A stretch of 64,000 nucleotides of DNA, taken from Candidatus Neomarinimicrobiota bacterium (GTDB lineage: Bacteria; Fidelibacterota; Marinisomatia; Marinisomatales; TCS55). The position numbers were made by a program, and so were the translations under genes. Location: contig JABIDL010000040.1 of the NCBI GenBank assembly GCA_018651745.1, positions 1-64,000 on the forward strand. Direction: 5' to 3'. Positions 1-64,000 of the stretch are shown here, piece by piece. The notes under the pieces were generated by a model. The model was not told where the DNA came from and searched no databases. It saw nothing but the letters and a program-made list of their open reading frames with translations. Every line of letters begins with the position of its first letter. The first letter of the stretch is position 1.

Positions 1-2631
1 CCGCTCATCAACAGCAAAGGGCAACATACCAGTGCATTATTCGGTTTTTTAAATCAAGTATTCCGTTTGCTTAAAGTTGAGAATCCGGACTACCTCGTAG
101 CAGCTTTTGATGCGAAAGAAAAAACGTTTCGTCATAAAAAATACCCTGAATACAAAGCAACTCGGGAAAAAATGCCCGACGAAATACAATCCCAATTGGA
201 GTACCTATGGGAATTACTCGACGTGTTAAATATCCCGCGTATCGTAAAACCGGGTTTTGAGGCGGATGATATTATTGGCACTCTTACAAAAAAAGGGGAA
301 GAAGCAGGACTCGATGTGTATATCGTTAGCGGTGATAAAGATTTTATGCAGCTCATCAATGAACATGTTTTTTTGTATGCTCCTTCTGGCCGTCGCGGTG
401 AAATCAAGATTTACGATCCACAGAGCGTCGAAGAGAAATGGGGTATTCCGCCAGAAAAAATGATTGATATGCTCGGTCTAATGGGCGACTCTTCGGACAA
501 TGTTCCCGGTGTTTCAGGCGTGGGAAAAAAATCAGCTCAAAAATTATTAATGGAATATGGATCACTAGAAGCTGCACTCGAGAATGCAGAAAATGTTTCT
601 AACAAACGCGTCCGAAACGGGCTTCTAGAAGGGCGTGAAAATGCAATTTTAAGCAAAGATCTCGTCACCATTGTTACGGATATGGATATTGATTCGAACA
701 TGGATTTATTTAAACGTAAACAACCGGATGGCGAGGCAGTAAAAAATCTTTTTAAGGAACTCGAATTCCACGCATTGTTGAATCAGGTGCAAGGAATAAA
801 GGAAGCAACAGCACCCACTGCTGAAGAGTCAAATAAATCTTATGCAACAATTTTAACCAATGAACAACTTGAAGCATTGGGAAAAAAACTTCGGTCGGCG
901 AAATTAATTTCGATTGATCTCGAAACAAATTCTCTTATCCCCATGAAAGCTGAAATTGTTGGACTCAGTTTTTCAATTAAAGCGGATTCCGGTTGGTACA
1001 TTCCTATTGGCTATAAAGAAAAGGAAAAGTCGAATTTTGGCAATGATGATCTCGAAGAAGTTTTGAAAGTGCTTACTCCTGTTTTAGAAGATGGTTCCAT
1101 TGCAAAAACGGGACAAAATATCAAATTTGATACATTAATTCTTCGCAATCATGGCGTGCAAGTTCAAGGCATCCAATTCGATACAATGATTGCCGCCCAT
1201 CTTATAAAACCCGAACTTCGATCTTACAAACTTGATAACCTCAGTCTGGAATATCTGAATTATAGAATGGTGCCTATTGAAGATTTAATTGGAACGGGCA
1301 GAAAGCAGATTTCTATGTTTGAGGTAGCATTGGAAAAAACATCATTTTATGCCGCAGAAGATGCAGAAATCGTATTCCGGCTTACCGAAATATTTCAGAA
1401 AAAATTAAAAGAGGTGAAATTAGAAAACTTTTTTCATTCTGTAGAATTACCACTCATTCCGGTGCTCACGCAAATGGAATACGACGGTGTATTTGTGGAT
1501 GGGAAACATTTGAAATCTATGTCAAAGGAAATGGGCAAGAAAATTGATAATCTTGTTGCCGATATTCAAAAAGAAGCCGGAACCGAATTCAACGTGAATT
1601 CCACGCAACAGTTGGGGCAAATTCTGTTTGATATCTTGGGACTCAAACAAATTCAAAAACGGTCAACGGCCGAGCGAGTTTTGGAACACCTTAAACAAGA
1701 TCATCCTCTTCCCGGTTTGGTTCTTGAATATCGTAAACTGAATAAATTGCGAAGCACCTATATAGATGCTCTTCCGGAATTGATTCATGAAAAAACAGGA
1801 AGAATTCACAGTACTTTTAGCCAAACAGTTGCTGCCACAGGACGATTATCGAGCCGTGATCCAAATTTTCAAAACATCCCCATTCGGACAGAAGAAGGCC
1901 GAGAAATTCGCAAAGCATTTCGAGCAGAAAAAAAAGGGTGGCGAATCGTTTCCTGCGATTATTCCCAAATCGAACTCAGGATTTTGGCACACCTCAGTAA
2001 AGATCCTTCGCTTATCGATGGTTTTCAAAAAGGGGAAGACATTCATTCCAGAACTGCATCTGATATTTTTGGTGTAAAAATTGATGATGTTCTTCCGGAA
2101 ATGAGGCGGTCAGCTAAAATCGTAAATTTTGGTTTGATTTACGGAGCAGGACCTTTTAGAATGAGCCAAGAACTCGGTGTGCCGAGGAACGAAGCGCAGG
2201 CGATCATTGATGCATATTTCACCCAGTACGCTGGAATAAAAAATTATATTGAATCAACGTTGGATTATGCGCGAGAAAATAAATATGTAGAAACGATGCT
2301 TGGAAGACGTCGCCCGGTTTGGGACATTGATAGCAATAATCATATGCATCGAGAGGCGGCAAAACGAATGGCAATTAATATGCCGATTCAAGGAACCAAC
2401 GCGGAAATGATTAAACTGGCGATGATTGCAATTCATCATAAACTCAAAGAAAAGAAGATGGAGTCAAAAATGGTTATCCAGATTCATGATGAACTCATGT
2501 TTGAAGCTCCCAAAGCAGAAGTGGATGATTTGATTGGTATGGTTGTGGAAGAAATGGTGAATGCGCTCCTTTTGGATATTCCAATTGTAGTAGATTCAGG
2601 AGTGGGAGACTCGTGGTTTGAAGCACATTAA
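1..2631 (+). CDS. polA: DNA polymerase I (5' end outside the window)
   Basis: Replicative gap-filling and repair polymerase. The frame is open from base 1, so the start codon lies upstream and the TTG at 67 is not the real start. The 5'-nuclease domain shows FEADDIIGTL, SGDKDFMQL and the GDSSDNVPGVSGVGKK helix-hairpin-helix. The 3'-5' exonuclease domain keeps DLETNS (around window residue 306), GQNIKFD and YAAEDAE, so proofreading looks intact, unlike in Taq-type enzymes. Polymerase motifs A (DYSQIELR, about 653), B (RRSAKIVNFGLIYG, about 702) and C (IHDE, about 828) are complete. The visible 876 residues compare with about 930 in E. coli, so roughly 50 N-terminal residues or fewer are missing. 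Confidence 0.97.
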   Translation, partial: PLINSKGQHTSALFGFLNQVFRLLKVENPDYLVAAFDAKEKTFRHKKYPEYKATREKMPDEIQSQLEYLWELLDVLNIPRIVKPGFEADDIIGTLTKKGEEAGLDVYIVSGDKDFMQLINEHVFLYAPSGRRGEIKIYDPQSVEEKWGIPPEKMIDMLGLMGDSSDNVPGVSGVGKKSAQKLLMEYGSLEAALENAENVSNKRVRNGLLEGRENAILSKDLVTIVTDMDIDSNMDLFKRKQPDGEAVKNLFKELEFHALLNQVQGIKEATAPTAEESNKSYATILTNEQLEALGKKLRSAKLISIDLETNSLIPMKAEIVGLSFSIKADSGWYIPIGYKEKEKSNFGNDDLEEVLKVLTPVLEDGSIAKTGQNIKFDTLILRNHGVQVQGIQFDTMIAAHLIKPELRSYKLDNLSLEYLNYRMVPIEDLIGTGRKQISMFEVALEKTSFYAAEDAEIVFRLTEIFQKKLKEVKLENFFHSVELPLIPVLTQMEYDGVFVDGKHLKSMSKEMGKKIDNLVADIQKEAGTEFNVNSTQQLGQILFDILGLKQIQKRSTAERVLEHLKQDHPLPGLVLEYRKLNKLRSTYIDALPELIHEKTGRIHSTFSQTVAATGRLSSRDPNFQNIPIRTEEGREIRKAFRAEKKGWRIVSCDYSQIELRILAHLSKDPSLIDGFQKGEDIHSRTASDIFGVKIDDVLPEMRRSAKIVNFGLIYGAGPFRMSQELGVPRNEAQAIIDAYFTQYAGIKNYIESTLDYARENKYVETMLGRRRPVWDIDSNNHMHREAAKRMAINMPIQGTNAEMIKLAMIAIHHKLKEKKMESKMVIQIHDELMFEAPKAEVDDLIGMVVEEMVNALLLDIPIVVDSGVGDSWFEAH

Positions 2632-2759
2632 TTGGATTAGGAATTAGAAATCGGAATCGGAAAAATTGTTTAGTTATATTGTATTACTAAAAATTTCCAA
2701 CACATAAAATGATTGAAGAAAAAAATAGTATCAACTCTGTTCACTCCGTGGCTTAAAAA

Positions 2760-3686
2760 ATGGAAGCAAGTATATCACTCAAAAAAGTTGGAAAAACTAT
2801 CGGTGACAGAACCGTATTAGCCGGGCTAACCTTTGGAATAGAAAAAGGAACCATAGTTGCAATTATTGGTGACAATGAATCCGGTAAAAGTACATTATTG
2901 AAAATTTTATCAGGTTTAGATAATCCCGAATTTGGGTCGGTTTTTATTCACGGGTTGGACGCAAAAAATCGCCGTGAAGAAACGCGCATGATGCTGGGTT
3001 TTGTTCCGCACGAAATTGATTTGGATCCTTGGCTCACTTTAGAAGAGAATATCCGATTTTCCGGTCTCTTATTTGGTGCAGATAATGACAAAATTACCCA
3101 TCAAATTTCCGTGTATTCCCGAGCATTGAATCTTACTGATTTTCTACACAATCCGGCGTCAAAAGTATCGCCAGGAATTCAGAAAAAAACGATGTTAGTT
3201 CGAGCACTTGCTCATGATCCAACTGTATTAATCCTTGATGAACCTACAACATTTATGGATACACGCGGAAAGCGGGAAACTTGGAACCTGCTTCGAGAAT
3301 TTCGAAAAAAGAAAACTGTTTTATATGTTAGTCAATCTTTGGAAGAAGTTGAAGCGGCTCATGATCGGATTATTATGTTAGAGAACGGACGGGTTCTTTT
3401 GGATGGTAGCTTAGAAAAACTGCTTGAGAGTACGTTTGAATACCACCAGTTTGGTATCGAATTTGAACAATTAACAGATCAATTATACATTCTTCTTTCA
3501 ACCGAATCTAAAGTTATTAACCCAAGTAGAACCGAAAATGTATTTCAGTTTTATGGTCGATCAAGGAGCGTATTTTTTGATATTATTCGACTTGCGGCAG
3601 AAAATGTTATGACGGATGTAACCATTAAAAAACTTGGGTTACGGGATTTACTTGATTTTCAATTCACCCGCGATGAAATAGAATGA
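2760..3686 (+). CDS. ABC transporter ATP-binding protein with divergent Q-loop, signature and H-loop
   Basis: Nucleotide-binding subunit of an ABC-2 type exporter; it would energise the permease encoded by the next gene, with which it overlaps by four bases (ATGA). Walker A is GDNESGKST (residues 37-45) and Walker B is VLILDE (156-161) with the catalytic glutamate present. Three coupling motifs are unusual: the Q-loop position is His (VPHE, H84), the signature reads VSPGIQ instead of LSGGQ (136-141), and the H-loop position is Gln (VSQSLEE, Q192). About 90 C-terminal residues follow the NBD, as in CcmA/drug-exporter type ATPases. The substrate cannot be told from sequence. Confidence 0.88.
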   Translation: MEASISLKKVGKTIGDRTVLAGLTFGIEKGTIVAIIGDNESGKSTLLKILSGLDNPEFGSVFIHGLDAKNRREETRMMLGFVPHEIDLDPWLTLEENIRFSGLLFGADNDKITHQISVYSRALNLTDFLHNPASKVSPGIQKKTMLVRALAHDPTVLILDEPTTFMDTRGKRETWNLLREFRKKKTVLYVSQSLEEVEAAHDRIIMLENGRVLLDGSLEKLLESTFEYHQFGIEFEQLTDQLYILLSTESKVINPSRTENVFQFYGRSRSVFFDIIRLAAENVMTDVTIKKLGLRDLLDFQFTRDEIE

Positions 3687-4432
3687 TTGTTGCACTTTTC
3701 AAACGAAGATGGTGGCTAATTCAAAATCGTCTTTTTTCGACCATCGGTTTTTCCCTGATGTTTCCCATATTATTATATGTTATGATTTTTATGGTGCTCA
3801 ATACAATTATCCGGGAAAGTGGAAACCACGTTCCGTACGGCGAGTGGGTTTTTCCGGGATTTGTAGTACTGAGTGGTTCCTTCGTGATTATGCCGATATT
3901 ATTTCGAGATTTCTTTGACCTACGCATTCATGGCAGAGTCCTATTGAATTTGACATTATCACCCAGTTCCAAAACAGGATTGGTGACAGGCCTCATCCTT
4001 ACGAGTCTTGCAGAATCAATTCTTTTTTCCGTCGTAGCGGTAGGCGTTTTATTGACATTGTTGCAAACTTCGTTTGGTTTGATGGATTATCTCATAATGA
4101 TTGCGTTTTCATGTGTGTTCAATTTTGTATTGGCTAATTCAATCGTTACACTATCTTTGCTTATTAATCGAACGTCATTATTCATGTTATCTATTTTAGC
4201 GCTTTTTATTTTAATTACATTCGGATCTGGGCTCTTGTTCGAATTAGGATTTTATCCTGATTCCGTGGGTCAAATTTTGAAATTCATTCCGACTTCAGTG
4301 ATTGTCCAATGTTTTCATTCCATTTTATTTTTACATCATATTGATTGGCTACTTCTATTCGGCCCAATTATTGTAGCAGGATTTTGGACTTTGCTCAACG
4401 GGTTCATTCTCAAACGAACATTAAACCAATGA
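3683..4432 (+). CDS. ABC-2 type transporter permease
   Basis: Integral membrane subunit of the exporter, 249 residues with about six hydrophobic segments. It has the ABC-2 layout: a short N-terminal cytoplasmic stretch, a first helix near residues 20-40, a loop with GEWVFPGFVVLSG, and a cytoplasmic coupling region (FRDFFDLRIHGRVLLNLTLSPSS). Its start overlaps the ATPase stop by four bases and its stop overlaps the next start by four, so the genes are translationally coupled. I see nothing that identifies the exported compound. Confidence 0.85.
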   Translation: MIVALFKRRWWLIQNRLFSTIGFSLMFPILLYVMIFMVLNTIIRESGNHVPYGEWVFPGFVVLSGSFVIMPILFRDFFDLRIHGRVLLNLTLSPSSKTGLVTGLILTSLAESILFSVVAVGVLLTLLQTSFGLMDYLIMIAFSCVFNFVLANSIVTLSLLINRTSLFMLSILALFILITFGSGLLFELGFYPDSVGQILKFIPTSVIVQCFHSILFLHHIDWLLLFGPIIVAGFWTLLNGFILKRTLNQ

Positions 4433-4890
4433 AGGCATACCTTTCAGGCGGGATGGAGCATGCTGTCGACGATGGTGCGGACTGGCGAAGAGATATGACG
4501 AAATGGCTCGCGGAAAATTTGGGGCACGATGTCGTGGACCCTGTGGTGGAGTCCGCGAAAATAGTGACGGAACATGATGCAGAAGATTATAGGGATTGGA
4601 AAATTTCCGACTCGAAAAAATATAAACACTTCATCCGCAAATTGATCGCGAGAGATATTCGTGGAGTCATTGAGGAGTCAGATTATGTCATTTGCCTTTG
4701 GGATGAATCTGTGATGAAAGGCGGTGGCACGCACGGTGAAGTGACACTTGCGTATCATTTTGGCATTCCGGTTTATCTCATCAATACAATTCCGATGGAA
4801 GATTTGAGCGGCTGGATCTTTTCCTGCAGTACCGAAGTTTTCAACTCATTTGATGCACTAAAAATCCACCTTGAAAAAACCTACCATTGA
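4429..4890 (+). CDS. Nucleoside 2-deoxyribosyltransferase-like protein
   Basis: 153-residue protein starting MKAYLSGGME, matching the N-terminal strand and loop of the nucleoside 2-deoxyribosyltransferase superfamily (normally YLAGPF/YLSGPM). Later it has DPV, a RDI.GVIEESDYVICLWDE segment and GGGTHGEVTLAYHFGIPVYLI, the helix that carries the catalytic Glu in the family (GTHGE/GTAxE type). The reading frame is open further upstream, but the ATG at 4429 overlaps the permease stop as ATGA and begins exactly at the conserved strand. It may act in nucleotide salvage or hydrolyse N-glycosidic bonds; the substrate is unknown. Confidence 0.7.
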   Translation: MKAYLSGGMEHAVDDGADWRRDMTKWLAENLGHDVVDPVVESAKIVTEHDAEDYRDWKISDSKKYKHFIRKLIARDIRGVIEESDYVICLWDESVMKGGGTHGEVTLAYHFGIPVYLINTIPMEDLSGWIFSCSTEVFNSFDALKIHLEKTYH

Positions 4891-4894
4891 GAAA

Positions 4895-6010
4895 ATGACC
4901 ATCGGACCCAAAGCAATTATTCACCTCGATCGACTGGTCCATAATTACCAAATTGTGAAAGAATACATAGGCGGGCGCAGAATTATGGCGGTAGTAAAAG
5001 CAAACGCGTATGGGCATGGTGCGGTGGAATGCGCCAAGGCGCTGGCAAGTGATGGCTGTGATTCTTTTGCCGTCTTCACATTCGAGGAAGCGATTGAACT
5101 TCGGGATGCAAAAATTACGGATGATATTTTCGTATTCAGCCGATTGCATTCGGATTTTCTAGCAGAAGCGGTTGATAGAAAAATCACCTTAAATATATCG
5201 CACTCCGATGATTTGGATACTGTAATTGGCTTCCACGCCGAAAATGGCGAATCGCCGAAAGTGCATCTCAAAGTGGATACCGGAATGACGCGCCTTGGAA
5301 TCGCGATGGAGGAAGCGGAACCTATTCTGAAAAAAATGAAGAAAGCAAACGGGATTCAATGTGAGGGAATTTACAGTCATTATGCTACTGCCGATGAAGG
5401 CGACCTTGGGTATGCTAAGGATCAGTTACACCAATTCAATTCTATTTTGGGGATGGCGGAAAAGCTTGGACTAAAATTCAAGATAAAACATTTTTCCAAC
5501 AGCGGTTCGGTACTGAATCTTCCGAAATCCGGTTTTGACCTAGTCCGCGTCGGGATGCTTCTGTACGGCGCATTTCCTTCGGATGAAGTGCCGGCTGATA
5601 TTGACATTAAACCCGTCATGGAATTTCGCGGGTCGATTGTGCAGGTACGCTGCGTGTCCGCCGGAACACAAGTGTCTTACGGCGGCGTATGGTCTGCGGA
5701 AAAGGATACGAATATCGGTGTTATTCAAACCGGTTTTGCCGACGGATTCCCGCGTCCGTGGTACGATGGCGGCAGTGTTTCGTATCATGGAAAACGATAT
5801 CCAATCGCAGGGCGTATTTGCATGGATCAACTTATGGTGGATTTTGAAAATGATGATGTGAAAGTTGGAGAAGATGTCCTATTTTTTGGAGAGAATAAAA
5901 CAGATTCAATTCGCGTGGAAGAGATCGCAACGGCGATTGAGTCAACGCCCTATGTACTGCTCACTGCCATACAGGGCAGGACAGAACGGAATTACTCCCG
6001 ATCAAATTAA
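4895..6010 (+). CDS. alr: Alanine racemase
   Basis: PLP enzyme interconverting L- and D-alanine for peptidoglycan. The PLP lysine is in AVVKANAYGHG (K35) and the second catalytic base, the tyrosine, is in VSYGG (Y262); GRICMDQLMVD near the C-terminus is also typical. At 371 residues the length is normal. I chose the ATG at 4895, four bases after the previous stop, over the TTG at 4871, which would overlap the upstream gene by 20 bases and add eight residues before the first conserved strand. It is probably co-transcribed with the genes before it. Confidence 0.95.
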   Translation: MTIGPKAIIHLDRLVHNYQIVKEYIGGRRIMAVVKANAYGHGAVECAKALASDGCDSFAVFTFEEAIELRDAKITDDIFVFSRLHSDFLAEAVDRKITLNISHSDDLDTVIGFHAENGESPKVHLKVDTGMTRLGIAMEEAEPILKKMKKANGIQCEGIYSHYATADEGDLGYAKDQLHQFNSILGMAEKLGLKFKIKHFSNSGSVLNLPKSGFDLVRVGMLLYGAFPSDEVPADIDIKPVMEFRGSIVQVRCVSAGTQVSYGGVWSAEKDTNIGVIQTGFADGFPRPWYDGGSVSYHGKRYPIAGRICMDQLMVDFENDDVKVGEDVLFFGENKTDSIRVEEIATAIESTPYVLLTAIQGRTERNYSRSN

Positions 6011-6029
6011 ATAAATTAAAGAGATTAAA

Positions 6030-7643
6030 ATGAAAAAAAATATAACATTTAATGACCTTGGCTTGTCTGGCAAAATACTGTCAGCAGTAAATAAAAAGGG
6101 TTTTGAAGAGCCGACAGAAATTCAGGCGCTCACCATTCCCCTTATGCTGAAGAATGATTCAAATATCATTGCGCAGGCTCAAACAGGAACGGGAAAAACA
6201 GCAGCGTTTGGTCTTCCTTTAATTGAAATGATACGTGCGGATATCAAGGATGTGCAGGCTCTGATATTGGTGCCGACACGAGAATTGGCCATCCAGGTTT
6301 CGGAAGAAATATCTTCGCTAAAAGGCGAAAAGGATATCAAAACGGTGCCTATTTACGGTGGACAATCCATTGATCAACAATTACGGAGGTTAAAGAAAGG
6401 TGTCCATATTGTTGTCGGTTCGCCGGGGAGAGTGATAGACCATCTTAAGAGGAGAACGCTTAAGTTGGACAAAATCGAGCATCTCATTTTGGATGAGGCG
6501 GATGAAATGTTGAATATGGGGTTTATTGACGATATGGAAGAAATATTTGAATACACAAATCCTGACAAAAAGACATTATTATTTTCTGCAACTATGCCGA
6601 ATAGAATTAAGAGTCTTGCCAAAAAATATATGGATGGTTATGAATTGTTAACTGCAAAAAAAGTGCAGCTGACAACCGATCTCACCGAGCAAATTTATTT
6701 TGAAGTAAGAGTGGCCGATAAATTTGGCGCACTATGCAGAATTATTGATATTGAAGATAATTTTTATGGACTTGTATTTTGTAGGACCAAAATAAATGTG
6801 GATAAAATCGCAACCCATTTAGCGGATAGAGGATATGATTCTGAAGCCATTCACGGAGATATTTCCCAGCCGCAGCGGGAGCGAACATTGAACAAATTTA
6901 AGAGCAAAAAAATCAATATTCTTGTTGCCACCGATGTTGCCGCAAGAGGAATTGATGTAAACGATTTAACGCATGTTATTAATTATTCGCTTCCGCAGGA
7001 TCCGGAGGCTTATGTCCATCGAATCGGCCGGACAGGGAGAGCCGGAAAAGAAGGCACTGCCATTACATTTATTACACCGAATGAATATTCAAGGCTGATG
7101 TTTATCCAGCGGAAGGCTGGTTCGGATATCAAAAAATCTGCCATTCCTGGAGTTGAAGATATCATCAATGCCAAAAGGAAAAAGATTGATGAAAATTTGG
7201 CTTCTATTAATAAAGAAACCATTCATGCAGATTATTACAATTGGGCAAAAGAGCTACTCGGCGAAAATAACCATACAGAAATTTTAGCCGCTGTTTTGAA
7301 TTATAGTTTTGAAGAATCATTAAACCCTAAATCATATGGTGATATTGCAGATTTGAATACGAAAAGAAAAAATCTGGATCAGCAGGGAAAAACCAGACTT
7401 TTTGTCGCCATGGGAAAGAAAGATAAAATTAACGCAAAAAAGCTGGTGGATTTGGTATTGAGTAAAGTGTCCATGAAAGCGAAGGATATAAGCGATATTC
7501 AAATTATGGATTCATTTTCGTTTATGACCGTCCCGTTTGAAATGGCCGAAAAAATCGTTGTCAGTTTTAAAAAGAAAAGAGGAAGACCGCTTATTTCTCA
7601 TGTTAAAAAATCAAAGAAAAAGAAGAGAAAGAAGAAGAGATGA
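6030..7643 (+). CDS. deaD: DEAD-box RNA helicase, DeaD/CsdA-like
   Basis: ATP-dependent RNA helicase for ribosome assembly or cold-shock RNA remodelling. It opens with a Q motif (FNDLGLSGKIL...PTEIQ), followed by AQTGTGKT (motif I), PTRELA (Ia), DEADEM (II), SAT (III), VFCRTK (IV), ATDVAARGIDV (V) and HRIGRTGRAGK (VI). The C-terminal part around residues 455-525 (TRLFVAMGKKDKINAKKLVDL, then VPFEMAEKIV) looks like a DbpA-type RNA-binding domain. The protein ends in a Lys/Arg-only tail of about 15 residues. A weak Shine-Dalgarno (AAAGAGA) precedes the ATG. Confidence 0.95.
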   Translation: MKKNITFNDLGLSGKILSAVNKKGFEEPTEIQALTIPLMLKNDSNIIAQAQTGTGKTAAFGLPLIEMIRADIKDVQALILVPTRELAIQVSEEISSLKGEKDIKTVPIYGGQSIDQQLRRLKKGVHIVVGSPGRVIDHLKRRTLKLDKIEHLILDEADEMLNMGFIDDMEEIFEYTNPDKKTLLFSATMPNRIKSLAKKYMDGYELLTAKKVQLTTDLTEQIYFEVRVADKFGALCRIIDIEDNFYGLVFCRTKINVDKIATHLADRGYDSEAIHGDISQPQRERTLNKFKSKKINILVATDVAARGIDVNDLTHVINYSLPQDPEAYVHRIGRTGRAGKEGTAITFITPNEYSRLMFIQRKAGSDIKKSAIPGVEDIINAKRKKIDENLASINKETIHADYYNWAKELLGENNHTEILAAVLNYSFEESLNPKSYGDIADLNTKRKNLDQQGKTRLFVAMGKKDKINAKKLVDLVLSKVSMKAKDISDIQIMDSFSFMTVPFEMAEKIVVSFKKKRGRPLISHVKKSKKKKRKKKR

Positions 7644-7710
7644 ATTTTATAAGGATTTGATCCTCTGAATTTAATCGTTAAAACGGTTACCTTTTTCCCA
7701 GCATTTACAA

Positions 7711-7728
7711 TGCGGGCTTTTGCCCGGG
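7711..7728. terminator. Weak hairpin between convergent genes
   Basis: CGGGC and GCCCG form a 5-bp stem with a four-base loop (7713-7726) between the convergent deaD and GFA-family genes. There is no T-tract right after it on either strand, so a terminator role is only a guess from position. Confidence 0.25.
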
Positions 7729-7767
7729 ATTAATCAAAACCAAACGATGAGTAACCGATTTACTGGT

Positions 7768-8175
7768 TTATTCGATTGGCTCCGCATTCTGACTCCACTC
7801 AGAAAAATGAGGAAGATCGTCATCCATCGAAATCCACTTTATCCGTTTCCGATCCCAGATATGCTTTTTGGGTGAGACTGAATCGGGATCGTCCAGCGTT
7901 CCGGCGCTAATATCTATGGTATCTGATTTCAGGGGATTGTAGGTAATGGAAGATCCGCAGTTATCACAAAATCCGCGATCCACTTTTTCATTTGTATTGT
8001 GAGTTTTCAAATTTCCAGAAATAATAAAAAATGAAGATTTTTTAACAACTACCCACGTGGTGAACGGCCCGCCAACTGATCGTTTGCAGTTGCCGCAATG
8101 GCAGTGAACAACTGTCATGGGATCACCAGATATTTCGTACTTGATTTTACCGCAATAGCATTTTCCTGTTAGCAT
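7768..8175 (-). CDS. GFA/CENP-V family zinc protein
   Basis: 135-residue protein of the glutathione-dependent formaldehyde-activating enzyme (GFA/CENP-V) fold. The zinc-ligand pattern is clear: C6-x-C8, then HCHCGNC (C25, C27, C30), then FCDNC (C70, C73). The WDRKRIKW motif near the C-terminus is also typical. Most members are of unknown function, and the family name should not be read as proven formaldehyde chemistry. It is monocistronic, on the minus strand, convergent with deaD. Confidence 0.85.
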   Translation of the reverse strand: MLTGKCYCGKIKYEISGDPMTVVHCHCGNCKRSVGGPFTTWVVVKKSSFFIISGNLKTHNTNEKVDRGFCDNCGSSITYNPLKSDTIDISAGTLDDPDSVSPKKHIWDRKRIKWISMDDDLPHFSEWSQNAEPIE

Positions 8176-8368
8176 AATCTAATTCCTATAAATTTCTTTG
8201 TACTTGTATTTTGCGGGACGCAAAGTTTCCATTCAACTTAATCCCCTTTGGATTTATCCACATTGGAAAAAAAAGGAACTAGATCCAAGTCTATATACTT
8301 GGGATGAAGAAACAATTGGAAACAAAATGTAAAAATATTAATCTCTATGTCTCGGTGGTGAAAAATCT

Positions 8369-8695
8369 TTAATCCGCATCCTCATCCGGTTTCCTAACCC
8401 AAGAACGTCTATCGTTGAAAATCTTTTTTTTCATTTTCGCCCAATCTTGAATTAATTCCTTCATTGTATTAGTTTTTTTCGGGTCATTAGGAAAAGCAGT
8501 TTCAATCATATTAAGCATTGAATTTTTTCGGGAATCTATTTCGCCTAATTCTATAATTTCTTCCTGTGCCCATCCTTTTTTTTCTGATTGAACTATTTCT
8601 TTTTCTTCTTCTACAACTTTAGTTTGTTCTTGGTTGCTTATGAGAAAGGAAACAATCAAAACTATTACGATAACTACGATAATTAATGGATACAT
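8369..8695 (-). CDS. Small membrane-anchored protein of unknown function
   Basis: 108 residues. Residues 2-20 form one strongly hydrophobic helix (PLIIVVIVIVLIVSFLIS), followed by a Glu/Lys-rich, probably coiled stretch and a basic segment (MKKKIFNDRRSW). I do not recognise a family. Its start lies three bases after the stop of the DASS carrier gene, so the two are almost certainly one transcript and it could be an accessory subunit of the carrier; that is inference from position only. Confidence 0.65.
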   Translation of the reverse strand: MYPLIIVVIVIVLIVSFLISNQEQTKVVEEEKEIVQSEKKGWAQEEIIELGEIDSRKNSMLNMIETAFPNDPKKTNTMKELIQDWAKMKKKIFNDRRSWVRKPDEDAD

Positions 8696-8698
8696 ATT

Positions 8699-10255
8699 TT
8701 AGCCTCCTAAAGCGGGAACTCGCACCACATCGATTCCAAAATCATATGGCAGGACACCGGCCCACCAAAAAATTACCATAGCGATCATCACCATGATAGC
8801 CACCGGCCATGCAAAGGTTGCCATTCGAATAAAGTCTTTTGCATCCAGTTGTCCGCTGGCATATACGATAGAACTTGCTGGTGTTCCGATTACGAGCCAA
8901 TAGGCAAGCGAAGTAGAAATAGCGAGCCCGACGCCCACTAAAATTGGATTGGTTCCGGAACTTTGTGCCATCTCGAGAACTACAGGTCCAATGACTGCTA
9001 CGGTAGCTCCGGCACTCATTAAGTTTGTAAGTAATGCTCCGATTAAAATCACCACTAATATAAGAGGCAACCCTGAACTGATACCAAATATCGCCATGAT
9101 ATCAATGAGGCTATCGGCAAGCCATCTTGCAGCGCCGGTTGCCTTAAATACAGACCCAAGACTGATTGCTCCTGCATACAAAATGATGACTCCCCAACTG
9201 ACATTTTCCTCATAATCTTTCCACGATGTCAGCCCAAGAAGCATAAATAAAACTGCCCCGGAAATTGCCACACCACCAAGACCTAATGGAAATCCAAGAA
9301 TGGAAGCGGTGACCGATTTATCTGTGATCCACATAAATATCAACAGCATCATAATCCCGCCAACCAGCCATTGTTTTCGAGTCATTTTACCATGTTTTTC
9401 GAGGTCTTTTTTCAAGACATTTACAGCATCCGAAAGATCGTTCACTTCTGGTTTAAAGAGTATGGGAAGTAGAAATGCCATAATTACTGACATGATGGCA
9501 GTATAGAAAACACCCATTCTCATCCACTCAAAAAATGTAATATTCGGGCTGACGAAATCCTCGAGAAATCCAATCATGATAGCATTTCGTGCTCCGCCTG
9601 TGGGACTCATCGGTGCACCAACCATGCAGCCGATAGCGATCGACATCATGAGCAATTTTCCCAAACGTGGTGCAGGAATAGTTTTATTCGTCATGGTGTA
9701 TAGAGCAAGTGCGATCGGAACGAACATGGGAGCTATCGATGCTTCGTTGATAAAAGCAGATGGAATTGCGGTGCCAAGCAAAAGCCCAAAAACGATGTTT
9801 CGAGTTTTAGTTCCGGATAGTTTAACCACTAACATCCCAATTCGTTTATCCAATCCGTATTTCACCAAGGTTGCACCAATCGCCAGTGATCCTGCAATAA
9901 ACCAAACCGCATCATGTGCGTAGGTTCCAACAATATGCGATGGGTCTGTTATGCCGAAGAAGAGTTGAACGAGCCCGATTAAAAGCGCTACAGCCGGCAT
10001 CGGAATTGCTTCGGTTGCAAAAAAGATAGTACATGCACCCAAGAGAGCGAGAATAATTTTCATATTCTGAGCCCTTTGTATAAGGAATTCCGCATTGAGG
10101 TCTGCACCGAATAGCTCACGGGCAGTAACGAGCATAGAATCTGGAGTTGGCATGAGCGACAATAAGGAAAAAATGATAATGCCGACACCGAGCCATTTGA
10201 AATCGGTGGTTTTTGCGAAACCGCCAGAATTACTATTAGGGAGTACAGAATCCAT
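8699..10255 (-). CDS. DASS/SLC13-type anion transporter with non-canonical ion motifs
   Basis: 518-residue polytopic carrier related to sodium/dicarboxylate symporters (DASS, ArsB/NhaD superfamily). The two-fold repeat layout is visible: FFATEAIPMPAVALL near residue 80, a first re-entrant region around 160-185 and the second around 405-430. The signature S-N-T triplets that bind Na+ and substrate in VcINDY are replaced: the first reads I-N-E (169-171, in FINEASIAPMFVPI), the second S-A-G (414-416, in MSAGATVAVIGPV). Substrate and coupling ion may therefore differ from the classic succinate carriers. It is divergent from the symporter gene that begins at 10371 and leads an operon with the small membrane protein. 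Confidence 0.85.
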   Translation of the reverse strand: MDSVLPNSNSGGFAKTTDFKWLGVGIIIFSLLSLMPTPDSMLVTARELFGADLNAEFLIQRAQNMKIILALLGACTIFFATEAIPMPAVALLIGLVQLFFGITDPSHIVGTYAHDAVWFIAGSLAIGATLVKYGLDKRIGMLVVKLSGTKTRNIVFGLLLGTAIPSAFINEASIAPMFVPIALALYTMTNKTIPAPRLGKLLMMSIAIGCMVGAPMSPTGGARNAIMIGFLEDFVSPNITFFEWMRMGVFYTAIMSVIMAFLLPILFKPEVNDLSDAVNVLKKDLEKHGKMTRKQWLVGGIMMLLIFMWITDKSVTASILGFPLGLGGVAISGAVLFMLLGLTSWKDYEENVSWGVIILYAGAISLGSVFKATGAARWLADSLIDIMAIFGISSGLPLILVVILIGALLTNLMSAGATVAVIGPVVLEMAQSSGTNPILVGVGLAISTSLAYWLVIGTPASSIVYASGQLDAKDFIRMATFAWPVAIMVMIAMVIFWWAGVLPYDFGIDVVRVPALGG

Positions 10256-10359
10256 GCTGATATGGTAAAACTGCCTATAAATCAGGAATTCTGCAAGAGT
10301 TTACCCGATAAAAAGGTCGGAAAACCTCCAAGCAGATTGTGTAAATTAGATGAAGCATT

Positions 10360-10364
10360 AGGAG
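10360..10364 (+). promoter_or_regulatory. Shine-Dalgarno AGGAG that fixes the symporter start at ATT
   Basis: AGGAG sits six bases upstream of an in-frame ATT at 10371. No ATG, GTG or TTG lies at a suitable distance in any frame, whereas the ATT opens exactly at the first transmembrane helix of the symporter. Confidence 0.6.
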
Positions 10365-10370
10365 TCGCAC

Positions 10371-11786
10371 ATTCATCCATTAGACACAACTATAATCATT
10401 CTCTTTTTGTCAGCGATGACAGGATTTGGCCTATGGCAAGCCAGATTGAACCGGACGACAGAAGATTATTTCCTTGCCAGCAAAACCATTCCCTGGGTTG
10501 TAGCAATGGGATCAATCGTTGCTACCGAAACATCTGTATTAACTTTTGTGAGTATTCCAGGGTTTGCGTATCGCGACAATTGGTTTTTTCTTCAGTTAGC
10601 TTTTGGTTTCATAGTAGGCAGGATTTTAGTTAGTTTTATTCTACTCCCATCATTTTTTGAAAAAGGGGTTCAATCTATTTATGAAATAATTGGTGACCGA
10701 TTTGGCTCCGGGTTACAAAAAATAGCATCAGGAGTGTTTCTATTTACTCGGGTGCTTGCGGATGGTGTCAGGTTTCTTGCGACAGCAGTCATTGTTCAAG
10801 CAATAACAGGTTGGTCAATTACAACAGCTGTGCTGATTATTGGAATCATTACTCTTTCATACACACTTTTAGGTGGAATTCGAACGATTGTATGGCTTGA
10901 CACTTTTCAATTCTTTTTGTATTTGGCCGGCGCCATGATATCCATTGTTTTCATATTAAATGCAATGGAAATTGGATTTGGACAGATGATTTCAGATTTA
11001 TTTTCTGCCGGAAAAATGAATATTCTGCGGTGGGGAGAAGGCAATCCGTTCATGAATGCATGGGCTTTCCCAAGTGCATTTTTCGGAGGCACACTCTTAT
11101 CATTTGCGTCCCATGGTTCGGATTATATGATGGTCCAGCGGGTGCTCGGATGCCGGTCGCTTCAGGATGCAAGAAAAGCTATGATTGGCAGCGGATTTTT
11201 TGTGTTCTTTCAATTTTCACTTTTTCTTCTTGTCGGTTCGATGCTGTTTCAATATCTAGAAGGGATAGAGCTCACAAAAGATCGGGAATTCGCTGTTTTT
11301 ATCACCCAGCATCTACCCATAGGATTAAAAGGAATTCTGCTTGCCGGAGTTCTTTCTGCTGCAATGTCCACACTCAGTTCTTCAATCAATTCGCTTGCAT
11401 CTTCCACCATGACAGACTGGTTAAAAAAACAATCCCTAAATCTTGCGAAACAGGTATCTTTTGGATGGGCGATAGTCTTGGTAGGAATGGCAGTCCTTTT
11501 TGATGAAAGCGATACAGCTTTGGTTGAACTTGGATTGCAGGTAGCATCCTTTACTTATGGAGGATTGCTTGGGTTATTTCTTCTTTCCAAATTCAATACG
11601 AAAATCCATCCTGCTAGCGCAATCATTGGACTCATTGGAAGCCTCGCCATTGTTCTGTATTTAAAAACAACCGGCATTGGATGGACATGGTTTATCGGTT
11701 TTGCTGTCATCACTAATCTTGTATTAGCTTTCCTTTCGCATTTCATCATTAAAAAAATGAATCTCAACAAAAATTATCATGCGTAA
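10371..11786 (+). CDS. Sodium:solute symporter (SSS family), probable ATT start
   Basis: Na+-coupled symporter of the SSS family (LeuT fold). The hallmark N-terminus is present: a first helix (LDTTIIILFLSAMTGFGLW), then RTTEDYFLASKTIPW and GSIVATETSVLTFVSIPG around the Na+ site. Starting at the first available normal codon (TTG 10407 or ATG 10416) would remove most of helix 1. An ATT at 10371 preceded by AGGAG restores it, giving 471 residues; the upstream in-frame stop is at 10359. Either the gene uses a rare ATT start or an ATG has mutated or been mis-sequenced. It overlaps the NamZ-like gene by eight bases, suggesting the cargo is a peptidoglycan sugar. Confidence 0.88.
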   Translation: MHPLDTTIIILFLSAMTGFGLWQARLNRTTEDYFLASKTIPWVVAMGSIVATETSVLTFVSIPGFAYRDNWFFLQLAFGFIVGRILVSFILLPSFFEKGVQSIYEIIGDRFGSGLQKIASGVFLFTRVLADGVRFLATAVIVQAITGWSITTAVLIIGIITLSYTLLGGIRTIVWLDTFQFFLYLAGAMISIVFILNAMEIGFGQMISDLFSAGKMNILRWGEGNPFMNAWAFPSAFFGGTLLSFASHGSDYMMVQRVLGCRSLQDARKAMIGSGFFVFFQFSLFLLVGSMLFQYLEGIELTKDREFAVFITQHLPIGLKGILLAGVLSAAMSTLSSSINSLASSTMTDWLKKQSLNLAKQVSFGWAIVLVGMAVLFDESDTALVELGLQVASFTYGGLLGLFLLSKFNTKIHPASAIIGLIGSLAIVLYLKTTGIGWTWFIGFAVITNLVLAFLSHFIIKKMNLNKNYHA

Positions 11787-13065
11787 ACTCATTGTCAGTC
11801 TTGCTTTAACAGTAATGAGTTTAAATGCTCAGGAATTCGAACATACTCGAGTTGTCAAAGTTCCGGATTTATCCTTTACGAACCGCGTCTATACCGGATT
11901 GGATATTCTTGCGCAAATGGATTACCGTCCGCTAAAAGGACGCAGTATTGCAGTATTATGCAATCAGGCGAGCGTCGATAGAAACGGTCGACACATTCTT
12001 GAAATTTTGAATGATATCGAGGATGTTGATGTTAAATATATTTTTCTGCCGGAGCATGGGTTGTTCGGAACCGATGACGATAGGTTACGGATGATCGGGG
12101 ATAAATCATTTGATCCTGTAACCGGTGCAAGAATTGTGGATTTGTGGGGTAGATATATTAAACCACCTCGCTGGGTGTTGGACGATGTGGACATAGTTTT
12201 GATTGATATTCAAGACACAGGCGTTCGTTATACAACTTACATCACAACTATTTCGAAAATCATGGAATCCTGCAGCGATTTTGATGTTCCCATTTTGTTA
12301 TTGGACAGACCCAATCCGATTCGCGGTGATCGTGTAGATGGTCCCGTGGTTCGAACGGCGTACCAATCTTTCGAAAGCTATCATTTGGTTCCGATTAGGC
12401 ACGGTCTTACGGTTGGCGAATTTGCACTTATGGTAAACGAAATGGGCTGGGTGAAAGATCTTGCACGTGCCAATCTGGTTATTATTCCCCTCAGAAACTG
12501 GAAACGAAATATGTGGTTTGACAATACAGAATTACCTTGGGTTCCGCCACAACCAAATCTTGATTCTCTCGAAACTGTAGTAGGATACATTGGTTTTTCT
12601 TTAGCACGTGGAACCAATTTGAATATCGGATTTGGAACAGATAAACCGTATTTCAGATTTGGCGCGCCATGGTTATCGGGAAAACATTTGAAGGATAAAT
12701 TGATTGCGCAGAATTTGCCGGGAATAAAGGTAAGCTCAGTGCGCTACAAGCCGGATGACGGTACGGGAAAAAAGATCCTTCCTCGCCACGGAGGTACGTA
12801 TTGCAGCGGCGTTGATATTTCCATCACAGACCGAAATAAGTTCGATCCACTTCGAACGGCGACTTCACTCATTATTCTGACCAGCAGATTATATCCTAGA
12901 GAATTCCAGTGGACAGGGGACGGTTATATTGATAAATTATTCGGAACTAGTTTATTGCGAACGTTTACAGCCCAAGAAAAACCACCTGAATATTTACCCC
13001 CTCAGTGGAATCATGATGTATTTCGTTTTAACCAGTTTAGAGAAAGGTTTTTGCTCTACGAATGA
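11779..13065 (+). CDS. namZ: Exo-beta-N-acetylmuramidase NamZ family (DUF1343)
   Basis: Secreted enzyme of the DUF1343 family, whose founding member NamZ releases MurNAc from the non-reducing ends of peptidoglycan. A signal peptide (MRKLIVSLALTVMSLNAQ) is followed by TGLDILAQ, GRSIAVLCNQASVD, FLPEHGLFG, LIDIQDTGVRYTTYI, LLLDRPNPI and IRHGLTVGEFA, all family landmarks. The 428-residue length fits. It overlaps the symporter upstream by eight bases and the outer-membrane-like gene downstream by four, which supports a joint role in sugar release and uptake. Confidence 0.88.
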   Translation: MRKLIVSLALTVMSLNAQEFEHTRVVKVPDLSFTNRVYTGLDILAQMDYRPLKGRSIAVLCNQASVDRNGRHILEILNDIEDVDVKYIFLPEHGLFGTDDDRLRMIGDKSFDPVTGARIVDLWGRYIKPPRWVLDDVDIVLIDIQDTGVRYTTYITTISKIMESCSDFDVPILLLDRPNPIRGDRVDGPVVRTAYQSFESYHLVPIRHGLTVGEFALMVNEMGWVKDLARANLVIIPLRNWKRNMWFDNTELPWVPPQPNLDSLETVVGYIGFSLARGTNLNIGFGTDKPYFRFGAPWLSGKHLKDKLIAQNLPGIKVSSVRYKPDDGTGKKILPRHGGTYCSGVDISITDRNKFDPLRTATSLIILTSRLYPREFQWTGDGYIDKLFGTSLLRTFTAQEKPPEYLPPQWNHDVFRFNQFRERFLLYE

Positions 13066-14210
13066 AAGTTGGGCTGATCCTGTTTTATTTTTCTGCATTG
13101 ATGGCGCAAACCCATTTGTCAGTTCCGCAAAGTGTGTGGCGAATTCGTGTGATAAATGATATGTTTAATGGGAATTGGAAGGGCCCGGATGGAGAAGATG
13201 GAATCAACGGAATGCAATCCTTATGGAACAACCAAATTTGGAAGATCAATGAAATGCGGTCGCGCAGCGGAAATAAAACTACAACGCAGATTGATTACGG
13301 TTTATCTGATAAAATGAATATATCCATTTCAGTTCCGTATATTTCCAGGTTTGAGGAAAAAATGACGATTTCCGTTAGCCCATCGGATACTGCGGGTCTG
13401 TCGCCAGATTCCATTATTAGTCGATTTCACCCATCATCACGGTCAAATTCCGGCGTCGGCGATGTTTCTCTTGGGCTGCAAGTTAATTTGGTTGGAATAC
13501 CAACGTGGTCGGGGAAAGGCGCTGTTTCTGTTTATGGAGGCGTTTCGGTAACTCTTCCGACAGCGGAACGATTAGGTCCGTACGAACCGGGCTCGGTGGA
13601 TACGAGCGGAATTCCGATGCAATTTTACGAGCTTCCCATTGGACACGGGCTTACGGAGTATACACTATCGCTGGGCGGTGAATTTTATCGGAAGATTCTT
13701 GGAAGGATGTCCACGCTTCGTTGGAATATGCATTATGCAGCATTTTCCCAGGAACAGGTGAATTCGTCGCTGTCTTTTGTCGGATTTGACGAATCAAATC
13801 CGGATAGTTTGGCTACCATGATTGGATCAAAACATCTATACAGACGTGGAAATACATTTTCAGGGAATTTTTCGGGGCGATTCGAAGTGTTAAAGGAAAT
13901 GATAATTGTAGAAGCGGGAATGGATTGGAAATTCACCGGACGTGATTTTTTCAAGTCTAACAGTTCGACCTGGGATAGTTGGATGGAATACAGACAGGTG
14001 AAGGGAAGCCTCATCCACAGTACAAGGCGAACTAGGATTCGACAATTCGTGACTGTCCGTTATCAAAATGTAAATCCTATAAAAAAAATTGGTCCGATTC
14101 CTTTTGAATTGGAAGTTGGTCTGATATTTCCCATGCCGCTTCTCGTCAGAAACGAATTTAATACGACAGCTTTGTGGGTTGGCATTACAAGCTATACGCA
14201 GATGTGGTAG
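13062..14210 (+). CDS. Secreted, probably outer-membrane beta-barrel protein, unknown function
   Basis: 382 residues. A short signal peptide (MKVGLILFYFSALMAQ) is followed by alternating amphipathic strands (for example TTTQIDYGLSDKMNISISVPYI and GAVSVYGGVSVTLPTA) with aromatic girdle residues, and a last strand ending in an aromatic residue (TSYTQMW), which is what outer-membrane barrels show. It resembles the alginate-export/MetA-pathway type porin group only in general pattern. It is translationally coupled to namZ (ATGA overlap), so a diffusion channel for released sugars is a reasonable but unproven idea. Confidence 0.7.
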   Translation: MKVGLILFYFSALMAQTHLSVPQSVWRIRVINDMFNGNWKGPDGEDGINGMQSLWNNQIWKINEMRSRSGNKTTTQIDYGLSDKMNISISVPYISRFEEKMTISVSPSDTAGLSPDSIISRFHPSSRSNSGVGDVSLGLQVNLVGIPTWSGKGAVSVYGGVSVTLPTAERLGPYEPGSVDTSGIPMQFYELPIGHGLTEYTLSLGGEFYRKILGRMSTLRWNMHYAAFSQEQVNSSLSFVGFDESNPDSLATMIGSKHLYRRGNTFSGNFSGRFEVLKEMIIVEAGMDWKFTGRDFFKSNSSTWDSWMEYRQVKGSLIHSTRRTRIRQFVTVRYQNVNPIKKIGPIPFELEVGLIFPMPLLVRNEFNTTALWVGITSYTQMW

Positions 14211-14223
14211 ATTTGAAAGCCGA

Positions 14224-15507
14224 ATGAACCTTCCTCAATCCAAAAAGAGTATTTTCAGCTGGGCATTGTATGACTGGGCAAACAGCGCTTTTGCCACAAC
14301 GGTGCTCGCCGGATTTTTTCCGCTGTTTTTTAAAGAATATTGGGCAGATTCAAGTCAGCCGGCGATGAGCACATTTTATCTCGGACTCGCAAATTCAATT
14401 GCCTCTATCATGATTGCGGTTTTGGCGCCGTTTCTTGGATCCATCGCAGATAGGGGAACTGCTAAAAAGAGATTTCTGCTTTTCTTTTTATGCATTGGCG
14501 TTTTCATGACATCCGGATTGTATTTGGTTGATTTAGGAAATTGGCAATTGGCTGCCGTGTTTTTTGTGGGAGGATCACTTGGCTTTGCCGGTGGAAATAT
14601 TTTTTATGATTCTCTGCTTCCCTCTATTACAACGGAAGAAAATGTGGATAAAGTATCGTCACTTGGCTTTGGACTGGGATATATCGGCGGCGGATTGCTG
14701 TTCGCCGTGAATGTTATGATGTTCCTCAATCCAGAGCTATTTGGAATCGCTGACAAAGCAGAAGCGATAAAAATATCCTTTGTGTCCGTCGGAGTTTGGT
14801 GGGCACTGTTTTCCATTCCACTATTTCTGAATGTCAAAGAACCGCAAATTCACGCATCGGTGTCGTTAAGAAAAGCCGTAATTCAAGGTTGGACGCAATT
14901 AAGGGAAACGCTGAACCATATTCATCATTTAAAAGTCGTTGGCCTATTCTTGTTGGCGTACTGGTTTTACATTGACGGCGTGGACACCATCGTCAAAATG
15001 GCGGTGGATTATGGGATGGGAATAGGATTTAATAGCGAATCACTCATCACCGCACTGCTGATTGTTCAGTTTGTAGCCTTTCCATCCGCACTCGTTTATG
15101 GGTGGCTTGCGGGTAAAATAGGCGCTAAAACAGCGATATTGACTTCGATTGCGGCGTATGCATTGATCACAATCGGCGGCGCGCTTATGCAGGAAGAATG
15201 GCATTTTTATGTATTGGCGATTTCCATTGGACTTTTTCAAGGAGGCATTCAGGCGCTCAGCAGAAGTTTGTACACACGGCTTATCCCGAAGAGAAAAGCT
15301 GCCCAGTTTTTTGGGTTTTACAATATGCTTGGCAAATTCGCTGCCGTACTCGGACCGGTTCTTATGGGAGGCATTACGGTGCTTACCGGTAATCCAAGGC
15401 TCGGAATTTTGGGTGTTTTAATCCTGTTTATCATCGGATTTGTATTACTCACAAAAGTGGATGTAGAGGAAGGCAAGCGGATGGCAGATGCATATCCGGT
15501 TGAATAA
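14224..15507 (+). CDS. MFS transporter, UMF1/Atg22-like family
   Basis: 428-residue, 12-helix major facilitator. The N-terminal KSIFSWALYDWANSAFATTV is the signature of the UMF1 (Atg22-like) branch. Also visible are GSIADRGTAKKR (the loop 2-3 motif) and GGIQALSRSLYTRLIPKRK in the second half. The frame extends upstream to 14179, but the ATG at 14224 falls 13 bases after the previous stop and just before the conserved segment, so I use it. It is the last gene of the NamZ run; the cargo is unknown. Confidence 0.85.
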   Translation: MNLPQSKKSIFSWALYDWANSAFATTVLAGFFPLFFKEYWADSSQPAMSTFYLGLANSIASIMIAVLAPFLGSIADRGTAKKRFLLFFLCIGVFMTSGLYLVDLGNWQLAAVFFVGGSLGFAGGNIFYDSLLPSITTEENVDKVSSLGFGLGYIGGGLLFAVNVMMFLNPELFGIADKAEAIKISFVSVGVWWALFSIPLFLNVKEPQIHASVSLRKAVIQGWTQLRETLNHIHHLKVVGLFLLAYWFYIDGVDTIVKMAVDYGMGIGFNSESLITALLIVQFVAFPSALVYGWLAGKIGAKTAILTSIAAYALITIGGALMQEEWHFYVLAISIGLFQGGIQALSRSLYTRLIPKRKAAQFFGFYNMLGKFAAVLGPVLMGGITVLTGNPRLGILGVLILFIIGFVLLTKVDVEEGKRMADAYPVE

Positions 15508-15564
15508 TATGATCTTTCAAAAAACAGTTGATCGGTATCTTTTTCTCCCTATAAACTTCAAGCG

Positions 15565-15633
15565 AAGCCCCGCTGGTGTGGCGTGCTCTTCAGGGAAAAA
15601 AATTTTCTCGAGGGTGACTTGGCGGGGCTTTTT
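15565..15633 (+). terminator. Terminator-like stem with a 48-nt loop; possible small structured RNA
   Basis: AAGCCCCGC (15565-15573) pairs perfectly with GCGGGGCTT (15622-15630) and is followed by a run of T (to 15633). The 48-base loop is far longer than in ordinary intrinsic terminators and contains a further A-rich/T-rich inverted stretch (GAAAAAAATTTTC). It ends the UMF1 transcript and could itself be a short RNA or leader element for the thioesterase gene downstream. Confidence 0.55.
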
Positions 15634-15683
15634 AATTTAAATTTAGTTATTATGAAACATATAAAAATCATATAAAGTAAATT

Positions 15684-16079
15684 ATGAAATGTACAGCAAC
15701 CTATTCTCAGCTTGTTATGCCGGATCACATCAATGTTATTGGAACGCTATTCGGTGGAAAAATGGTTTCCTGGATGGACCTTGCCGCAGCCAAAGTATCC
15801 TATCGGTTTTTGGAAGGAAGCGGATCGTCGGGAGCTGTGACGGTTGTTATCGAAAAAGTTGAGTTTGCTGAACCTGTATATTTAGGCGAATGGGTTAATT
15901 TTATTAGCACTGTCGTAAAAGCAGGAACATCGTCCTTCACGATAAAGGTTGAAGCGCATGCGGAAGGCAGAGAAAGAGGGAGGAGATTGGCAAGTTCTGC
16001 TATCATTACTATGGTGGCAGTCAAGAAGGACGCCGATGGGAAATACCATAAATTGAAACATGGAAAAACGGTTGAGTAA
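15684..16079 (+). CDS. Acyl-CoA thioesterase, hotdog fold (YciA/BFIT type)
   Basis: 131-residue hotdog-fold acyl-CoA hydrolase. The start region PDHINVIGTLFGGKMVSWMDLAAA is the family signature, with the catalytic Asp in the central helix. VIEKVEFAEPVYLGEWV and the C-terminal strand follow as expected. It probably trims acyl-CoA pools in the cytoplasm. Its last 20 bases overlap the start of the lipoprotein gene. Confidence 0.88.
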   Translation: MKCTATYSQLVMPDHINVIGTLFGGKMVSWMDLAAAKVSYRFLEGSGSSGAVTVVIEKVEFAEPVYLGEWVNFISTVVKAGTSSFTIKVEAHAEGRERGRRLASSAIITMVAVKKDADGKYHKLKHGKTVE

Positions 16080-16497
16080 ATCTCCTAAGAAATATTTTTT
16101 CGTTTTTATTATATTACACCTCCAATTTTGGGGGTGTTCTTTTTTGGGAACAAAATCTTTTCCTGAGCCAATCCTTTTAGATACCAATCCGGTGGTGGCG
16201 CTGAGATATACGTATTCGGAAGTTGAATTACTTGCGCCTTTCAAATGGCAGATTGGACCGCATGCAGCAGATATTTTAGTTTTACACCGAAATAATCCGG
16301 CGTCGCCCATTTTCCACTCCACAGTTTTTGCTGGCGATTCTTTCCATGTGATTCTACCGTATAACGCATTCAGCGAAGATTCTTTGGAAAATCTGTTAAC
16401 CGTTCAGCCATTAGGCGGTGGTTATAATCCAATCCACCACTTTTTTAATGCACCAATCGATTCCATTTATGAATTTCCAATGATTTCGATTCCATGA
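16060..16497 (+). CDS. Putative lipoprotein of unknown function
   Basis: 145 residues with a basic N-terminus, a hydrophobic segment (YFFVFIILHLQFWG) and a cysteine at position 26 that fits a lipobox. The rest contains a segment that reads like a small beta-sandwich (VVALRYTYSEVELLAPFKWQ, IFHSTVFAGDSFHVIL). I recognise no family. It overlaps the genes on both sides (20 and 4 bases), so it is expressed with the PEGA protein and probably works with it at the cell envelope. Confidence 0.65.
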   Translation: MEKRLSKSPKKYFFVFIILHLQFWGCSFLGTKSFPEPILLDTNPVVALRYTYSEVELLAPFKWQIGPHAADILVLHRNNPASPIFHSTVFAGDSFHVILPYNAFSEDSLENLLTVQPLGGGYNPIHHFFNAPIDSIYEFPMISIP

Positions 16498-16973
16498 AAC
16501 ATGTTTTTTCTATTGTAGGATTATTGTCCATTGCAATTTCGCAAACCATAGTAAATATCAATACTATTCCACGTGAAGTAACCGTCTTTTTGGACGATAT
16601 TGAATTGGGCGATTCTCCCATTAATACGACGATTATAGACACGGGAAAACATAGTTTGCGATTTGAAAAAAAGAGATTTGTAACTTCTTCAACCGAAATA
16701 ATGATTGCACCTTCAAAACTGTTGGACATTCAAGTCCGCCTCGTTCCGCTACATTCGGTTTTATTTATGGCAGAGGATGAAGGACTCGTTTTTGAGTGGG
16801 ACGAGTCTTACAAATGGACACACAAGAAAATATCGTTTGATATGCAAGAAGGTACCCATGTCTTAAAAGTATTTCGTAACAGAGAATTGGTGGATAAACA
16901 AAGAATAAAAATTACCCGCCCGCAAACGATTGGATATCGTCTTTCCATAGATTCAACCTATGTTGATCACTAG
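16494..16973 (+). CDS. Secreted PEGA-domain protein
   Basis: 159 residues. An N-terminal signal peptide (MKHVFSIVGLLSIAISQ) precedes a PEGA-type domain: VNINTIPREVTVFLDDIELGDSPI..TIIDTGKHSLRFEK, in which the usual P-x-x-A-x-V-y-l-D-G-x-x-x-G-x-T-P pattern can be followed. PEGA domains are surface or periplasmic repeat modules thought to bind carbohydrate or peptidoglycan. The C-terminal half looks like a second, degenerate copy. Confidence 0.7.
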   Translation: MKHVFSIVGLLSIAISQTIVNINTIPREVTVFLDDIELGDSPINTTIIDTGKHSLRFEKKRFVTSSTEIMIAPSKLLDIQVRLVPLHSVLFMAEDEGLVFEWDESYKWTHKKISFDMQEGTHVLKVFRNRELVDKQRIKITRPQTIGYRLSIDSTYVDH

Positions 16974-17060
16974 AAAATTCAAACATTTACGTTAAGAAAT
17001 AAGACAAATTTATCCTAACTTTTCAGCCCGAAAATGAATCACTTTTAATGAAGGAGTAAT

Positions 17061-18530
17061 ATGATGGCCCATGTAAAAGCAATAAAATTAATTACAGGTG
17101 ACTGGCAGGAAATTAAACCGGACCTTTTCGCATTGGGATTGTTTGAGGCCGGTACGCTTACTGCCAGAGGAAAATCAGCTAATGAATCCGTTGGGGGGCA
17201 AATTTCAAACGCTATGAAAAGCGGTGATCTCAAAGGAAAAGCTGGCGAATTGACTGTGTTTTACGGGGATGATTCCAGAGTGCTGGTGGTTGGCCTGGGG
17301 AAGAAAAAAGATTTCAGTGCGGAAATTGTCCGTAGTGCTGCCGGTTCTGTTGCCAAAATTGCAATCGAAAAGAAATTGAAACATGTTTTGGTTGAGTCTT
17401 TTGGCGAAGATAAAACTATGTATGCGGGACAAGCACTTGCTGAAGGGTTGATCTTGGGGAGCTATCAATATTTAGATTTTCACACGAATGATAAAGATCA
17501 ATTTGAATTGGCAGAATTGTCGGTAATTGGAGGGAATAAAGGCGGAATAGAAAAGGGAGTAGGAGTTGCGAATGGGGTTTGTCTTGCCCGTGATTTGGGA
17601 AATCATCCCGGGAATATTACAACGCCGACCAAGTTAGCAGAGACTGCAGCTGAAATTGCCAAAGAAGGCAAAATGAAAATTACAGTATTTGATCGGAAAG
17701 AATTTACTGAGATGGGAATGGGTGGACTTGCCGGCGTGTCTGCAGGAACGGACGAACCACCCAAATTTATTTTACTTGAATACTTAAAAGGGAAGAAATC
17801 CCAGAAACCGAAAATTTTGGTTGGCAAAGGAATCACCTTTGATTCAGGCGGAATTTCAATTAAGCCTGCCGGGAAAATGGATGAAATGAAATTTGATATG
17901 TGTGGCGCCGGAACCGTTTTGGGAGTCATGAAAACACTCGCTGGATTGAAACCTAAAATAAATGTTGTTGGCATTATTGCCGCAACAGAAAATTTAAGCG
18001 GAGGGATGGCATATAAACCCGGGGACGTCCTCACTGCATACAACGGAAAAACAATCGAAGTTCTTAACACCGATGCCGAAGGACGAAATGTACTTGCCGA
18101 CGGATTATCTTATGCAAGTAAGCATTACAATCCCGCATTTATTTTAGATTTTGCAACGCTAACTGGTGCAGTTTTGGTTGCATTAGGTCACGAAGCAACC
18201 GGGATTATGGGTACAAACAAAACATTAATTGAACGTATTAAAAAATCATCAGAAAAAACGGGTGAAAAGGTGTGGGAACTTCCACTTTGGGATGTATTCT
18301 CAGAGCATGTGAAATCTGACATTGCCGATGTAAAAAATATCGGGAAACCGATGCAAGCTGGAACTATTTCTGCCGCAGCATTTCTAAAAGAATTTGTTGG
18401 TGAAGATATTCCATGGGTGCATTTTGACATTGCCGGAACAGCATGGGGAGACCGCAAACGTTCTTATTTTTACAAACAAGGTGCAACCGGAGAAATCATC
18501 CGTACTGCATTAAATGTGATTGGAGCATAA
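17061..18530 (+). CDS. pepA: Leucyl aminopeptidase (M17)
   Basis: Cytosolic di-metal aminopeptidase, 489 residues. The metal and catalytic residues of the family are present: VGKGITFDSGGISIKP (Lys and Asp ligands), FDMCGAG (Asp ligand) and NTDAEGRNVLADGL (Asp, Glu and the catalytic Arg). The N-terminal macro-like domain is about 170 residues, as normal. A clear AAGGAG lies a few bases upstream of tandem ATGs; I use the first. Acs follows after only three bases. Confidence 0.95.
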   Translation: MMAHVKAIKLITGDWQEIKPDLFALGLFEAGTLTARGKSANESVGGQISNAMKSGDLKGKAGELTVFYGDDSRVLVVGLGKKKDFSAEIVRSAAGSVAKIAIEKKLKHVLVESFGEDKTMYAGQALAEGLILGSYQYLDFHTNDKDQFELAELSVIGGNKGGIEKGVGVANGVCLARDLGNHPGNITTPTKLAETAAEIAKEGKMKITVFDRKEFTEMGMGGLAGVSAGTDEPPKFILLEYLKGKKSQKPKILVGKGITFDSGGISIKPAGKMDEMKFDMCGAGTVLGVMKTLAGLKPKINVVGIIAATENLSGGMAYKPGDVLTAYNGKTIEVLNTDAEGRNVLADGLSYASKHYNPAFILDFATLTGAVLVALGHEATGIMGTNKTLIERIKKSSEKTGEKVWELPLWDVFSEHVKSDIADVKNIGKPMQAGTISAAAFLKEFVGEDIPWVHFDIAGTAWGDRKRSYFYKQGATGEIIRTALNVIGA

Positions 18531-18533
18531 ACC

Positions 18534-20471
18534 ATGACCAAACCAATTTTTTCACCATCGTCTGAATGGTCAGAAAATTCCCATATTAAGAGTCACGATC
18601 AATACCGTGAACTTTATGAAAAATCTATAAAAAAACCGGAAGCATTTTGGGCTGATATTGCAAATCGGCTTGAATGGATTCAACCGTGGGATATTGTAAA
18701 GGAAGAAGATTTTGTGAATGGAAATATTGCATGGTTTAAGCATGGGAAATTAAACGTCAGTGTAAATTGTTTAGATCGCCATATTCTAGCCGGGAAAGGC
18801 GATAGAACTGCCATTATCTGGGAAGGGAATAATCCTGAAGAGGATCAATCCTTTACATTTGATGAATTGCTGACTGAGGTTCAAAAATGTGCAAATGTTT
18901 TAAAAGGAACCGGAATCCAAAAGGGCGATAGAGTTTGTCTCTATATGCAAATGGTTCCGCAGTTGGCAATCGCAATGCTCGCCTGTGCTCGGATTGGTGC
19001 TGTGCATTCAGTAGTATTTGGAGCATTTAGTGCAGATTCGCTTCGGGATAGAATCAATGATTCAGAATGTAAAGTGTTAATTACGCAGGATACCGGTGTC
19101 CGTGGAACAAAACAAAATATCCCGATGAAAACCAACGCAGATAAAGCGGTAGCTCAAACACCATCCATTCAAAATGTCTTGGTGGTAAAACGGACAGGTG
19201 AATCAATACACATGGAAGATGGTCGCGATCTTTGGTGGCATGAAAAAATGAATGAGGCAGATTCAGTGTGTGCACCCGAACCAATGGATTCCGAAGATCC
19301 ACTGTTTATTCTTTATACATCCGGTTCTACCGGAAAGCCCAAAGGTGTTTTGCACACAACGGGAGGCTACCTTGTTTATGCATCGTACACGCACGAAATG
19401 GTTTTTGATTATCACCCTGAGGATGTGTATTGGTGCACTGCCGATATCGGATGGATTACGGGACATTCCTACATTGTGTATGGTCCGCTAGCAAATAACG
19501 CTACAACACTCATGTTTGAGGGTGTTCCAAATTATCCGGACTTTGGACGGTTTTGGGATGTGGTTGACAAACACAATGTCAATCTTTTTTATACCGCGCC
19601 GACTGCCTTACGGGCGCTAATGAAAGAGGGAAATGATCCGGTTACTTCACGAAATCTTTCATCGCTCAGATTATTGGGAACGGTTGGTGAACCCATCAAA
19701 GAACCGGAATGGAAATGGTATTTGGATGTGGTCGGAAAAGGAAACTGTCCTATTGTAGATACGTGGTGGCAGACTGAAACCGGAGGAATTCTTATTACTC
19801 CGCTGCCGGGGGCAACACCGTTAAAACCCGGATCAGCAGCATTCCCTTTTTTCGGGATTGAACCGGTTCTCATGACAGAAGACGGCAAGGAAATTGAAGG
19901 AAACGATGTAGCAGGATTACTTGCCATTAAACATGGTTGGCCGGGAATTTTGCGAACGGTGTATGGAGATCATGATCGTTTTATCGAAACATATTTTTCG
20001 CAATTCCCCGGATATTATTTTACAGGAGACGGTGCACGAAGAGATGAGGAAGGATATTACTACATCACCGGACGAGTAGATGATGTGCTGAATGTATCAG
20101 GACACCGAATCGGAACGGCGGAAGTTGAAGGCGCAATCGGGAAGGCAGAAGGTGTTGCAGAAGCAGCAGTCGTAGGGTTTCCACATGACATTAAAGGACA
20201 AGGTATTTACGCATTCGTAACACCCATGACTGGTGTGAATGGCGATGATGCTTTATCGGATAAAATTCGACAATCTGTGACCATCGATATTGGTCCTCAT
20301 TCAAAACCGGATAAAATTCAGTTTACTCCGGCGCTTCCCAAAACGCGATCCGGGAAAATTATGCGACGAATCTTAAGAAAAATTGCCGAAGGCGATGTGG
20401 ATGATCTTGGAGATATTACTACCTTAGCAGATCCGTCCGTTGTCGAAAACTTAGTCAAAGAACGAGTTTAG
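18534..20471 (+). CDS. acs: Acetyl-CoA synthetase (AMP-forming)
   Basis: Activates acetate to acetyl-CoA through an acetyl-AMP intermediate. It is 645 residues, the usual length. Visible motifs are [12 protein letters not shown] (P-loop, A3), WWQTETGG (A5), [20 protein letters not shown] (A7/A8) with [17 protein letters not shown], and the C-terminal [10 protein letters not shown] with the Lys that is regulated by acetylation in other bacteria. Tight spacing to pepA and rmuC suggests one transcript without an evident functional link. Confidence 0.96.
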
Positions 20472-20474
20472 TTC

Positions 20475-21587
20475 GTGTCGGGAATGACAAGCATTTTATT
20501 TTTTCTCGCAGGACTTCTGCTTGGTGGAGGCATCATTTGGTTTGTTCGCCAAAAAGAAATTGACTCTGCACAGACGGGATTAGATCAGCTCAAGGATGTC
20601 TTTGGAAACTTGTCTAAAGAAGCACTTACTGAAAATCAAAAATCCTTTTTTGAATTGGCAGAAAACAAATTTGCGGAATTAATGAAATCTTCTGAAACGC
20701 AACTGGATGAAAAAAAGAAACTGATAGATTCCACATTGATGGAAATGGGAAAAAATCTTGATGGCCTTACGAAATCTACATCGGAACTAAAAGGCCAGAT
20801 GGAAGAATCCAAAAAAGGAATTGATAGTCTGTCTGATACGACTTCACGGTTGCGGCAGATTTTATCGAGTTCTCAGGCTCGTGGGCAGTGGGGCGAAAGA
20901 ATGGTGGAAGATATTCTTTCTTTTATCGGACTGATAGAAGGGATTAATTACGAAAAACAATCTCAAGAAGGGAAAGATCGCCCGGATTTCAAATTCAATC
21001 TACCTGATGGTAAACACATTAACATGGATGTGAAATTTCCGCTGACGCATTATGAGAATTATTTGGCTACCGATGTTGAATCTGAAAGGGATGATGAAAA
21101 GAAAGCATTCCTGAAAGATGTTCGAAATCATGTAAAGGAAATTTCCGGAAGGTCCTACATTGATCCGAACGCCGGGACTGTGGATTATGTGCTGATGTTC
21201 ATTCCAAATGAAAGTATTTATTCATTTCTGAATCAGGAAGATGGCGAATTAATTGATTTCTCTTTGGGTAAGAAAATTCTGCTTTGTTCGCCGGTTACTT
21301 TATACGCATTTCTATCCCTGATTCGTCAGGCAGTTTCAAATTTCCATATGGAACAGCGGGCTGGAGAAATGCAAAAATTGGTCAATACATTTCGGGATCA
21401 ATGGGGGAAATTTGCCGATCAGGTTTCAAAGCTAGGAAAAACACTTGGAACCCTTTCCAATCACTATGATGAATTAAGTGGTCCGCGTCTTCGTGCATTG
21501 GAAAAACCGATGGAAAAAATTGAAGACCTTCAAATCGGACTGACCGATGAATCAGCATTGAAGGAACTCCCGGAGGAGGAAGAATGA
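20475..21587 (+). CDS. rmuC: DNA recombination protein RmuC
   Basis: 370 residues. An N-terminal transmembrane helix (ILFFLAGLLLGGGIIWFV) is followed by a long coiled coil and then the RmuC core: SSQARGQWGERMVEDIL, GKDRPDFKFNLPDGKHINMDVKFPL, YVLMFIPNES and SPVTLYAFL. The core belongs to the PD-(D/E)XK nuclease superfamily, and the D...D.K arrangement can be seen. The start may be the GTG at 20475 or the ATG at 20484; neither has a strong ribosome site. Confidence 0.93.
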   Translation: MSGMTSILFFLAGLLLGGGIIWFVRQKEIDSAQTGLDQLKDVFGNLSKEALTENQKSFFELAENKFAELMKSSETQLDEKKKLIDSTLMEMGKNLDGLTKSTSELKGQMEESKKGIDSLSDTTSRLRQILSSSQARGQWGERMVEDILSFIGLIEGINYEKQSQEGKDRPDFKFNLPDGKHINMDVKFPLTHYENYLATDVESERDDEKKAFLKDVRNHVKEISGRSYIDPNAGTVDYVLMFIPNESIYSFLNQEDGELIDFSLGKKILLCSPVTLYAFLSLIRQAVSNFHMEQRAGEMQKLVNTFRDQWGKFADQVSKLGKTLGTLSNHYDELSGPRLRALEKPMEKIEDLQIGLTDESALKELPEEEE

Positions 21588-21593
21588 AACTAA

Positions 21594-21651
21594 TCTGTCA
21601 TTCTGATTCCGTACACGAAGTGCCGGGAGAAGAATCTCAAATTCTTGATGT
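21594..21651 (+). repeat. Half copy of a GTCATTCTGA...GAATCTCA dispersed repeat
   Basis: The stretch after rmuC reads TGTCATTCTGA, then GAAGTG, then GAAGAATCTCAAATTCTT. The same outline appears in the arms of the inverted repeat at 51855-51962 and starts the hairpin at 55670. It is read here as one degenerate arm of a dispersed intergenic element. Confidence 0.5.
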
Positions 21652-21662
21652 GGCTGCATTGA

Positions 21663-22112
21663 ATGATTGAAAATTTTACCCTTTCCAAACACCGAGGTCT
21701 CAAAATTTCATTCCTAACGATCTTGATATTCACATTTGCTTGCGTAGGACCCGCAGAGCCCGAGGGAGGGTTGGTAGATGACATTCCATTTATTATCAAT
21801 ACAGAATCCACTTTTTCATTCATCCTCAAAGGAAATAAATATTCCTTTGAAGAATCTTATGATTTAGCACTTTCTACTGACTCTTCGGATGTTATTTTTA
21901 CCACAGTTTCCATCACAGAATGGTCAGGAAGTGATACGGTTTGGGCAACTATTTTAACCGCTTCAGATACGGTGGTTACTCCTTATACATTTACAGCAAA
22001 TACATCTTTTGTAACAAATCAGGCAGTTACGGATTCGACGATTCCGAAAAAAATTGTGCTAGTCGGGAATTTATTTAAAGGAATTTTTGAATTTGTAATG
22101 GCAAAAAACTGA
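21663..22112 (+). CDS. Putative lipoprotein of unknown function
   Basis: 149 residues. A basic N-terminus and hydrophobic stretch end in FTFAC, a plausible lipobox with Cys27, followed by the usual acidic/Gly linker (PAEPEGG). The remainder is Ser/Thr-rich and predicted beta. I recognise no family. It lies between rmuC and the SLC12-like gene, with a degenerate repeat before it. Confidence 0.6.
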   Translation: MIENFTLSKHRGLKISFLTILIFTFACVGPAEPEGGLVDDIPFIINTESTFSFILKGNKYSFEESYDLALSTDSSDVIFTTVSITEWSGSDTVWATILTASDTVVTPYTFTANTSFVTNQAVTDSTIPKKIVLVGNLFKGIFEFVMAKN

Positions 22113-22203
22113 TAGTCTTATTTGCTTTATTTTGATTCCCCTTTTAGTTTCCCCTTATTATGGGATTTCAAATTCTGACTCTCGTCTTTATTAGAAAAGC
22201 GTC

Positions 22204-24390
22204 ATGAGTTCTCGCAGACGGTTCGGAACATTCGAAGGCGTATTTACGCCGACCATTCTCACTATCCTCGGCGTCATTATGTATTTGCGCCTTGGATGGG
22301 TTGTGGGGAATGCCGGTTTCGGCGGTGCTTTGATTATTATTCTGCTGGCTAAGGTTGTGACGGTTACCACAGGACTTGCCATTGCTTCTATGAGTTCCAA
22401 TATCAAAATTGGCGATGGTGGAAGTTATGCAATCATTTCGCGATCGCTCGGGATTGAAATTGGCGGTGCGGTTGGGTTGCCACTTTATCTTTCTCAAGCG
22501 CTTGGCGCTGCTATGTATATCGTCGGGTTTACTGAAGGCTGGATCGCCATTTTCCCGAATCACGATCCGCTGATAGTCTCATCTCTAGTGCTTGCTTTAT
22601 TGATTACAACATCGCTGATTTCAGCAAGAATCGCGATGAGACTTCAATATGGAATTATGTTTCTGATTGGCTTTTCGTTGGTTTCACTATTTGCCGGAAA
22701 TGAAGGAATAGTAGAACCTGTTCTTTTGTGGGGTGGATTCGAAAATGCACCTTTCTGGGCTGTATTTGCGATATTTTTTCCGGCTGTTACAGGCATCGAA
22801 GCCGGTGCGGCAATGTCGGGAGAACTTAAAGATCCGAAAACAAGTCTTCGAAATGGAATCTTGTCTTCTATTGCAATTTCATTTGTGGTATATGTCGGCA
22901 TTGCGTATTGGCTGAGTGCAACAGTGGACAGCGAAATACTTCGTTCCAATTATATGGTGATGCTGGATATTTCAAAATGGCGATGGGTGATTTTGGGCGC
23001 TATTCTTGGGGCAACTTTATCTTCGGCTCTTGGCGCTGTTGTCGGCGGTCCTAGAACTCTGCTGGCGTTGGGGCAGAATAAAGTCGTTCCGCTGGGGAAA
23101 TATTTTGCGCAGCGCAGTAAAAACGGTGAACCGCAGATTGCCATTTTGTTTACCGGACTCATTGTGGAAGTTGCGTTGATTTTTGGCGATTTGAATACGA
23201 TTGCACCTCTTTTAACGATGTTTTTCCTGATAACTTATGGGACGATCAATATGGCGGTTCTTGTTGAGAAACAAACCGGAATTTCCTCATATCGACCAAG
23301 TTTTGATATTCATATTATTATTCCTTTCATCGGGACGGTGTGGTGCGCGATTGCCATGTTCCTCATTAATCCGGTGTTTGCGGTGGTATCTATTTTTATC
23401 ATTTTCCTCGTATTTGCCTGGCAGGTGCGGTTAGGGCATCAAGCTCCGTGGGGAGATGTCCGACAGGGATTTTTCACTGCTGTGGCAGAATGGGCAATTC
23501 GAATGGGCTACCACGTCCCCAAAAGCGCTAAAAGCTGGAAGCCAAATCTCATGATTCCCGTTGAGAATCCGGAGCAATGGGAATCTCGTTTGAACCTTGT
23601 TCGAGATATCACATATCCGCGCGGAAGTGCAAGGCTTTTCAGTGTCCGCGTTTTACAGCAATCCGTTACTGAACAAGTTAAAATTTGGGTTGGACATTAT
23701 TTCAAACGGAATGATGTGGGCGTTCAGCAATCGTCCGAAGATCTTGAAGCGGCTCTTACATCTGTTTCGAAACCAATGCGTGATGATGGGATTTTGATCG
23801 TGGAAACCGTAATCGAAGCAAACGAATTCCTAGAAGGAATTTCCATCGCAACCCAATCGCTGAGGGGTATGCCGCTTCCTCCCAATATAATGTTTTTAAG
23901 TATGAGCGATGAACCCGGGAAAAATGAGCGGCTGGAGGCACTGATGTCCATTGCCTCGCGGGAAGGCATGGGAATTGTCGTAGCCAAAATGCACTCAGAA
24001 AAAGGGCTCGGCAAAAAGCAAAAAATTAATCTTTGGTTGGGGACGAAGAGCCCGAATAGGAATTTATCCGTCCTTACCGCACTTCAGCTTGAGCGGAACT
24101 GGAAAGGGTTTTTGAATTTGGTCCACACGGCTGAGGATGTGGAAAAAGTTCAGCGTGCCAAAAAGCGTTTGAACGCAATTGCGTCTGTGGGACGCCTTCC
24201 GCTGGACACAAGCATTACGGTGAATGTCGGCACATTTTTTGACCAAATTCCTACCGGAAGCGAAGCTGACATTAATATTTTTGGAATTCCCGAAGTGCTT
24301 GATTTAAACACCATGCGCCGCGCTGCCGAGTTAGCCGACACGACCAGCCTGTTCATCCGCGAAAGCGGGGAAGAGAGTTTGGTGGCTTGA
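22204..24390 (+). CDS. SLC12-like (cation-chloride cotransporter related) APC permease
   Basis: 728-residue membrane carrier. The opening GTFEGVFTPTILTILGVIMYLRLGWVVGNAG corresponds to helix 1 of the SLC12 branch of the amino acid-polyamine-organocation superfamily. GDGGSYAIISRSLGIEIGGAVGLPLYLSQALG and FFPAVTGIEAGAAMSGELKDP also match. About 12 helices lie in the first 450 residues; the last 280 residues are soluble, like the C-terminal regulatory domain of SLC12 proteins. Cargo may be K+/Cl- or amino acids. It converges on the helicase gene with a one-base gap. Confidence 0.85.
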   Translation: MSSRRRFGTFEGVFTPTILTILGVIMYLRLGWVVGNAGFGGALIIILLAKVVTVTTGLAIASMSSNIKIGDGGSYAIISRSLGIEIGGAVGLPLYLSQALGAAMYIVGFTEGWIAIFPNHDPLIVSSLVLALLITTSLISARIAMRLQYGIMFLIGFSLVSLFAGNEGIVEPVLLWGGFENAPFWAVFAIFFPAVTGIEAGAAMSGELKDPKTSLRNGILSSIAISFVVYVGIAYWLSATVDSEILRSNYMVMLDISKWRWVILGAILGATLSSALGAVVGGPRTLLALGQNKVVPLGKYFAQRSKNGEPQIAILFTGLIVEVALIFGDLNTIAPLLTMFFLITYGTINMAVLVEKQTGISSYRPSFDIHIIIPFIGTVWCAIAMFLINPVFAVVSIFIIFLVFAWQVRLGHQAPWGDVRQGFFTAVAEWAIRMGYHVPKSAKSWKPNLMIPVENPEQWESRLNLVRDITYPRGSARLFSVRVLQQSVTEQVKIWVGHYFKRNDVGVQQSSEDLEAALTSVSKPMRDDGILIVETVIEANEFLEGISIATQSLRGMPLPPNIMFLSMSDEPGKNERLEALMSIASREGMGIVVAKMHSEKGLGKKQKINLWLGTKSPNRNLSVLTALQLERNWKGFLNLVHTAEDVEKVQRAKKRLNAIASVGRLPLDTSITVNVGTFFDQIPTGSEADINIFGIPEVLDLNTMRRAAELADTTSLFIRESGEESLVA

Positions 24391-24391
24391 A

Positions 24392-27300
24392 TTATTCCTC
24401 CCACGCCGGGCAGAGGAAATCTTTATAATCGCAGTATTGGCAGGTGAAGTCGCTTTTTTTCGTACCGAATGATCCCGCCCGAATTCCACTAGCAACATCC
24501 CGAATTTTTACTCTACTCTCTTCCAATTCCTCTTCAGAAAATGTGTGCGAAGATAGCGGATCTTCGCCGTGGCGTAAAAAGTGAAGACTTGCCTTTCCGG
24601 GCGTTCCGTTAATATCGGATACTGCATCGTTTAGAATCGCTTCTGTGTACAGCGCCATCTGAAGATTCTTTTCTGCTTTTTCTTTCTTTCGGCTGGTTTT
24701 GTAATCCACAATAGCAAGTCCATCGTCTTCTTCATCAATCCTATCAATTTTGCCGGAAATCTTTACATTGATGTCTGGCATTGTATAGGAAAATGCCTTT
24801 TCCCGCCCAACAACGTTTGGCGGATTTTCCTGCACAAATCGAAAATATTCGGTCAGAATTTCTTCGCCTTGTTTTTTGAATTCCTCGCCTCGCTGGCGGT
24901 ATTCAAAAGAATCTTCCCGCCAGTGTTTTTCGAGCAGTCCAAACAGCGCGTCCTTGGTTTGGTTTTCGGAATCGAGTCCGTGAAACTCTTCTAAAATGGT
25001 ATGCATGATGGATCCGAATTCACCGGTAGCGCGGGTTTTCCGCTCGGGAACTTTATCAATATATTTGAGCCTGTATTTCAGCGGACAGGAATCGTATGTA
25101 CCAATTTTGGTGGAGGAAAGGTGAAGCAAGGAAAACAATTCCGAAGGTTCGCCGGATGCATCCGCTTCTGGTTCAGTGCCTTGTTCCATTTCGTTCAGGA
25201 TTTTCCGAGCATTTTCCATTTGGTTCGCGGCAATTTCGCGATTTAGATCGGCCAAAAGTTTCTGGCGCTGTTCGCTGAGTGACACAGTTTTTTCTTCATA
25301 TTCTTGCATGGTTTCAATCTCCATGGGTTGGGGGTTAATATCTGCTAATTCTTTGGTAAACATGGACTGTCTTTTTATCGGGCCAAACATAAATAAATTT
25401 CTTTCCGCTCGAGTGATTCCAACATAAAACACGCGCCGTTCTTCCCGCTCATGTAGCGATCGAAATGTGGTGTCTGCATCTTGTTCCCACGCCATCCAAG
25501 AGCTTGGAAGCCGGTCGATGGTGGGATGTTTTTTCAAGCTCGAAGGAAAACTTCCGCTGTATAAAAACGGCATCATCACCACGGGAAACTGCAGTCCTTT
25601 GCTCTGGTGGATGGTCATCACCTGCACTGCAATGTTTCCGCTTTCGATTTTCGGCTGGGCGGCGTTTTGATTCGAAGCAAGCGCCATCACGTCCATAAAT
25701 TCCAGCCAATCGTTCAACCTCGCTTCGGGATCTTTATTTACGAACTGCTCTGCAAGATTTAGGATTTCGCCTGAATTGGCAAGGTTGAGCCTCTGCGAAT
25801 ATCTGTATTGTGTCCGGATAGCAGTCACTAATGGCGATGTTTTCAGAATAGTCAGAATTTCCCAGACCATTTCGTCTGCTTTCAGCTTTTTCCCGAGAGA
25901 ATCCTGAAGCGCACCTATAGAATCCAATACGCCGGCAATATCAACTGATTCGGTTCGCATTGCTTCCAATTTATCAAGTTTTTGCTCAAGGGTTGTTCTG
26001 TTAGCCGATTGAAAAAACGCGGTAGTCCAATCTTCGCCGAGACGTTCCCTTAGAATCCGAAATAAAGCAATATCCGCCTGATCATCCTGTACAATAAGGT
26101 GTCCCCACGCCAGCACGTTTTTGACAATAGGAACGTCAAAGAATTTTTCAATGTGAATGTCCACGGGAATGGCGGATTTCTGCATTGCGTCGGCTGCCGA
26201 AATTACATTTCCCCAACCACGGCAAATAACTGCGATATCCCCATAAAGTGCCATACCGTTATTAATGAGCGAATGAATCAGCTCGGGTAATCGTTCGAGT
26301 GTTTCCTTTTTATTTGCTTGAATCCAAAGCGGTTTCGGTCCGGATTTAGGATCGTCGGGAAGACATTTTAACAATTTGGGTGTTCTGTCAGGATTTTGGC
26401 TGATGGTTGCATTGGCAAGATCGAGAATTTCTTGGGTGGACCGGCGATTTTCCACGAGTGGGATTTCGGCATAATTTGAATGAGACTCGTAGCGATTTCT
26501 AAAATCTGCGATATTATAATAATTCGCCCCGCGGAATGAGTAGATGCATTGATCTTCATCGCCGACAACCGTAATGCTGGGATCTTTTTCAGCGATGAGA
26601 TTTACAATTTTATTCAGGGCATAATTGTTGTCTTGATATTCGTCAATAAAAATGTGCCGAAATTCTTCCCGGACTTGTGTAAGAATAGCTTCATCATTTT
26701 TTAGAACTTCATAACAACCGAGGATCATATCGCCAAAATCCAGCGCATTTTGATCTGCTTTTGCTTTTTGGAAAAATGCGTACGCATTCACCAAATCCTG
26801 AAGCTGAAATGTAGCATCTTCAAATCGCGTGGCATCAGGATGAATGCCCGGAAAATTTTCTTCAAACCATGCTGGCGAATTTTCCATATTTTGCAATTTA
26901 GATTTCAATTCAGCAGGTGAAAGCAGTTCATCGCTAAGGCGCCCGAAAAAAGGAATAAAGGATTCACGAATAGCTTTCACAGGATTTTCGGAAAAAACAC
27001 GAGACGTGATAAAATCCATATCATCAAAATGATTGATGAGAAAATAAAGTATATCGCTTTCCTGCCAGAGCACATCATCCATTCTGTTTTCCGGACCAAA
27101 GCGTCGCATGATGGAATGACAAAAACTGTGAAAGGTGCCAACAAAAATAGCATCCGATTCATCACCGAGAATTTCACGAATGGTGTGTTTGGCTTCTGCA
27201 GTCGCCTTTTCGGTAAAGGTTAGCAAAAGCACATGATTTGCTTCTATTGATTTGGATACAACAAGGTGGCGAATTCGATGCAGAAGTGTGGATGTTTTTC

Positions 27301-27400
27301 CCGTTCCGGCGCCTGCGAGAATCATCAGCGGTGCAGGCGGATGGGTGATGGCCTTGTTCTGTCCGGCGGTTGCAATAAAGGATTCGAATTGGTAAATCAT
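24392..27400 (-). CDS. UvrD/Rep-family DNA helicase fused to a PD-(D/E)XK nuclease with Fe-S cysteines
   Basis: 1002 residues. The helicase part has LAGAGTGKT (Walker A), TFTEKAT (Ia), DEYQDNN (II), VGDEDQCIYSFRGA (III), TIHQSKGLQFPVV (V) and VGITRAERNLF (VI). The C-terminal 250 residues form an AddB/RecB-like nuclease: SGKIDRIDEEDDGLAIVDYKT holds the D...D-x-K residues. One cysteine (TYDSCPLKY) before it and three after it (CQYCDYKDFLC) match the 4Fe-4S clamp seen in AddB and Cas4-like nucleases. It probably resects or repairs broken DNA as a single-chain machine. Confidence 0.9.
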   Translation of the reverse strand: MIYQFESFIATAGQNKAITHPPAPLMILAGAGTGKTSTLLHRIRHLVVSKSIEANHVLLLTFTEKATAEAKHTIREILGDESDAIFVGTFHSFCHSIMRRFGPENRMDDVLWQESDILYFLINHFDDMDFITSRVFSENPVKAIRESFIPFFGRLSDELLSPAELKSKLQNMENSPAWFEENFPGIHPDATRFEDATFQLQDLVNAYAFFQKAKADQNALDFGDMILGCYEVLKNDEAILTQVREEFRHIFIDEYQDNNYALNKIVNLIAEKDPSITVVGDEDQCIYSFRGANYYNIADFRNRYESHSNYAEIPLVENRRSTQEILDLANATISQNPDRTPKLLKCLPDDPKSGPKPLWIQANKKETLERLPELIHSLINNGMALYGDIAVICRGWGNVISAADAMQKSAIPVDIHIEKFFDVPIVKNVLAWGHLIVQDDQADIALFRILRERLGEDWTTAFFQSANRTTLEQKLDKLEAMRTESVDIAGVLDSIGALQDSLGKKLKADEMVWEILTILKTSPLVTAIRTQYRYSQRLNLANSGEILNLAEQFVNKDPEARLNDWLEFMDVMALASNQNAAQPKIESGNIAVQVMTIHQSKGLQFPVVMMPFLYSGSFPSSLKKHPTIDRLPSSWMAWEQDADTTFRSLHEREERRVFYVGITRAERNLFMFGPIKRQSMFTKELADINPQPMEIETMQEYEEKTVSLSEQRQKLLADLNREIAANQMENARKILNEMEQGTEPEADASGEPSELFSLLHLSSTKIGTYDSCPLKYRLKYIDKVPERKTRATGEFGSIMHTILEEFHGLDSENQTKDALFGLLEKHWREDSFEYRQRGEEFKKQGEEILTEYFRFVQENPPNVVGREKAFSYTMPDINVKISGKIDRIDEEDDGLAIVDYKTSRKKEKAEKNLQMALYTEAILNDAVSDINGTPGKASLHFLRHGEDPLSSHTFSEEELEESRVKIRDVASGIRAGSFGTKKSDFTCQYCDYKDFLCPAWEE

Positions 27401-27428
27401 AAAAGAAGTTAAGGAATGAATTAACTTT

Positions 27429-27449
27429 GCGGAAGTTTAGAACTTCCGC
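27429..27449. promoter_or_regulatory. Perfect 9-bp inverted repeat in the divergent promoter region
   Basis: GCGGAAGTT - TAG - AACTTCCGC lies 28 bases upstream of the helicase start and 180 bases upstream of the sigma-factor start. It has no T-tract and sits upstream of both genes, so it is more likely an operator than a terminator. The regulator is unknown. Confidence 0.4.
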
Positions 27450-27464
27450 GAATTTGAAGATAGA

Positions 27465-27491
27465 TTTAACTTTTCTACAAAGCTCAACGTC
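27465..27491 (+). promoter_or_regulatory. ECF-type promoter-like motif, copy A
   Basis: TTTAAC (27465-27470), a 17-base spacer, then CGTC (27488-27491) followed by TAAAT. This resembles consensus promoters of ECF sigma factors (an AAC core at -35 and CGTC at -10). It would place a transcription start roughly 110 bases upstream of the sigma gene. Confidence 0.45.
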
Positions 27492-27564
27492 TAAATTCGC
27501 AAAATGTTAGAAAAACAAAAATCCGATAACAACTTTAAAGGCTGTATTATTTCTGTGAAAACAG

Positions 27565-27590
27565 TTTAACCTTTTGCAAACTCCAAGGTC
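27565..27590 (+). promoter_or_regulatory. ECF-type promoter-like motif, copy B
   Basis: TTTAAC (27565-27570), a 16-base spacer, then GGTC (27587-27590) followed by TAAAT. The whole segment to 27601 is a near-copy of that at 27465-27502, exactly 100 bases downstream. If used, the message would start only about 8-12 bases before the ATG, close to leaderless. Confidence 0.4.
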
Positions 27591-27607
27591 TAAATCGGCA
27601 ACCATGA

Positions 27608-28141
27608 ATGAAAACAGACAAAACCGATATCGAACTAATTCAAGAATTCCAAGATGGGAACGAGGAATCGTTTAATGCACTTGTTGAAAGACACCTATCA
27701 AATACTTACGGATTTTTCGTTAAAATCTGTCAAAACGAAATGGATGCAGAAGATCTTGCACAGGATGTTTTCCTCAAAATGCACCGCGCACTCAAAAAGT
27801 TCCGGTTTGAGTCAGCTTTTACAACCTATCTCTTTCGTGCAAATAGAAACATGGCCAATTCCTACATCAGGAATAAATGGTGGCGCGGGCTTCTTAATCT
27901 TGAGGACACACCGGAAAAGGGCGAATGGGACACATCGCACGAAACGGACTGGCGAAAACAAGAACTTTGGAATGCAGTTGCAAAACTTCCTAAACTTCAG
28001 CGGAATGTGGTTATGATGCGGATTGCTCAAGAATTGCCATTCAAAGAAATTTCCGCTATCTTGAATACAACAGAAAGTTCGGCGAAAACCAGCTATCATT
28101 ATGCGGTAAAAACATTAAAAATTTGGTTAGAAAATGAATGA
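27608..28141 (+). CDS. ECF-family RNA polymerase sigma factor
   Basis: 177 residues with only sigma-2 and sigma-4 regions. Region 2: EESFNALVERHLSNTYGF, then DAEDLAQDVFLKMHRALKKF (2.2-2.3) and FTTYLFRANRNMANSYIR (2.4). Region 4: LPKLQRNVVMMRI..LPFKEISAILNTTESSAKTSYHYAVKTLK. It overlaps the next gene by eight bases, as sigma/anti-sigma pairs often do. The ATG at 27604 is in another frame and is not used. Autoregulation is suggested by the paired motifs upstream. Confidence 0.93.
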   Translation: MKTDKTDIELIQEFQDGNEESFNALVERHLSNTYGFFVKICQNEMDAEDLAQDVFLKMHRALKKFRFESAFTTYLFRANRNMANSYIRNKWWRGLLNLEDTPEKGEWDTSHETDWRKQELWNAVAKLPKLQRNVVMMRIAQELPFKEISAILNTTESSAKTSYHYAVKTLKIWLENE

Positions 28142-28508
28142 TTTTGAAACAAAACTGAAACAGGCCATGCAGACAGAAAACTCTGTTCCCGATGCAGATG
28201 CGTTTATCAGTGATTTGCATTCAGAACGGAAAAATCGACAGTCTGCCCGAAGGCAGTTTTATAACGGAATTGTCGCCGGGATGCTCATCCTATCATTTGG
28301 TTTGTTCACAGTTTCTCAACTTGGAACCAATCCGGCAGAATTAATTGTGTATGACTCCTTTGAAATCATGAGCGAAGAGGATCGGATCGAAGAAGAATTT
28401 CTTAGAGAAATGGCAGTGTATTATTTAGAAGAATCAGATGATATTTGGGATACTTATGCCTTATTAAATGATTCAGAATTATTTAACGAAAAATGGGAGA
28501 ATCAATAA
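28134..28508 (+). CDS. Probable membrane anti-sigma factor
   Basis: 124 residues. About 40 N-terminal, mostly charged residues (cytoplasmic) precede one transmembrane helix (FYNGIVAGMLILSFGLFTVSQL, roughly 42-63) and an acidic outer segment (EEDRIEEEFLREMA). No zinc-finger H-x3-C-x2-C motif is present. The assignment rests on topology and on the eight-base overlap with the ECF sigma gene. The outer part could sense envelope state. Confidence 0.7.
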   Translation: MNDFETKLKQAMQTENSVPDADAFISDLHSERKNRQSARRQFYNGIVAGMLILSFGLFTVSQLGTNPAELIVYDSFEIMSEEDRIEEEFLREMAVYYLEESDDIWDTYALLNDSELFNEKWENQ

Positions 28509-29005
28509 TGAAGATAATGAAACTATTGGTATTGTCCTTATGTGTAGTGTCATTAGGAATTGCACAAGATGATCACCAATCAAAAAAACAAGAAAAAATG
28601 GAAATGATGGCCGTATGGAAGTTAACAGACCATTTGGATTTAACTAGCAAACAGGCAGAAACATTTTTTCCTCGGTTCAACGAACAAGATGCGACGAAAA
28701 AGAACATTCGCGAACAACAGGTAGCGATTTATAAACAGCTGAAAGAAAAAGATAAAATATCACAGTCAGATGTTGATGCCGCTATGAAACAATTGGTTGG
28801 GCTTGAAAAACAGATGTTAGAAGCAAGACAATCTTTTGTTAAAGGAATGAAAGATATTCTTTCCCCCGAGCAGCAACTCAAGCTTCTCACATTTCGGGGC
28901 GAGTTTATGAAAGAAATGAAAGGTCACTTGAAAGATCAAAAAGGTCGCGGAAAGAAACGTGGAATGAAACGCGGAATGAATCAAGGACGTGACAGAAGAT
29001 ATTAA
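28508..29005 (+). CDS. Spy/CpxP-like periplasmic stress protein
   Basis: 165 residues from the ATG at 28508, whose A is the last base of the previous stop; GGGAG upstream supports this start over the ATG at 28493. After a signal peptide (LLVLSLCVVSLGIAQ) comes an all-helical, charged domain with LTxxQ-like motifs (LDLTSKQAETF and LSPEQQLKLL), as in CpxP/Spy chaperones. The tail is rich in Gly, Lys, Arg and Met (KGRGKKRGMKRGMNQG). It fits the output of an envelope-stress sigma module. Confidence 0.75.
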   Translation: MKIMKLLVLSLCVVSLGIAQDDHQSKKQEKMEMMAVWKLTDHLDLTSKQAETFFPRFNEQDATKKNIREQQVAIYKQLKEKDKISQSDVDAAMKQLVGLEKQMLEARQSFVKGMKDILSPEQQLKLLTFRGEFMKEMKGHLKDQKGRGKKRGMKRGMNQGRDRRY

Positions 29006-29024
29006 TCACAATAAGGAGTCAAAA

Positions 29025-30062
29025 ATGAAACGGTTTACAATTACACTTTTAAGTTTGGGCATGTTCATCGTAGGGTGTGACCAATTTGGAAACAATGAAA
29101 CTGGTTCTTCCACTGAGGAGGAATTGCTTGCCTTAATCAATGCTGACGAAGCGTTTACGTTTGATGGTCTTGATGACGAAGGCGATGAAGAAGGTGATTA
29201 TACGGAAGGAATTGAAGTAGATGCTGGCTTTCGCATGATGGGCGATACCCTTTTACCGGGTGATAATGTTAAGCTTCGTTTTGGGAGAAAGATTGATAGG
29301 GAAGCAAGTACACGGGATGTGACTTTTGAAGTTAATGGCGACACTGCTGTTGGAACCGTCGCGTTGTCACTTGTTGGAACCTTTTATGTCAAATCCATTG
29401 AATGGGGTGAAGACAGCACGACATCTTCCGGATATTCCATTACAAATATTGACACCTTCAGCAAGGATTTTACAAGTGAGTTCAATCGTAAAGTTCGCTT
29501 TATCCAAGTTGCTGATGCCAATAATCCCGATGGTTACCACTGGAAAATTGATGCACTCACGATGGGAATGGGAAGCAGCGGAACCAAACTAAGTATCACC
29601 AATATCGCATTTTACAACAATGCAGATTCCACCGGTGAAGCTGTTTTATCTTATGCAGCTGATACTGCTGGCGATATTTATTTTAGTAGGGATTCTCTTC
29701 CATCGTTTACCTACAATTGGGGGTCTCAAACGACCTACCGAGTAGAGGTCACCGTATCGAATGCGGATCCAATTCTAATCTTAAACGATCAGGATAGCGG
29801 AGAAAAGGTTTCAATGCATTATGGTGTTTCACGCCGGTTTAAAGCTCGACGAGGAATGAGCGACGCTGGAACATTCGGCGATGTAACAGCAAGTGACAAT
29901 GTGTTTACACGCTTATGGAGACCTCATCGGATACGATTTGGTTCACATTCCATGATTGCGAGAATGTTTTTTAGCGCTGTTGACAACAATACATTGTTTG
30001 TGAGCGATGGTGGCTATAATACATCAATTTGGACGTTTCCTTATCAAGTAACATCCAACTGA
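29025..30062 (+). CDS. Putative lipoprotein, acidic N-terminus, unknown function
   Basis: 345 residues from the ATG at 29025, chosen because AAGGAG lies a few bases upstream and a signal sequence starts there. The lipobox is LGMFIVGC (Cys18). A strongly acidic linker (DGLDDEGDEEGDYTEG) follows, then a beta-rich domain with no family I recognise. It is the last gene of the ECF operon and is closed by a strong terminator, so it probably belongs to the same regulon. Confidence 0.7.
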   Translation: MKRFTITLLSLGMFIVGCDQFGNNETGSSTEEELLALINADEAFTFDGLDDEGDEEGDYTEGIEVDAGFRMMGDTLLPGDNVKLRFGRKIDREASTRDVTFEVNGDTAVGTVALSLVGTFYVKSIEWGEDSTTSSGYSITNIDTFSKDFTSEFNRKVRFIQVADANNPDGYHWKIDALTMGMGSSGTKLSITNIAFYNNADSTGEAVLSYAADTAGDIYFSRDSLPSFTYNWGSQTTYRVEVTVSNADPILILNDQDSGEKVSMHYGVSRRFKARRGMSDAGTFGDVTASDNVFTRLWRPHRIRFGSHSMIARMFFSAVDNNTLFVSDGGYNTSIWTFPYQVTSN

Positions 30063-30085
30063 TTTCTAACTTAAGGTTTGTTAAA

Positions 30086-30121
30086 ATGCCGGGTGGATTA
30101 ATTCATCCGGCATTTTTTTTA
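30086..30121 (+). terminator. Intrinsic terminator of the ECF operon
   Basis: A 12-bp stem (ATGCCGGGTGGA against TTCATCCGGCAT, allowing two G-T pairs) with a TTAA loop is followed directly by eight T residues. Confidence 0.9.
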
Positions 30122-30180
30122 TTTCCTCGTTTTATTATATAGGTTGAACTCTCTAATTTCTAGCCTTGTATATAGTAAAA

Positions 30181-31251
30181 ATGCCGATAAAACCTGCCAA
30201 ATTATTTATCCCCGGTCCTGTAGATGTTGCGCCGGAAATCCTTGAAGCAATGACCCAGCCGATGATGGGTCATCGTGCACCTGAATTTTCTGTTTTATAT
30301 AAAGATGTAACAGACGGAATCCGTCGGCTCATGAAAACTGATAATTCAGTTTATCTTAGTACCAGTTCCGCCACCGGATTGTGGGAAGCAACCGTGAGAA
30401 ATGTTGCACCAAAGCGGACACTCTGCTGTGTAAACGGCGCCTTTTCTTCCCGTTGGCATAAAACTGTGATAGATAATGGATTTGAAGCAGACGTCCTTGA
30501 AGTGGAATGGGGAAAAGCTATTACAGCAGATTTGGTTTCCGAAGCAATCAAAAAAAACACATACGATCTCATTACCTTCGTTCATAATGAAACATCCACC
30601 GGAGTGGCAAGCCCATTAAAAGAAGTGGGCGAGGTGCTAAAAAAATATCCCGAAACAGTATTTGCAGTAGATGCAGTCAGCTCCATGATGGGTATGGAAA
30701 TTAGTATTGAAGATTGGGGAATAGACATTTGTCTTGCTTCTGTTCAAAAATGCTGGGCGCTTCCTCCAGGGTTTTCGATTTGCATAGTATCCAAAAAAGT
30801 TTTGAATAAATCGGCTGAAACAAAAAATAAGGGTTATTATTTTGATTTTATGGAATGGGAAAAATCTAATTTGAAAAACCAAACCGTTGTTACACCATCC
30901 ATAGCTCATATGTATGGATTGCAGGCACAAATCAAACGTATTGAAACCGAGGGGCTTGAAACTAGAATTGATCGATATGCTTCTCTTGCAGAAATGACAC
31001 GAAATTGGGTTGAAGAAAAAGGTCAATCAATGTTCAGCGAAAAGGGATATTATTCTGATACAGTTTCGTGCATGATAAATAATCAAGGTTGGGATTTAAC
31101 AAAATTGTCTGACGATTTATTCGATCGGGGTTTCCGTTTTTCAAATGGATATGGAAAACTCAAAGGTACAGCATTCCGTATTCCACATATGGGTGAAACA
31201 AATTCAGAAACTTTGTCAAATTATCTGTATGAAATCGATTTATTGACCTAA
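30181..31251 (+). CDS. Class V aminotransferase (serine-pyruvate/alanine-glyoxylate type)
   Basis: PLP aminotransferase of fold type I, 356 residues. It begins AKLFIPGPVDVAPEILEAM, the hallmark of the alanine-glyoxylate/serine-pyruvate aminotransferase group, followed by GHRAPEF. FVHNETSTGVASP carries the cofactor-binding region, and AVDAVSSMMGMEI holds the Asp that contacts PLP. The Schiff-base Lys is in ASVQKCWALPPG. The frame runs upstream to a TTG at 30166, but the ATG at 30181 is closer to the conserved start. The substrate (serine, alanine or phosphoserine) is not decided by sequence. Confidence 0.85.
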   Translation: MPIKPAKLFIPGPVDVAPEILEAMTQPMMGHRAPEFSVLYKDVTDGIRRLMKTDNSVYLSTSSATGLWEATVRNVAPKRTLCCVNGAFSSRWHKTVIDNGFEADVLEVEWGKAITADLVSEAIKKNTYDLITFVHNETSTGVASPLKEVGEVLKKYPETVFAVDAVSSMMGMEISIEDWGIDICLASVQKCWALPPGFSICIVSKKVLNKSAETKNKGYYFDFMEWEKSNLKNQTVVTPSIAHMYGLQAQIKRIETEGLETRIDRYASLAEMTRNWVEEKGQSMFSEKGYYSDTVSCMINNQGWDLTKLSDDLFDRGFRFSNGYGKLKGTAFRIPHMGETNSETLSNYLYEIDLLT

Positions 31252-31294
31252 ATTATCACTCTCAATAAACACATTTAGACACCCATATCTTAAT

Positions 31295-32458
31295 ATGATT
31301 ACCATATCTGTCCTCAAAGAAACAGCTGAACACGAAAATAGGGTCGCCCTAGTTCCAGAAAGTGTTGCGCGTCTTATTAAAAATGATTTTCGAATTCTTG
31401 TGCAAGATGGCGCAGGATTAACAGCGGGGTTTCGCACCAGCGAATATGAGAAGGCAGGTGCAGAAATTGTAACCGATTACGATACATTGCTTAGCGAAGG
31501 ACAGGTGTTTTTAAAGGTGCAATGTGTTTGTCTTCAAGATGGAATGATGAAAATTGTGGACCCTTTTCATGAGAATTCTGTTATAATAGGTTTTTTCAAT
31601 CCATTTAAAAATATCCAAAATGTAGATGAGCTTGCCAAAAAAATGGTAACGACTTTTTCAATGGAACTTGTACCTAGAATTTCCCGTGCACAAAAAATGG
31701 ATGCTCTTAGTGCGATGAGTTCAGCTGCCGGTTACAAAGCGGTGGTACTCGCGGCAAGTTCACTCAATAAGTTTTTTCCAATGATGATGACAGCCGCAGG
31801 AACTATTTCACCAGCCAAAGTATTGGTCATCGGCGCCGGTGTAGCCGGGTTGCAAGCGATTGCTACTGCAAAAAGACTTGGCGCAAAAGTAAAAGCATTT
31901 GATACGCGCCCTATTGTTCAGGAACAGGTGGAAAGTCTTGGCGCGGAATTTGTGTCTTTAGATGCATCAGAAGAAGCTGAAACAGCAGGTGGATATGCAG
32001 AAGAATTATCCGATGATTATTATCGCCATGAACAAATCGTGATTGGCGAGCAGATTTCTGATACGGATGTTGTTATTACGACTGCACAAATTTTTGGGAA
32101 ACGTGCACCGTTACTTATTACAGAAGAAATGGTGAAATCTATGCGGTATGGTTCTGCCATTGTGGATTTGGCAGCAGAGCAAGGCGGGAATTGCGAATTG
32201 ACCATCGCCGGAAAATCAGTAGAACGATATGGTGTCACAATCCATGGAAGTACAGATTTGCCCGGCACCCTTTCGTATCATAGTAGCGAAATGTTTAGCA
32301 GAAATGTAACCGCCCTTTTGATGGAAATGGTTAAGGATGGAGAAGTGAATATAGATTTGGAAGATGAGGTTATAGCAGGAACTATTTTGACACAAAATGG
32401 AAAAATTCTCAACGAACATGTAATTAATTTATTGCAACGTGCAGAGGAAAATAAATGA
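31295..32458 (+). CDS. pntAA: NAD(P)+ transhydrogenase, alpha subunit 1 (NAD-binding)
   Basis: Cytosolic NAD(H)-binding component dI of the proton-translocating transhydrogenase, 387 residues. It starts with ISVLKETAEHENRVALVPESV, as in alanine dehydrogenase/PntA proteins. The Rossmann motif is VLVIGAGVAGLQAIATAKRLGA. RPIVQEQVESLGAEFV and SAIVDLAAEQGGNCE are also diagnostic. It makes a four-base overlap with the next subunit gene. The split alpha arrangement resembles that of Rhodospirillum rather than the fused E. coli PntA. Confidence 0.94.
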   Translation: MITISVLKETAEHENRVALVPESVARLIKNDFRILVQDGAGLTAGFRTSEYEKAGAEIVTDYDTLLSEGQVFLKVQCVCLQDGMMKIVDPFHENSVIIGFFNPFKNIQNVDELAKKMVTTFSMELVPRISRAQKMDALSAMSSAAGYKAVVLAASSLNKFFPMMMTAAGTISPAKVLVIGAGVAGLQAIATAKRLGAKVKAFDTRPIVQEQVESLGAEFVSLDASEEAETAGGYAEELSDDYYRHEQIVIGEQISDTDVVITTAQIFGKRAPLLITEEMVKSMRYGSAIVDLAAEQGGNCELTIAGKSVERYGVTIHGSTDLPGTLSYHSSEMFSRNVTALLMEMVKDGEVNIDLEDEVIAGTILTQNGKILNEHVINLLQRAEENK

Positions 32459-32733
32459 GCGGCCAACTTTTAGTAGAAATTTATGTATTAGTTCTGGCAG
32501 TATTTGTCGGCTTTGAGGTTATTGCTAAAGTGCCACCAACTCTGCACACTCCTTTAATGTCCGGCTCAAATGCCATATCTGGAATTACCATTGTCGGTGC
32601 TCTGATTGCCGCCGGTTCTGGAGGATCTCAAATCACGACTGTTCTGGGTACTATCGCAATTATATGTGCTACAATTAATGTTGTAGGCGGATTTATGGTA
32701 ACCCAAAGAATGTTGAAAATGTTTAAACGATAA
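32455..32733 (+). CDS. pntAB: NAD(P)+ transhydrogenase, alpha subunit 2 (membrane)
   Basis: 92-residue membrane piece (part of dII). Three hydrophobic helices are visible, with VGFEVIAKVPPTLHTPLMSGSNAISGI, the conserved sequence between helices 1 and 2. It lies between the two larger subunit genes with a four-base overlap before it and one base after it. Confidence 0.93.
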   Translation: MSGQLLVEIYVLVLAVFVGFEVIAKVPPTLHTPLMSGSNAISGITIVGALIAAGSGGSQITTVLGTIAIICATINVVGGFMVTQRMLKMFKR

Positions 32734-32734
32734 G

Positions 32735-34108
32735 ATGCTTGAATCCGTCATTATACCCTTAATTTATCTGGCATCCGCTGTGTCCTTTATACTTGGACTT
32801 AAGCAACTTTCACATCCACGCACAGCACCCAAAGGAAACTCAACTGCAGCCGTTGGGATGTTGCTTGCAATTATCGGAACGTTGTTCAAAACAGAAGTAA
32901 TAGATTTTCAATTCATCATTATTGGGCTTGTGGTTGGATCCGCCATTGGTGTTTTTGCGGCAAAACGTGTGGAAATGACATCAATGCCTCAGCTCGTTGC
33001 ATTGTTTAACGGCTTTGGCGGATTATCTTCATTGCTTGTGGCAACTTCGGAAGTGTATTCAGGGAATCAACTTGGGACGTTTACCTTATCAACTGTTTCC
33101 CTTAGTATTTTAATTGGATCCATAACATTTTCCGGGAGTTTGGTTGCTTTTGCTAAACTCCAGGGAATAATGCGAGGTATGCCGCTCGTCTTTAAGGGTG
33201 CTCGAATTTTTAACGGATTATTAATTCTTTTGGTGATTTTACTGACTGTTTATACTGTTATGAATCCAAGTGAGTTGTTTACGTATATCTTATGGATTAT
33301 TGCTTTATCACTGATATCGGGATATTATTTTGTGGTACCAATTGGTGGAGCGGATATGCCTGTAGTAATCTCACTACTCAATTCATTCTCCGGGATTGCT
33401 GCAGCTTCCACTGGGTTTGTAATTGCGAATGATGCACTAATAATCAGCGGAGCCTTGGTTGGGGCAAGTGGAATTATATTGACAAACATAATGTGTAAAG
33501 GTATGAACCGAACACTTTGGAATGTGCTTTTTATAGGAATTGAAAGTTCATCCGCTTCTGAAGTGGCAACTGGTCCACAAAAATCTGCAAAATCTTATGA
33601 ACCGGAAGATACTGTTGTGATCTTTGAAAATGCAAAGCAAGTGGTGATTGTGCCGGGATACGGGATGGCGGTCGCGCAAGCCCAGCATGTTGTGCACGAA
33701 TTCCAGAAAACTCTAGAAGCGAAAGGTGTTACCGTAAAATACGCAGTTCACCCTGTAGCCGGACGAATGCCGGGGCATATGAATGTATTGTTAGCAGAAG
33801 CGAACGTGTCCTATGACAATCTCTACGACCTTGATGCAATTAACCCAGAATTTGAAGAAACAGATATTGCTCTTGTCATCGGCGCAAACGATGTTGTAAA
33901 CCCTGCCGCACGGCACGATACTGCCAGCCCGATTTTTGGTATGCCTATTTTGGATGTGGATAAGGCGCAAACAGTTTTCGTTTTAAAACGTAGTATGAAC
34001 CCGGGATACGCCGGAATCGAGAATGAACTATTTTTTAACGACAATACCATTATGATTTTTGGTGATGCCAAAGAGACAGTTGGTCGCTTGACTGCAGAAC
34101 TCCGTTAA
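32735..34108 (+). CDS. pntB: NAD(P)+ transhydrogenase, beta subunit
   Basis: 457 residues with about nine membrane helices (dII) followed by the NADP(H)-binding domain dIII. The dIII part shows VIVPGYGMAVAQAQHVV, HPVAGRMPGHMNVLLAEANV, LVIGANDVVNPAA and VLKRSMNPGYAGIENELF, all canonical. The enzyme uses the proton motive force to make NADPH from NADH. The operon ends in the terminator just downstream. Confidence 0.96.
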   Translation: MLESVIIPLIYLASAVSFILGLKQLSHPRTAPKGNSTAAVGMLLAIIGTLFKTEVIDFQFIIIGLVVGSAIGVFAAKRVEMTSMPQLVALFNGFGGLSSLLVATSEVYSGNQLGTFTLSTVSLSILIGSITFSGSLVAFAKLQGIMRGMPLVFKGARIFNGLLILLVILLTVYTVMNPSELFTYILWIIALSLISGYYFVVPIGGADMPVVISLLNSFSGIAAASTGFVIANDALIISGALVGASGIILTNIMCKGMNRTLWNVLFIGIESSSASEVATGPQKSAKSYEPEDTVVIFENAKQVVIVPGYGMAVAQAQHVVHEFQKTLEAKGVTVKYAVHPVAGRMPGHMNVLLAEANVSYDNLYDLDAINPEFEETDIALVIGANDVVNPAARHDTASPIFGMPILDVDKAQTVFVLKRSMNPGYAGIENELFFNDNTIMIFGDAKETVGRLTAELR

Positions 34109-34133
34109 CGAAAAAAGAATTCCAAAATTTTTA

Positions 34134-34163
34134 AAAGCCTCCGCAATACGGGGGCTTTTTTAT
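34134..34163 (+). terminator. Intrinsic terminator of the pnt operon
   Basis: AAGCCTCCG pairs with CGGGGGCTT (one G-T pair) around a five-base loop, followed by a T-rich run. Confidence 0.88.
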
Positions 34164-34223
34164 TTTAAATATGATGGAGTCTTTTGGTCGAATTTTTACT
34201 GTGAATTAGGTAGTTTTAGGTTC

Positions 34224-36086
34224 ATGAACTTCCGCTACTACATCTCATTTGCCATACTTGTGGTCCTTGCGCTTTCAGCCTGTGCCCCAATTCCTGTTGT
34301 TAAAGAGAAATATGCTTCATCGGGGCAAAAGAAAAAAATTCTCATGATTAAAAAAGGAAGCGACTCTTCTGCAGTAGTGAAAGAAATTGAATATTATGAA
34401 AATGGACAGGTTTCACTCGAAGTGGAAAGGAAGGGAATCAAACGAGACGGGAAGTACCTTGAGTTTTATCCGGATGGTATAGATCGCATTGTAGGGAAAT
34501 ATGCAGACCACATGATGCATGGGAAATGGCAATATTATTCGAAGAATGGCAGGTTGGATTCTGTAAGGACATATAAAAATGGTTTGCTTCATGGACAATG
34601 GCAAAATTATAACAACGGACTTCTGATAACGCAGAAATCCTATAAAAAACATAAACGAGATGGGAAATACCTTGAGTTTTATCCGGATGGGAATGATTAT
34701 TTCATCGGAAAATATTCAGACAATTTGAGGGTTGGGAAGTGGAAATTCTTTTCTAAAAAAGGTGACATAGATTCAATAAGAACGTATCAGAATGATATGC
34801 TTGATGGGAAATGGAAAAATTACGAAAATGGTATTTTGATTGAGCAGAAATCCTATAAAAAATATCGGTTAGATGGTAAATATTTTGATTACTATCAAGA
34901 CGGATCGAAAAAAACCAAAGGTCAATACATAAATAATGTACCCGATGGTAAATGGATGTGGTGGCATAATGATGGAAGTAAACTCAGGCTCGTATCCTAT
35001 GAACAAGGAATTAAATCGGGAAAAGCTTCGATATGGAGAATCGACGGATTGCTGTCATTTTCTGGTGAATATTATATGGATAATCGGCAGGGAGAATGGA
35101 AATGGTACGGTGAAAAAAAGAAAGTTGATTCGCTGGTAACATATCAAGATGACATTCCACATGGTCCCATCAAAAAATGGTATAAAAATGGTATTCTTGC
35201 AATGGAAGGTCAATTTACAAATGGTCTTGCAGATGGAACGTGGAAATGGTATTCAAAATCAAGATTGGATGATGGGATTGCGAATATATTCTCTAAAAAA
35301 GGATTACTAGATTCGTTAAAAACATTCTCAAATGGCACTCTAAACGGTCCATATAAAGTGTATCATTCCAACGGGAATCTAGCATTGAGTCAGAATTACG
35401 TTCAGGCAACATTAGAAGGATTGATGCAGTCTTATTACTTATCTGGCGAAAAGGAATCTATTTGGACCTATGATCGCGGAGCACGAACCGGTCCGTATAT
35501 TATGTGGAGACCCAGCGGAGAAATGGAAGAAGAAGGGTCATTTTTTCAGGATCAGCCTGAAGGAAATATCCGCCGATGGTATTCTACGGGAATGCCGTCA
35601 TCCGATGCGGGTTTTTTAGGCGGAACATTGCACGGTGTTTTTAGAGTGTATAGTCCATCCGGCGCATTAATCCGTGAACAGTTCACGCTGAAAGGTATTC
35701 CACATTCCCGTTTTGAATATCATGGTAATTCCCGATTAAAATCTATCCACATATTTGATGGTGAAGAAATCGTTATGGAATTCAAATGGAATTCGATGGG
35801 TGTAGAAAAAATCCTGGCTAACAATCTTGAAGGGACTTATACCGAAGAAGAACTCTACCCTAATGGAAATGTCCAAAAACAAGTCAGGTATAAAAGAAAG
35901 AAAAAACACGGCATTTCCTGGACGTTTGGGCAGGGAAGGGAATTGATATCTTTGGAAATATTTGATCTGGGTAAAAAAGTCATTTCACGGAAATGGGGTA
36001 CGGAAAAAGAATTATCAAAAGATACACTTTACAAAAAGGGAAAACAGGTATTAGTGATTATTCCGCCGGATAAAGAAGAGGATTAA
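34224..36086 (+). CDS. Lipoprotein with many YwqK/MORN_2-like repeats
   Basis: 620 residues. The lipobox LALSAC gives Cys20. The rest is a long array of about 23-residue repeats of the form G.Y..YY.NG....G.Y..G...G.W.WY...G, the MORN_2/YwqK type: for example DGKYLEFYPDG, HGKWQYYSKNG, DGKWMWWHNDG and GPYKVYHSNG. The first blocks show recent duplication at DNA level: GAAGTACCTT at 34451 recurs as GAAATACCTT at 34664, a 213-bp shift. Such arrays form extended beta-ribbons. Function is unknown; the YwqK 'antitoxin' label for the domain is not evidence of that role here. Confidence 0.8.
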   Translation: MNFRYYISFAILVVLALSACAPIPVVKEKYASSGQKKKILMIKKGSDSSAVVKEIEYYENGQVSLEVERKGIKRDGKYLEFYPDGIDRIVGKYADHMMHGKWQYYSKNGRLDSVRTYKNGLLHGQWQNYNNGLLITQKSYKKHKRDGKYLEFYPDGNDYFIGKYSDNLRVGKWKFFSKKGDIDSIRTYQNDMLDGKWKNYENGILIEQKSYKKYRLDGKYFDYYQDGSKKTKGQYINNVPDGKWMWWHNDGSKLRLVSYEQGIKSGKASIWRIDGLLSFSGEYYMDNRQGEWKWYGEKKKVDSLVTYQDDIPHGPIKKWYKNGILAMEGQFTNGLADGTWKWYSKSRLDDGIANIFSKKGLLDSLKTFSNGTLNGPYKVYHSNGNLALSQNYVQATLEGLMQSYYLSGEKESIWTYDRGARTGPYIMWRPSGEMEEEGSFFQDQPEGNIRRWYSTGMPSSDAGFLGGTLHGVFRVYSPSGALIREQFTLKGIPHSRFEYHGNSRLKSIHIFDGEEIVMEFKWNSMGVEKILANNLEGTYTEEELYPNGNVQKQVRYKRKKKHGISWTFGQGRELISLEIFDLGKKVISRKWGTEKELSKDTLYKKGKQVLVIIPPDKEED

Positions 36087-36119
36087 TAAATTAATTTTTT
36101 AACGTAATTTTACATTCTT

Positions 36120-37181
36120 ATGAAAGACACACTACTAGGACTTTATGAATTTTGGGGCCCGCCAGCGGTCACAATAGTTATCGGTATTATGGCCGGATGG
36201 ATTTTCAAACGATTTATTCACAGCCGTATTGAAAAAATTACAACCAAGACTTCATGGAAAGGAGACGACCTAGTTTTCGAATCAATCCAATCCTACATTT
36301 TATTCTGGTTCTTTTTGGGTGCGGTTTACATGGCAGTAAACGGGCTCGATGTCAGCGGTGATTATGCTTCTTATTCCAAATATGTTGGTTATATAGCAAA
36401 GATCGCTTTAGCACTATTGATTTTATCCATCACCATGTCCATTGCTAAAGTTGTTGTTGGCTTGCTTGATTTATGGTCGAAAAGTAAAGGGTCATCATTT
36501 CCTTCAACAGCCATTTTTACAAACTTGGCAAGGATAACAATCATAATGATTGGTGTCTTAATAATTTTACAATCTTTTGGTCTTTCTATTACGCCTATTC
36601 TCACTGCTTTTGGAGTGGGTGGTCTTGCAGTTTCGCTAGCATTGAAAGATACATTGTCTGATTTTTTTGCTGGACTTCACATTCTTTTGTCTCAGAAAGT
36701 CCGCATTGATGATTTTGTTGAGCTTGATTCAGGTCAAATGGGATATGTAACCAATATCACATGGCGGAATACTTCTCTAAAAGAGCGAACCAATAATTTA
36801 ATTACAATTCCGAACTCGAAATTATCCAATGCGATTACGAAAAATTATGATGTTATAGATACCAGTTATTCTGTTAAAGTCACCGGTGGGGTAGCGTATG
36901 ACAGTGATTTAGACCACGTAGAACAGGTGATTATAGAGGTTGCTAATTCAGTTATCAAGGATTTGGATACTGCTAAAAAAGATCATACGCCGGCGGTTCG
37001 CTTCCAAGAGTTTGGTGATTCCAGTATTAACTTTACCGTTTATATGCGCGCAGTAAAATACGGCGATCATCATCCCGTCAAACATGAATTTATTAAACGG
37101 CTTCATAAAAAGTTTGATGCAGAAGGAATTGAAATTCCTTTCCCCATCCGAACGTTAGTCCACAAAAACTCCCCTGAATGA
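36120..37181 (+). CDS. mscS: MscS-family mechanosensitive channel
   Basis: 353 residues. Several N-terminal helices are followed by the pore helix and the glycine/alanine pattern GVGGLAVSLALKDTLSDFFAGLHI. The cytoplasmic beta domain follows (DDFVELDSGQMGYVTNITWRNTSLK and NLITIPNSKLSNAITKNY). It would release osmolytes on hypo-osmotic shock. It overlaps the DUF423 gene by four bases. Confidence 0.93.
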   Translation: MKDTLLGLYEFWGPPAVTIVIGIMAGWIFKRFIHSRIEKITTKTSWKGDDLVFESIQSYILFWFFLGAVYMAVNGLDVSGDYASYSKYVGYIAKIALALLILSITMSIAKVVVGLLDLWSKSKGSSFPSTAIFTNLARITIIMIGVLIILQSFGLSITPILTAFGVGGLAVSLALKDTLSDFFAGLHILLSQKVRIDDFVELDSGQMGYVTNITWRNTSLKERTNNLITIPNSKLSNAITKNYDVIDTSYSVKVTGGVAYDSDLDHVEQVIIEVANSVIKDLDTAKKDHTPAVRFQEFGDSSINFTVYMRAVKYGDHHPVKHEFIKRLHKKFDAEGIEIPFPIRTLVHKNSPE

Positions 37182-37546
37182 AAACATGGATCATGGCAGG
37201 CGCAGTGCTTGCCGGACTTGCGGTAGTTTTTGGTGCTTTTGGTGCGCATGGCCTTAAATCTAGAGTATCGCCGGAAGATATCATTATTTTCGATACGGGC
37301 GTTAAATATCATATGTATCATGCATTAGGTTTGATTTTAATCGGAATCTTGGGTTTTCATTTTCCTGAAAAATCAATGTCCGCTCCTGCTACATTAATGA
37401 GTGTAGGAATACTAATCTTTTCCGGAAGTTTGTACATTCTAGTTCTAACCGGATTCCGGTGGCTTGGCGCTATAACTCCCGTTGGAGGGTTGGCATTAAT
37501 CTCAAGTTGGTTGTTGCTGGCGTATAACTTGTACCGTCTAGGATAA
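37178..37546 (+). CDS. DUF423 membrane protein
   Basis: 122-residue, four-helix membrane protein. AGLAVVFGAFGAHGLKS near the N-terminus and YHMYHALGLILIG are the signature of DUF423 (YwdK-like). Function is unknown in the family. It is coupled to the MscS gene by an ATGA overlap. Confidence 0.88.
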   Translation: MKTWIMAGAVLAGLAVVFGAFGAHGLKSRVSPEDIIIFDTGVKYHMYHALGLILIGILGFHFPEKSMSAPATLMSVGILIFSGSLYILVLTGFRWLGAITPVGGLALISSWLLLAYNLYRLG

Positions 37547-37592
37547 TTTATAATCTGGGCGACGTTACAGAATCAATACTTATAATCCACAA

Positions 37593-38429
37593 ATTATTGA
37601 CGGAGCTATCGGCACCGAATTGATCAATCGTGGAGTTAATCTGCCATTACCTCTCTGGTCTGCAGAAGCAAATTTTACAGATCCAGAAATTGTATTAAGC
37701 ATACACCAAGATTATATTTCAGCAGGTGCTGATATTATTACAACCAATACATTCCGCACGACTACATACAGTTATCGAAAAGCTGGGTATACTCCAAAAC
37801 GTGCACAAGAAAGAGCTAAAACCAGTTTAATGAATGCAGTGGATTTGGCAAGAAAAGCGGTGGGAGAAGATATACAAGTTGTTGGTTCAATTACTGCTGT
37901 CGATGACTGTTATTCGCCTGAATTATACCCCGGGAAGGGTCCAGTTGAAGATACGTATGGTGAATTGATAGAATGGTTTAGTGAAACTGAAATTGATTTG
38001 CTTTTATTTGAAACAATGGGCCATTATGAAGAAATAAAAATTGCTCTTGAAGCGAGCCGAAATATAGAATCAGAATGCTGGTTTAGCTTAATATTAAAGG
38101 ATGGCGAATATATTCTTGATGAACACTCCTTGGAAGAAACAATCAATCTGATTAAAGAGTTTTCAGTTTCATGTTTAATGCTTAATTGCAATACAATTGA
38201 AACAACTCAAAGTGCCCTTGAACTTTTTTTATCCCTTTGGACAGATAAATGGGGTGTTTACTCTAATTTGGGTGTTACTGAATTTGATAATGATTATTTT
38301 GATACAATAAATGATTATAACTTTAAAGAGAGTATTTCATTGTATTTAGAGCATAGTCCTTCAGTAATCGGTGCTTGCTGTGGGTCAAATCCAAAACACA
38401 TTAAAATGATAAAAAATTTGATTAACTAA
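37593..38429 (+). CDS. Homocysteine S-methyltransferase; no standard start codon available
   Basis: Zinc enzyme that methylates homocysteine to methionine (MmuM/BHMT type). The N-terminal substrate motif IIDGAIGTELINRG lies upstream of the first usual start (TTG at 37620). The frame opens after a stop at 37551 and holds only ATC at 37572 and ATT at 37593 and 37596 before that motif. The zinc cysteines are present: LNCNT (C199) and GACCGSN (C262, C263), counted from 37593. I place the start at the ATT at 37593, giving 278 residues, without a good ribosome site; the true start is uncertain. No DNA evidence for a frameshift from the DUF423 gene was found. Confidence 0.82.
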   Translation: MIDGAIGTELINRGVNLPLPLWSAEANFTDPEIVLSIHQDYISAGADIITTNTFRTTTYSYRKAGYTPKRAQERAKTSLMNAVDLARKAVGEDIQVVGSITAVDDCYSPELYPGKGPVEDTYGELIEWFSETEIDLLLFETMGHYEEIKIALEASRNIESECWFSLILKDGEYILDEHSLEETINLIKEFSVSCLMLNCNTIETTQSALELFLSLWTDKWGVYSNLGVTEFDNDYFDTINDYNFKESISLYLEHSPSVIGACCGSNPKHIKMIKNLIN

Positions 38430-38458
38430 TCAATTACACTTTTATAATAGGATAATTA

Positions 38459-38896
38459 ATGCATTTAAAGATTAAACCATTTAACACAGCCGTTCGCAAT
38501 GTTTATGAAAACCATGGCCATTTCCACGATGGGGATGCAGGAATAGATTTATTTGTCGTAAATGAACAATCGATAATGGCTGGCGAATCAACCCTGATTC
38601 ATTTGCAGATTTCATGTGAAAATTCAGAAAATAAGCCTTATTTACTGATGCCCCGTTCCAGCATTGCTAAAACGCCTTTACGGTTGAGTAATTCCATCGG
38701 ATTAATTGATGGCGGTTACCGCGGGGAAATCATGGCAGCTGTGGATAATATTAAGACTGAAGATTATACAGTTGAACCAGGGCAGCGATTATTTCAGTTA
38801 GTTGCCATGGACGGCTCGCCGATCCATTTTAAATTGGTAGATGAATTATCAGATACATCCCGCGGTAGTGGAGGATTTGGCAGTACAGGGAAGTGA
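38459..38896 (+). CDS. dut: dUTP diphosphatase
   Basis: Trimeric dUTPase, 145 residues, converting dUTP to dUMP and PPi. All five motifs can be read: DAGIDL (1), PRSSIAKTPL (2), NSIGLIDGGYRGEIMAAVDN (3), PGQRLFQLV (4) and RGSGGFGSTG (5, the mobile P-loop-like tail). Start is the ATG at 38459, 29 bases after the methyltransferase gene, with AGGATAA just upstream. Confidence 0.95.
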   Translation: MHLKIKPFNTAVRNVYENHGHFHDGDAGIDLFVVNEQSIMAGESTLIHLQISCENSENKPYLLMPRSSIAKTPLRLSNSIGLIDGGYRGEIMAAVDNIKTEDYTVEPGQRLFQLVAMDGSPIHFKLVDELSDTSRGSGGFGSTGK

Positions 38897-39039
38897 ATTA
38901 TAATATTGTATTAGATTTATTCAATATGAGAAACCAACTCAAAATTCTTTCATTGAACACTTTAATCGAACATATAACAAGGAAGTGCTAAATCTTTTGA
39001 TTAATCATAAAAATAAATCTAATTTGATTTGGTAGTAAA
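38897..39039. other. Non-coding spacer before the secreted-protein cassette
   Basis: AT-rich spacer between dut and the small ORF at 39040. I see no clear terminator, repeat or RNA gene in it; it presumably holds the promoter for the cassette. Confidence 0.4.
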
Positions 39040-39153
39040 ATGGATGTAATTACACAAGTACACAGGATTTATATGAATACAGAAACAAATTGGACCCGCA
39101 ATTTCAACAGATTTGTTCAGCAAAATAGAATATTCCGAACAAGAAAAGAATGA
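39040..39153 (+). CDS. 37-codon ORF overlapping the CsgG-like gene
   Basis: ATG at 39040 to TGA at 39151-39153, sharing ATGA with the next start. The product is polar and basic (ends WTRNFNRFVQQNRIFRTRKE) with no signal peptide. It could be a coupling leader peptide, a real microprotein or the remnant of a longer gene; I recognise no family and there is no strong ribosome site. Confidence 0.3.
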   Translation: MDVITQVHRIYMNTETNWTRNFNRFVQQNRIFRTRKE

Positions 39154-39896
39154 TTAGTAATTTCTTCAAATTTACATGTGGTTTGTATGTATTTGTTTTG
39201 TCATCATTTTTGGCAGGACAGACCTCTGTTATTTCAGTTATTCCATTAGACTATGATTTATCTGAAACTATTGAAAGAGAAATATTGAAAAAAGATATTT
39301 CTGATTTAATCAGAGGTGAAATAATCAAATCAGAAAGAGCAAATTTAGTTGATAGAGAAAAAGAAATTACTGCAATTTCTGATGATGCATATCGATATGG
39401 AGTAAGATCAGATTCTATCGCTAAAGAAATTGGTTTGATAAATGGTGCGACACATTTAATGACGTGGTCTATCCGTACATCGAAAAATAAATATCATTTC
39501 GACTTTAAACATTATAATATATCCAGTAACAGTGGTTCGATTTCGAGAGCAAAATGGTTAAAGGGAGCGTTGCGATTTCGTTTTTCGGTAAAAAAGAATA
39601 ATGAAGAGTTAAAACTTAAAATAAGAAAATCTACTTGGTTAGTTCTTGGAACAACTCCCCCAAAAGGAAGATTCCCTGAAGATTCATTTTTAACAAATTT
39701 GTGGTACAAAATTAAAATATTTACGGACAGTTTCCTTTTTTGGCTCGAAATGTCTTACGGAATTGGTTATGTCATTTTTCTGTTAGTGATGCTTTCTTCA
39801 TTTGGTGGTTATGGTGTTTATACGATAGTTAGTGGTGGAGGTGGTGAACAATCAATTGGAATGGGATTACCACCGGAATATCCGGAAGCACCATAA
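39150..39896 (+). CDS. CsgG/FlgO-like domain protein with C-terminal membrane helix
   Basis: 248 residues. A signal peptide (FKFTCGLYVFVLSSFLAGQ) precedes a domain that follows the CsgG/FlgO pattern: DLIRGEIIKSERANLVDREK, then SIAKEIGLINGATHLMTWSI. Near the C-terminus there is one transmembrane helix (YGIGYVIFLLVMLSSFGGYGVY) and a Gly/Pro-rich tail. Its stop overlaps the start of the giant adhesin by one base (TAATG), so the two are made together and it may help to export or anchor that protein. Confidence 0.6.
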   Translation: MISNFFKFTCGLYVFVLSSFLAGQTSVISVIPLDYDLSETIEREILKKDISDLIRGEIIKSERANLVDREKEITAISDDAYRYGVRSDSIAKEIGLINGATHLMTWSIRTSKNKYHFDFKHYNISSNSGSISRAKWLKGALRFRFSVKKNNEELKLKIRKSTWLVLGTTPPKGRFPEDSFLTNLWYKIKIFTDSFLFWLEMSYGIGYVIFLLVMLSSFGGYGVYTIVSGGGGEQSIGMGLPPEYPEAP

Positions 39897-42800
39897 TGCA
39901 ATATTACTCAATTCCTAAAAATCTATATTTATTCATACAATTAGGTTTGGCTTTTTCCTTGCTTACAGGACAAACCCAAGTTGGTGAAGACATTGACGGC
40001 GAAACGGCGAACGATCGATCAGGTTGGTCAGTATCTATGGACTCAGACGGTAGTCATGTCGCTATCGGATCAAGATATAATGATGCCGGGATTCCAGGTT
40101 CCAATCTAGGTCATGTTCGTGTATATGAATATAGCAGTGGTAGTTGGAGTCAAGTGGGAGCTGATATTGATGGAGAGGCCAATACTGATTATTCCGGCCA
40201 TTCTGTTTCTTTAGATTCAGATGGCAGTCATGTGATCATTGGTGCACCTGAAAATGATGGTGCGGGTGGTTATAATAGCGGTCATGCTCGTGTGTATGAA
40301 TACAGTAGCGGTAGCTGGAGTCAATTGGGAAGCGATATCGACGGAGATGCGGTCGGTGATAATATGGGTATTTCGGTTTCTATCGATTCTGACGGAAGCC
40401 ATATTGCTGTCGGCGCAATCTACAAAGATGGTAATGGTTCGGATGCCGGCCATGTGAGAATTTTTGAATACGATGGTAGCGCTTGGAGTCAAGTAGGTAG
40501 CGATATTCATGGTGAAACAGCGGGAGATCAATCAGGCGTTTCTGTTTCTATAGATTCAGATGGAAGCCATGTAGCAATTGGTTCAACCCAAAATGATGAT
40601 GGTGGAGGTAATTCAGGTCATGTGCGTGTTTTTGAATATAGTGGAAGTAGTTGGAGTCAAATAGGAAGTGACATTGATGGAGAAGCTGCTGGAGATTATT
40701 CAGGCGGTTCTATTTCCATCGATTCGGATGGTAGTCATGTAGCTATTGGTGCTGAAAACAAAAATTCTAATACGGGTCAAGTTCGTGTTTTTGAATATAC
40801 GGGAGGTAGTTGGAGTCAATTAGGTAGCGATATTGATGGCGTTGCCGCTGGAGATTATTTTGGTACATCGGTTTCAATCGATTCAGATGGTATTAATTTA
40901 ATTGTAGGCGGGAAGGGAAATGACGATGGCTCTGGTAATGCAGGACATGTGAGATTATATAGCTACAGTGGCAGTAGTTGGGTCCAAATAGGCGATGATA
41001 TTTATGGTGAATCTGCTAGTGACTATTCAGGTTCTTCTGTATCTATCGATTCTGATGGCAGTCATGTGGCTCTTAGTGCTCCATATAATAGTGGTTCTGC
41101 AAGCTCAGCAGGACATGTGAGAGTTTTTACATTTGAAATCCCCGGTATCACCGTTTCAATTTCTGATTCCATCACGTCAGAAGTAGGAGATACGGCTAGC
41201 TTTTCAGTCGTTCTGGATAGTGAACCAACCGCGGATGTAACTATTCCGATTTCCAGTTCTGATTTAACCGAAGGCACAGTCTCACCAGATACCTTAACAT
41301 TTACGGCCGCCAACTGGAATGCAGCTCAAATGGTAACCATTACCGGAGTGAATGATGATGTGGATGATGGCGATATTGCATATACAATTGTATTGTCCGC
41401 AGCTACCAGTTCTGATGGAAATTATAATGGTGTAGATGCGGATGATGTTTCAATGACAAACACAGATGATGATAGCGCCGGGATTACAGTCGCAGTAACC
41501 GATTCCACCACAACAGAAACAGGCGAGACAGGAACATTTACAGTTGTATTAAACAGTGAGCCAACCGGAGATGTAGTTCTTCCAATTTCCAGTTCTGATT
41601 TAACCGAAGGCACAGTCTCACCAGATACGTTAACATTTACGGCCGCCAACTGGAATGCAGTTCAAACGGTAACAATCACCGGTGTAAATGATGATGTGGA
41701 TGATGGCGATATTGCATATACAATTTTATTGTCAGCAGCTACCAGTTCTGATGGAAATTATAATGGTGTAGATGCGGATGATGTTTCAATGACAAACACA
41801 GATGATGATACTGCGAGTTTTACTGTATCATATTCAAACTCACTTATAACGTCAGAAGCAGGAGGTACTACTAGTTTAACGCTTGTTCTGGATAGTGAGC
41901 CAACCGGAGATGTAGTTATTCCAATTTCCAGTTCTGATCTAACCGAAGGCACAGTCTCACCAGATACCTTAACATTTACGGCCGCCAACTGGAATGCAGC
42001 TCAAACGGTAACCATCACCGGAGTGAATGATTTTGTGGATGATGGTGATATTATATATACAATAACATTTGGATCAGCAACAAGTAGTGATATTAATTAT
42101 AATGGAAGTAATCCTTCAGATGAAAGTATTACAAATACGGATGATGATAGCGCCGGGATTACAGTCGTGGTTTCTGATTCCATTACGTCAGAAGTAGGAG
42201 AAACTGCTAGTTTTACGGTTGTTCTGGGTAGTGAACCAACGGCAGATGTGACCATTGGAGTTTCGAGCAGTGATGAGACTGAAGGAACAGTGGATGTTTC
42301 TACACTTACCTTTACATCAGGAAATTGGAGTTCAGCTCAAACAGTTACAATGACGGGTGCGGATGATAATGAAGCAGATGGTGATGTATCTTATTCCATC
42401 ATTTTAGCTGCCGCAAGTAGTACAGATGGAAATTATCAAGGACTGGACCCTGACGATATAAGTGTTACCAATCTGGATTACGAACCGATAATATCTGTTT
42501 TATCGACAACGATAGATTTTGATAGTGTTGTTGTTTTGAGTGATAGTACCCAAACAATAACCGTTGGCAACGCAGGGAATGAGAATTTGGTTATTGATTC
42601 GGTAGCGATGACATCCGGTATATTTTCTATTGAATCATTCTTATACCCATTGACAATAGCCCCGGCAGAAGATAGTATATTTTCAATAATATTTTATCCA
42701 CAGGACACTATTAGTTATAGTGAGGAACTTGTGATTTATAGTAATGATCCTGATAGTTCTTCATTTCAAATAAGCTTATCAGGTACAGGATACAACAGCC

Positions 42801-44413
42801 CTCCTATTATAGTTGAAATAGATGAACCTGATTCAGTTTCGTTAGGTGATTCTGTGACAGTCAATATAACAGTTACAGATGATGATAGTATAACAACAGT
42901 CGTATTGAATTATTTTGTAGGTGGAGATACCAGCATGTATGCGGTCCTGGCGACTGATTCGGATGGAGATGGAACATTTTCAGCTGAAATTGACAGTAGC
43001 GCTATCGGATTGACAGGAGTTGCCTATTATGTTGCAGTATCCGATGAATTTGGGAATACGAGTATCAGCGATACCGTATCAATTATAACGCAGTTTAATG
43101 AGAATGTTTTGAATACAGAAATAAATGGTAGCGCTTACACTGAAGGAATACCAACCTCAAAATGGCGATTGATTTCTGTTCCAACAAATTTAGACAATTC
43201 TTCCGTAGCTAATACAATTCAAGATGAGCTGAGTCAATCTTCTTCTGATGACACTTGGCGATTATATGAGGATTCTGGTAATGCAACTTGGATAGAAGCA
43301 GAATCATTTGTTTTAGGACAAGGATATTGGATACAGCAGCGTGTGGAAAGCGATATTGATTTTTCGACCGGTTCAGGACAGTCTGTTGACCTGCTTGGTT
43401 TTTCCATCAATATACCGTCAGGATGGAGTCTGATCGGGAATCCGTATCCATTTGAATTGGAGATCACTTTTGATGAAGCACAGGTTTATGGACCATTGAC
43501 ATATGGAAGCACAAGCACAGAAAGCTGGGATGCAGAAAGCAATATTTTATCTCCTTGGCAGGGATATGCTATCTATAATCGCACAGCTGATGAGGTTGCA
43601 TTGGATATCAAACCTCTGGAAAGAGGAGGCGGGGCCTTACTAAAGGAAGCTGATGTTAATGCCGGTTGGCAAATAGTCATTAGTATTGACAATGGTGAAT
43701 ACGGTGACATATACAATGCCATTGGAAGAAAAACCGGAGCGTCGGAACAATTGGATATTTGGGATAATCCCGAACCACCAGCTTTGGATCAATATGTTTC
43801 TCTGAATATGACCCGTAAAGAATGGGGTGTAAAATCAATGTTGACTACAGATATCCGTTCTATGGATATAATCAATGGAATTTGGGACATGAATTTGGAT
43901 ATTGGAAATGTGCAAGGTCCATTCACTGTTTCAACAGATCAAATTGGTTCGTTGCCCGAAGGGCACGTCGCAGTACTTCTTGATCATATTGAGCATCAGA
44001 TTTATGATATTTCCAAAAACCAGGAAATAGTTATAACAAAGGCAATGGAAGAATTTAGTTATCCTATATCAATGATAGTTGGTGTCCCGGCATTTGTTGA
44101 AGCTGCAGCGAAAAATATATTATCTACCATCCCAGAAAAGTTTGCACTCCATCAAAACTTTCCCAACCCCTTTAACCCCTCGACACATATTTCTTTCTCA
44201 TTACCAAAACCATCTAACGTTGAGGTTAAGATATACAATATTCTTGGTCAGTCCGTAGTTACACTAATCAATGATTGGCGTAATTTGGGCCACCACAGTG
44301 TTCAATGGAACGGTAGGGATAAATGGGGAGAAAGTGTTGGGACTGGTATCTATTTCTACAGCTTGGAGACAGCGGATTTTCGGCAGGTGAAGAAATTGAT
44401 GTTATTGAAATAA
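39896..44413 (+). CDS. Giant repeat adhesin with Calx-beta-like repeats and type A T9SS sorting tail
   Basis: 1505 residues. A signal peptide (to about residue 27) is followed by seven FG-GAP-like repeats of about 56 residues (28-417; motif SVSIDSDGSHVAIG..N...GHVRVFEY..G.WSQ). Next are four Calx-beta-like repeats (417-862; EPTGDV.IPISSSDLTEGTVSPDTLTFTAANWN). Then come an ASH/HYDIN-like domain (TITVGNAGNENLVIDSV), an Ig-like domain, a domain with WRLISVP..SGWSLIGNPYPF, and the C-terminal sorting domain from about 1412 (FALHQNFPNPFNPSTHISF, ending KKLMLLK). It is expected at the cell surface through type IX secretion, probably for Ca2+-dependent adhesion. Confidence 0.9.
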   Translation: MQYYSIPKNLYLFIQLGLAFSLLTGQTQVGEDIDGETANDRSGWSVSMDSDGSHVAIGSRYNDAGIPGSNLGHVRVYEYSSGSWSQVGADIDGEANTDYSGHSVSLDSDGSHVIIGAPENDGAGGYNSGHARVYEYSSGSWSQLGSDIDGDAVGDNMGISVSIDSDGSHIAVGAIYKDGNGSDAGHVRIFEYDGSAWSQVGSDIHGETAGDQSGVSVSIDSDGSHVAIGSTQNDDGGGNSGHVRVFEYSGSSWSQIGSDIDGEAAGDYSGGSISIDSDGSHVAIGAENKNSNTGQVRVFEYTGGSWSQLGSDIDGVAAGDYFGTSVSIDSDGINLIVGGKGNDDGSGNAGHVRLYSYSGSSWVQIGDDIYGESASDYSGSSVSIDSDGSHVALSAPYNSGSASSAGHVRVFTFEIPGITVSISDSITSEVGDTASFSVVLDSEPTADVTIPISSSDLTEGTVSPDTLTFTAANWNAAQMVTITGVNDDVDDGDIAYTIVLSAATSSDGNYNGVDADDVSMTNTDDDSAGITVAVTDSTTTETGETGTFTVVLNSEPTGDVVLPISSSDLTEGTVSPDTLTFTAANWNAVQTVTITGVNDDVDDGDIAYTILLSAATSSDGNYNGVDADDVSMTNTDDDTASFTVSYSNSLITSEAGGTTSLTLVLDSEPTGDVVIPISSSDLTEGTVSPDTLTFTAANWNAAQTVTITGVNDFVDDGDIIYTITFGSATSSDINYNGSNPSDESITNTDDDSAGITVVVSDSITSEVGETASFTVVLGSEPTADVTIGVSSSDETEGTVDVSTLTFTSGNWSSAQTVTMTGADDNEADGDVSYSIILAAASSTDGNYQGLDPDDISVTNLDYEPIISVLSTTIDFDSVVVLSDSTQTITVGNAGNENLVIDSVAMTSGIFSIESFLYPLTIAPAEDSIFSIIFYPQDTISYSEELVIYSNDPDSSSFQISLSGTGYNSPPIIVEIDEPDSVSLGDSVTVNITVTDDDSITTVVLNYFVGGDTSMYAVLATDSDGDGTFSAEIDSSAIGLTGVAYYVAVSDEFGNTSISDTVSIITQFNENVLNTEINGSAYTEGIPTSKWRLISVPTNLDNSSVANTIQDELSQSSSDDTWRLYEDSGNATWIEAESFVLGQGYWIQQRVESDIDFSTGSGQSVDLLGFSINIPSGWSLIGNPYPFELEITFDEAQVYGPLTYGSTSTESWDAESNILSPWQGYAIYNRTADEVALDIKPLERGGGALLKEADVNAGWQIVISIDNGEYGDIYNAIGRKTGASEQLDIWDNPEPPALDQYVSLNMTRKEWGVKSMLTTDIRSMDIINGIWDMNLDIGNVQGPFTVSTDQIGSLPEGHVAVLLDHIEHQIYDISKNQEIVITKAMEEFSYPISMIVGVPAFVEAAAKNILSTIPEKFALHQNFPNPFNPSTHISFSLPKPSNVEVKIYNILGQSVVTLINDWRNLGHHSVQWNGRDKWGESVGTGIYFYSLETADFRQVKKLMLLK
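39979..41145 (+). repeat. Seven FG-GAP-like repeats of about 168 bp
   Basis: Unit starts are readable at about 39979, 40149, 40319, 40487, 40655, 40814 and 40982 (each ...CAA..GG.G.TGA.AT...GG.GA). The units are clearly related at protein level and moderately diverged in DNA. They probably form a seven-bladed propeller. Confidence 0.75.
41146..42480 (+). repeat. Calx-beta-like tandem repeats, the first three with a 336-bp period
   Basis: The 5' part of units 1-3 is almost identical at DNA level: blocks such as ACCGAAGGCACAGTCTCACC occur 336 bases apart in successive units, and GGCCGCCAACTGGAATGCAG does so too. The fourth unit (from about 42151) is diverged. Recent unequal crossing-over or gene conversion explains the pattern. 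Confidence 0.8.
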
Positions 44414-44615
44414 TCATCTACAAATTGTATTAATAGCACACCTTGAAATGGTGGTATGATAAATATTACGTTTTACACATGATCAATTTTCCCGCCTTGT
44501 CAAGGTTACACATAGACTATACAGACTTTCGACTTTCCACCACAATAGCGAGGAATTACACAAAAAACATACGAAAATGGTGGAATGGTACAAAGATCAA
44601 AAGTAGGAGAAAACC

Positions 44616-44789
44616 ATGAAAACCCAGATTGCTAAAATCATAGCAGTTGCATTACCACTCATTAGTCTTGTCACTGCTCAACCGAGTTTTCCGTCTAATC
44701 CGAACCAAGCGCCCATTGGTGGGCTTGGGTTTTTGGCGGCTGCAGGAGGTGCGTGGGCGGTGAAGAAGTTGAGAGAAAAGAATAAATAG
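44616..44789 (+). CDS. Secreted microprotein with PID-CTERM-like tail
   Basis: 57 residues: a signal peptide (KTQIAKIIAVALPLISLVTAQ), a Pro/Ser/Asn linker of about 11 residues (PSFPSNPNQA), then PIGGLGFLAAAGGAWAVKKL and a basic end (REKNK). The second hydrophobic stretch followed by basic residues resembles the PID-CTERM sorting tail of Bacteroidetes proteins (P-I-D/G-G-hydrophobic-KKL-R). AGGAGA eight bases upstream supports the start. It lies about 200 bases after the adhesin gene and may be transcribed alone. Confidence 0.7.
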   Translation: MKTQIAKIIAVALPLISLVTAQPSFPSNPNQAPIGGLGFLAAAGGAWAVKKLREKNK

Positions 44790-44861
44790 TTTTATAAACA
44801 TACGCTAAACGGGTTTTGCTTACCGATGAATAATTTTGAGAAAATGGAAATGAGGAACCTG

Positions 44862-44888
44862 TTAGCACTCTAATAAAAAGAGTGCCAA
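44862..44888 (+). promoter_or_regulatory. CIRCE operator (HrcA-binding) upstream of groES-groEL
   Basis: TTAGCACTC - nine bases - GAGTGCCAA, one base off the CIRCE consensus TTAGCACTC-N9-GAGTGCTAA. A TATAAT at 44901-44906 lies just downstream and could be the -10 box, which would place the operator over the promoter. HrcA repression lifted by heat is the known mechanism; hrcA itself is not in the window. Confidence 0.92.
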
Positions 44889-44991
44889 TTTGTATTGTTT
44901 TATAATGATTTATATAAATACCTTCCGTGCTACTCAATAGGGTAGAAAAACAAATTTAATGAACCAATAACATAAATGGAGATAGGTTAAT

Positions 44992-45282
44992 ATGAGTATC
45001 AAAATAACACCACTGGCAGACCGTGTCGTAGTGGAAGCGGCCGCCGCTGAAGAAACATCAACCGGCGGAATCATTCTTCCCGATACGGCGCAGGAAAAAC
45101 CCCAGCAGGGGACGGTTGTTGCAGTTGGACCAGGTAAGGTCAGCGACGCCGGAAGTTTAATAGAAATGACTGTGAAAAAGGGTGACAAAGTTCTGTACGG
45201 AAAATACTCCGGATCAGATGTCACATTTGACGGTAACGATTATATGATCATGCGCGAGAGTGATATTCTCGCAGTATTGTAA
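44992..45282 (+). CDS. groES: Co-chaperonin GroES
   Basis: 96-residue lid of the chaperonin. ITPLADRVVVEAAAAEETSTGGIILPDTAQEKPQQGTVVAVG covers the N-terminal strand and the mobile loop that binds GroEL, and KVLYGKYSG and YMIMRESDILAVL close the barrel. It is twelve bases from groEL and is controlled by the CIRCE element upstream. Confidence 0.97.
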   Translation: MSIKITPLADRVVVEAAAAEETSTGGIILPDTAQEKPQQGTVVAVGPGKVSDAGSLIEMTVKKGDKVLYGKYSGSDVTFDGNDYMIMRESDILAVL

Positions 45283-46938
<1,656 letters not shown>

Positions 46939-46958
46939 TTCGTTCGAATCGATTGAAA

Positions 46959-46986
46959 AAAAGCCCTGCGATGCAGGGCTTTTTTG
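46959..46986 (+). terminator. Intrinsic terminator of groES-groEL
   Basis: AAGCCCTGC and GCAGGGCTT form a perfect 9-bp stem with a three-base loop, followed by TTTTT. Confidence 0.93.
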
Positions 46987-47035
46987 TTTGTACACCTTGA
47001 CTACCGAAGAAATGCAGAAGTAAATTGCTGACCTA

Positions 47036-47398
47036 ATGGATATAATTCGCATGAAGAATATGGTTTTTTACGGATACCACGGCGTGAGTGAAACCGAGAA
47101 AAAATTGGGTGGGAAATTTGAAGTGGACCTAGATTTATATAGGTCTCTCGAAGTTGCAGGAAAAACCGATCAACTTGGAGATACCGTTGATTATGAATCC
47201 GTGTACAAATCAGTGGAATCTTGCGTGCGAGGTCAAAAACATTATTTGATTGAATCTCTTGCAGAAGAAATTTCAACCGTTATTCTTAAACAATTTCCAA
47301 TATACCATGTTAAGGTTCGAGTTAGAAAACCTAATGCACCCGTTAGCGGAGTTTTGGATTCGGTGGAAATCGAAATCGAAAGACCGTCGAGCTCATAA
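47036..47398 (+). CDS. folB: Dihydroneopterin aldolase
   Basis: 120-residue folate-pathway enzyme. MKNMVFYGYHGVSETEKKLGGKFEVDLDL is the family N-terminus with the substrate-binding Glu, and YLIESLAEEISTVIL carries the second conserved region. It shares one base with folK (TAATG), giving two consecutive steps of tetrahydrofolate synthesis in order. Confidence 0.92.
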   Translation: MDIIRMKNMVFYGYHGVSETEKKLGGKFEVDLDLYRSLEVAGKTDQLGDTVDYESVYKSVESCVRGQKHYLIESLAEEISTVILKQFPIYHVKVRVRKPNAPVSGVLDSVEIEIERPSSS

Positions 47399-47904
47399 TG
47401 ACGGAAACGGTTTATTTCGGACTTGGATCCAATCTTGGCGATCGAGAAAAAAATGTATATTCTGCGATGGATTTATTAAAATTGGTTCCCGGGTTATCCT
47501 TAGTTAAAACAGCATCTTTTTATGAGTCACCCCCATTATATAACACAAACCAGCCATCTTTTCTCAATTCGGTTGTGGAAGGCCTGTATAATGGCAAGCC
47601 TCAAAACTTGCTTCAAGAAATTCAATCCATCGAGATGAAATTGGGACGATCCGAAATCCGTCAGAAAAATCATCCACGAACGATTGATATCGACATTCTG
47701 ATTTTTGGGAACCATGTTTTGAATACAACTAAACTTCAAATTCCTCATTCAAAATTATCAGAACGAAAATTTGTTTTAATTCCAATGGCTGAAATTGCAC
47801 CTGATTTTCTTATTCCGAAATTGAACCAAAATCCTGTAGAATTAATTGCAATTTGTCCGGATAAATCTATCATTGAAAAGCACACTATTCTAAAATCAGC
47901 ATGA
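47398..47904 (+). CDS. folK: 6-hydroxymethyl-7,8-dihydropterin pyrophosphokinase
   Basis: 168 residues. FGLGSNLGDREKNVYSA (start motif), LYNTNQPSFLNSVVEG, and LGRSEIRQKNHPRTIDIDILIFG with the R-x-x-D-x-D metal site are all present, as is the PHSKLSERKFVLIPMAEIAPDF segment. It transfers pyrophosphate from ATP to the pterin for folate synthesis. The stop overlaps the kinase gene by four bases. Confidence 0.95.
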   Translation: MTETVYFGLGSNLGDREKNVYSAMDLLKLVPGLSLVKTASFYESPPLYNTNQPSFLNSVVEGLYNGKPQNLLQEIQSIEMKLGRSEIRQKNHPRTIDIDILIFGNHVLNTTKLQIPHSKLSERKFVLIPMAEIAPDFLIPKLNQNPVELIAICPDKSIIEKHTILKSA

Positions 47905-48542
47905 GAAATCTATATTATCTCGCAATAGAAGGACCGATCGGGGTAGGTAAAACAAGTCTTGCCAATTTGATGTCAGAAAAACTTGGCGCACGCCTGGTCC
48001 TTGAGCAATTTGAAGAAAACCCTTTTCTAAAGGATTTTTATAAAGATCCTGATCGTTTTGCCTTTCAAGTACAACTATTTTTCCTTCTTCAACGATATCA
48101 ACAGCAGCAAAACATTCGCCAAGTGGACATGTTTCATAATTTACTGATTTCTGATTACATGTTTATAAAGGATAGGTTATTTGCATCCTTGAATTTGGGT
48201 GAACGTGATTTTGGTTTGTATGAAAATGTTGCTACTCATCTTGAAAGAAATATCATAAATCCGGACTTGGTGATTTATCTTCAAGCTGATACAGATACTT
48301 TAATGAAAAACGTTGCTAAACGAGGACGTGATTTTGAAAAGAATTTATCTGCCGATTATCTTGATGCGGTCAACCAAGTGTATAGTGAATATTTCTTCAA
48401 TTATCAAGAAACTCCTCTTGTTATTATCAATACAAACGACATTGATTTTGTTGAAAACGAGGAAGACCTCAAAGAAGTCATTCAATATATCCGTGAACCG
48501 GTCACCGGAACTAAATTTTTTAATCCTGCCGCAACAATATAA
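47901..48542 (+). CDS. Deoxynucleoside kinase (dGK/dCK family)
   Basis: 213 residues. YLAIEGPIGVGKTSLANLMSEKLGA is the P-loop; LEQFEENPFLKDFYKDPDRFAFQVQLFFLLQR includes the substrate-binding Glu and aromatic residues; DYMFIKDRLFA and NPDLVIYLQADTDTLMKNVAKRGRDFE hold the ERS/DRY-like and lid (RGR) regions. It salvages deoxynucleosides. The specificity (dG, dA or other) is not evident. It is co-transcribed with the folate genes. Confidence 0.92.
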   Translation: MRNLYYLAIEGPIGVGKTSLANLMSEKLGARLVLEQFEENPFLKDFYKDPDRFAFQVQLFFLLQRYQQQQNIRQVDMFHNLLISDYMFIKDRLFASLNLGERDFGLYENVATHLERNIINPDLVIYLQADTDTLMKNVAKRGRDFEKNLSADYLDAVNQVYSEYFFNYQETPLVIINTNDIDFVENEEDLKEVIQYIREPVTGTKFFNPAATI

Positions 48543-48724
48543 TGCTGGGCAAGCTACTGGCTTATGCGATAGTTATTTATTTAACCATTCGAATTGGGCG
48601 ATTTGTACAGGCGCTCTTTGGCAAAAAAAATAAAAATGCCGTATCTGACAAAAAAGACGGATATTTCAAAGAAACAGAAATTCGTGATGCTGAATTCACA
48701 GATGTGAAGGATGAAGATGAATAA
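48542..48724 (+). CDS. Small single-helix membrane protein (DUF4834-like)
   Basis: 60 residues, starting at the last base of the kinase stop (TAATG). One N-terminal helix (LLAYAIVIYLTIRIGRFVQALF) is followed by a Lys-rich then acidic tail (YFKETEIRDAEFTDVKDEDE). The layout is like DUF4834 proteins of Bacteroidetes. The tight coupling on both sides supports a real gene; function is unknown. Confidence 0.7.
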   Translation: MLGKLLAYAIVIYLTIRIGRFVQALFGKKNKNAVSDKKDGYFKETEIRDAEFTDVKDEDE

Positions 48725-49157
48725 GTTCCGGGAAACGTGTTCATTTGGTTGTGAAAATTCGTCGAATTTCGGATTGCTCGCGCTTCGAACTCTTCCTGCA
48801 TATTTTCTGGTTTCGAACCATGGATGGAGTAAAATAACCAATCCTGAGAAATGGAATTGGCTTGGAACGACGTTTGCAAAATATTTTTTTGGTATTCTTG
48901 ATTTTGCAACTCCGGCCTTTGGTTTTATAGCTGCATTTTCAGAATCTATTTGTGCTATTCTTGTGTTGCTTGGGTTATTCACACGTCCGGCTGCTTTGCT
49001 TGTTGCGGCAACCATGTTGATTGCAGCTTTTCACCACATTACGACAACAGGAAACCCGGAAAGCGCATTGGTCTATTTTTCTGTTTTCATAGCGATCGCA
49101 TTCACTGGTCCCGGCAAATTCAGTTTAGACTCGATCCTATTTGCATCTAAAAAATGA
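48711..49157 (+). CDS. DoxX-family membrane protein
   Basis: 148 residues, four helices. The DoxX pattern is visible: ALRTLPAYFLVSNHGWSKI, then FFGILDFATPAFGFIAAFSESICAILVLLGLFTRPAALLVAATML. Family members have been linked to redox/sulfur or quinone functions, but this one is not assignable. Start may be the ATG at 48711 or 48717. It overlaps both neighbours. Confidence 0.83.
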   Translation: MKMNKFRETCSFGCENSSNFGLLALRTLPAYFLVSNHGWSKITNPEKWNWLGTTFAKYFFGILDFATPAFGFIAAFSESICAILVLLGLFTRPAALLVAATMLIAAFHHITTTGNPESALVYFSVFIAIAFTGPGKFSLDSILFASKK

Positions 49158-50176
49158 ACGCTATTCGCATTCATAAACATGGTGGCCCCGATGTGTTACA
49201 GTGGGACGCTATTCCTGTGCCTGAGCCAAAGAATGGTGATGTCCTTGTCCAAATAAAAGCAGCAGCGATGAATCATTTGGATATTTGGGTTCGAACCGGA
49301 ATTCCGGGCGTACCACTTCCAATAATAATGGGAAGTGATGGATCCGGAATAGTGCATGGTATTGGCGAATCTGTTTCCCAATTCGCACCAGGTGATGAAG
49401 TTGTGATTCAGCCACTCGTCTGGTGTGGGAAATGCAGTTTATGTAAAACAGGACGAGAAAATTATTGTACTTCTATGGGAATCCTTGGTGAAACAGAAAA
49501 TGGAACGATGGCAGAATTGATTTCAGTTCCGGAAAAAAATGTTCAAAAAAAACCTGCCAATTTGAATTTCAAAGAAGCAGCGGCATTTTCTCTAGTAGGT
49601 CAAACTGCATACGCAATGTTGGTGCGCCGAGCAAAAATAAATTCCGGCGAAACGGTTTTGGTTTGGGGTGCCAGTTCAGGTGTTGGAATGACCGCAATTC
49701 AAATTGCGAAACATTTTGGTTGTACCGTGATTACAACTGCAGGAACTGATGCAAAAGTTGCTTTTGCAAAAAAACTTGGCGCAGATCATGTCATTCATTA
49801 TAAGAATGAGGATGTTGCCTCAGTTGTTAAAGAATTAACAAACGGTACCGGTGCTGATGTGATTGTTGAACATGTTGGAGAGGCAACTTGGAAAACGAGC
49901 CTAAAGAGTCTAGCAAAAGGCGGAAGATTGGTCACCTGCGGTTCCACGACCGGAACGGATGTTTCAATAAATCTGAGACATCTATTTTTCAAACAGCAGT
50001 CTATACTTGGTTCTACGATGGGCAATGTTTCCAGTATGGATGAGGTTCTCAAATTTGCAGAATCAGGTGTTATAAAACCGGTTATTGATTCAGTTTTTGA
50101 AATGGGAAATAGCGCGGATGCACATCGCAAGCTTGAGAATGGCGAAGCATTCGGAAAAATTGTTCTAATTCCGTAA
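49154..50176 (+). CDS. Medium-chain dehydrogenase/reductase with structural zinc only
   Basis: 340 residues. The NADPH-binding Rossmann region is VLVWGASSGVGMTAIQIAKHFGC. The structural zinc loop is intact (C91, C94, C97, C105), but the positions of the catalytic zinc ligands are Asn (MNHLD, N40) and Ser-Asp (GSDGSG, 61-62), so it resembles quinone-oxidoreductase-like MDR enzymes rather than true zinc alcohol dehydrogenases. Substrate unknown. It overlaps the DoxX gene by four bases. Confidence 0.88.
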   Translation: MNAIRIHKHGGPDVLQWDAIPVPEPKNGDVLVQIKAAAMNHLDIWVRTGIPGVPLPIIMGSDGSGIVHGIGESVSQFAPGDEVVIQPLVWCGKCSLCKTGRENYCTSMGILGETENGTMAELISVPEKNVQKKPANLNFKEAAAFSLVGQTAYAMLVRRAKINSGETVLVWGASSGVGMTAIQIAKHFGCTVITTAGTDAKVAFAKKLGADHVIHYKNEDVASVVKELTNGTGADVIVEHVGEATWKTSLKSLAKGGRLVTCGSTTGTDVSINLRHLFFKQQSILGSTMGNVSSMDEVLKFAESGVIKPVIDSVFEMGNSADAHRKLENGEAFGKIVLIP

Positions 50177-50187
50177 ACTTCCTTCCG

Positions 50188-50778
50188 ATGAGATTTCGCA
50201 ATACAATAATGTTATGTTTGCTGTGCGGATTCGCTCTTGCCGGTACATACCCAAACCAGCGAGGGTTTGGCTTAGCTATGGGCGTGTATGGTAGCGGAAT
50301 TAATTTTAATTATACATGGAATCCGTCTCTTGACTGGGCATTTGGACTTGAATCACGAATTTATGATATCAAGGATGAAGACGAAATTCCAATCGTTACC
50401 TATAATTATTACGGGCAACCTGTGCAGCCATCAGATATTACACACCTCGTGATTCTTCCGGTATTATTGACGGCACGGTATTATCCCTTTGAAGGTCAGA
50501 TAGCGAACAATATCCGTCCATTTATCTCTACAAAAGCAGGACCAGTTTTCGTCATGGAAGCCACAGATGAAGAATCATTTTTCAAAAGGTGGTCTCACCC
50601 GGATATTGCAACACTTCCGGGCGGTTACTTTGGAGGTGGGATGGATATTGGCTATATAAATAGGATAGTTTTTACTGCCAGTGCGGGGTTTGATATATTT
50701 CCGATGAAAAATAACGCCGGCAAAAGAGCCAATTACAGTGGTCTTGTCCTCGGTTTTACTTTAAACTGGCGGAAGTAA
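50188..50778 (+). CDS. Secreted beta-rich, probably outer-membrane protein, unknown function
   Basis: 196 residues. A signal peptide (MLCLLCGFALAG) precedes strands such as GFGLAMGVYGSGINFNYTWN, LVILPVLLTARYYPF and IVFTASAGFDIFPM, with a final strand YSGLVLGFTLNWRK ending near an aromatic residue. The pattern fits a small eight-stranded outer-membrane barrel. No family recognised. It is coupled to rsmE by a TAATG overlap. Confidence 0.65.
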   Translation: MRFRNTIMLCLLCGFALAGTYPNQRGFGLAMGVYGSGINFNYTWNPSLDWAFGLESRIYDIKDEDEIPIVTYNYYGQPVQPSDITHLVILPVLLTARYYPFEGQIANNIRPFISTKAGPVFVMEATDEESFFKRWSHPDIATLPGGYFGGGMDIGYINRIVFTASAGFDIFPMKNNAGKRANYSGLVLGFTLNWRK

Positions 50779-51491
50779 TGCCTGATAAACGGTTTTTTTA
50801 TGTGAATCCTTCCAAGGTAGATGGTGACAAATTCACATTGGACGAGACCGAATCTCATCATCTATCGCATGTACTAAGAATCAATTCCGGCGAAATGATT
50901 TGGTTACTGGATGGTTCGGGAATGGCGTATGAAGGACGTGTTGAACAGGTTGGAGAATCTGTGACCGGAATCATTCAGGAAACACACAAAAAATATGGAG
51001 AACCTAACGTTGATGTTCACATTGCAGTAGGAATTATTAAGCGAGACCGATTTGAACTATTGCTGGAAAAAGGAACCGAAGTTGGTGTGAAATCTATTTC
51101 GCCGCTCATTCTGGATCGTTGTATAAAAAAGTCTATCAATTTGGAACGATGTGAAAATATTGTTCAATCTGCCGCCAAACAATGTGGACGAAGTGTATTC
51201 CCAAAAATACTGCAACCCGTACCACTGAATGAGTGGTTAGCTGCTTATCCAGGATCCGACAGGGCCGTATTGCATTGGGATGGAAAACGATCAATACGTG
51301 AATTTTCCGCTGGTATAAAGAATGGAACTGCTCATTTTATTGTGGGACCCGAAGGGGATTTCAATGAAGTTGAAATTTCCAAAATAAAGAAAACTGATAT
51401 TGATTTTATTTCGTTAGGTGAACGCAGACTCAGATCTGAAACCGCAGCCATAACTGCTGCATCATTTTTGATTAATTTCAATAAACCATGA
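50778..51491 (+). CDS. rsmE: 16S rRNA (uracil(1498)-N3)-methyltransferase
   Basis: 237-residue SPOUT methyltransferase acting on the ribosomal decoding region. The N-terminal PUA-like part (HLSHVLRINSGE) and the knot region (GIIKRDRFELLLEKGTEVGVKSISPL, FIVGPEGDFNEVEI, LGERRLRSETAAITA) are as expected. The usual GPEGG reads GPEGD here. SAM binds in the knot. Confidence 0.92.
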   Translation: MPDKRFFYVNPSKVDGDKFTLDETESHHLSHVLRINSGEMIWLLDGSGMAYEGRVEQVGESVTGIIQETHKKYGEPNVDVHIAVGIIKRDRFELLLEKGTEVGVKSISPLILDRCIKKSINLERCENIVQSAAKQCGRSVFPKILQPVPLNEWLAAYPGSDRAVLHWDGKRSIREFSAGIKNGTAHFIVGPEGDFNEVEISKIKKTDIDFISLGERRLRSETAAITAASFLINFNKP

Positions 51492-51504
51492 TTAGGAGAG
51501 TAAA

Positions 51505-51849
51505 ATGGATGATTGTCTTTTTTGTAAAATAGCTGCAGGTTTTATTCCTTCCGAATTGATCCTCGATCGAGAGAATGTGGTAGCCTTTCGAGATATTAAT
51601 CCCCAAGCACCAACGCATATTCTAATTATTCCGCGAAAACATATTGCCACACTTAATGATTTAGAAGAAAATGATGCAGAACTGATGGGTGAAATGGTTC
51701 TCGCGGCAAAAGATCTAGCCGAACAGGAGGGAATTGCAGAATCAGGTTACCGTACAGGGTTTAATTGCAATGCCGATGCGGGGCAAACTGTTTGGCATGT
51801 GCATTTACATTTAATGGGTGGGCGGAAGTTTAACTGGCCGCCTGGGTAA
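51505..51849 (+). CDS. HIT-family nucleotide hydrolase (HinT-like)
   Basis: 114 residues. CLFCKIAAG at the start and HVHLHLMGGR (the histidine triad) near the end define a branch I HIT protein, which hydrolyses purine nucleoside phosphoramidates. RDINPQAPTHILIIPRKHI is the central strand. AGGAG precedes the ATG. Confidence 0.94.
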   Translation: MDDCLFCKIAAGFIPSELILDRENVVAFRDINPQAPTHILIIPRKHIATLNDLEENDAELMGEMVLAAKDLAEQEGIAESGYRTGFNCNADAGQTVWHVHLHLMGGRKFNWPPG

Positions 51850-51854
51850 AGTGT

Positions 51855-51962
51855 GTCATCCTGAGGAGGAACGACGAAAGATCTCAAACATAAGTTTACC
51901 TACAATCGTTTGTCTGAGATTCTTCATTCCTCCGCAGAATGCGGGTTCATTCAGGATGCCGC
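51855..51962. repeat. Imperfect inverted repeat, dispersed-element type
   Basis: The left arm begins GTCATCCTGAGGAGGAACGA and runs to CTCAAACA; the reverse complement of the right arm begins GCATCCTGAATGAACC and runs to AATCTCAGACAA. The pieces GCATCCTGA, GGAGGAA and ATCTCA pair across a short centre, with an extra piece in the right arm. It fills most of the HIT-smc spacer. Such elements recur in intergenic DNA of many bacteria; related arms appear at 21594 and 55670. Confidence 0.7.
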
Positions 51963-52040
51963 CATGAGCAAAAGAGTCGTGTTTTATCCTCTAAAATTCA
52001 CTAACTTTCTCAGATAGAATTTGACCCAAACCAATATTAA

Positions 52041-55000
52041 GTGTATATCTCGGACCTCACATTACATGGGTTTAAATCTTTTGCAAAAAAGGATAAACTC
52101 AAATTCGGCGAAGGCATTACTGCCATCGTTGGCCCTAATGGTTGTGGCAAAACCAATATTGTAGATGCAATTCGCTGGGTACTTGGCGAGCAAAAAACCA
52201 GTGTTCTTCGAGGAACATCAATGCAGGACATTATATTTAACGGCACCGAAAAGCAAAAACCTCTAGGCGTATGTGAAGTTTCCCTGACAGTCCATAATAA
52301 TAAAGGAAGACTTCCGATTGAGTACAATGATGTAGAAATCAGCCGACGTGTTTTTCGTAACGGCGACAGCGAATATTATATTAACCGAAATAAATGCAGA
52401 CGAAAAGATATTTATGATTTATTTGTCGATACCGGTATGGGATCGGATGCGTATTCAGTTATTGAACTCAAAATGATTGAGCAGATATTATCTGATACAG
52501 CGGAAGACAGGAAGCGGATGTTTGAGGAAGCAGCAGGTGTCAATAAATATAAAGGCCAACGAAAAGAAGCGCTTCGAAAATTTGAACAAACGCATGTCGA
52601 TTTGGATCGAGTAGAAGATATTGTTTTAGAGGTCGAAACCAAAGTCCGAAACCTAGATCTTCAGCTAAAGCGGTATAAACGGCATGAAAAATTGACCGAA
52701 CAGATTAAGGATTCTGACATTGAGCTGGCGTATTTAACCATCAAATCTGCTGAGAAAGAAGCCAATCCAATTCGCAAAAAAATCAGAGAATTCAAACATA
52801 TAAAGGATTCAAAGGCTACTGAAAAATCCATTTATGATACTGAATTAACATCGCATGAATCTGGTTATCGAGACCAACAAAAGGAAGTCGAAATGTTGAG
52901 AGTAACCCTAAATGAACTGAATGCTTTCAGAGAGGAAATAGCAAATACAATTATAGTAGCCAAGGAACAACATCACGCATCCGTTTCGACAATCCAAAGG
53001 TTGGCTACTGAAAAAGATTCTGCATTTACACGGATCGAAAAACTAACCCTTCAAATTTCAGATTATGACAAAGAAATCGAATCTATTGAACCTACTGTAA
53101 ATAAAAAATTATCTCTCTATAAAAAAGAAAAAGATGCATTTGATGTGGTCGAAAAAGGATATCAAAATTCTCGCAACGATTTAAATGAAATTTTGTCCAA
53201 GCGTTGGGAATCTGAACGAACGATTAAAGACAAAGAACATCTATTAAACCGTACACGGGATTTAATCTTAGAAAAAGGAAAACAAGCTGATGTTTTAGGT
53301 GCGAAACAAACGGAATTGATAGCAACCAAAAATGCCGATGAACAATTGCACCGATCCTTAGAGAAAGAAAAAGGAAAAACGGAAACCGCAATTCAAGATT
53401 TTAAAACCCAATTGAAGGAACTCGAAGGTCAATCTCTTTCTCTTCATGAAAAACATCACGCGCTAACCTTGGAATATCAAAGCACTCTAACCCAAAAGGA
53501 AGGTCTGCAGAACCAACAAGCATTTTACAATGAACTTGTCAGCAAGGGCGAAGGGTATCCGGAAGGGACAAAATATGCGTTGGATCATGAAGGCGAATTC
53601 AAGGGAATATTAGGACCATTAGCTGACCTTATTACGGCTGATTCAGAAAAAGAATCTGCCATTGAAACCGCGCTTGGCGATCTTGCGTCATGTTTGGTCG
53701 CAAAAGACCGATCCTCTGCATTTGCCATCCTTGAACGGTTGGAAACAGACGATTTAGGCGAAACTTCCATTATTCCGCTCAAAGAAATTTCATCTATGAA
53801 ATCATCACTTTTAGCGATTCCAAAATCAAAAGAGGTGCTGGGAAGAGCAAGCGATTTTGTTTCTTGTAAAAAAGAATTTCAACCGCTTGTTGAAAGGCTT
53901 TTGGGAAATCTATTGGTTGTGTCCGATTTGCATAAAGTGGTTAATGATGCCGACATGTCTGGTTGGAATTGCGTAGATCTTTCAGGATCATTATCCGGGA
54001 GACATTTTATCCTTAAAAATAGATCTCGGTCAACTGAAGCAAACCTTTTGGGACGAAAAAAACAAATTGAATCAATCCTCAAACAAATTGATTCTCTTTC
54101 GATCAAGGGAAAGCAACAACAGGAAGACGTTACGGAACTTGAAGAATTGAAGGCAAAAAATGATGTGAAATTTGAAGCACTTTCTGGCGAAATCCGGGAG
54201 TTGATTGATGAACAGGCAAAGATTGACGCAGACATAATGCGTAGCAGTTTTCGTCAAGCCCAATCGGTCGATTTATTATCTGAAATATCTTCACGAACTG
54301 AGGAAATCAAAACTGCTGTCAATGATATGGAAAAAGCAGTTGAAAATATGTACCCTGAAATCCAGACACTTAAATCGAAACTCACGAATTATGAAAAACG
54401 AGTTAGCACAGCAGAGGGGAAAGTATCTGAATCGCAAACGAAACGCGATGGGTTTCACCAACGGGTCCAAGATATGAGAATTGAGCTATTGAATCTCGAA
54501 AATTCACGAGATAATCTGACGTTTCAGAAAAAAACAACTTCAGATCTTATCAATGAATTGACGGATCGTGGTAAAATAATTGAAACCGAAATATCAGAAT
54601 TAAAAACTAAAATTGAATCATTAACTGCAAAATCAGAATCGAGTGAAGCGGAACTTCAAACCGCAATGGGTAAGATTCAAAAACAACGATCCGTTCTTGA
54701 TCTTAAGCGGGCAGCAGCAGAAGAATCGTACAAGCATATTGAAGATATCCGAGCAAAGATAAAATCTGAGCAGCAATCACGTGAAATGATTTTAGAAGAA
54801 CTGAAACAAGCCGAGGTGGATATCGCCGAATTTGAGCAAAAAATTCTATCCCAAAAAGATCGTATTATGGAAAAATATAATATGAAAATACCGGATAAGG
54901 TTGAAACACCTAATTCATTGGAGGATGTTCGGGATAGGATTGCGCGGTTTCAAAGTTCTATCATAAATATAGGCCCTATTAATATGGCGGTAAAAGATGA

Positions 55001-55565
55001 ACACGATGAAGAATCCAAACGTCTTGAAATGCTGACTCATCAGAAATTGGATTTGATGAAGGCGGAGGAGAATCTTCGGGAAACCATTCAAAAAATTGAT
55101 GAAATCGCTCGGAAAATGTTTAAAGAAACGTTTGATGAGATAAAGACTAATTTCGAAAAACTGTTTACCATGTTTTTTGAAGGTGGAAAAGGTGAATTGT
55201 CTCTAACAGGCGATCCAGATCCCTTGGAAGCCAACATTTCTATCCACGCTCAGCCACCGGGTAAACGGAACCAAAATCTTCGCATGCTTTCTGCCGGTGA
55301 AAAGGCGCTTACCGCAATTGCGCTGTTGTTTTCGATTTATCAGGTAAAACCAAGTCCGTATTGTATTTTGGATGAAGTGGATGCACCTTTGGATGATGTA
55401 AATATCAAAAAATTCACACGTGTTTTGCAACAATTTTCCGACGAAACTCAGTTTATAGTAGTCACGCATAATAAACTAACTATGGAAGCTGCGACCCAGC
55501 TTTACGGAGTCACCATGGAAAACAGAGGAGTCTCTAAACTGGTTTCAGTGCAGTTCGAAGCGTAA
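52041..55565 (+). CDS. smc: Chromosome segregation ATPase Smc
   Basis: 1174 residues, the usual Smc length. N-terminal head: YISDLTLHGFKSFAKKDKLKF, GPNGCGKTN (Walker A) and LRGTSMQDIIFNGT. Long coiled coils flank a hinge around residues 500-650 (EFKGILGPLADLI ... CVDLSGSLSGRHFIL). The C-terminal head has LSAGEKALTAIALLFSI (signature) and YCILDEVDAPLDDVN (Walker B). Start is a GTG at 52041 placed right at the conserved YISDLTL; no better start exists nearby. scpA/scpB are not adjacent. Confidence 0.95.
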   Translation: MYISDLTLHGFKSFAKKDKLKFGEGITAIVGPNGCGKTNIVDAIRWVLGEQKTSVLRGTSMQDIIFNGTEKQKPLGVCEVSLTVHNNKGRLPIEYNDVEISRRVFRNGDSEYYINRNKCRRKDIYDLFVDTGMGSDAYSVIELKMIEQILSDTAEDRKRMFEEAAGVNKYKGQRKEALRKFEQTHVDLDRVEDIVLEVETKVRNLDLQLKRYKRHEKLTEQIKDSDIELAYLTIKSAEKEANPIRKKIREFKHIKDSKATEKSIYDTELTSHESGYRDQQKEVEMLRVTLNELNAFREEIANTIIVAKEQHHASVSTIQRLATEKDSAFTRIEKLTLQISDYDKEIESIEPTVNKKLSLYKKEKDAFDVVEKGYQNSRNDLNEILSKRWESERTIKDKEHLLNRTRDLILEKGKQADVLGAKQTELIATKNADEQLHRSLEKEKGKTETAIQDFKTQLKELEGQSLSLHEKHHALTLEYQSTLTQKEGLQNQQAFYNELVSKGEGYPEGTKYALDHEGEFKGILGPLADLITADSEKESAIETALGDLASCLVAKDRSSAFAILERLETDDLGETSIIPLKEISSMKSSLLAIPKSKEVLGRASDFVSCKKEFQPLVERLLGNLLVVSDLHKVVNDADMSGWNCVDLSGSLSGRHFILKNRSRSTEANLLGRKKQIESILKQIDSLSIKGKQQQEDVTELEELKAKNDVKFEALSGEIRELIDEQAKIDADIMRSSFRQAQSVDLLSEISSRTEEIKTAVNDMEKAVENMYPEIQTLKSKLTNYEKRVSTAEGKVSESQTKRDGFHQRVQDMRIELLNLENSRDNLTFQKKTTSDLINELTDRGKIIETEISELKTKIESLTAKSESSEAELQTAMGKIQKQRSVLDLKRAAAEESYKHIEDIRAKIKSEQQSREMILEELKQAEVDIAEFEQKILSQKDRIMEKYNMKIPDKVETPNSLEDVRDRIARFQSSIINIGPINMAVKDEHDEESKRLEMLTHQKLDLMKAEENLRETIQKIDEIARKMFKETFDEIKTNFEKLFTMFFEGGKGELSLTGDPDPLEANISIHAQPPGKRNQNLRMLSAGEKALTAIALLFSIYQVKPSPYCILDEVDAPLDDVNIKKFTRVLQQFSDETQFIVVTHNKLTMEAATQLYGVTMENRGVSKLVSVQFEA

Positions 55566-56062
55566 CTCAAATTTTCCCATATATATTTGTATTTCCCTCT
55601 TGAGAGGGTTGCTCGCCAGCTGGTGGACGGAGTGTTATTGGGGGCAAACAGGGTGCACAAGGCAAAAATGTCATTCCGAACTTGATTCGGAATCTAGAAT
55701 ACAAATGATAGCAGTGGTTTATTCCTGTTCTTTTGTCTGATACAAAAGAACCAAAAAATCACAGCTGGATAAATATTCCCTAAAACTGCGTTCGGTTTTT
55801 TAGAAGAAACAAACTCATTCCCGTGTGGCGCGGGAATTCAGACAGTGTTTCTTCTGCAATTAAAAAACCGTTCTTGTTTTTATACGGAAATATTTATCAG
55901 GCTGAATCTTTTTATGAATTAACTCACCCCAGGGGTGAGTAATATTTCTGTCTATGTGATTCGCCTCACACAATCTGTTACCGAAGACATTTTATCATTT
56001 ACTTTGTCGGGAAATTTTGTATATTTCTATTCATATTCATTCTGAATAATTCAGAACCAATT
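55566..56062. repeat. Non-coding region packed with hairpins of dispersed-repeat type
   Basis: Nearly 500 bases without a gene. It holds: a hairpin ATTCCGAA-cttga-TTCGGAAT (55673-55693) preceded by GTC; a hairpin TTCTTTTGT-ctgat-ACAAAAGAA (55728-55750); a long imperfect inverted repeat with left arm 55762-55823 and right arm 55831-55904 around a core ATTCCCG-n7-CGGGAAT (55817-55837), where the arm pieces GATAAATATT, GGTTTTTT and AGAAGAAACA pair; and a perfect 9-bp palindrome ACTCACCCC-a-GGGGTGAGT (55922-55940). No transposase is present; these look like non-autonomous mobile or REP-like elements. The promoter of the metalloprotease gene must lie in the last 120 bases. Confidence 0.65.
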
Positions 56063-56074
56063 GTGGGAGGAAGC

Positions 56075-59000
56075 ATGAAAAAAGGATTACTGAGTCTCTT
56101 CATCATTGCTACATTGTTCGCACAGGTAAAAGAAAAGCGAACTGAAATCACCACGGAAAAACTGTTCAGCAACAGTTCTACACCTATCAAAGTTATTCCG
56201 CGAATTCGACCCGGTTACAGTCCGCCACCGATGTTGGATACACGTGAATCTGTGGACGAATGGTGTGGCACCATGCCGGCATGGATTGAAAATAATGGTA
56301 CACAAAGATCTTGTTCATTTTTCGGATCCACTGATGATCCAGGTGTAAGAGATTCCTATATTCCCGGAACAAGTTCCGACACTCTTATTATCAGGCTATA
56401 CATCCACGCCTTTGCGGATAACAGCGGGAATAATCCAACGGCAACACTTGCAGACGCAGAAGCGCAATTGGTCACTCTCAATGAAGCGTTTTCCGACTAT
56501 ACACTCAAATTTGACGCCACATTCCAGATTCACAATGATGCAACTTATCAGACTATTACCAGTTCAGATTGGTCCACCGGAGCCCTCAAAGAACTCTACG
56601 GTGCCGATCCGCTGCAGTATCACAATCTCTATGTGTGCGATACGGATGCCAGCTGGAGCATCCTTGGTGTTTCGACGTTTCCGTGGGGCAGCGATGCGCT
56701 CACCACTTACGGCGGTACAATCTTAGATAAAGATTGGTTTGGCGGGCCGCGCACGTTTAGCGGTTCTGCTAATATTCCTCAGCATACCATCACGCACGAG
56801 CTTGGCCACGGAATGGGACTTTGGCACACACATCACGGCGTAAGTGAAGTGACCGATTGCGGTGACTGTTACGAAGGCGCAGATGGTTATACCTATGCTA
56901 CCGGAGACAGCGCTGATGTAGTGGGAGACATGTGTTCAGATACAAAATCCACTCCCACTAATTATTCCTGCGGAGATCCAGGCACGACCGACTGCCAAAG
57001 CAACACCTTTACGGGAACGGATTTTCACAATTTTATGGGCTATGCCGATGACGATTGCTACGATCTTTCTAATGATGGATTTTCATCACAGCAGTCCGGA
57101 AGAATGCACGGATGGATTTCAGATAAATATATGGGGCTCATTGCTGATTCTTCTGATAAAACCTTGCTCAGTACCAGCTTTGAAGACGGCATGCCGAATG
57201 ATTGGACAACAATCGATAATAACAGCAATGGAGCGACTTGGGGAGTAGGATCAAGTTCCACATTAGACATCTCATACTATGGAGATAAAGGTGCCTATAT
57301 TTATTACTCAAGCGCGAATGATGATTATCTTGTAACACCTCAAATAAGTATCCCAAGCGATTTTTCGGCTGCGACTTTTTCTTTTTGGGCTCGATCCCAT
57401 AGTGCCAGTTATTTGGAAGATTTTAATGTGCTGCTTTCCACATCCGACAGCCTTGCTTCCAGCTTCACCGTCACGCTTGAATCCATTACAAATTTATCAT
57501 CTTCATGGACGAAGTATTCTTATGATTTGAGCAGTTATATTGGCCAATCCATTTTTCTTGCCGTTCAAAATGTATCCTTGAATGATTATTATATGTTTGC
57601 CGATGATTTTCTGGTTTCCGGAAATCGAAATACCAATGATGCACCGGTTGCATCGGATCTTAGTTTTTCTACCGATGAGGACACGGATTACACCGGAACA
57701 TTTCCCGGAAGTGATGTGGATGTAGGCGATGCGCTCACCTTTTCCATCGTCACAAATCCGGCGAATGGAATGGTGACTTTGGACAATGCTTCATTGGGTT
57801 CATTTACGTACAGCCCAAATGCAGACTTTGTTGGTTCTGACAGCCTCAAGTTCAGAGTGAGTGACGGTACAGCCGCTGATACAGGGAAAGTCAGCATAAC
57901 GGTTACGAATGTGAACGATGCGCCAACATTTACATCCACGGCCGTAACAAGCGTGGATGAAGATTCGGAATATTCATACACCATCTCAACATCGGATGCA
58001 GAAGGCGACAGTGTATTTGTAACAGCGCCCACCATTCCGGATTGGCTGACGCTTTCGGTGAATTCCAGTGCATGGGTCAGCACCTATGCCGGCTCAGCTG
58101 ATGTGGGCAGTTACATTGATTCAACTCTTTTAGAATCAAGGTTTTCTTACCCGCGGGGTATTTGTATTGCAGATGACGGCACAATTTATGTTGGTGATGA
58201 TGGGAATTCTGTCCTTCGAAAAATATCAACTGATGGAATTGTCACCACCCTTGCGGGAAGTGGATCAGTAGCTCATCAAGACGGTCAAGGTACGGCCGCA
58301 TCTTTTAATAATCTTTACGGCATGGATCTGGATAGCGCCGGAAATATTTATGTTGCTGATTACTCAGGAAGGAGAATTCGTAAAGTGACTCCGGATGGTT
58401 TGGTAACAACCTATGCGGGAAATGGCGGCTGGGGTAATGTGGACGGCCCGGCGGAAAATGCAGAATTTTACCAGCCATATGACGTTGCTGTGGATAACCA
58501 GGGCAATGTTTATGTTACATGCACACATGCCTACACGATACGGAAAATCACTCCCGATGGCACGGTGAGCACTATAGCCGGGATACCATCTCAACGAGGG
58601 TTGGTGGACGGGGATTCATCAACCGCGCTATTGCACAGTCCTAGTTCGATTGAAGTAGATGACAGCGGCAACGTTTATTTTGCCGATTATGCAACGCTTC
58701 GGAAAATTACCCCCGATGGTAATATTGTCACGATTGCCGGAACAGGAACTCAAGGCCATGCAGATGGCCAGGGAACCAGTGCTCAAATTTATAGATTAGA
58801 TGGATTGACATTTGATAATAACGCTAACATTTTATATGCTACAAATTATTGGTACGAATGCATCCGAGCCATCGATCAGGATGGTAATGTAACCACAATC
58901 GCCGGAAATAATAGTACCGGCAGCGCAGATGGAGATGGAAGTGTTGCTCAATTCAATTCCCCTCAGGATCTGTATCTATGGGGATCATCTATGTACGTTT

Positions 59001-61975
59001 GTGATACTGGTAATGATATCATAAGAAGAATAGACTTGCCGGCTTCCACCTTATCGGGCACGCCGGATAACGATGACGTCGGCGATCACAGCGTATCGCT
59101 CTTGGCAACCGATGAAAACGGTGCTACAGCCACGCAGGATTTTACGATTACGGTCAATAATGTGAATGATGCACCCGTTCTTACACTTGCCTTATCAGAT
59201 ATAACGGCGGATGAGGACGCGGCCGATACGACGATAGGTGACCTCAACAATTATTTTTCCGATGTGGATGATCCAATGCTTACGTTCAGCCATGTCAACG
59301 GCAATCCGAATTTGCTCAGCATCACTGCTGTGAATGATACCATTACATTCAGTTTAACACCGGACAGTAGCGGTTCTGCGGAAGTGATCTTCACCGCAGC
59401 AGATTCCGCAGGACTTTCCGTGAGTGACACGATGGTGGTCAATGTGGTTCCGGTCAATGATGCGCCTATTGCGGGTGATCTGACGGTTACCTTGGATGAA
59501 GATGAAACGCAGTCGTTTACACTTTCAGGATCCGATGTGGAACTCGATTCTCTGACATTTGCCGTTTTGGACAGTGCGTTGCACGGTTCGGTAACAGGAA
59601 CAGCACCGTCGCTCACCTACACACCGGATATGGATTTTCATGGCTCGGATAGTTTATCGTACACGGTCAGCGACGGAATGGATTCGGATACAGCCAACGT
59701 CTGGTTTGAGATCAGCGCAATTGATGATCCTGCGTCCATGATATCTCTCTTAAGTCCGGCCAATGCTTTTGCTATAGCGATCAATGATACGAATGCCCTC
59801 ACGGATTCGGTGACATTTGTTTGGTCGGCTTCGGAAGATCCGGATGATACCGTCGCGTACAAACTTATGGTGCAAAACATTGTGTACGACGGAACCGCCA
59901 TGCTAGATACAGTTTTTCACGACACGGTTATCACGGATACGTCGGTCGTTGTTTTATACGAAGATATTCTCGATGATATTGCTACATATTTTGGTGACAA
60001 CAGCATAATTGTATGGGATGTGAACTTGACGGCAGGAATGGTAGATACACTTTCCAATAACGGTCCATTCGCCCTTAGCATTGACGCATCGGGTGCAGTG
60101 GAATACCGTCCCGGTGATTTTTCACTTTTGACACCCGCAGACAGTTCACTACTTATATTCACAGAATCAAATGTATTGACGGATTCACTGTTGTTCAGCT
60201 GGGAAACCAGCGCCGATCCGGATGATTCTGTGATGTATGAATTCCACGTGCATCATACGATTTACGGTGAAGGTGATTCGCTCGGATCATTGGAACACGA
60301 TTCACTGATGTTGGGGACGATGCTTTACGTTTTTTACGAAGACATTCTTGGCGACATCACCGATTTTATGGGTGATTCCAGTGAAGTGAGTTGGGATGTT
60401 GCTGCCGTCGGAGGCATGGATACGGTTGTGTCTCAGAACGGCCATTTCCGTTTTAATGTGGATGCGCATGAGGCGGTCAATTATGGTCCTCTTGTTGTAC
60501 ACGTTTCTACTACAGGATCAGATTCAACTGGTGATGGATCTGAAGAAAATCCGTTTGCGTCAATTCAAATGGGGATCGATAATGCGATTGATGGTGATAC
60601 TGTATTAGTAGCGGCGGGGATGTACAATAGATTTGTAGTTGTTGGAGGCAATCATAGATATATAATGTCAACTCATGGAAGAGATTCTACAATTATTTAT
60701 AATGAAGATGGGGTTCAAGGCAGTGGTGTACAGGATGCAGATTCAATCTTTATTGATGGTTTCACATTTGATGGTGGACCTATGGGCTTAGGTATTTGGG
60801 ATGCAACTAATGTTAATGTTTCAAATATTAGAATTACAAATATAGTGACGCCTTATTGGAATGTTGGTAGTGCAATATTTGGCAATGGCTGGTCTTCTTA
60901 CCTTATCATTGATAATCTTATAATCGAAAATTGCATAAACAACAGTAGTAATGATTTGGTAGAAGGTGTTGGTGAATTGACAAACATGACACTCGTCAAC
61001 TCTACTTCAAATAGCTACTACTTAGTTTATTGGGTAGGTACTATAAGTAATTCAATAATTTGGGGAAACACATTTGGATCACCGATTGCTGGAGGCAATA
61101 CAACATATTCTTACTCTAGTATTCAGAACAGTGGAGGAAGCGATAACTGGGATATAGAGGCTATAGATGGAGGTAATAATATTGATTCAAACCCTCTTTT
61201 CTGCAACCCAGATAGTGGTGACTTTACCTTAGCCGAAAACTCACCATGTGTTGGCACTGGTGAAAATGGTGCAAATATGGGTGCATCCGGCGAGGGATGT
61301 GCTGCCATTTATTTACCTCCGGAGGATTTTTCGCTCTTAAGTCCGAATGATTCCCTGATGATTTCCCTTACAAATGCAAACCTGACTTCAGATTCCGTAG
61401 TCTTTGTGTGGGAATCAACGAGCGATCCGGATGGTGATACTGTAATGTACCGAGCCAAGTTTGGTCATATCGTTTTTTCAGGAGGAACAATGATTGACAC
61501 CGTGAAACATGACAGCACATTGACTGACACTAGTGTTGTTGTGTATTACGAGGATATTTATGATGACCTTTTTGATTTGAGTGGCGATAACAGTGTCATC
61601 AAATGGAATGTGGCGGCCATTGCCGGATCGGATACAGTGCTTGCTGAAAATGGTCCGAGGTATGTTCTAGCGGACGGCACTTCCTTGAGCGTGGATGAAG
61701 AATTCATCCCGACCGAATTTGCGCTGCATCAGAATTACCCGAATCCATTCAATCCTGTAACGACGATCCAGTACGATATTCCCGAAGCGGGAGAGATACG
61801 ACTTGACGTGTATAATATTCTCGGTGAAAAAGTGGCAACCCTTGTTCAGGGACGCCAAGAAATCGGGCGCTATACCGTACGGTGGGATGCTGCCGGCATG
61901 GCCTCTGGAATGTATTTCTATCGGATTAGTTCACCGAAGTTCACGGCGACGAAAAAACTGGTGTTGATGAAATAG
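56075..61975 (+). CDS. Giant secreted pappalysin-like (M43) metalloprotease with T9SS sorting tail
   Basis: 1966 residues from the ATG at 56075 (GGGAGG upstream; an earlier GTG at 56063 is less likely). Signal peptide, then a metzincin domain: HELGHGMGLWH (H241-H251, HExxHxxGxxH type) and NFMGYADDDC as Met-turn (M321). Next a cleaved-adhesin/choice-of-anchor J domain (about 370-515), cadherin/Ig-like repeats (NDAP motifs), a six-bladed NHL propeller (about 665-990) inserted inside one of them, more cadherin-like repeats, three copies of a VFVWESTSDPDGD-type module, a beta-helix (about 1475-1745), and the tail FALHQNYPNPFNPVTTIQYD...KKLVLMK. A surface or released protease through type IX secretion is likely. 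Confidence 0.9.
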   Translation: MKKGLLSLFIIATLFAQVKEKRTEITTEKLFSNSSTPIKVIPRIRPGYSPPPMLDTRESVDEWCGTMPAWIENNGTQRSCSFFGSTDDPGVRDSYIPGTSSDTLIIRLYIHAFADNSGNNPTATLADAEAQLVTLNEAFSDYTLKFDATFQIHNDATYQTITSSDWSTGALKELYGADPLQYHNLYVCDTDASWSILGVSTFPWGSDALTTYGGTILDKDWFGGPRTFSGSANIPQHTITHELGHGMGLWHTHHGVSEVTDCGDCYEGADGYTYATGDSADVVGDMCSDTKSTPTNYSCGDPGTTDCQSNTFTGTDFHNFMGYADDDCYDLSNDGFSSQQSGRMHGWISDKYMGLIADSSDKTLLSTSFEDGMPNDWTTIDNNSNGATWGVGSSSTLDISYYGDKGAYIYYSSANDDYLVTPQISIPSDFSAATFSFWARSHSASYLEDFNVLLSTSDSLASSFTVTLESITNLSSSWTKYSYDLSSYIGQSIFLAVQNVSLNDYYMFADDFLVSGNRNTNDAPVASDLSFSTDEDTDYTGTFPGSDVDVGDALTFSIVTNPANGMVTLDNASLGSFTYSPNADFVGSDSLKFRVSDGTAADTGKVSITVTNVNDAPTFTSTAVTSVDEDSEYSYTISTSDAEGDSVFVTAPTIPDWLTLSVNSSAWVSTYAGSADVGSYIDSTLLESRFSYPRGICIADDGTIYVGDDGNSVLRKISTDGIVTTLAGSGSVAHQDGQGTAASFNNLYGMDLDSAGNIYVADYSGRRIRKVTPDGLVTTYAGNGGWGNVDGPAENAEFYQPYDVAVDNQGNVYVTCTHAYTIRKITPDGTVSTIAGIPSQRGLVDGDSSTALLHSPSSIEVDDSGNVYFADYATLRKITPDGNIVTIAGTGTQGHADGQGTSAQIYRLDGLTFDNNANILYATNYWYECIRAIDQDGNVTTIAGNNSTGSADGDGSVAQFNSPQDLYLWGSSMYVCDTGNDIIRRIDLPASTLSGTPDNDDVGDHSVSLLATDENGATATQDFTITVNNVNDAPVLTLALSDITADEDAADTTIGDLNNYFSDVDDPMLTFSHVNGNPNLLSITAVNDTITFSLTPDSSGSAEVIFTAADSAGLSVSDTMVVNVVPVNDAPIAGDLTVTLDEDETQSFTLSGSDVELDSLTFAVLDSALHGSVTGTAPSLTYTPDMDFHGSDSLSYTVSDGMDSDTANVWFEISAIDDPASMISLLSPANAFAIAINDTNALTDSVTFVWSASEDPDDTVAYKLMVQNIVYDGTAMLDTVFHDTVITDTSVVVLYEDILDDIATYFGDNSIIVWDVNLTAGMVDTLSNNGPFALSIDASGAVEYRPGDFSLLTPADSSLLIFTESNVLTDSLLFSWETSADPDDSVMYEFHVHHTIYGEGDSLGSLEHDSLMLGTMLYVFYEDILGDITDFMGDSSEVSWDVAAVGGMDTVVSQNGHFRFNVDAHEAVNYGPLVVHVSTTGSDSTGDGSEENPFASIQMGIDNAIDGDTVLVAAGMYNRFVVVGGNHRYIMSTHGRDSTIIYNEDGVQGSGVQDADSIFIDGFTFDGGPMGLGIWDATNVNVSNIRITNIVTPYWNVGSAIFGNGWSSYLIIDNLIIENCINNSSNDLVEGVGELTNMTLVNSTSNSYYLVYWVGTISNSIIWGNTFGSPIAGGNTTYSYSSIQNSGGSDNWDIEAIDGGNNIDSNPLFCNPDSGDFTLAENSPCVGTGENGANMGASGEGCAAIYLPPEDFSLLSPNDSLMISLTNANLTSDSVVFVWESTSDPDGDTVMYRAKFGHIVFSGGTMIDTVKHDSTLTDTSVVVYYEDIYDDLFDLSGDNSVIKWNVAAIAGSDTVLAENGPRYVLADGTSLSVDEEFIPTEFALHQNYPNPFNPVTTIQYDIPEAGEIRLDVYNILGEKVATLVQGRQEIGRYTVRWDAAGMASGMYFYRISSPKFTATKKLVLMK

Positions 61976-62104
61976 TAAGTTAGTCACCCTTTTGCCCCAT
62001 TCAAGTCATTTCAAGTGACGTCAAAAAAATAATCATTCTCTTAACTTGTTGTATAGGACGAGAAAAGCAAGTATTTTCCTAGGCTTTTTTCGAAACGAAA
62101 AATC

Positions 62105-63436
62105 ATGTTTGAACAATTATCAGAAAAATTAGACGCTGTTCTCAGGAACATTCGTGGCCTCGGGAAGATTTCGGATAAGAACATTCGAGACACATCTCGT
62201 CAGATTCGTCGTGTTCTTTTGGAAGCTGATGTCCATTTTGAAGTCGCGCGAGATTTTATCAAACGCGTAGAAACTAAGGCGCTTGGCGTTACGGTTACCC
62301 AATCTGTCAAGCCGGGATATCAGTTCGTCAAAATACTTCGAGATGAAATGTCCTCACTTTTGGGATCCAAATCATCCGGAATAACTTTTGCTAAAAAACC
62401 ACCGACTGTTATTCTAATGGCCGGATTGCAAGGATCCGGGAAAACTACTACCTGCTCCAAACTTGCCAAAAAAATAAATGACGAAGGAAAATCCGTCATG
62501 CTGGTAGCGGCGGATATTTATCGTCCTGCAGCGATTGATCAATTAAAAATTTTAGGGAAACAGATTAATATTCCTGTCTATTCCGAAGGCCATAAGGATC
62601 CTGTAAAAATTTGCGAAAGCGCAATTAAAGAAGCCGTAGCGGAAAAAATTCAAGTTGTTATTCTTGATACAGCAGGTAGGCTTCATGTTGATGGCGAAAT
62701 GATGCAGGAAATTGAAATGATTTCTGCTAAAGTCAATCCGGATGAAACTTTATTTGTAGCGGACGGAATGACCGGACAGGATGCGGTAATTTCTGCCAAA
62801 GCATTTTCCGAAGCATTGCAACTTACTGGTACCATTCTTACAAAGATGGACGGTGATGCAAGAGGCGGTGCGGCAGTCAGCATTTCTGAGGTTACCGGTG
62901 TTCCGGTCAAGTTTATGGGTGTGAGCGAGAAAATGGATGGACTTGAAGCATTTGATCCCAAACGGGTTGCCGATAGAATTCTGGGGATGGGCGATGTGGT
63001 TTCGTTGGTGGAAAAAGCCGAAAAGGTGATGGATGCGAAACAGGCGGAAAAACTGGAAGAAAAATTAAAAAAACAGTCATTCACGCTTGATGACTATAAA
63101 GAACAGCTGAACCAAATGAAAAATATGGGTCCCTTAAGCCAACTCGTCGGAATGATGCCCGGTATGAATAAAAAAATGCTAAAAGGCTTAAATTTAGATG
63201 ACAGGCAACTCATTTGGACGGAAGCAATCATCAATTCCATGACGCAAAACGAGCGAAATAATCCGTCTATTATTGATGGAAGTTGCCGATCTAGAATTGC
63301 GCAAGGCTCAGGACGAACTGTCCAAGAAGTAAACCAGCTGATAAAACAATATTTTGCACTGCAAAAAATGATGAAAAAAATGGGTAAAATGAAATTACCT
63401 GCAGGACTGAACTACCCAATTATGGGTGCACATTAA
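62105..63436 (+). CDS. ffh: Signal recognition particle protein Ffh
   Basis: 443-residue SRP54 GTPase. NG domain: GLQGSGKTTTCSKLAKK (G1), DIYRPAAIDQL (G2), DTAGRL (G3), TKMDGDARGG (G4/closing loop). The M domain (from about residue 300) shows the Met-rich helices MGPLSQLVGMMPGMNKKM and GSCRSRIAQGSGRTVQEVNQL, which bind 4.5S RNA. It is the first gene of the classic ffh-rpsP cluster. Confidence 0.97.
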   Translation: MFEQLSEKLDAVLRNIRGLGKISDKNIRDTSRQIRRVLLEADVHFEVARDFIKRVETKALGVTVTQSVKPGYQFVKILRDEMSSLLGSKSSGITFAKKPPTVILMAGLQGSGKTTTCSKLAKKINDEGKSVMLVAADIYRPAAIDQLKILGKQINIPVYSEGHKDPVKICESAIKEAVAEKIQVVILDTAGRLHVDGEMMQEIEMISAKVNPDETLFVADGMTGQDAVISAKAFSEALQLTGTILTKMDGDARGGAAVSISEVTGVPVKFMGVSEKMDGLEAFDPKRVADRILGMGDVVSLVEKAEKVMDAKQAEKLEEKLKKQSFTLDDYKEQLNQMKNMGPLSQLVGMMPGMNKKMLKGLNLDDRQLIWTEAIINSMTQNERNNPSIIDGSCRSRIAQGSGRTVQEVNQLIKQYFALQKMMKKMGKMKLPAGLNYPIMGAH

Positions 63437-63447
63437 GGAGACGAAAC

Positions 63448-64000
63448 GTGTCAACGAAGATAAGACTGAAACGCATTGGAAGACGAAACCGGCCTTTTTA
63501 TAGAATGGTCGTAATGGACTCACGCAAACGAAGAGATGGTGCTGCCATCGAAGAGTTGGGCTGGTACGACCCAATTAAAACAAAAGATCAGTATGTTTTA
63601 AAACAGGAGAGAATTTTACATTGGCTAAAAGAAGGCGCCGAAACAACAGACGCTGCCCACGGACTTCTCCGCGATTCGGGGTTGGCCCACCGCTGGCATC
63701 TGATGAAACAGGGAATGGATGAAAAATCGATTGAAACAGAAATGAAAAAATGGGAACTCAATCGAGAAGAGGTGAAATCTAACCGCGCCGAAAGAGCAGC
63801 CAAAAAAGCAGAAGAAAAGAAAACCGATGCAGTTGAGGAAATACCATCCGAAGACGTAAAGGTACCTACTGAAGATGCACCCAAAGATGATGCTTCGGCA
63901 ACAGAAGATGCGACAACTGAGGAAGTTGCTGAGGATGAGGAAAAGGATGAAGTTGAAAAGCCGGTAGAAGAAACAACTGAAGAAGAGCCAACTGAAGGGT
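63448..64000 (+). CDS. rpsP: 30S ribosomal protein S16 with long acidic extension (3' end outside the window)
   Basis: AAGGAG at 63435-63440 precedes a GTG start. The first 85 residues are S16: IRLKRIGRRNRPFYRMVVMDSRKRRDGAAIEELGWYDP and HWLKEGAETTDAAHGLLRDSG. The frame then continues without a stop for another 100 residues to the window end: a helical Lys/Glu/Ala segment (NRAERAAKKAEEKK) followed by a Glu/Asp/Thr/Pro-rich tail. Typical S16 is 80-90 residues; extended forms occur in Bacteroidetes-related groups. rimM, trmD and rplS would be expected to follow. Confidence 0.92.
   Translation, partial: MSTKIRLKRIGRRNRPFYRMVVMDSRKRRDGAAIEELGWYDPIKTKDQYVLKQERILHWLKEGAETTDAAHGLLRDSGLAHRWHLMKQGMDEKSIETEMKKWELNREEVKSNRAERAAKKAEEKKTDAVEEIPSEDVKVPTEDAPKDDASATEDATTEEVAEDEEKDEVEKPVEETTEEEPTEG

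Follow-up and report, generated by a model that had tools for sequence, protein, structure and literature searches.

Evidence for a conserved AUU start codon with a strong Shine-Dalgarno sequence in a sodium symporter gene of Candidatus Neomarinimicrobiota

The locus considered here raises the question of where translation begins in a gene whose reading frame offers none of the usual start codons ahead of its conserved protein sequence. The window (the whole stretch of DNA analysed, 64,000 nucleotides) is part of contig C40 of the draft genome G000, which has relatives under the name Candidatus Neomarinimicrobiota, and the gene encodes a predicted SSS-family sodium:solute symporter (Table 1). 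An earlier examination of the letters, hereafter the sequence-only reading, had noted that the frame is closed by a stop at 10359, that it contains no ATG, GTG or TTG between this stop and the TTG at 10407, and that AGGAG precedes an in-frame ATT at 10371 by six bases. Direct reading bears out all of these statements, and the ORF list agrees on the missing start codons. The AGGAG motif has a duplex energy of -6.8 kcal/mol with the anti-Shine-Dalgarno sequence and is separated from ATT by the spacer TCGCAC (10365-10370), while the codons that follow ATT are CAT CCA TTA GAC ACA ACT ATA ATC ATT CTC TTT TTG (10407) TCA GCG ATG (10416). Around the symporter start, a promoter scan returned no match on the + strand, and neither a terminator nor an Rfam element was found. 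Since the DASS anion symporter gene upstream is divergent, the SSS symporter gene heads its own unit.

Table 1. Positions of the features discussed, numbered from the first letter of the window.
Feature	Position	Strand	Remarks
DASS anion symporter gene, divergent, upstream of SSS symporter	8699-10255	-	
In-frame TAG stop bounding the symporter frame upstream	10359-10361	+	direct reading
Shine-Dalgarno AGGAG, overlapping the TAG stop	10360-10364	+	6-nt spacer to ATT; same AGGAGTCGCACATTCAT block in G001
ATT start codon (codon 1) of the symporter gene	10371-10373	+	same column ATT/ATC/ATA/ATG/TTG/GTG in relatives
SSS-family sodium:solute symporter, 471 aa + stop	10371-11786	+	PF00474, E=6.2e-28
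TTG, first usual start codon of the symporter frame, rejected as start	10407-10409	+	ORF list; CTG in G001
namZ, exo-beta-N-acetylmuramidase (formerly DUF1343)	11779-13065	+	PF07075, 220 bits; PF20732, 114 bits
infC of the window's genome	L164 (G000:C26)		

When translated from 10371, the protein matches PF00474 over profile positions 1-404 of 406 with 98.2 bits against a cut-off of 22.8, which places it in the SSS/SSF family, and its TIGR00813 score of 160 bits is below the 184-bit cut-off of that model. Several relatives in the PDB align from symporter residues 2-10 onward, the multivitamin transporter 26va from residue 5, so a start at 10407 or 10416 would cost the protein roughly half of its first hydrophobic helix. 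The proposal that helix 1 needs a start upstream of both codons is thereby upheld, and gene callers limited to ATG, GTG and TTG would shorten the symporter by 12-15 residues, inside its first membrane helix.

The most informative evidence comes from 134 related loci gathered within Neomarinimicrobiota, all or nearly all from draft MAGs, which were aligned on a conserved Asp corresponding to residue 5 of the window's protein. The codon four positions before this Asp (D-4) is usually the start, many loci having ATG, TTG or GTG there and others ATT, ATC or ATA (ATH), and in some clades a start ATG lies one or a few codons upstream of it. Among the 27 loci that have no ATG, GTG or TTG within ten codons upstream of the Asp, 26 carry ATH exactly at D-4, the remaining one reading NTG with a single masked base. 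At the neighbouring columns D-2, D-3, D-5, D-6 and D-7, ATH is present in only 0-3 loci, and the 13 occurrences at D-1 arise because Ile is common at that column. Furthermore, in most ATH loci an in-frame stop precedes ATH by a few codons, which leaves no room for a start further up, and the Shine-Dalgarno-to-ATH spacing among the loci lacking a usual start is mostly 5-8 nt. The symporter gene thus shows several features of the AUH-start class, namely a frame closed upstream, AUH in place of a usual start at the homologous site and a conserved Shine-Dalgarno sequence at proper spacing, and conservation of this codon column across the phylum places the observation far beyond chance. Two relatives carry a TTG slightly upstream (L086 at D-6 and L085 at D-9) together with ATT at the conserved start column, and one orthologue (L099 of G013) has a TAA inside its frame, which cuts the ORF to 149 aa and perhaps marks a pseudogene or an assembly error.

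The closest relative, G001, belongs to the same genus at 88% identity and has ATT at the same column, as does G057 from another family. The stretch AGGAGTCGCAC ATT CAT of G001 is identical to that of the window, whereas the two genomes diverge in the codons further upstream and, by synonymous changes (GAC/GAT, ATA/ATT and TTT/TTC), in several codons downstream. It follows that the ATT did not arise by local mutation or faulty assembly and that it serves as the start, not as an internal codon. The sequence-only reading had left open whether this is a true ATT start or an ATG mutated in this strain; its own proposed check, the alignment of orthologues, settles in favour of the former. A change or miscall confined to this genome is attractive in that ATG is only one base away and is common in orthologues, but with ATT also in G001, in G057 and in marine MAGs from separate assemblies, and ATC or ATA in others, such an event retains practically no probability.

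A start within the frame is also very improbable, although TTG 10407 and ATG 10416 are the first usual starts available and the ATT would then be an accident ahead of a protein lacking most of its first helix. Upstream of 10407 the protein sequence is conserved, with synonymous codon differences between the genomes G000 and G001, the TTG itself is CTG in G001, and no Shine-Dalgarno sequence stands at the right place before either codon in the window. Orthologues starting at the position of 10407 or 10416, which would have spoken for this interpretation, were not encountered, as those with AUG, UUG or GUG begin at the 10371 column. It is even less probable that ribosomes begin further upstream and reach the frame through stop read-through or a frameshift. 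The window's genome does have an in-frame ATG at 10350, three codons before the TAG (ATG 10350 AAG CAT TAG), but this ATG is missing in G001, and the stops of the relatives differ in kind and distance while a Shine-Dalgarno sequence nearly always lies directly before ATH. Initiation at AUU 10371 is consequently well supported by the comparison of orthologues.

Whether the unusual start is of any value to the cell is a separate matter. On a FastTree phylogeny of 104 proteins, the AUH state requires 10 changes, compared with a mean of 22.5 (minimum 18) for shuffled labels, and some clades are wholly or nearly wholly AUH, including one with ATC in 6 of its 7 genomes; the AUG genome L006 sits within the ATC clade. 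The mean Shine-Dalgarno energy is -6.70 kcal/mol at AUH loci (n=26), compared with -3.32 kcal/mol at AUG loci (n=70; p=1.4e-7) and -3.31 kcal/mol at UUG/GUG loci (n=29; p=6.6e-5), but both p-values ignore relatedness, which makes the strength of this trend uncertain. Its direction agrees with stronger pairing making up for a weak codon, as described for staphylococcal AUU and AUA starts (PMC13009471). As many relatives have AUG or UUG, AUH is tolerated or favoured at this site, not indispensable.

Near-cognate initiation of the IF3 type seems to operate in this group, since infC starts with AUH in all 30 related loci (L140-L169), with ATC in 26, ATA in 2 and ATT in 2. The two ATT loci, L147 and L154, read CGA ATT AAA, and their ATT is shifted downstream by one codon in the alignment. 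A census of 769 kb of G000 and 618 kb of G001, approximately 40% of each genome, rested on 138 conserved ORF pairs that do not overlap, not all of which are genes. Among these, a usual start is missing from the conserved beginning of just three genes, namely infC, the symporter gene and a lipoprotein gene that has a conserved CTG, which suggests that AUH is specific to certain genes and not a habit of the genome. The other raw pairs conserved ahead of their first start were set aside on inspection, since most were shadow ORFs, overlapped an upstream gene, or were conserved leaders that run up to a usual start. The lipoprotein gene (L180, G000:C21, near 10454, + strand; L200, G001:C25, near 14566) encodes a signal peptide with no preceding ATG, GTG or TTG, and its CTG, which an AAGG-type Shine-Dalgarno sequence precedes by 6-7 nt, resembles a CUG start. 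In light of these data, it is conceivable, if rather unlikely, that AUH is a genuine but neutral start, the strong Shine-Dalgarno sequence and a lack of tight expression constraint allowing start codons to drift without any valuable regulation by IF3. The use of ATG, TTG, GTG and AUH by this gene in different clades would agree with such drift, whereas the retention of AUH through deep clades, its stronger Shine-Dalgarno sequences and its rarity in the rest of the genome would not.

The likely function of the symporter is suggested by its neighbour. The start of namZ overlaps the end of the symporter gene by 8 nt, and namZ lies immediately downstream, often overlapping, in ten AUH loci. In L033, the SSF domain is followed by NamZ_N and NamZ_C in one 883-aa protein made from a single ATT, and in five other genomes NamZ is on the N-terminal side of the fusion. 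SSS-NamZ fusions of both domain orders occur in different Neomarinimicrobiota (L033, L032 and L034 (from 2001); L113, L115, L120, L128 and L129). This neighbourhood suggests that the symporter, a predicted sodium-coupled transporter, has a peptidoglycan amino sugar as its substrate, and since NamZ is by its Pfam name an exo-beta-N-acetylmuramidase, the symporter most likely serves to import MurNAc or a related sugar. MurT, the MurNAc transporter known from Tannerella, is described as forming a family of its own (PMC7670621), so an SSS symporter working with NamZ would be a different solution to MurNAc import.

Taken together, it is very likely that the symporter gene has a conserved AUU start at 10371 with a strong Shine-Dalgarno sequence, from which weak, IF3-restrained initiation would limit both the symporter and NamZ. 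Translation would begin at this near-cognate codon, positioned by the Shine-Dalgarno sequence, with the initiator tRNA presumably pairing with AUU despite a third-base mismatch. Initiation would be weak and, as with infC, held back by IF3 proof-reading, with the strong Shine-Dalgarno sequence making up for part of this, and the outcome could be a low, or IF3- and growth-responsive, amount of symporter, and of NamZ through the overlap or fusion. Low, IF3-sensitive expression is a reasonable expectation from infC, pcnB, sigR and the staphylococcal cases. The two proteins probably cut and import a peptidoglycan amino sugar, and the weak start probably keeps the transporter scarce or adjustable and, since the genes overlap or are fused, probably limits this uptake module. 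That the module is under conserved IF3-dependent control via AUU/AUC starts across Neomarinimicrobiota is a more tentative proposition, which we regard as possible rather than probable; if true, it would tie cell-wall sugar uptake to the initiation-factor state of the cell. The locus offers a natural comparative set, with AUG, UUG, GUG, AUU, AUC and AUA at one site and varying Shine-Dalgarno strength, which could test the trade-off between the two elements and the reach of IF3 control into metabolic genes.

To our knowledge, very few bacterial genes start at AUU or AUC, and in the open-licence literature no paper was found on non-AUG starts for this symporter gene or phylum. The symporter gene adds a new case to the few conserved non-AUG starts of bacteria, a transporter gene with AUU/AUC starts conserved over a large uncultured phylum. 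The textbook example of an AUU, AUC or AUA start is infC, encoding IF3, which resembles the symporter gene in its near-cognate AUH start, strong Shine-Dalgarno sequence and conservation. However, infC feeds back on its own product, whereas the symporter gene allows only a one-way effect of IF3. Staphylococcus cvfC1 (AUU) and ccpN (AUA) likewise combine conserved starts with strong conserved Shine-Dalgarno sequences, yield approximately 10-30% of AUG expression in reporters, and in the case of cvfC1 occupy the first position of an operon (PMC13009471). These are small or regulatory proteins of Firmicutes with experimentally shown starts, whereas the symporter is a transporter from an uncultured phylum, known through conservation alone. 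The GTC start of Streptomyces sigR is repressed by IF3 (PMC5472188) and is similarly non-canonical, conserved, endowed with a strong ribosome binding site and at the head of a two-gene unit, although it belongs to a sigma factor and is experimentally proven (PMC5472188), while the AUU of the symporter is derived from sequence comparison. The same AUU codon starts E. coli pcnB, where, according to Binns and Masters (2002) as related in PMC13009471, it limits translation; pcnB, which encodes poly(A) polymerase, was reported to be the second gene on the E. coli chromosome with an AUU start.
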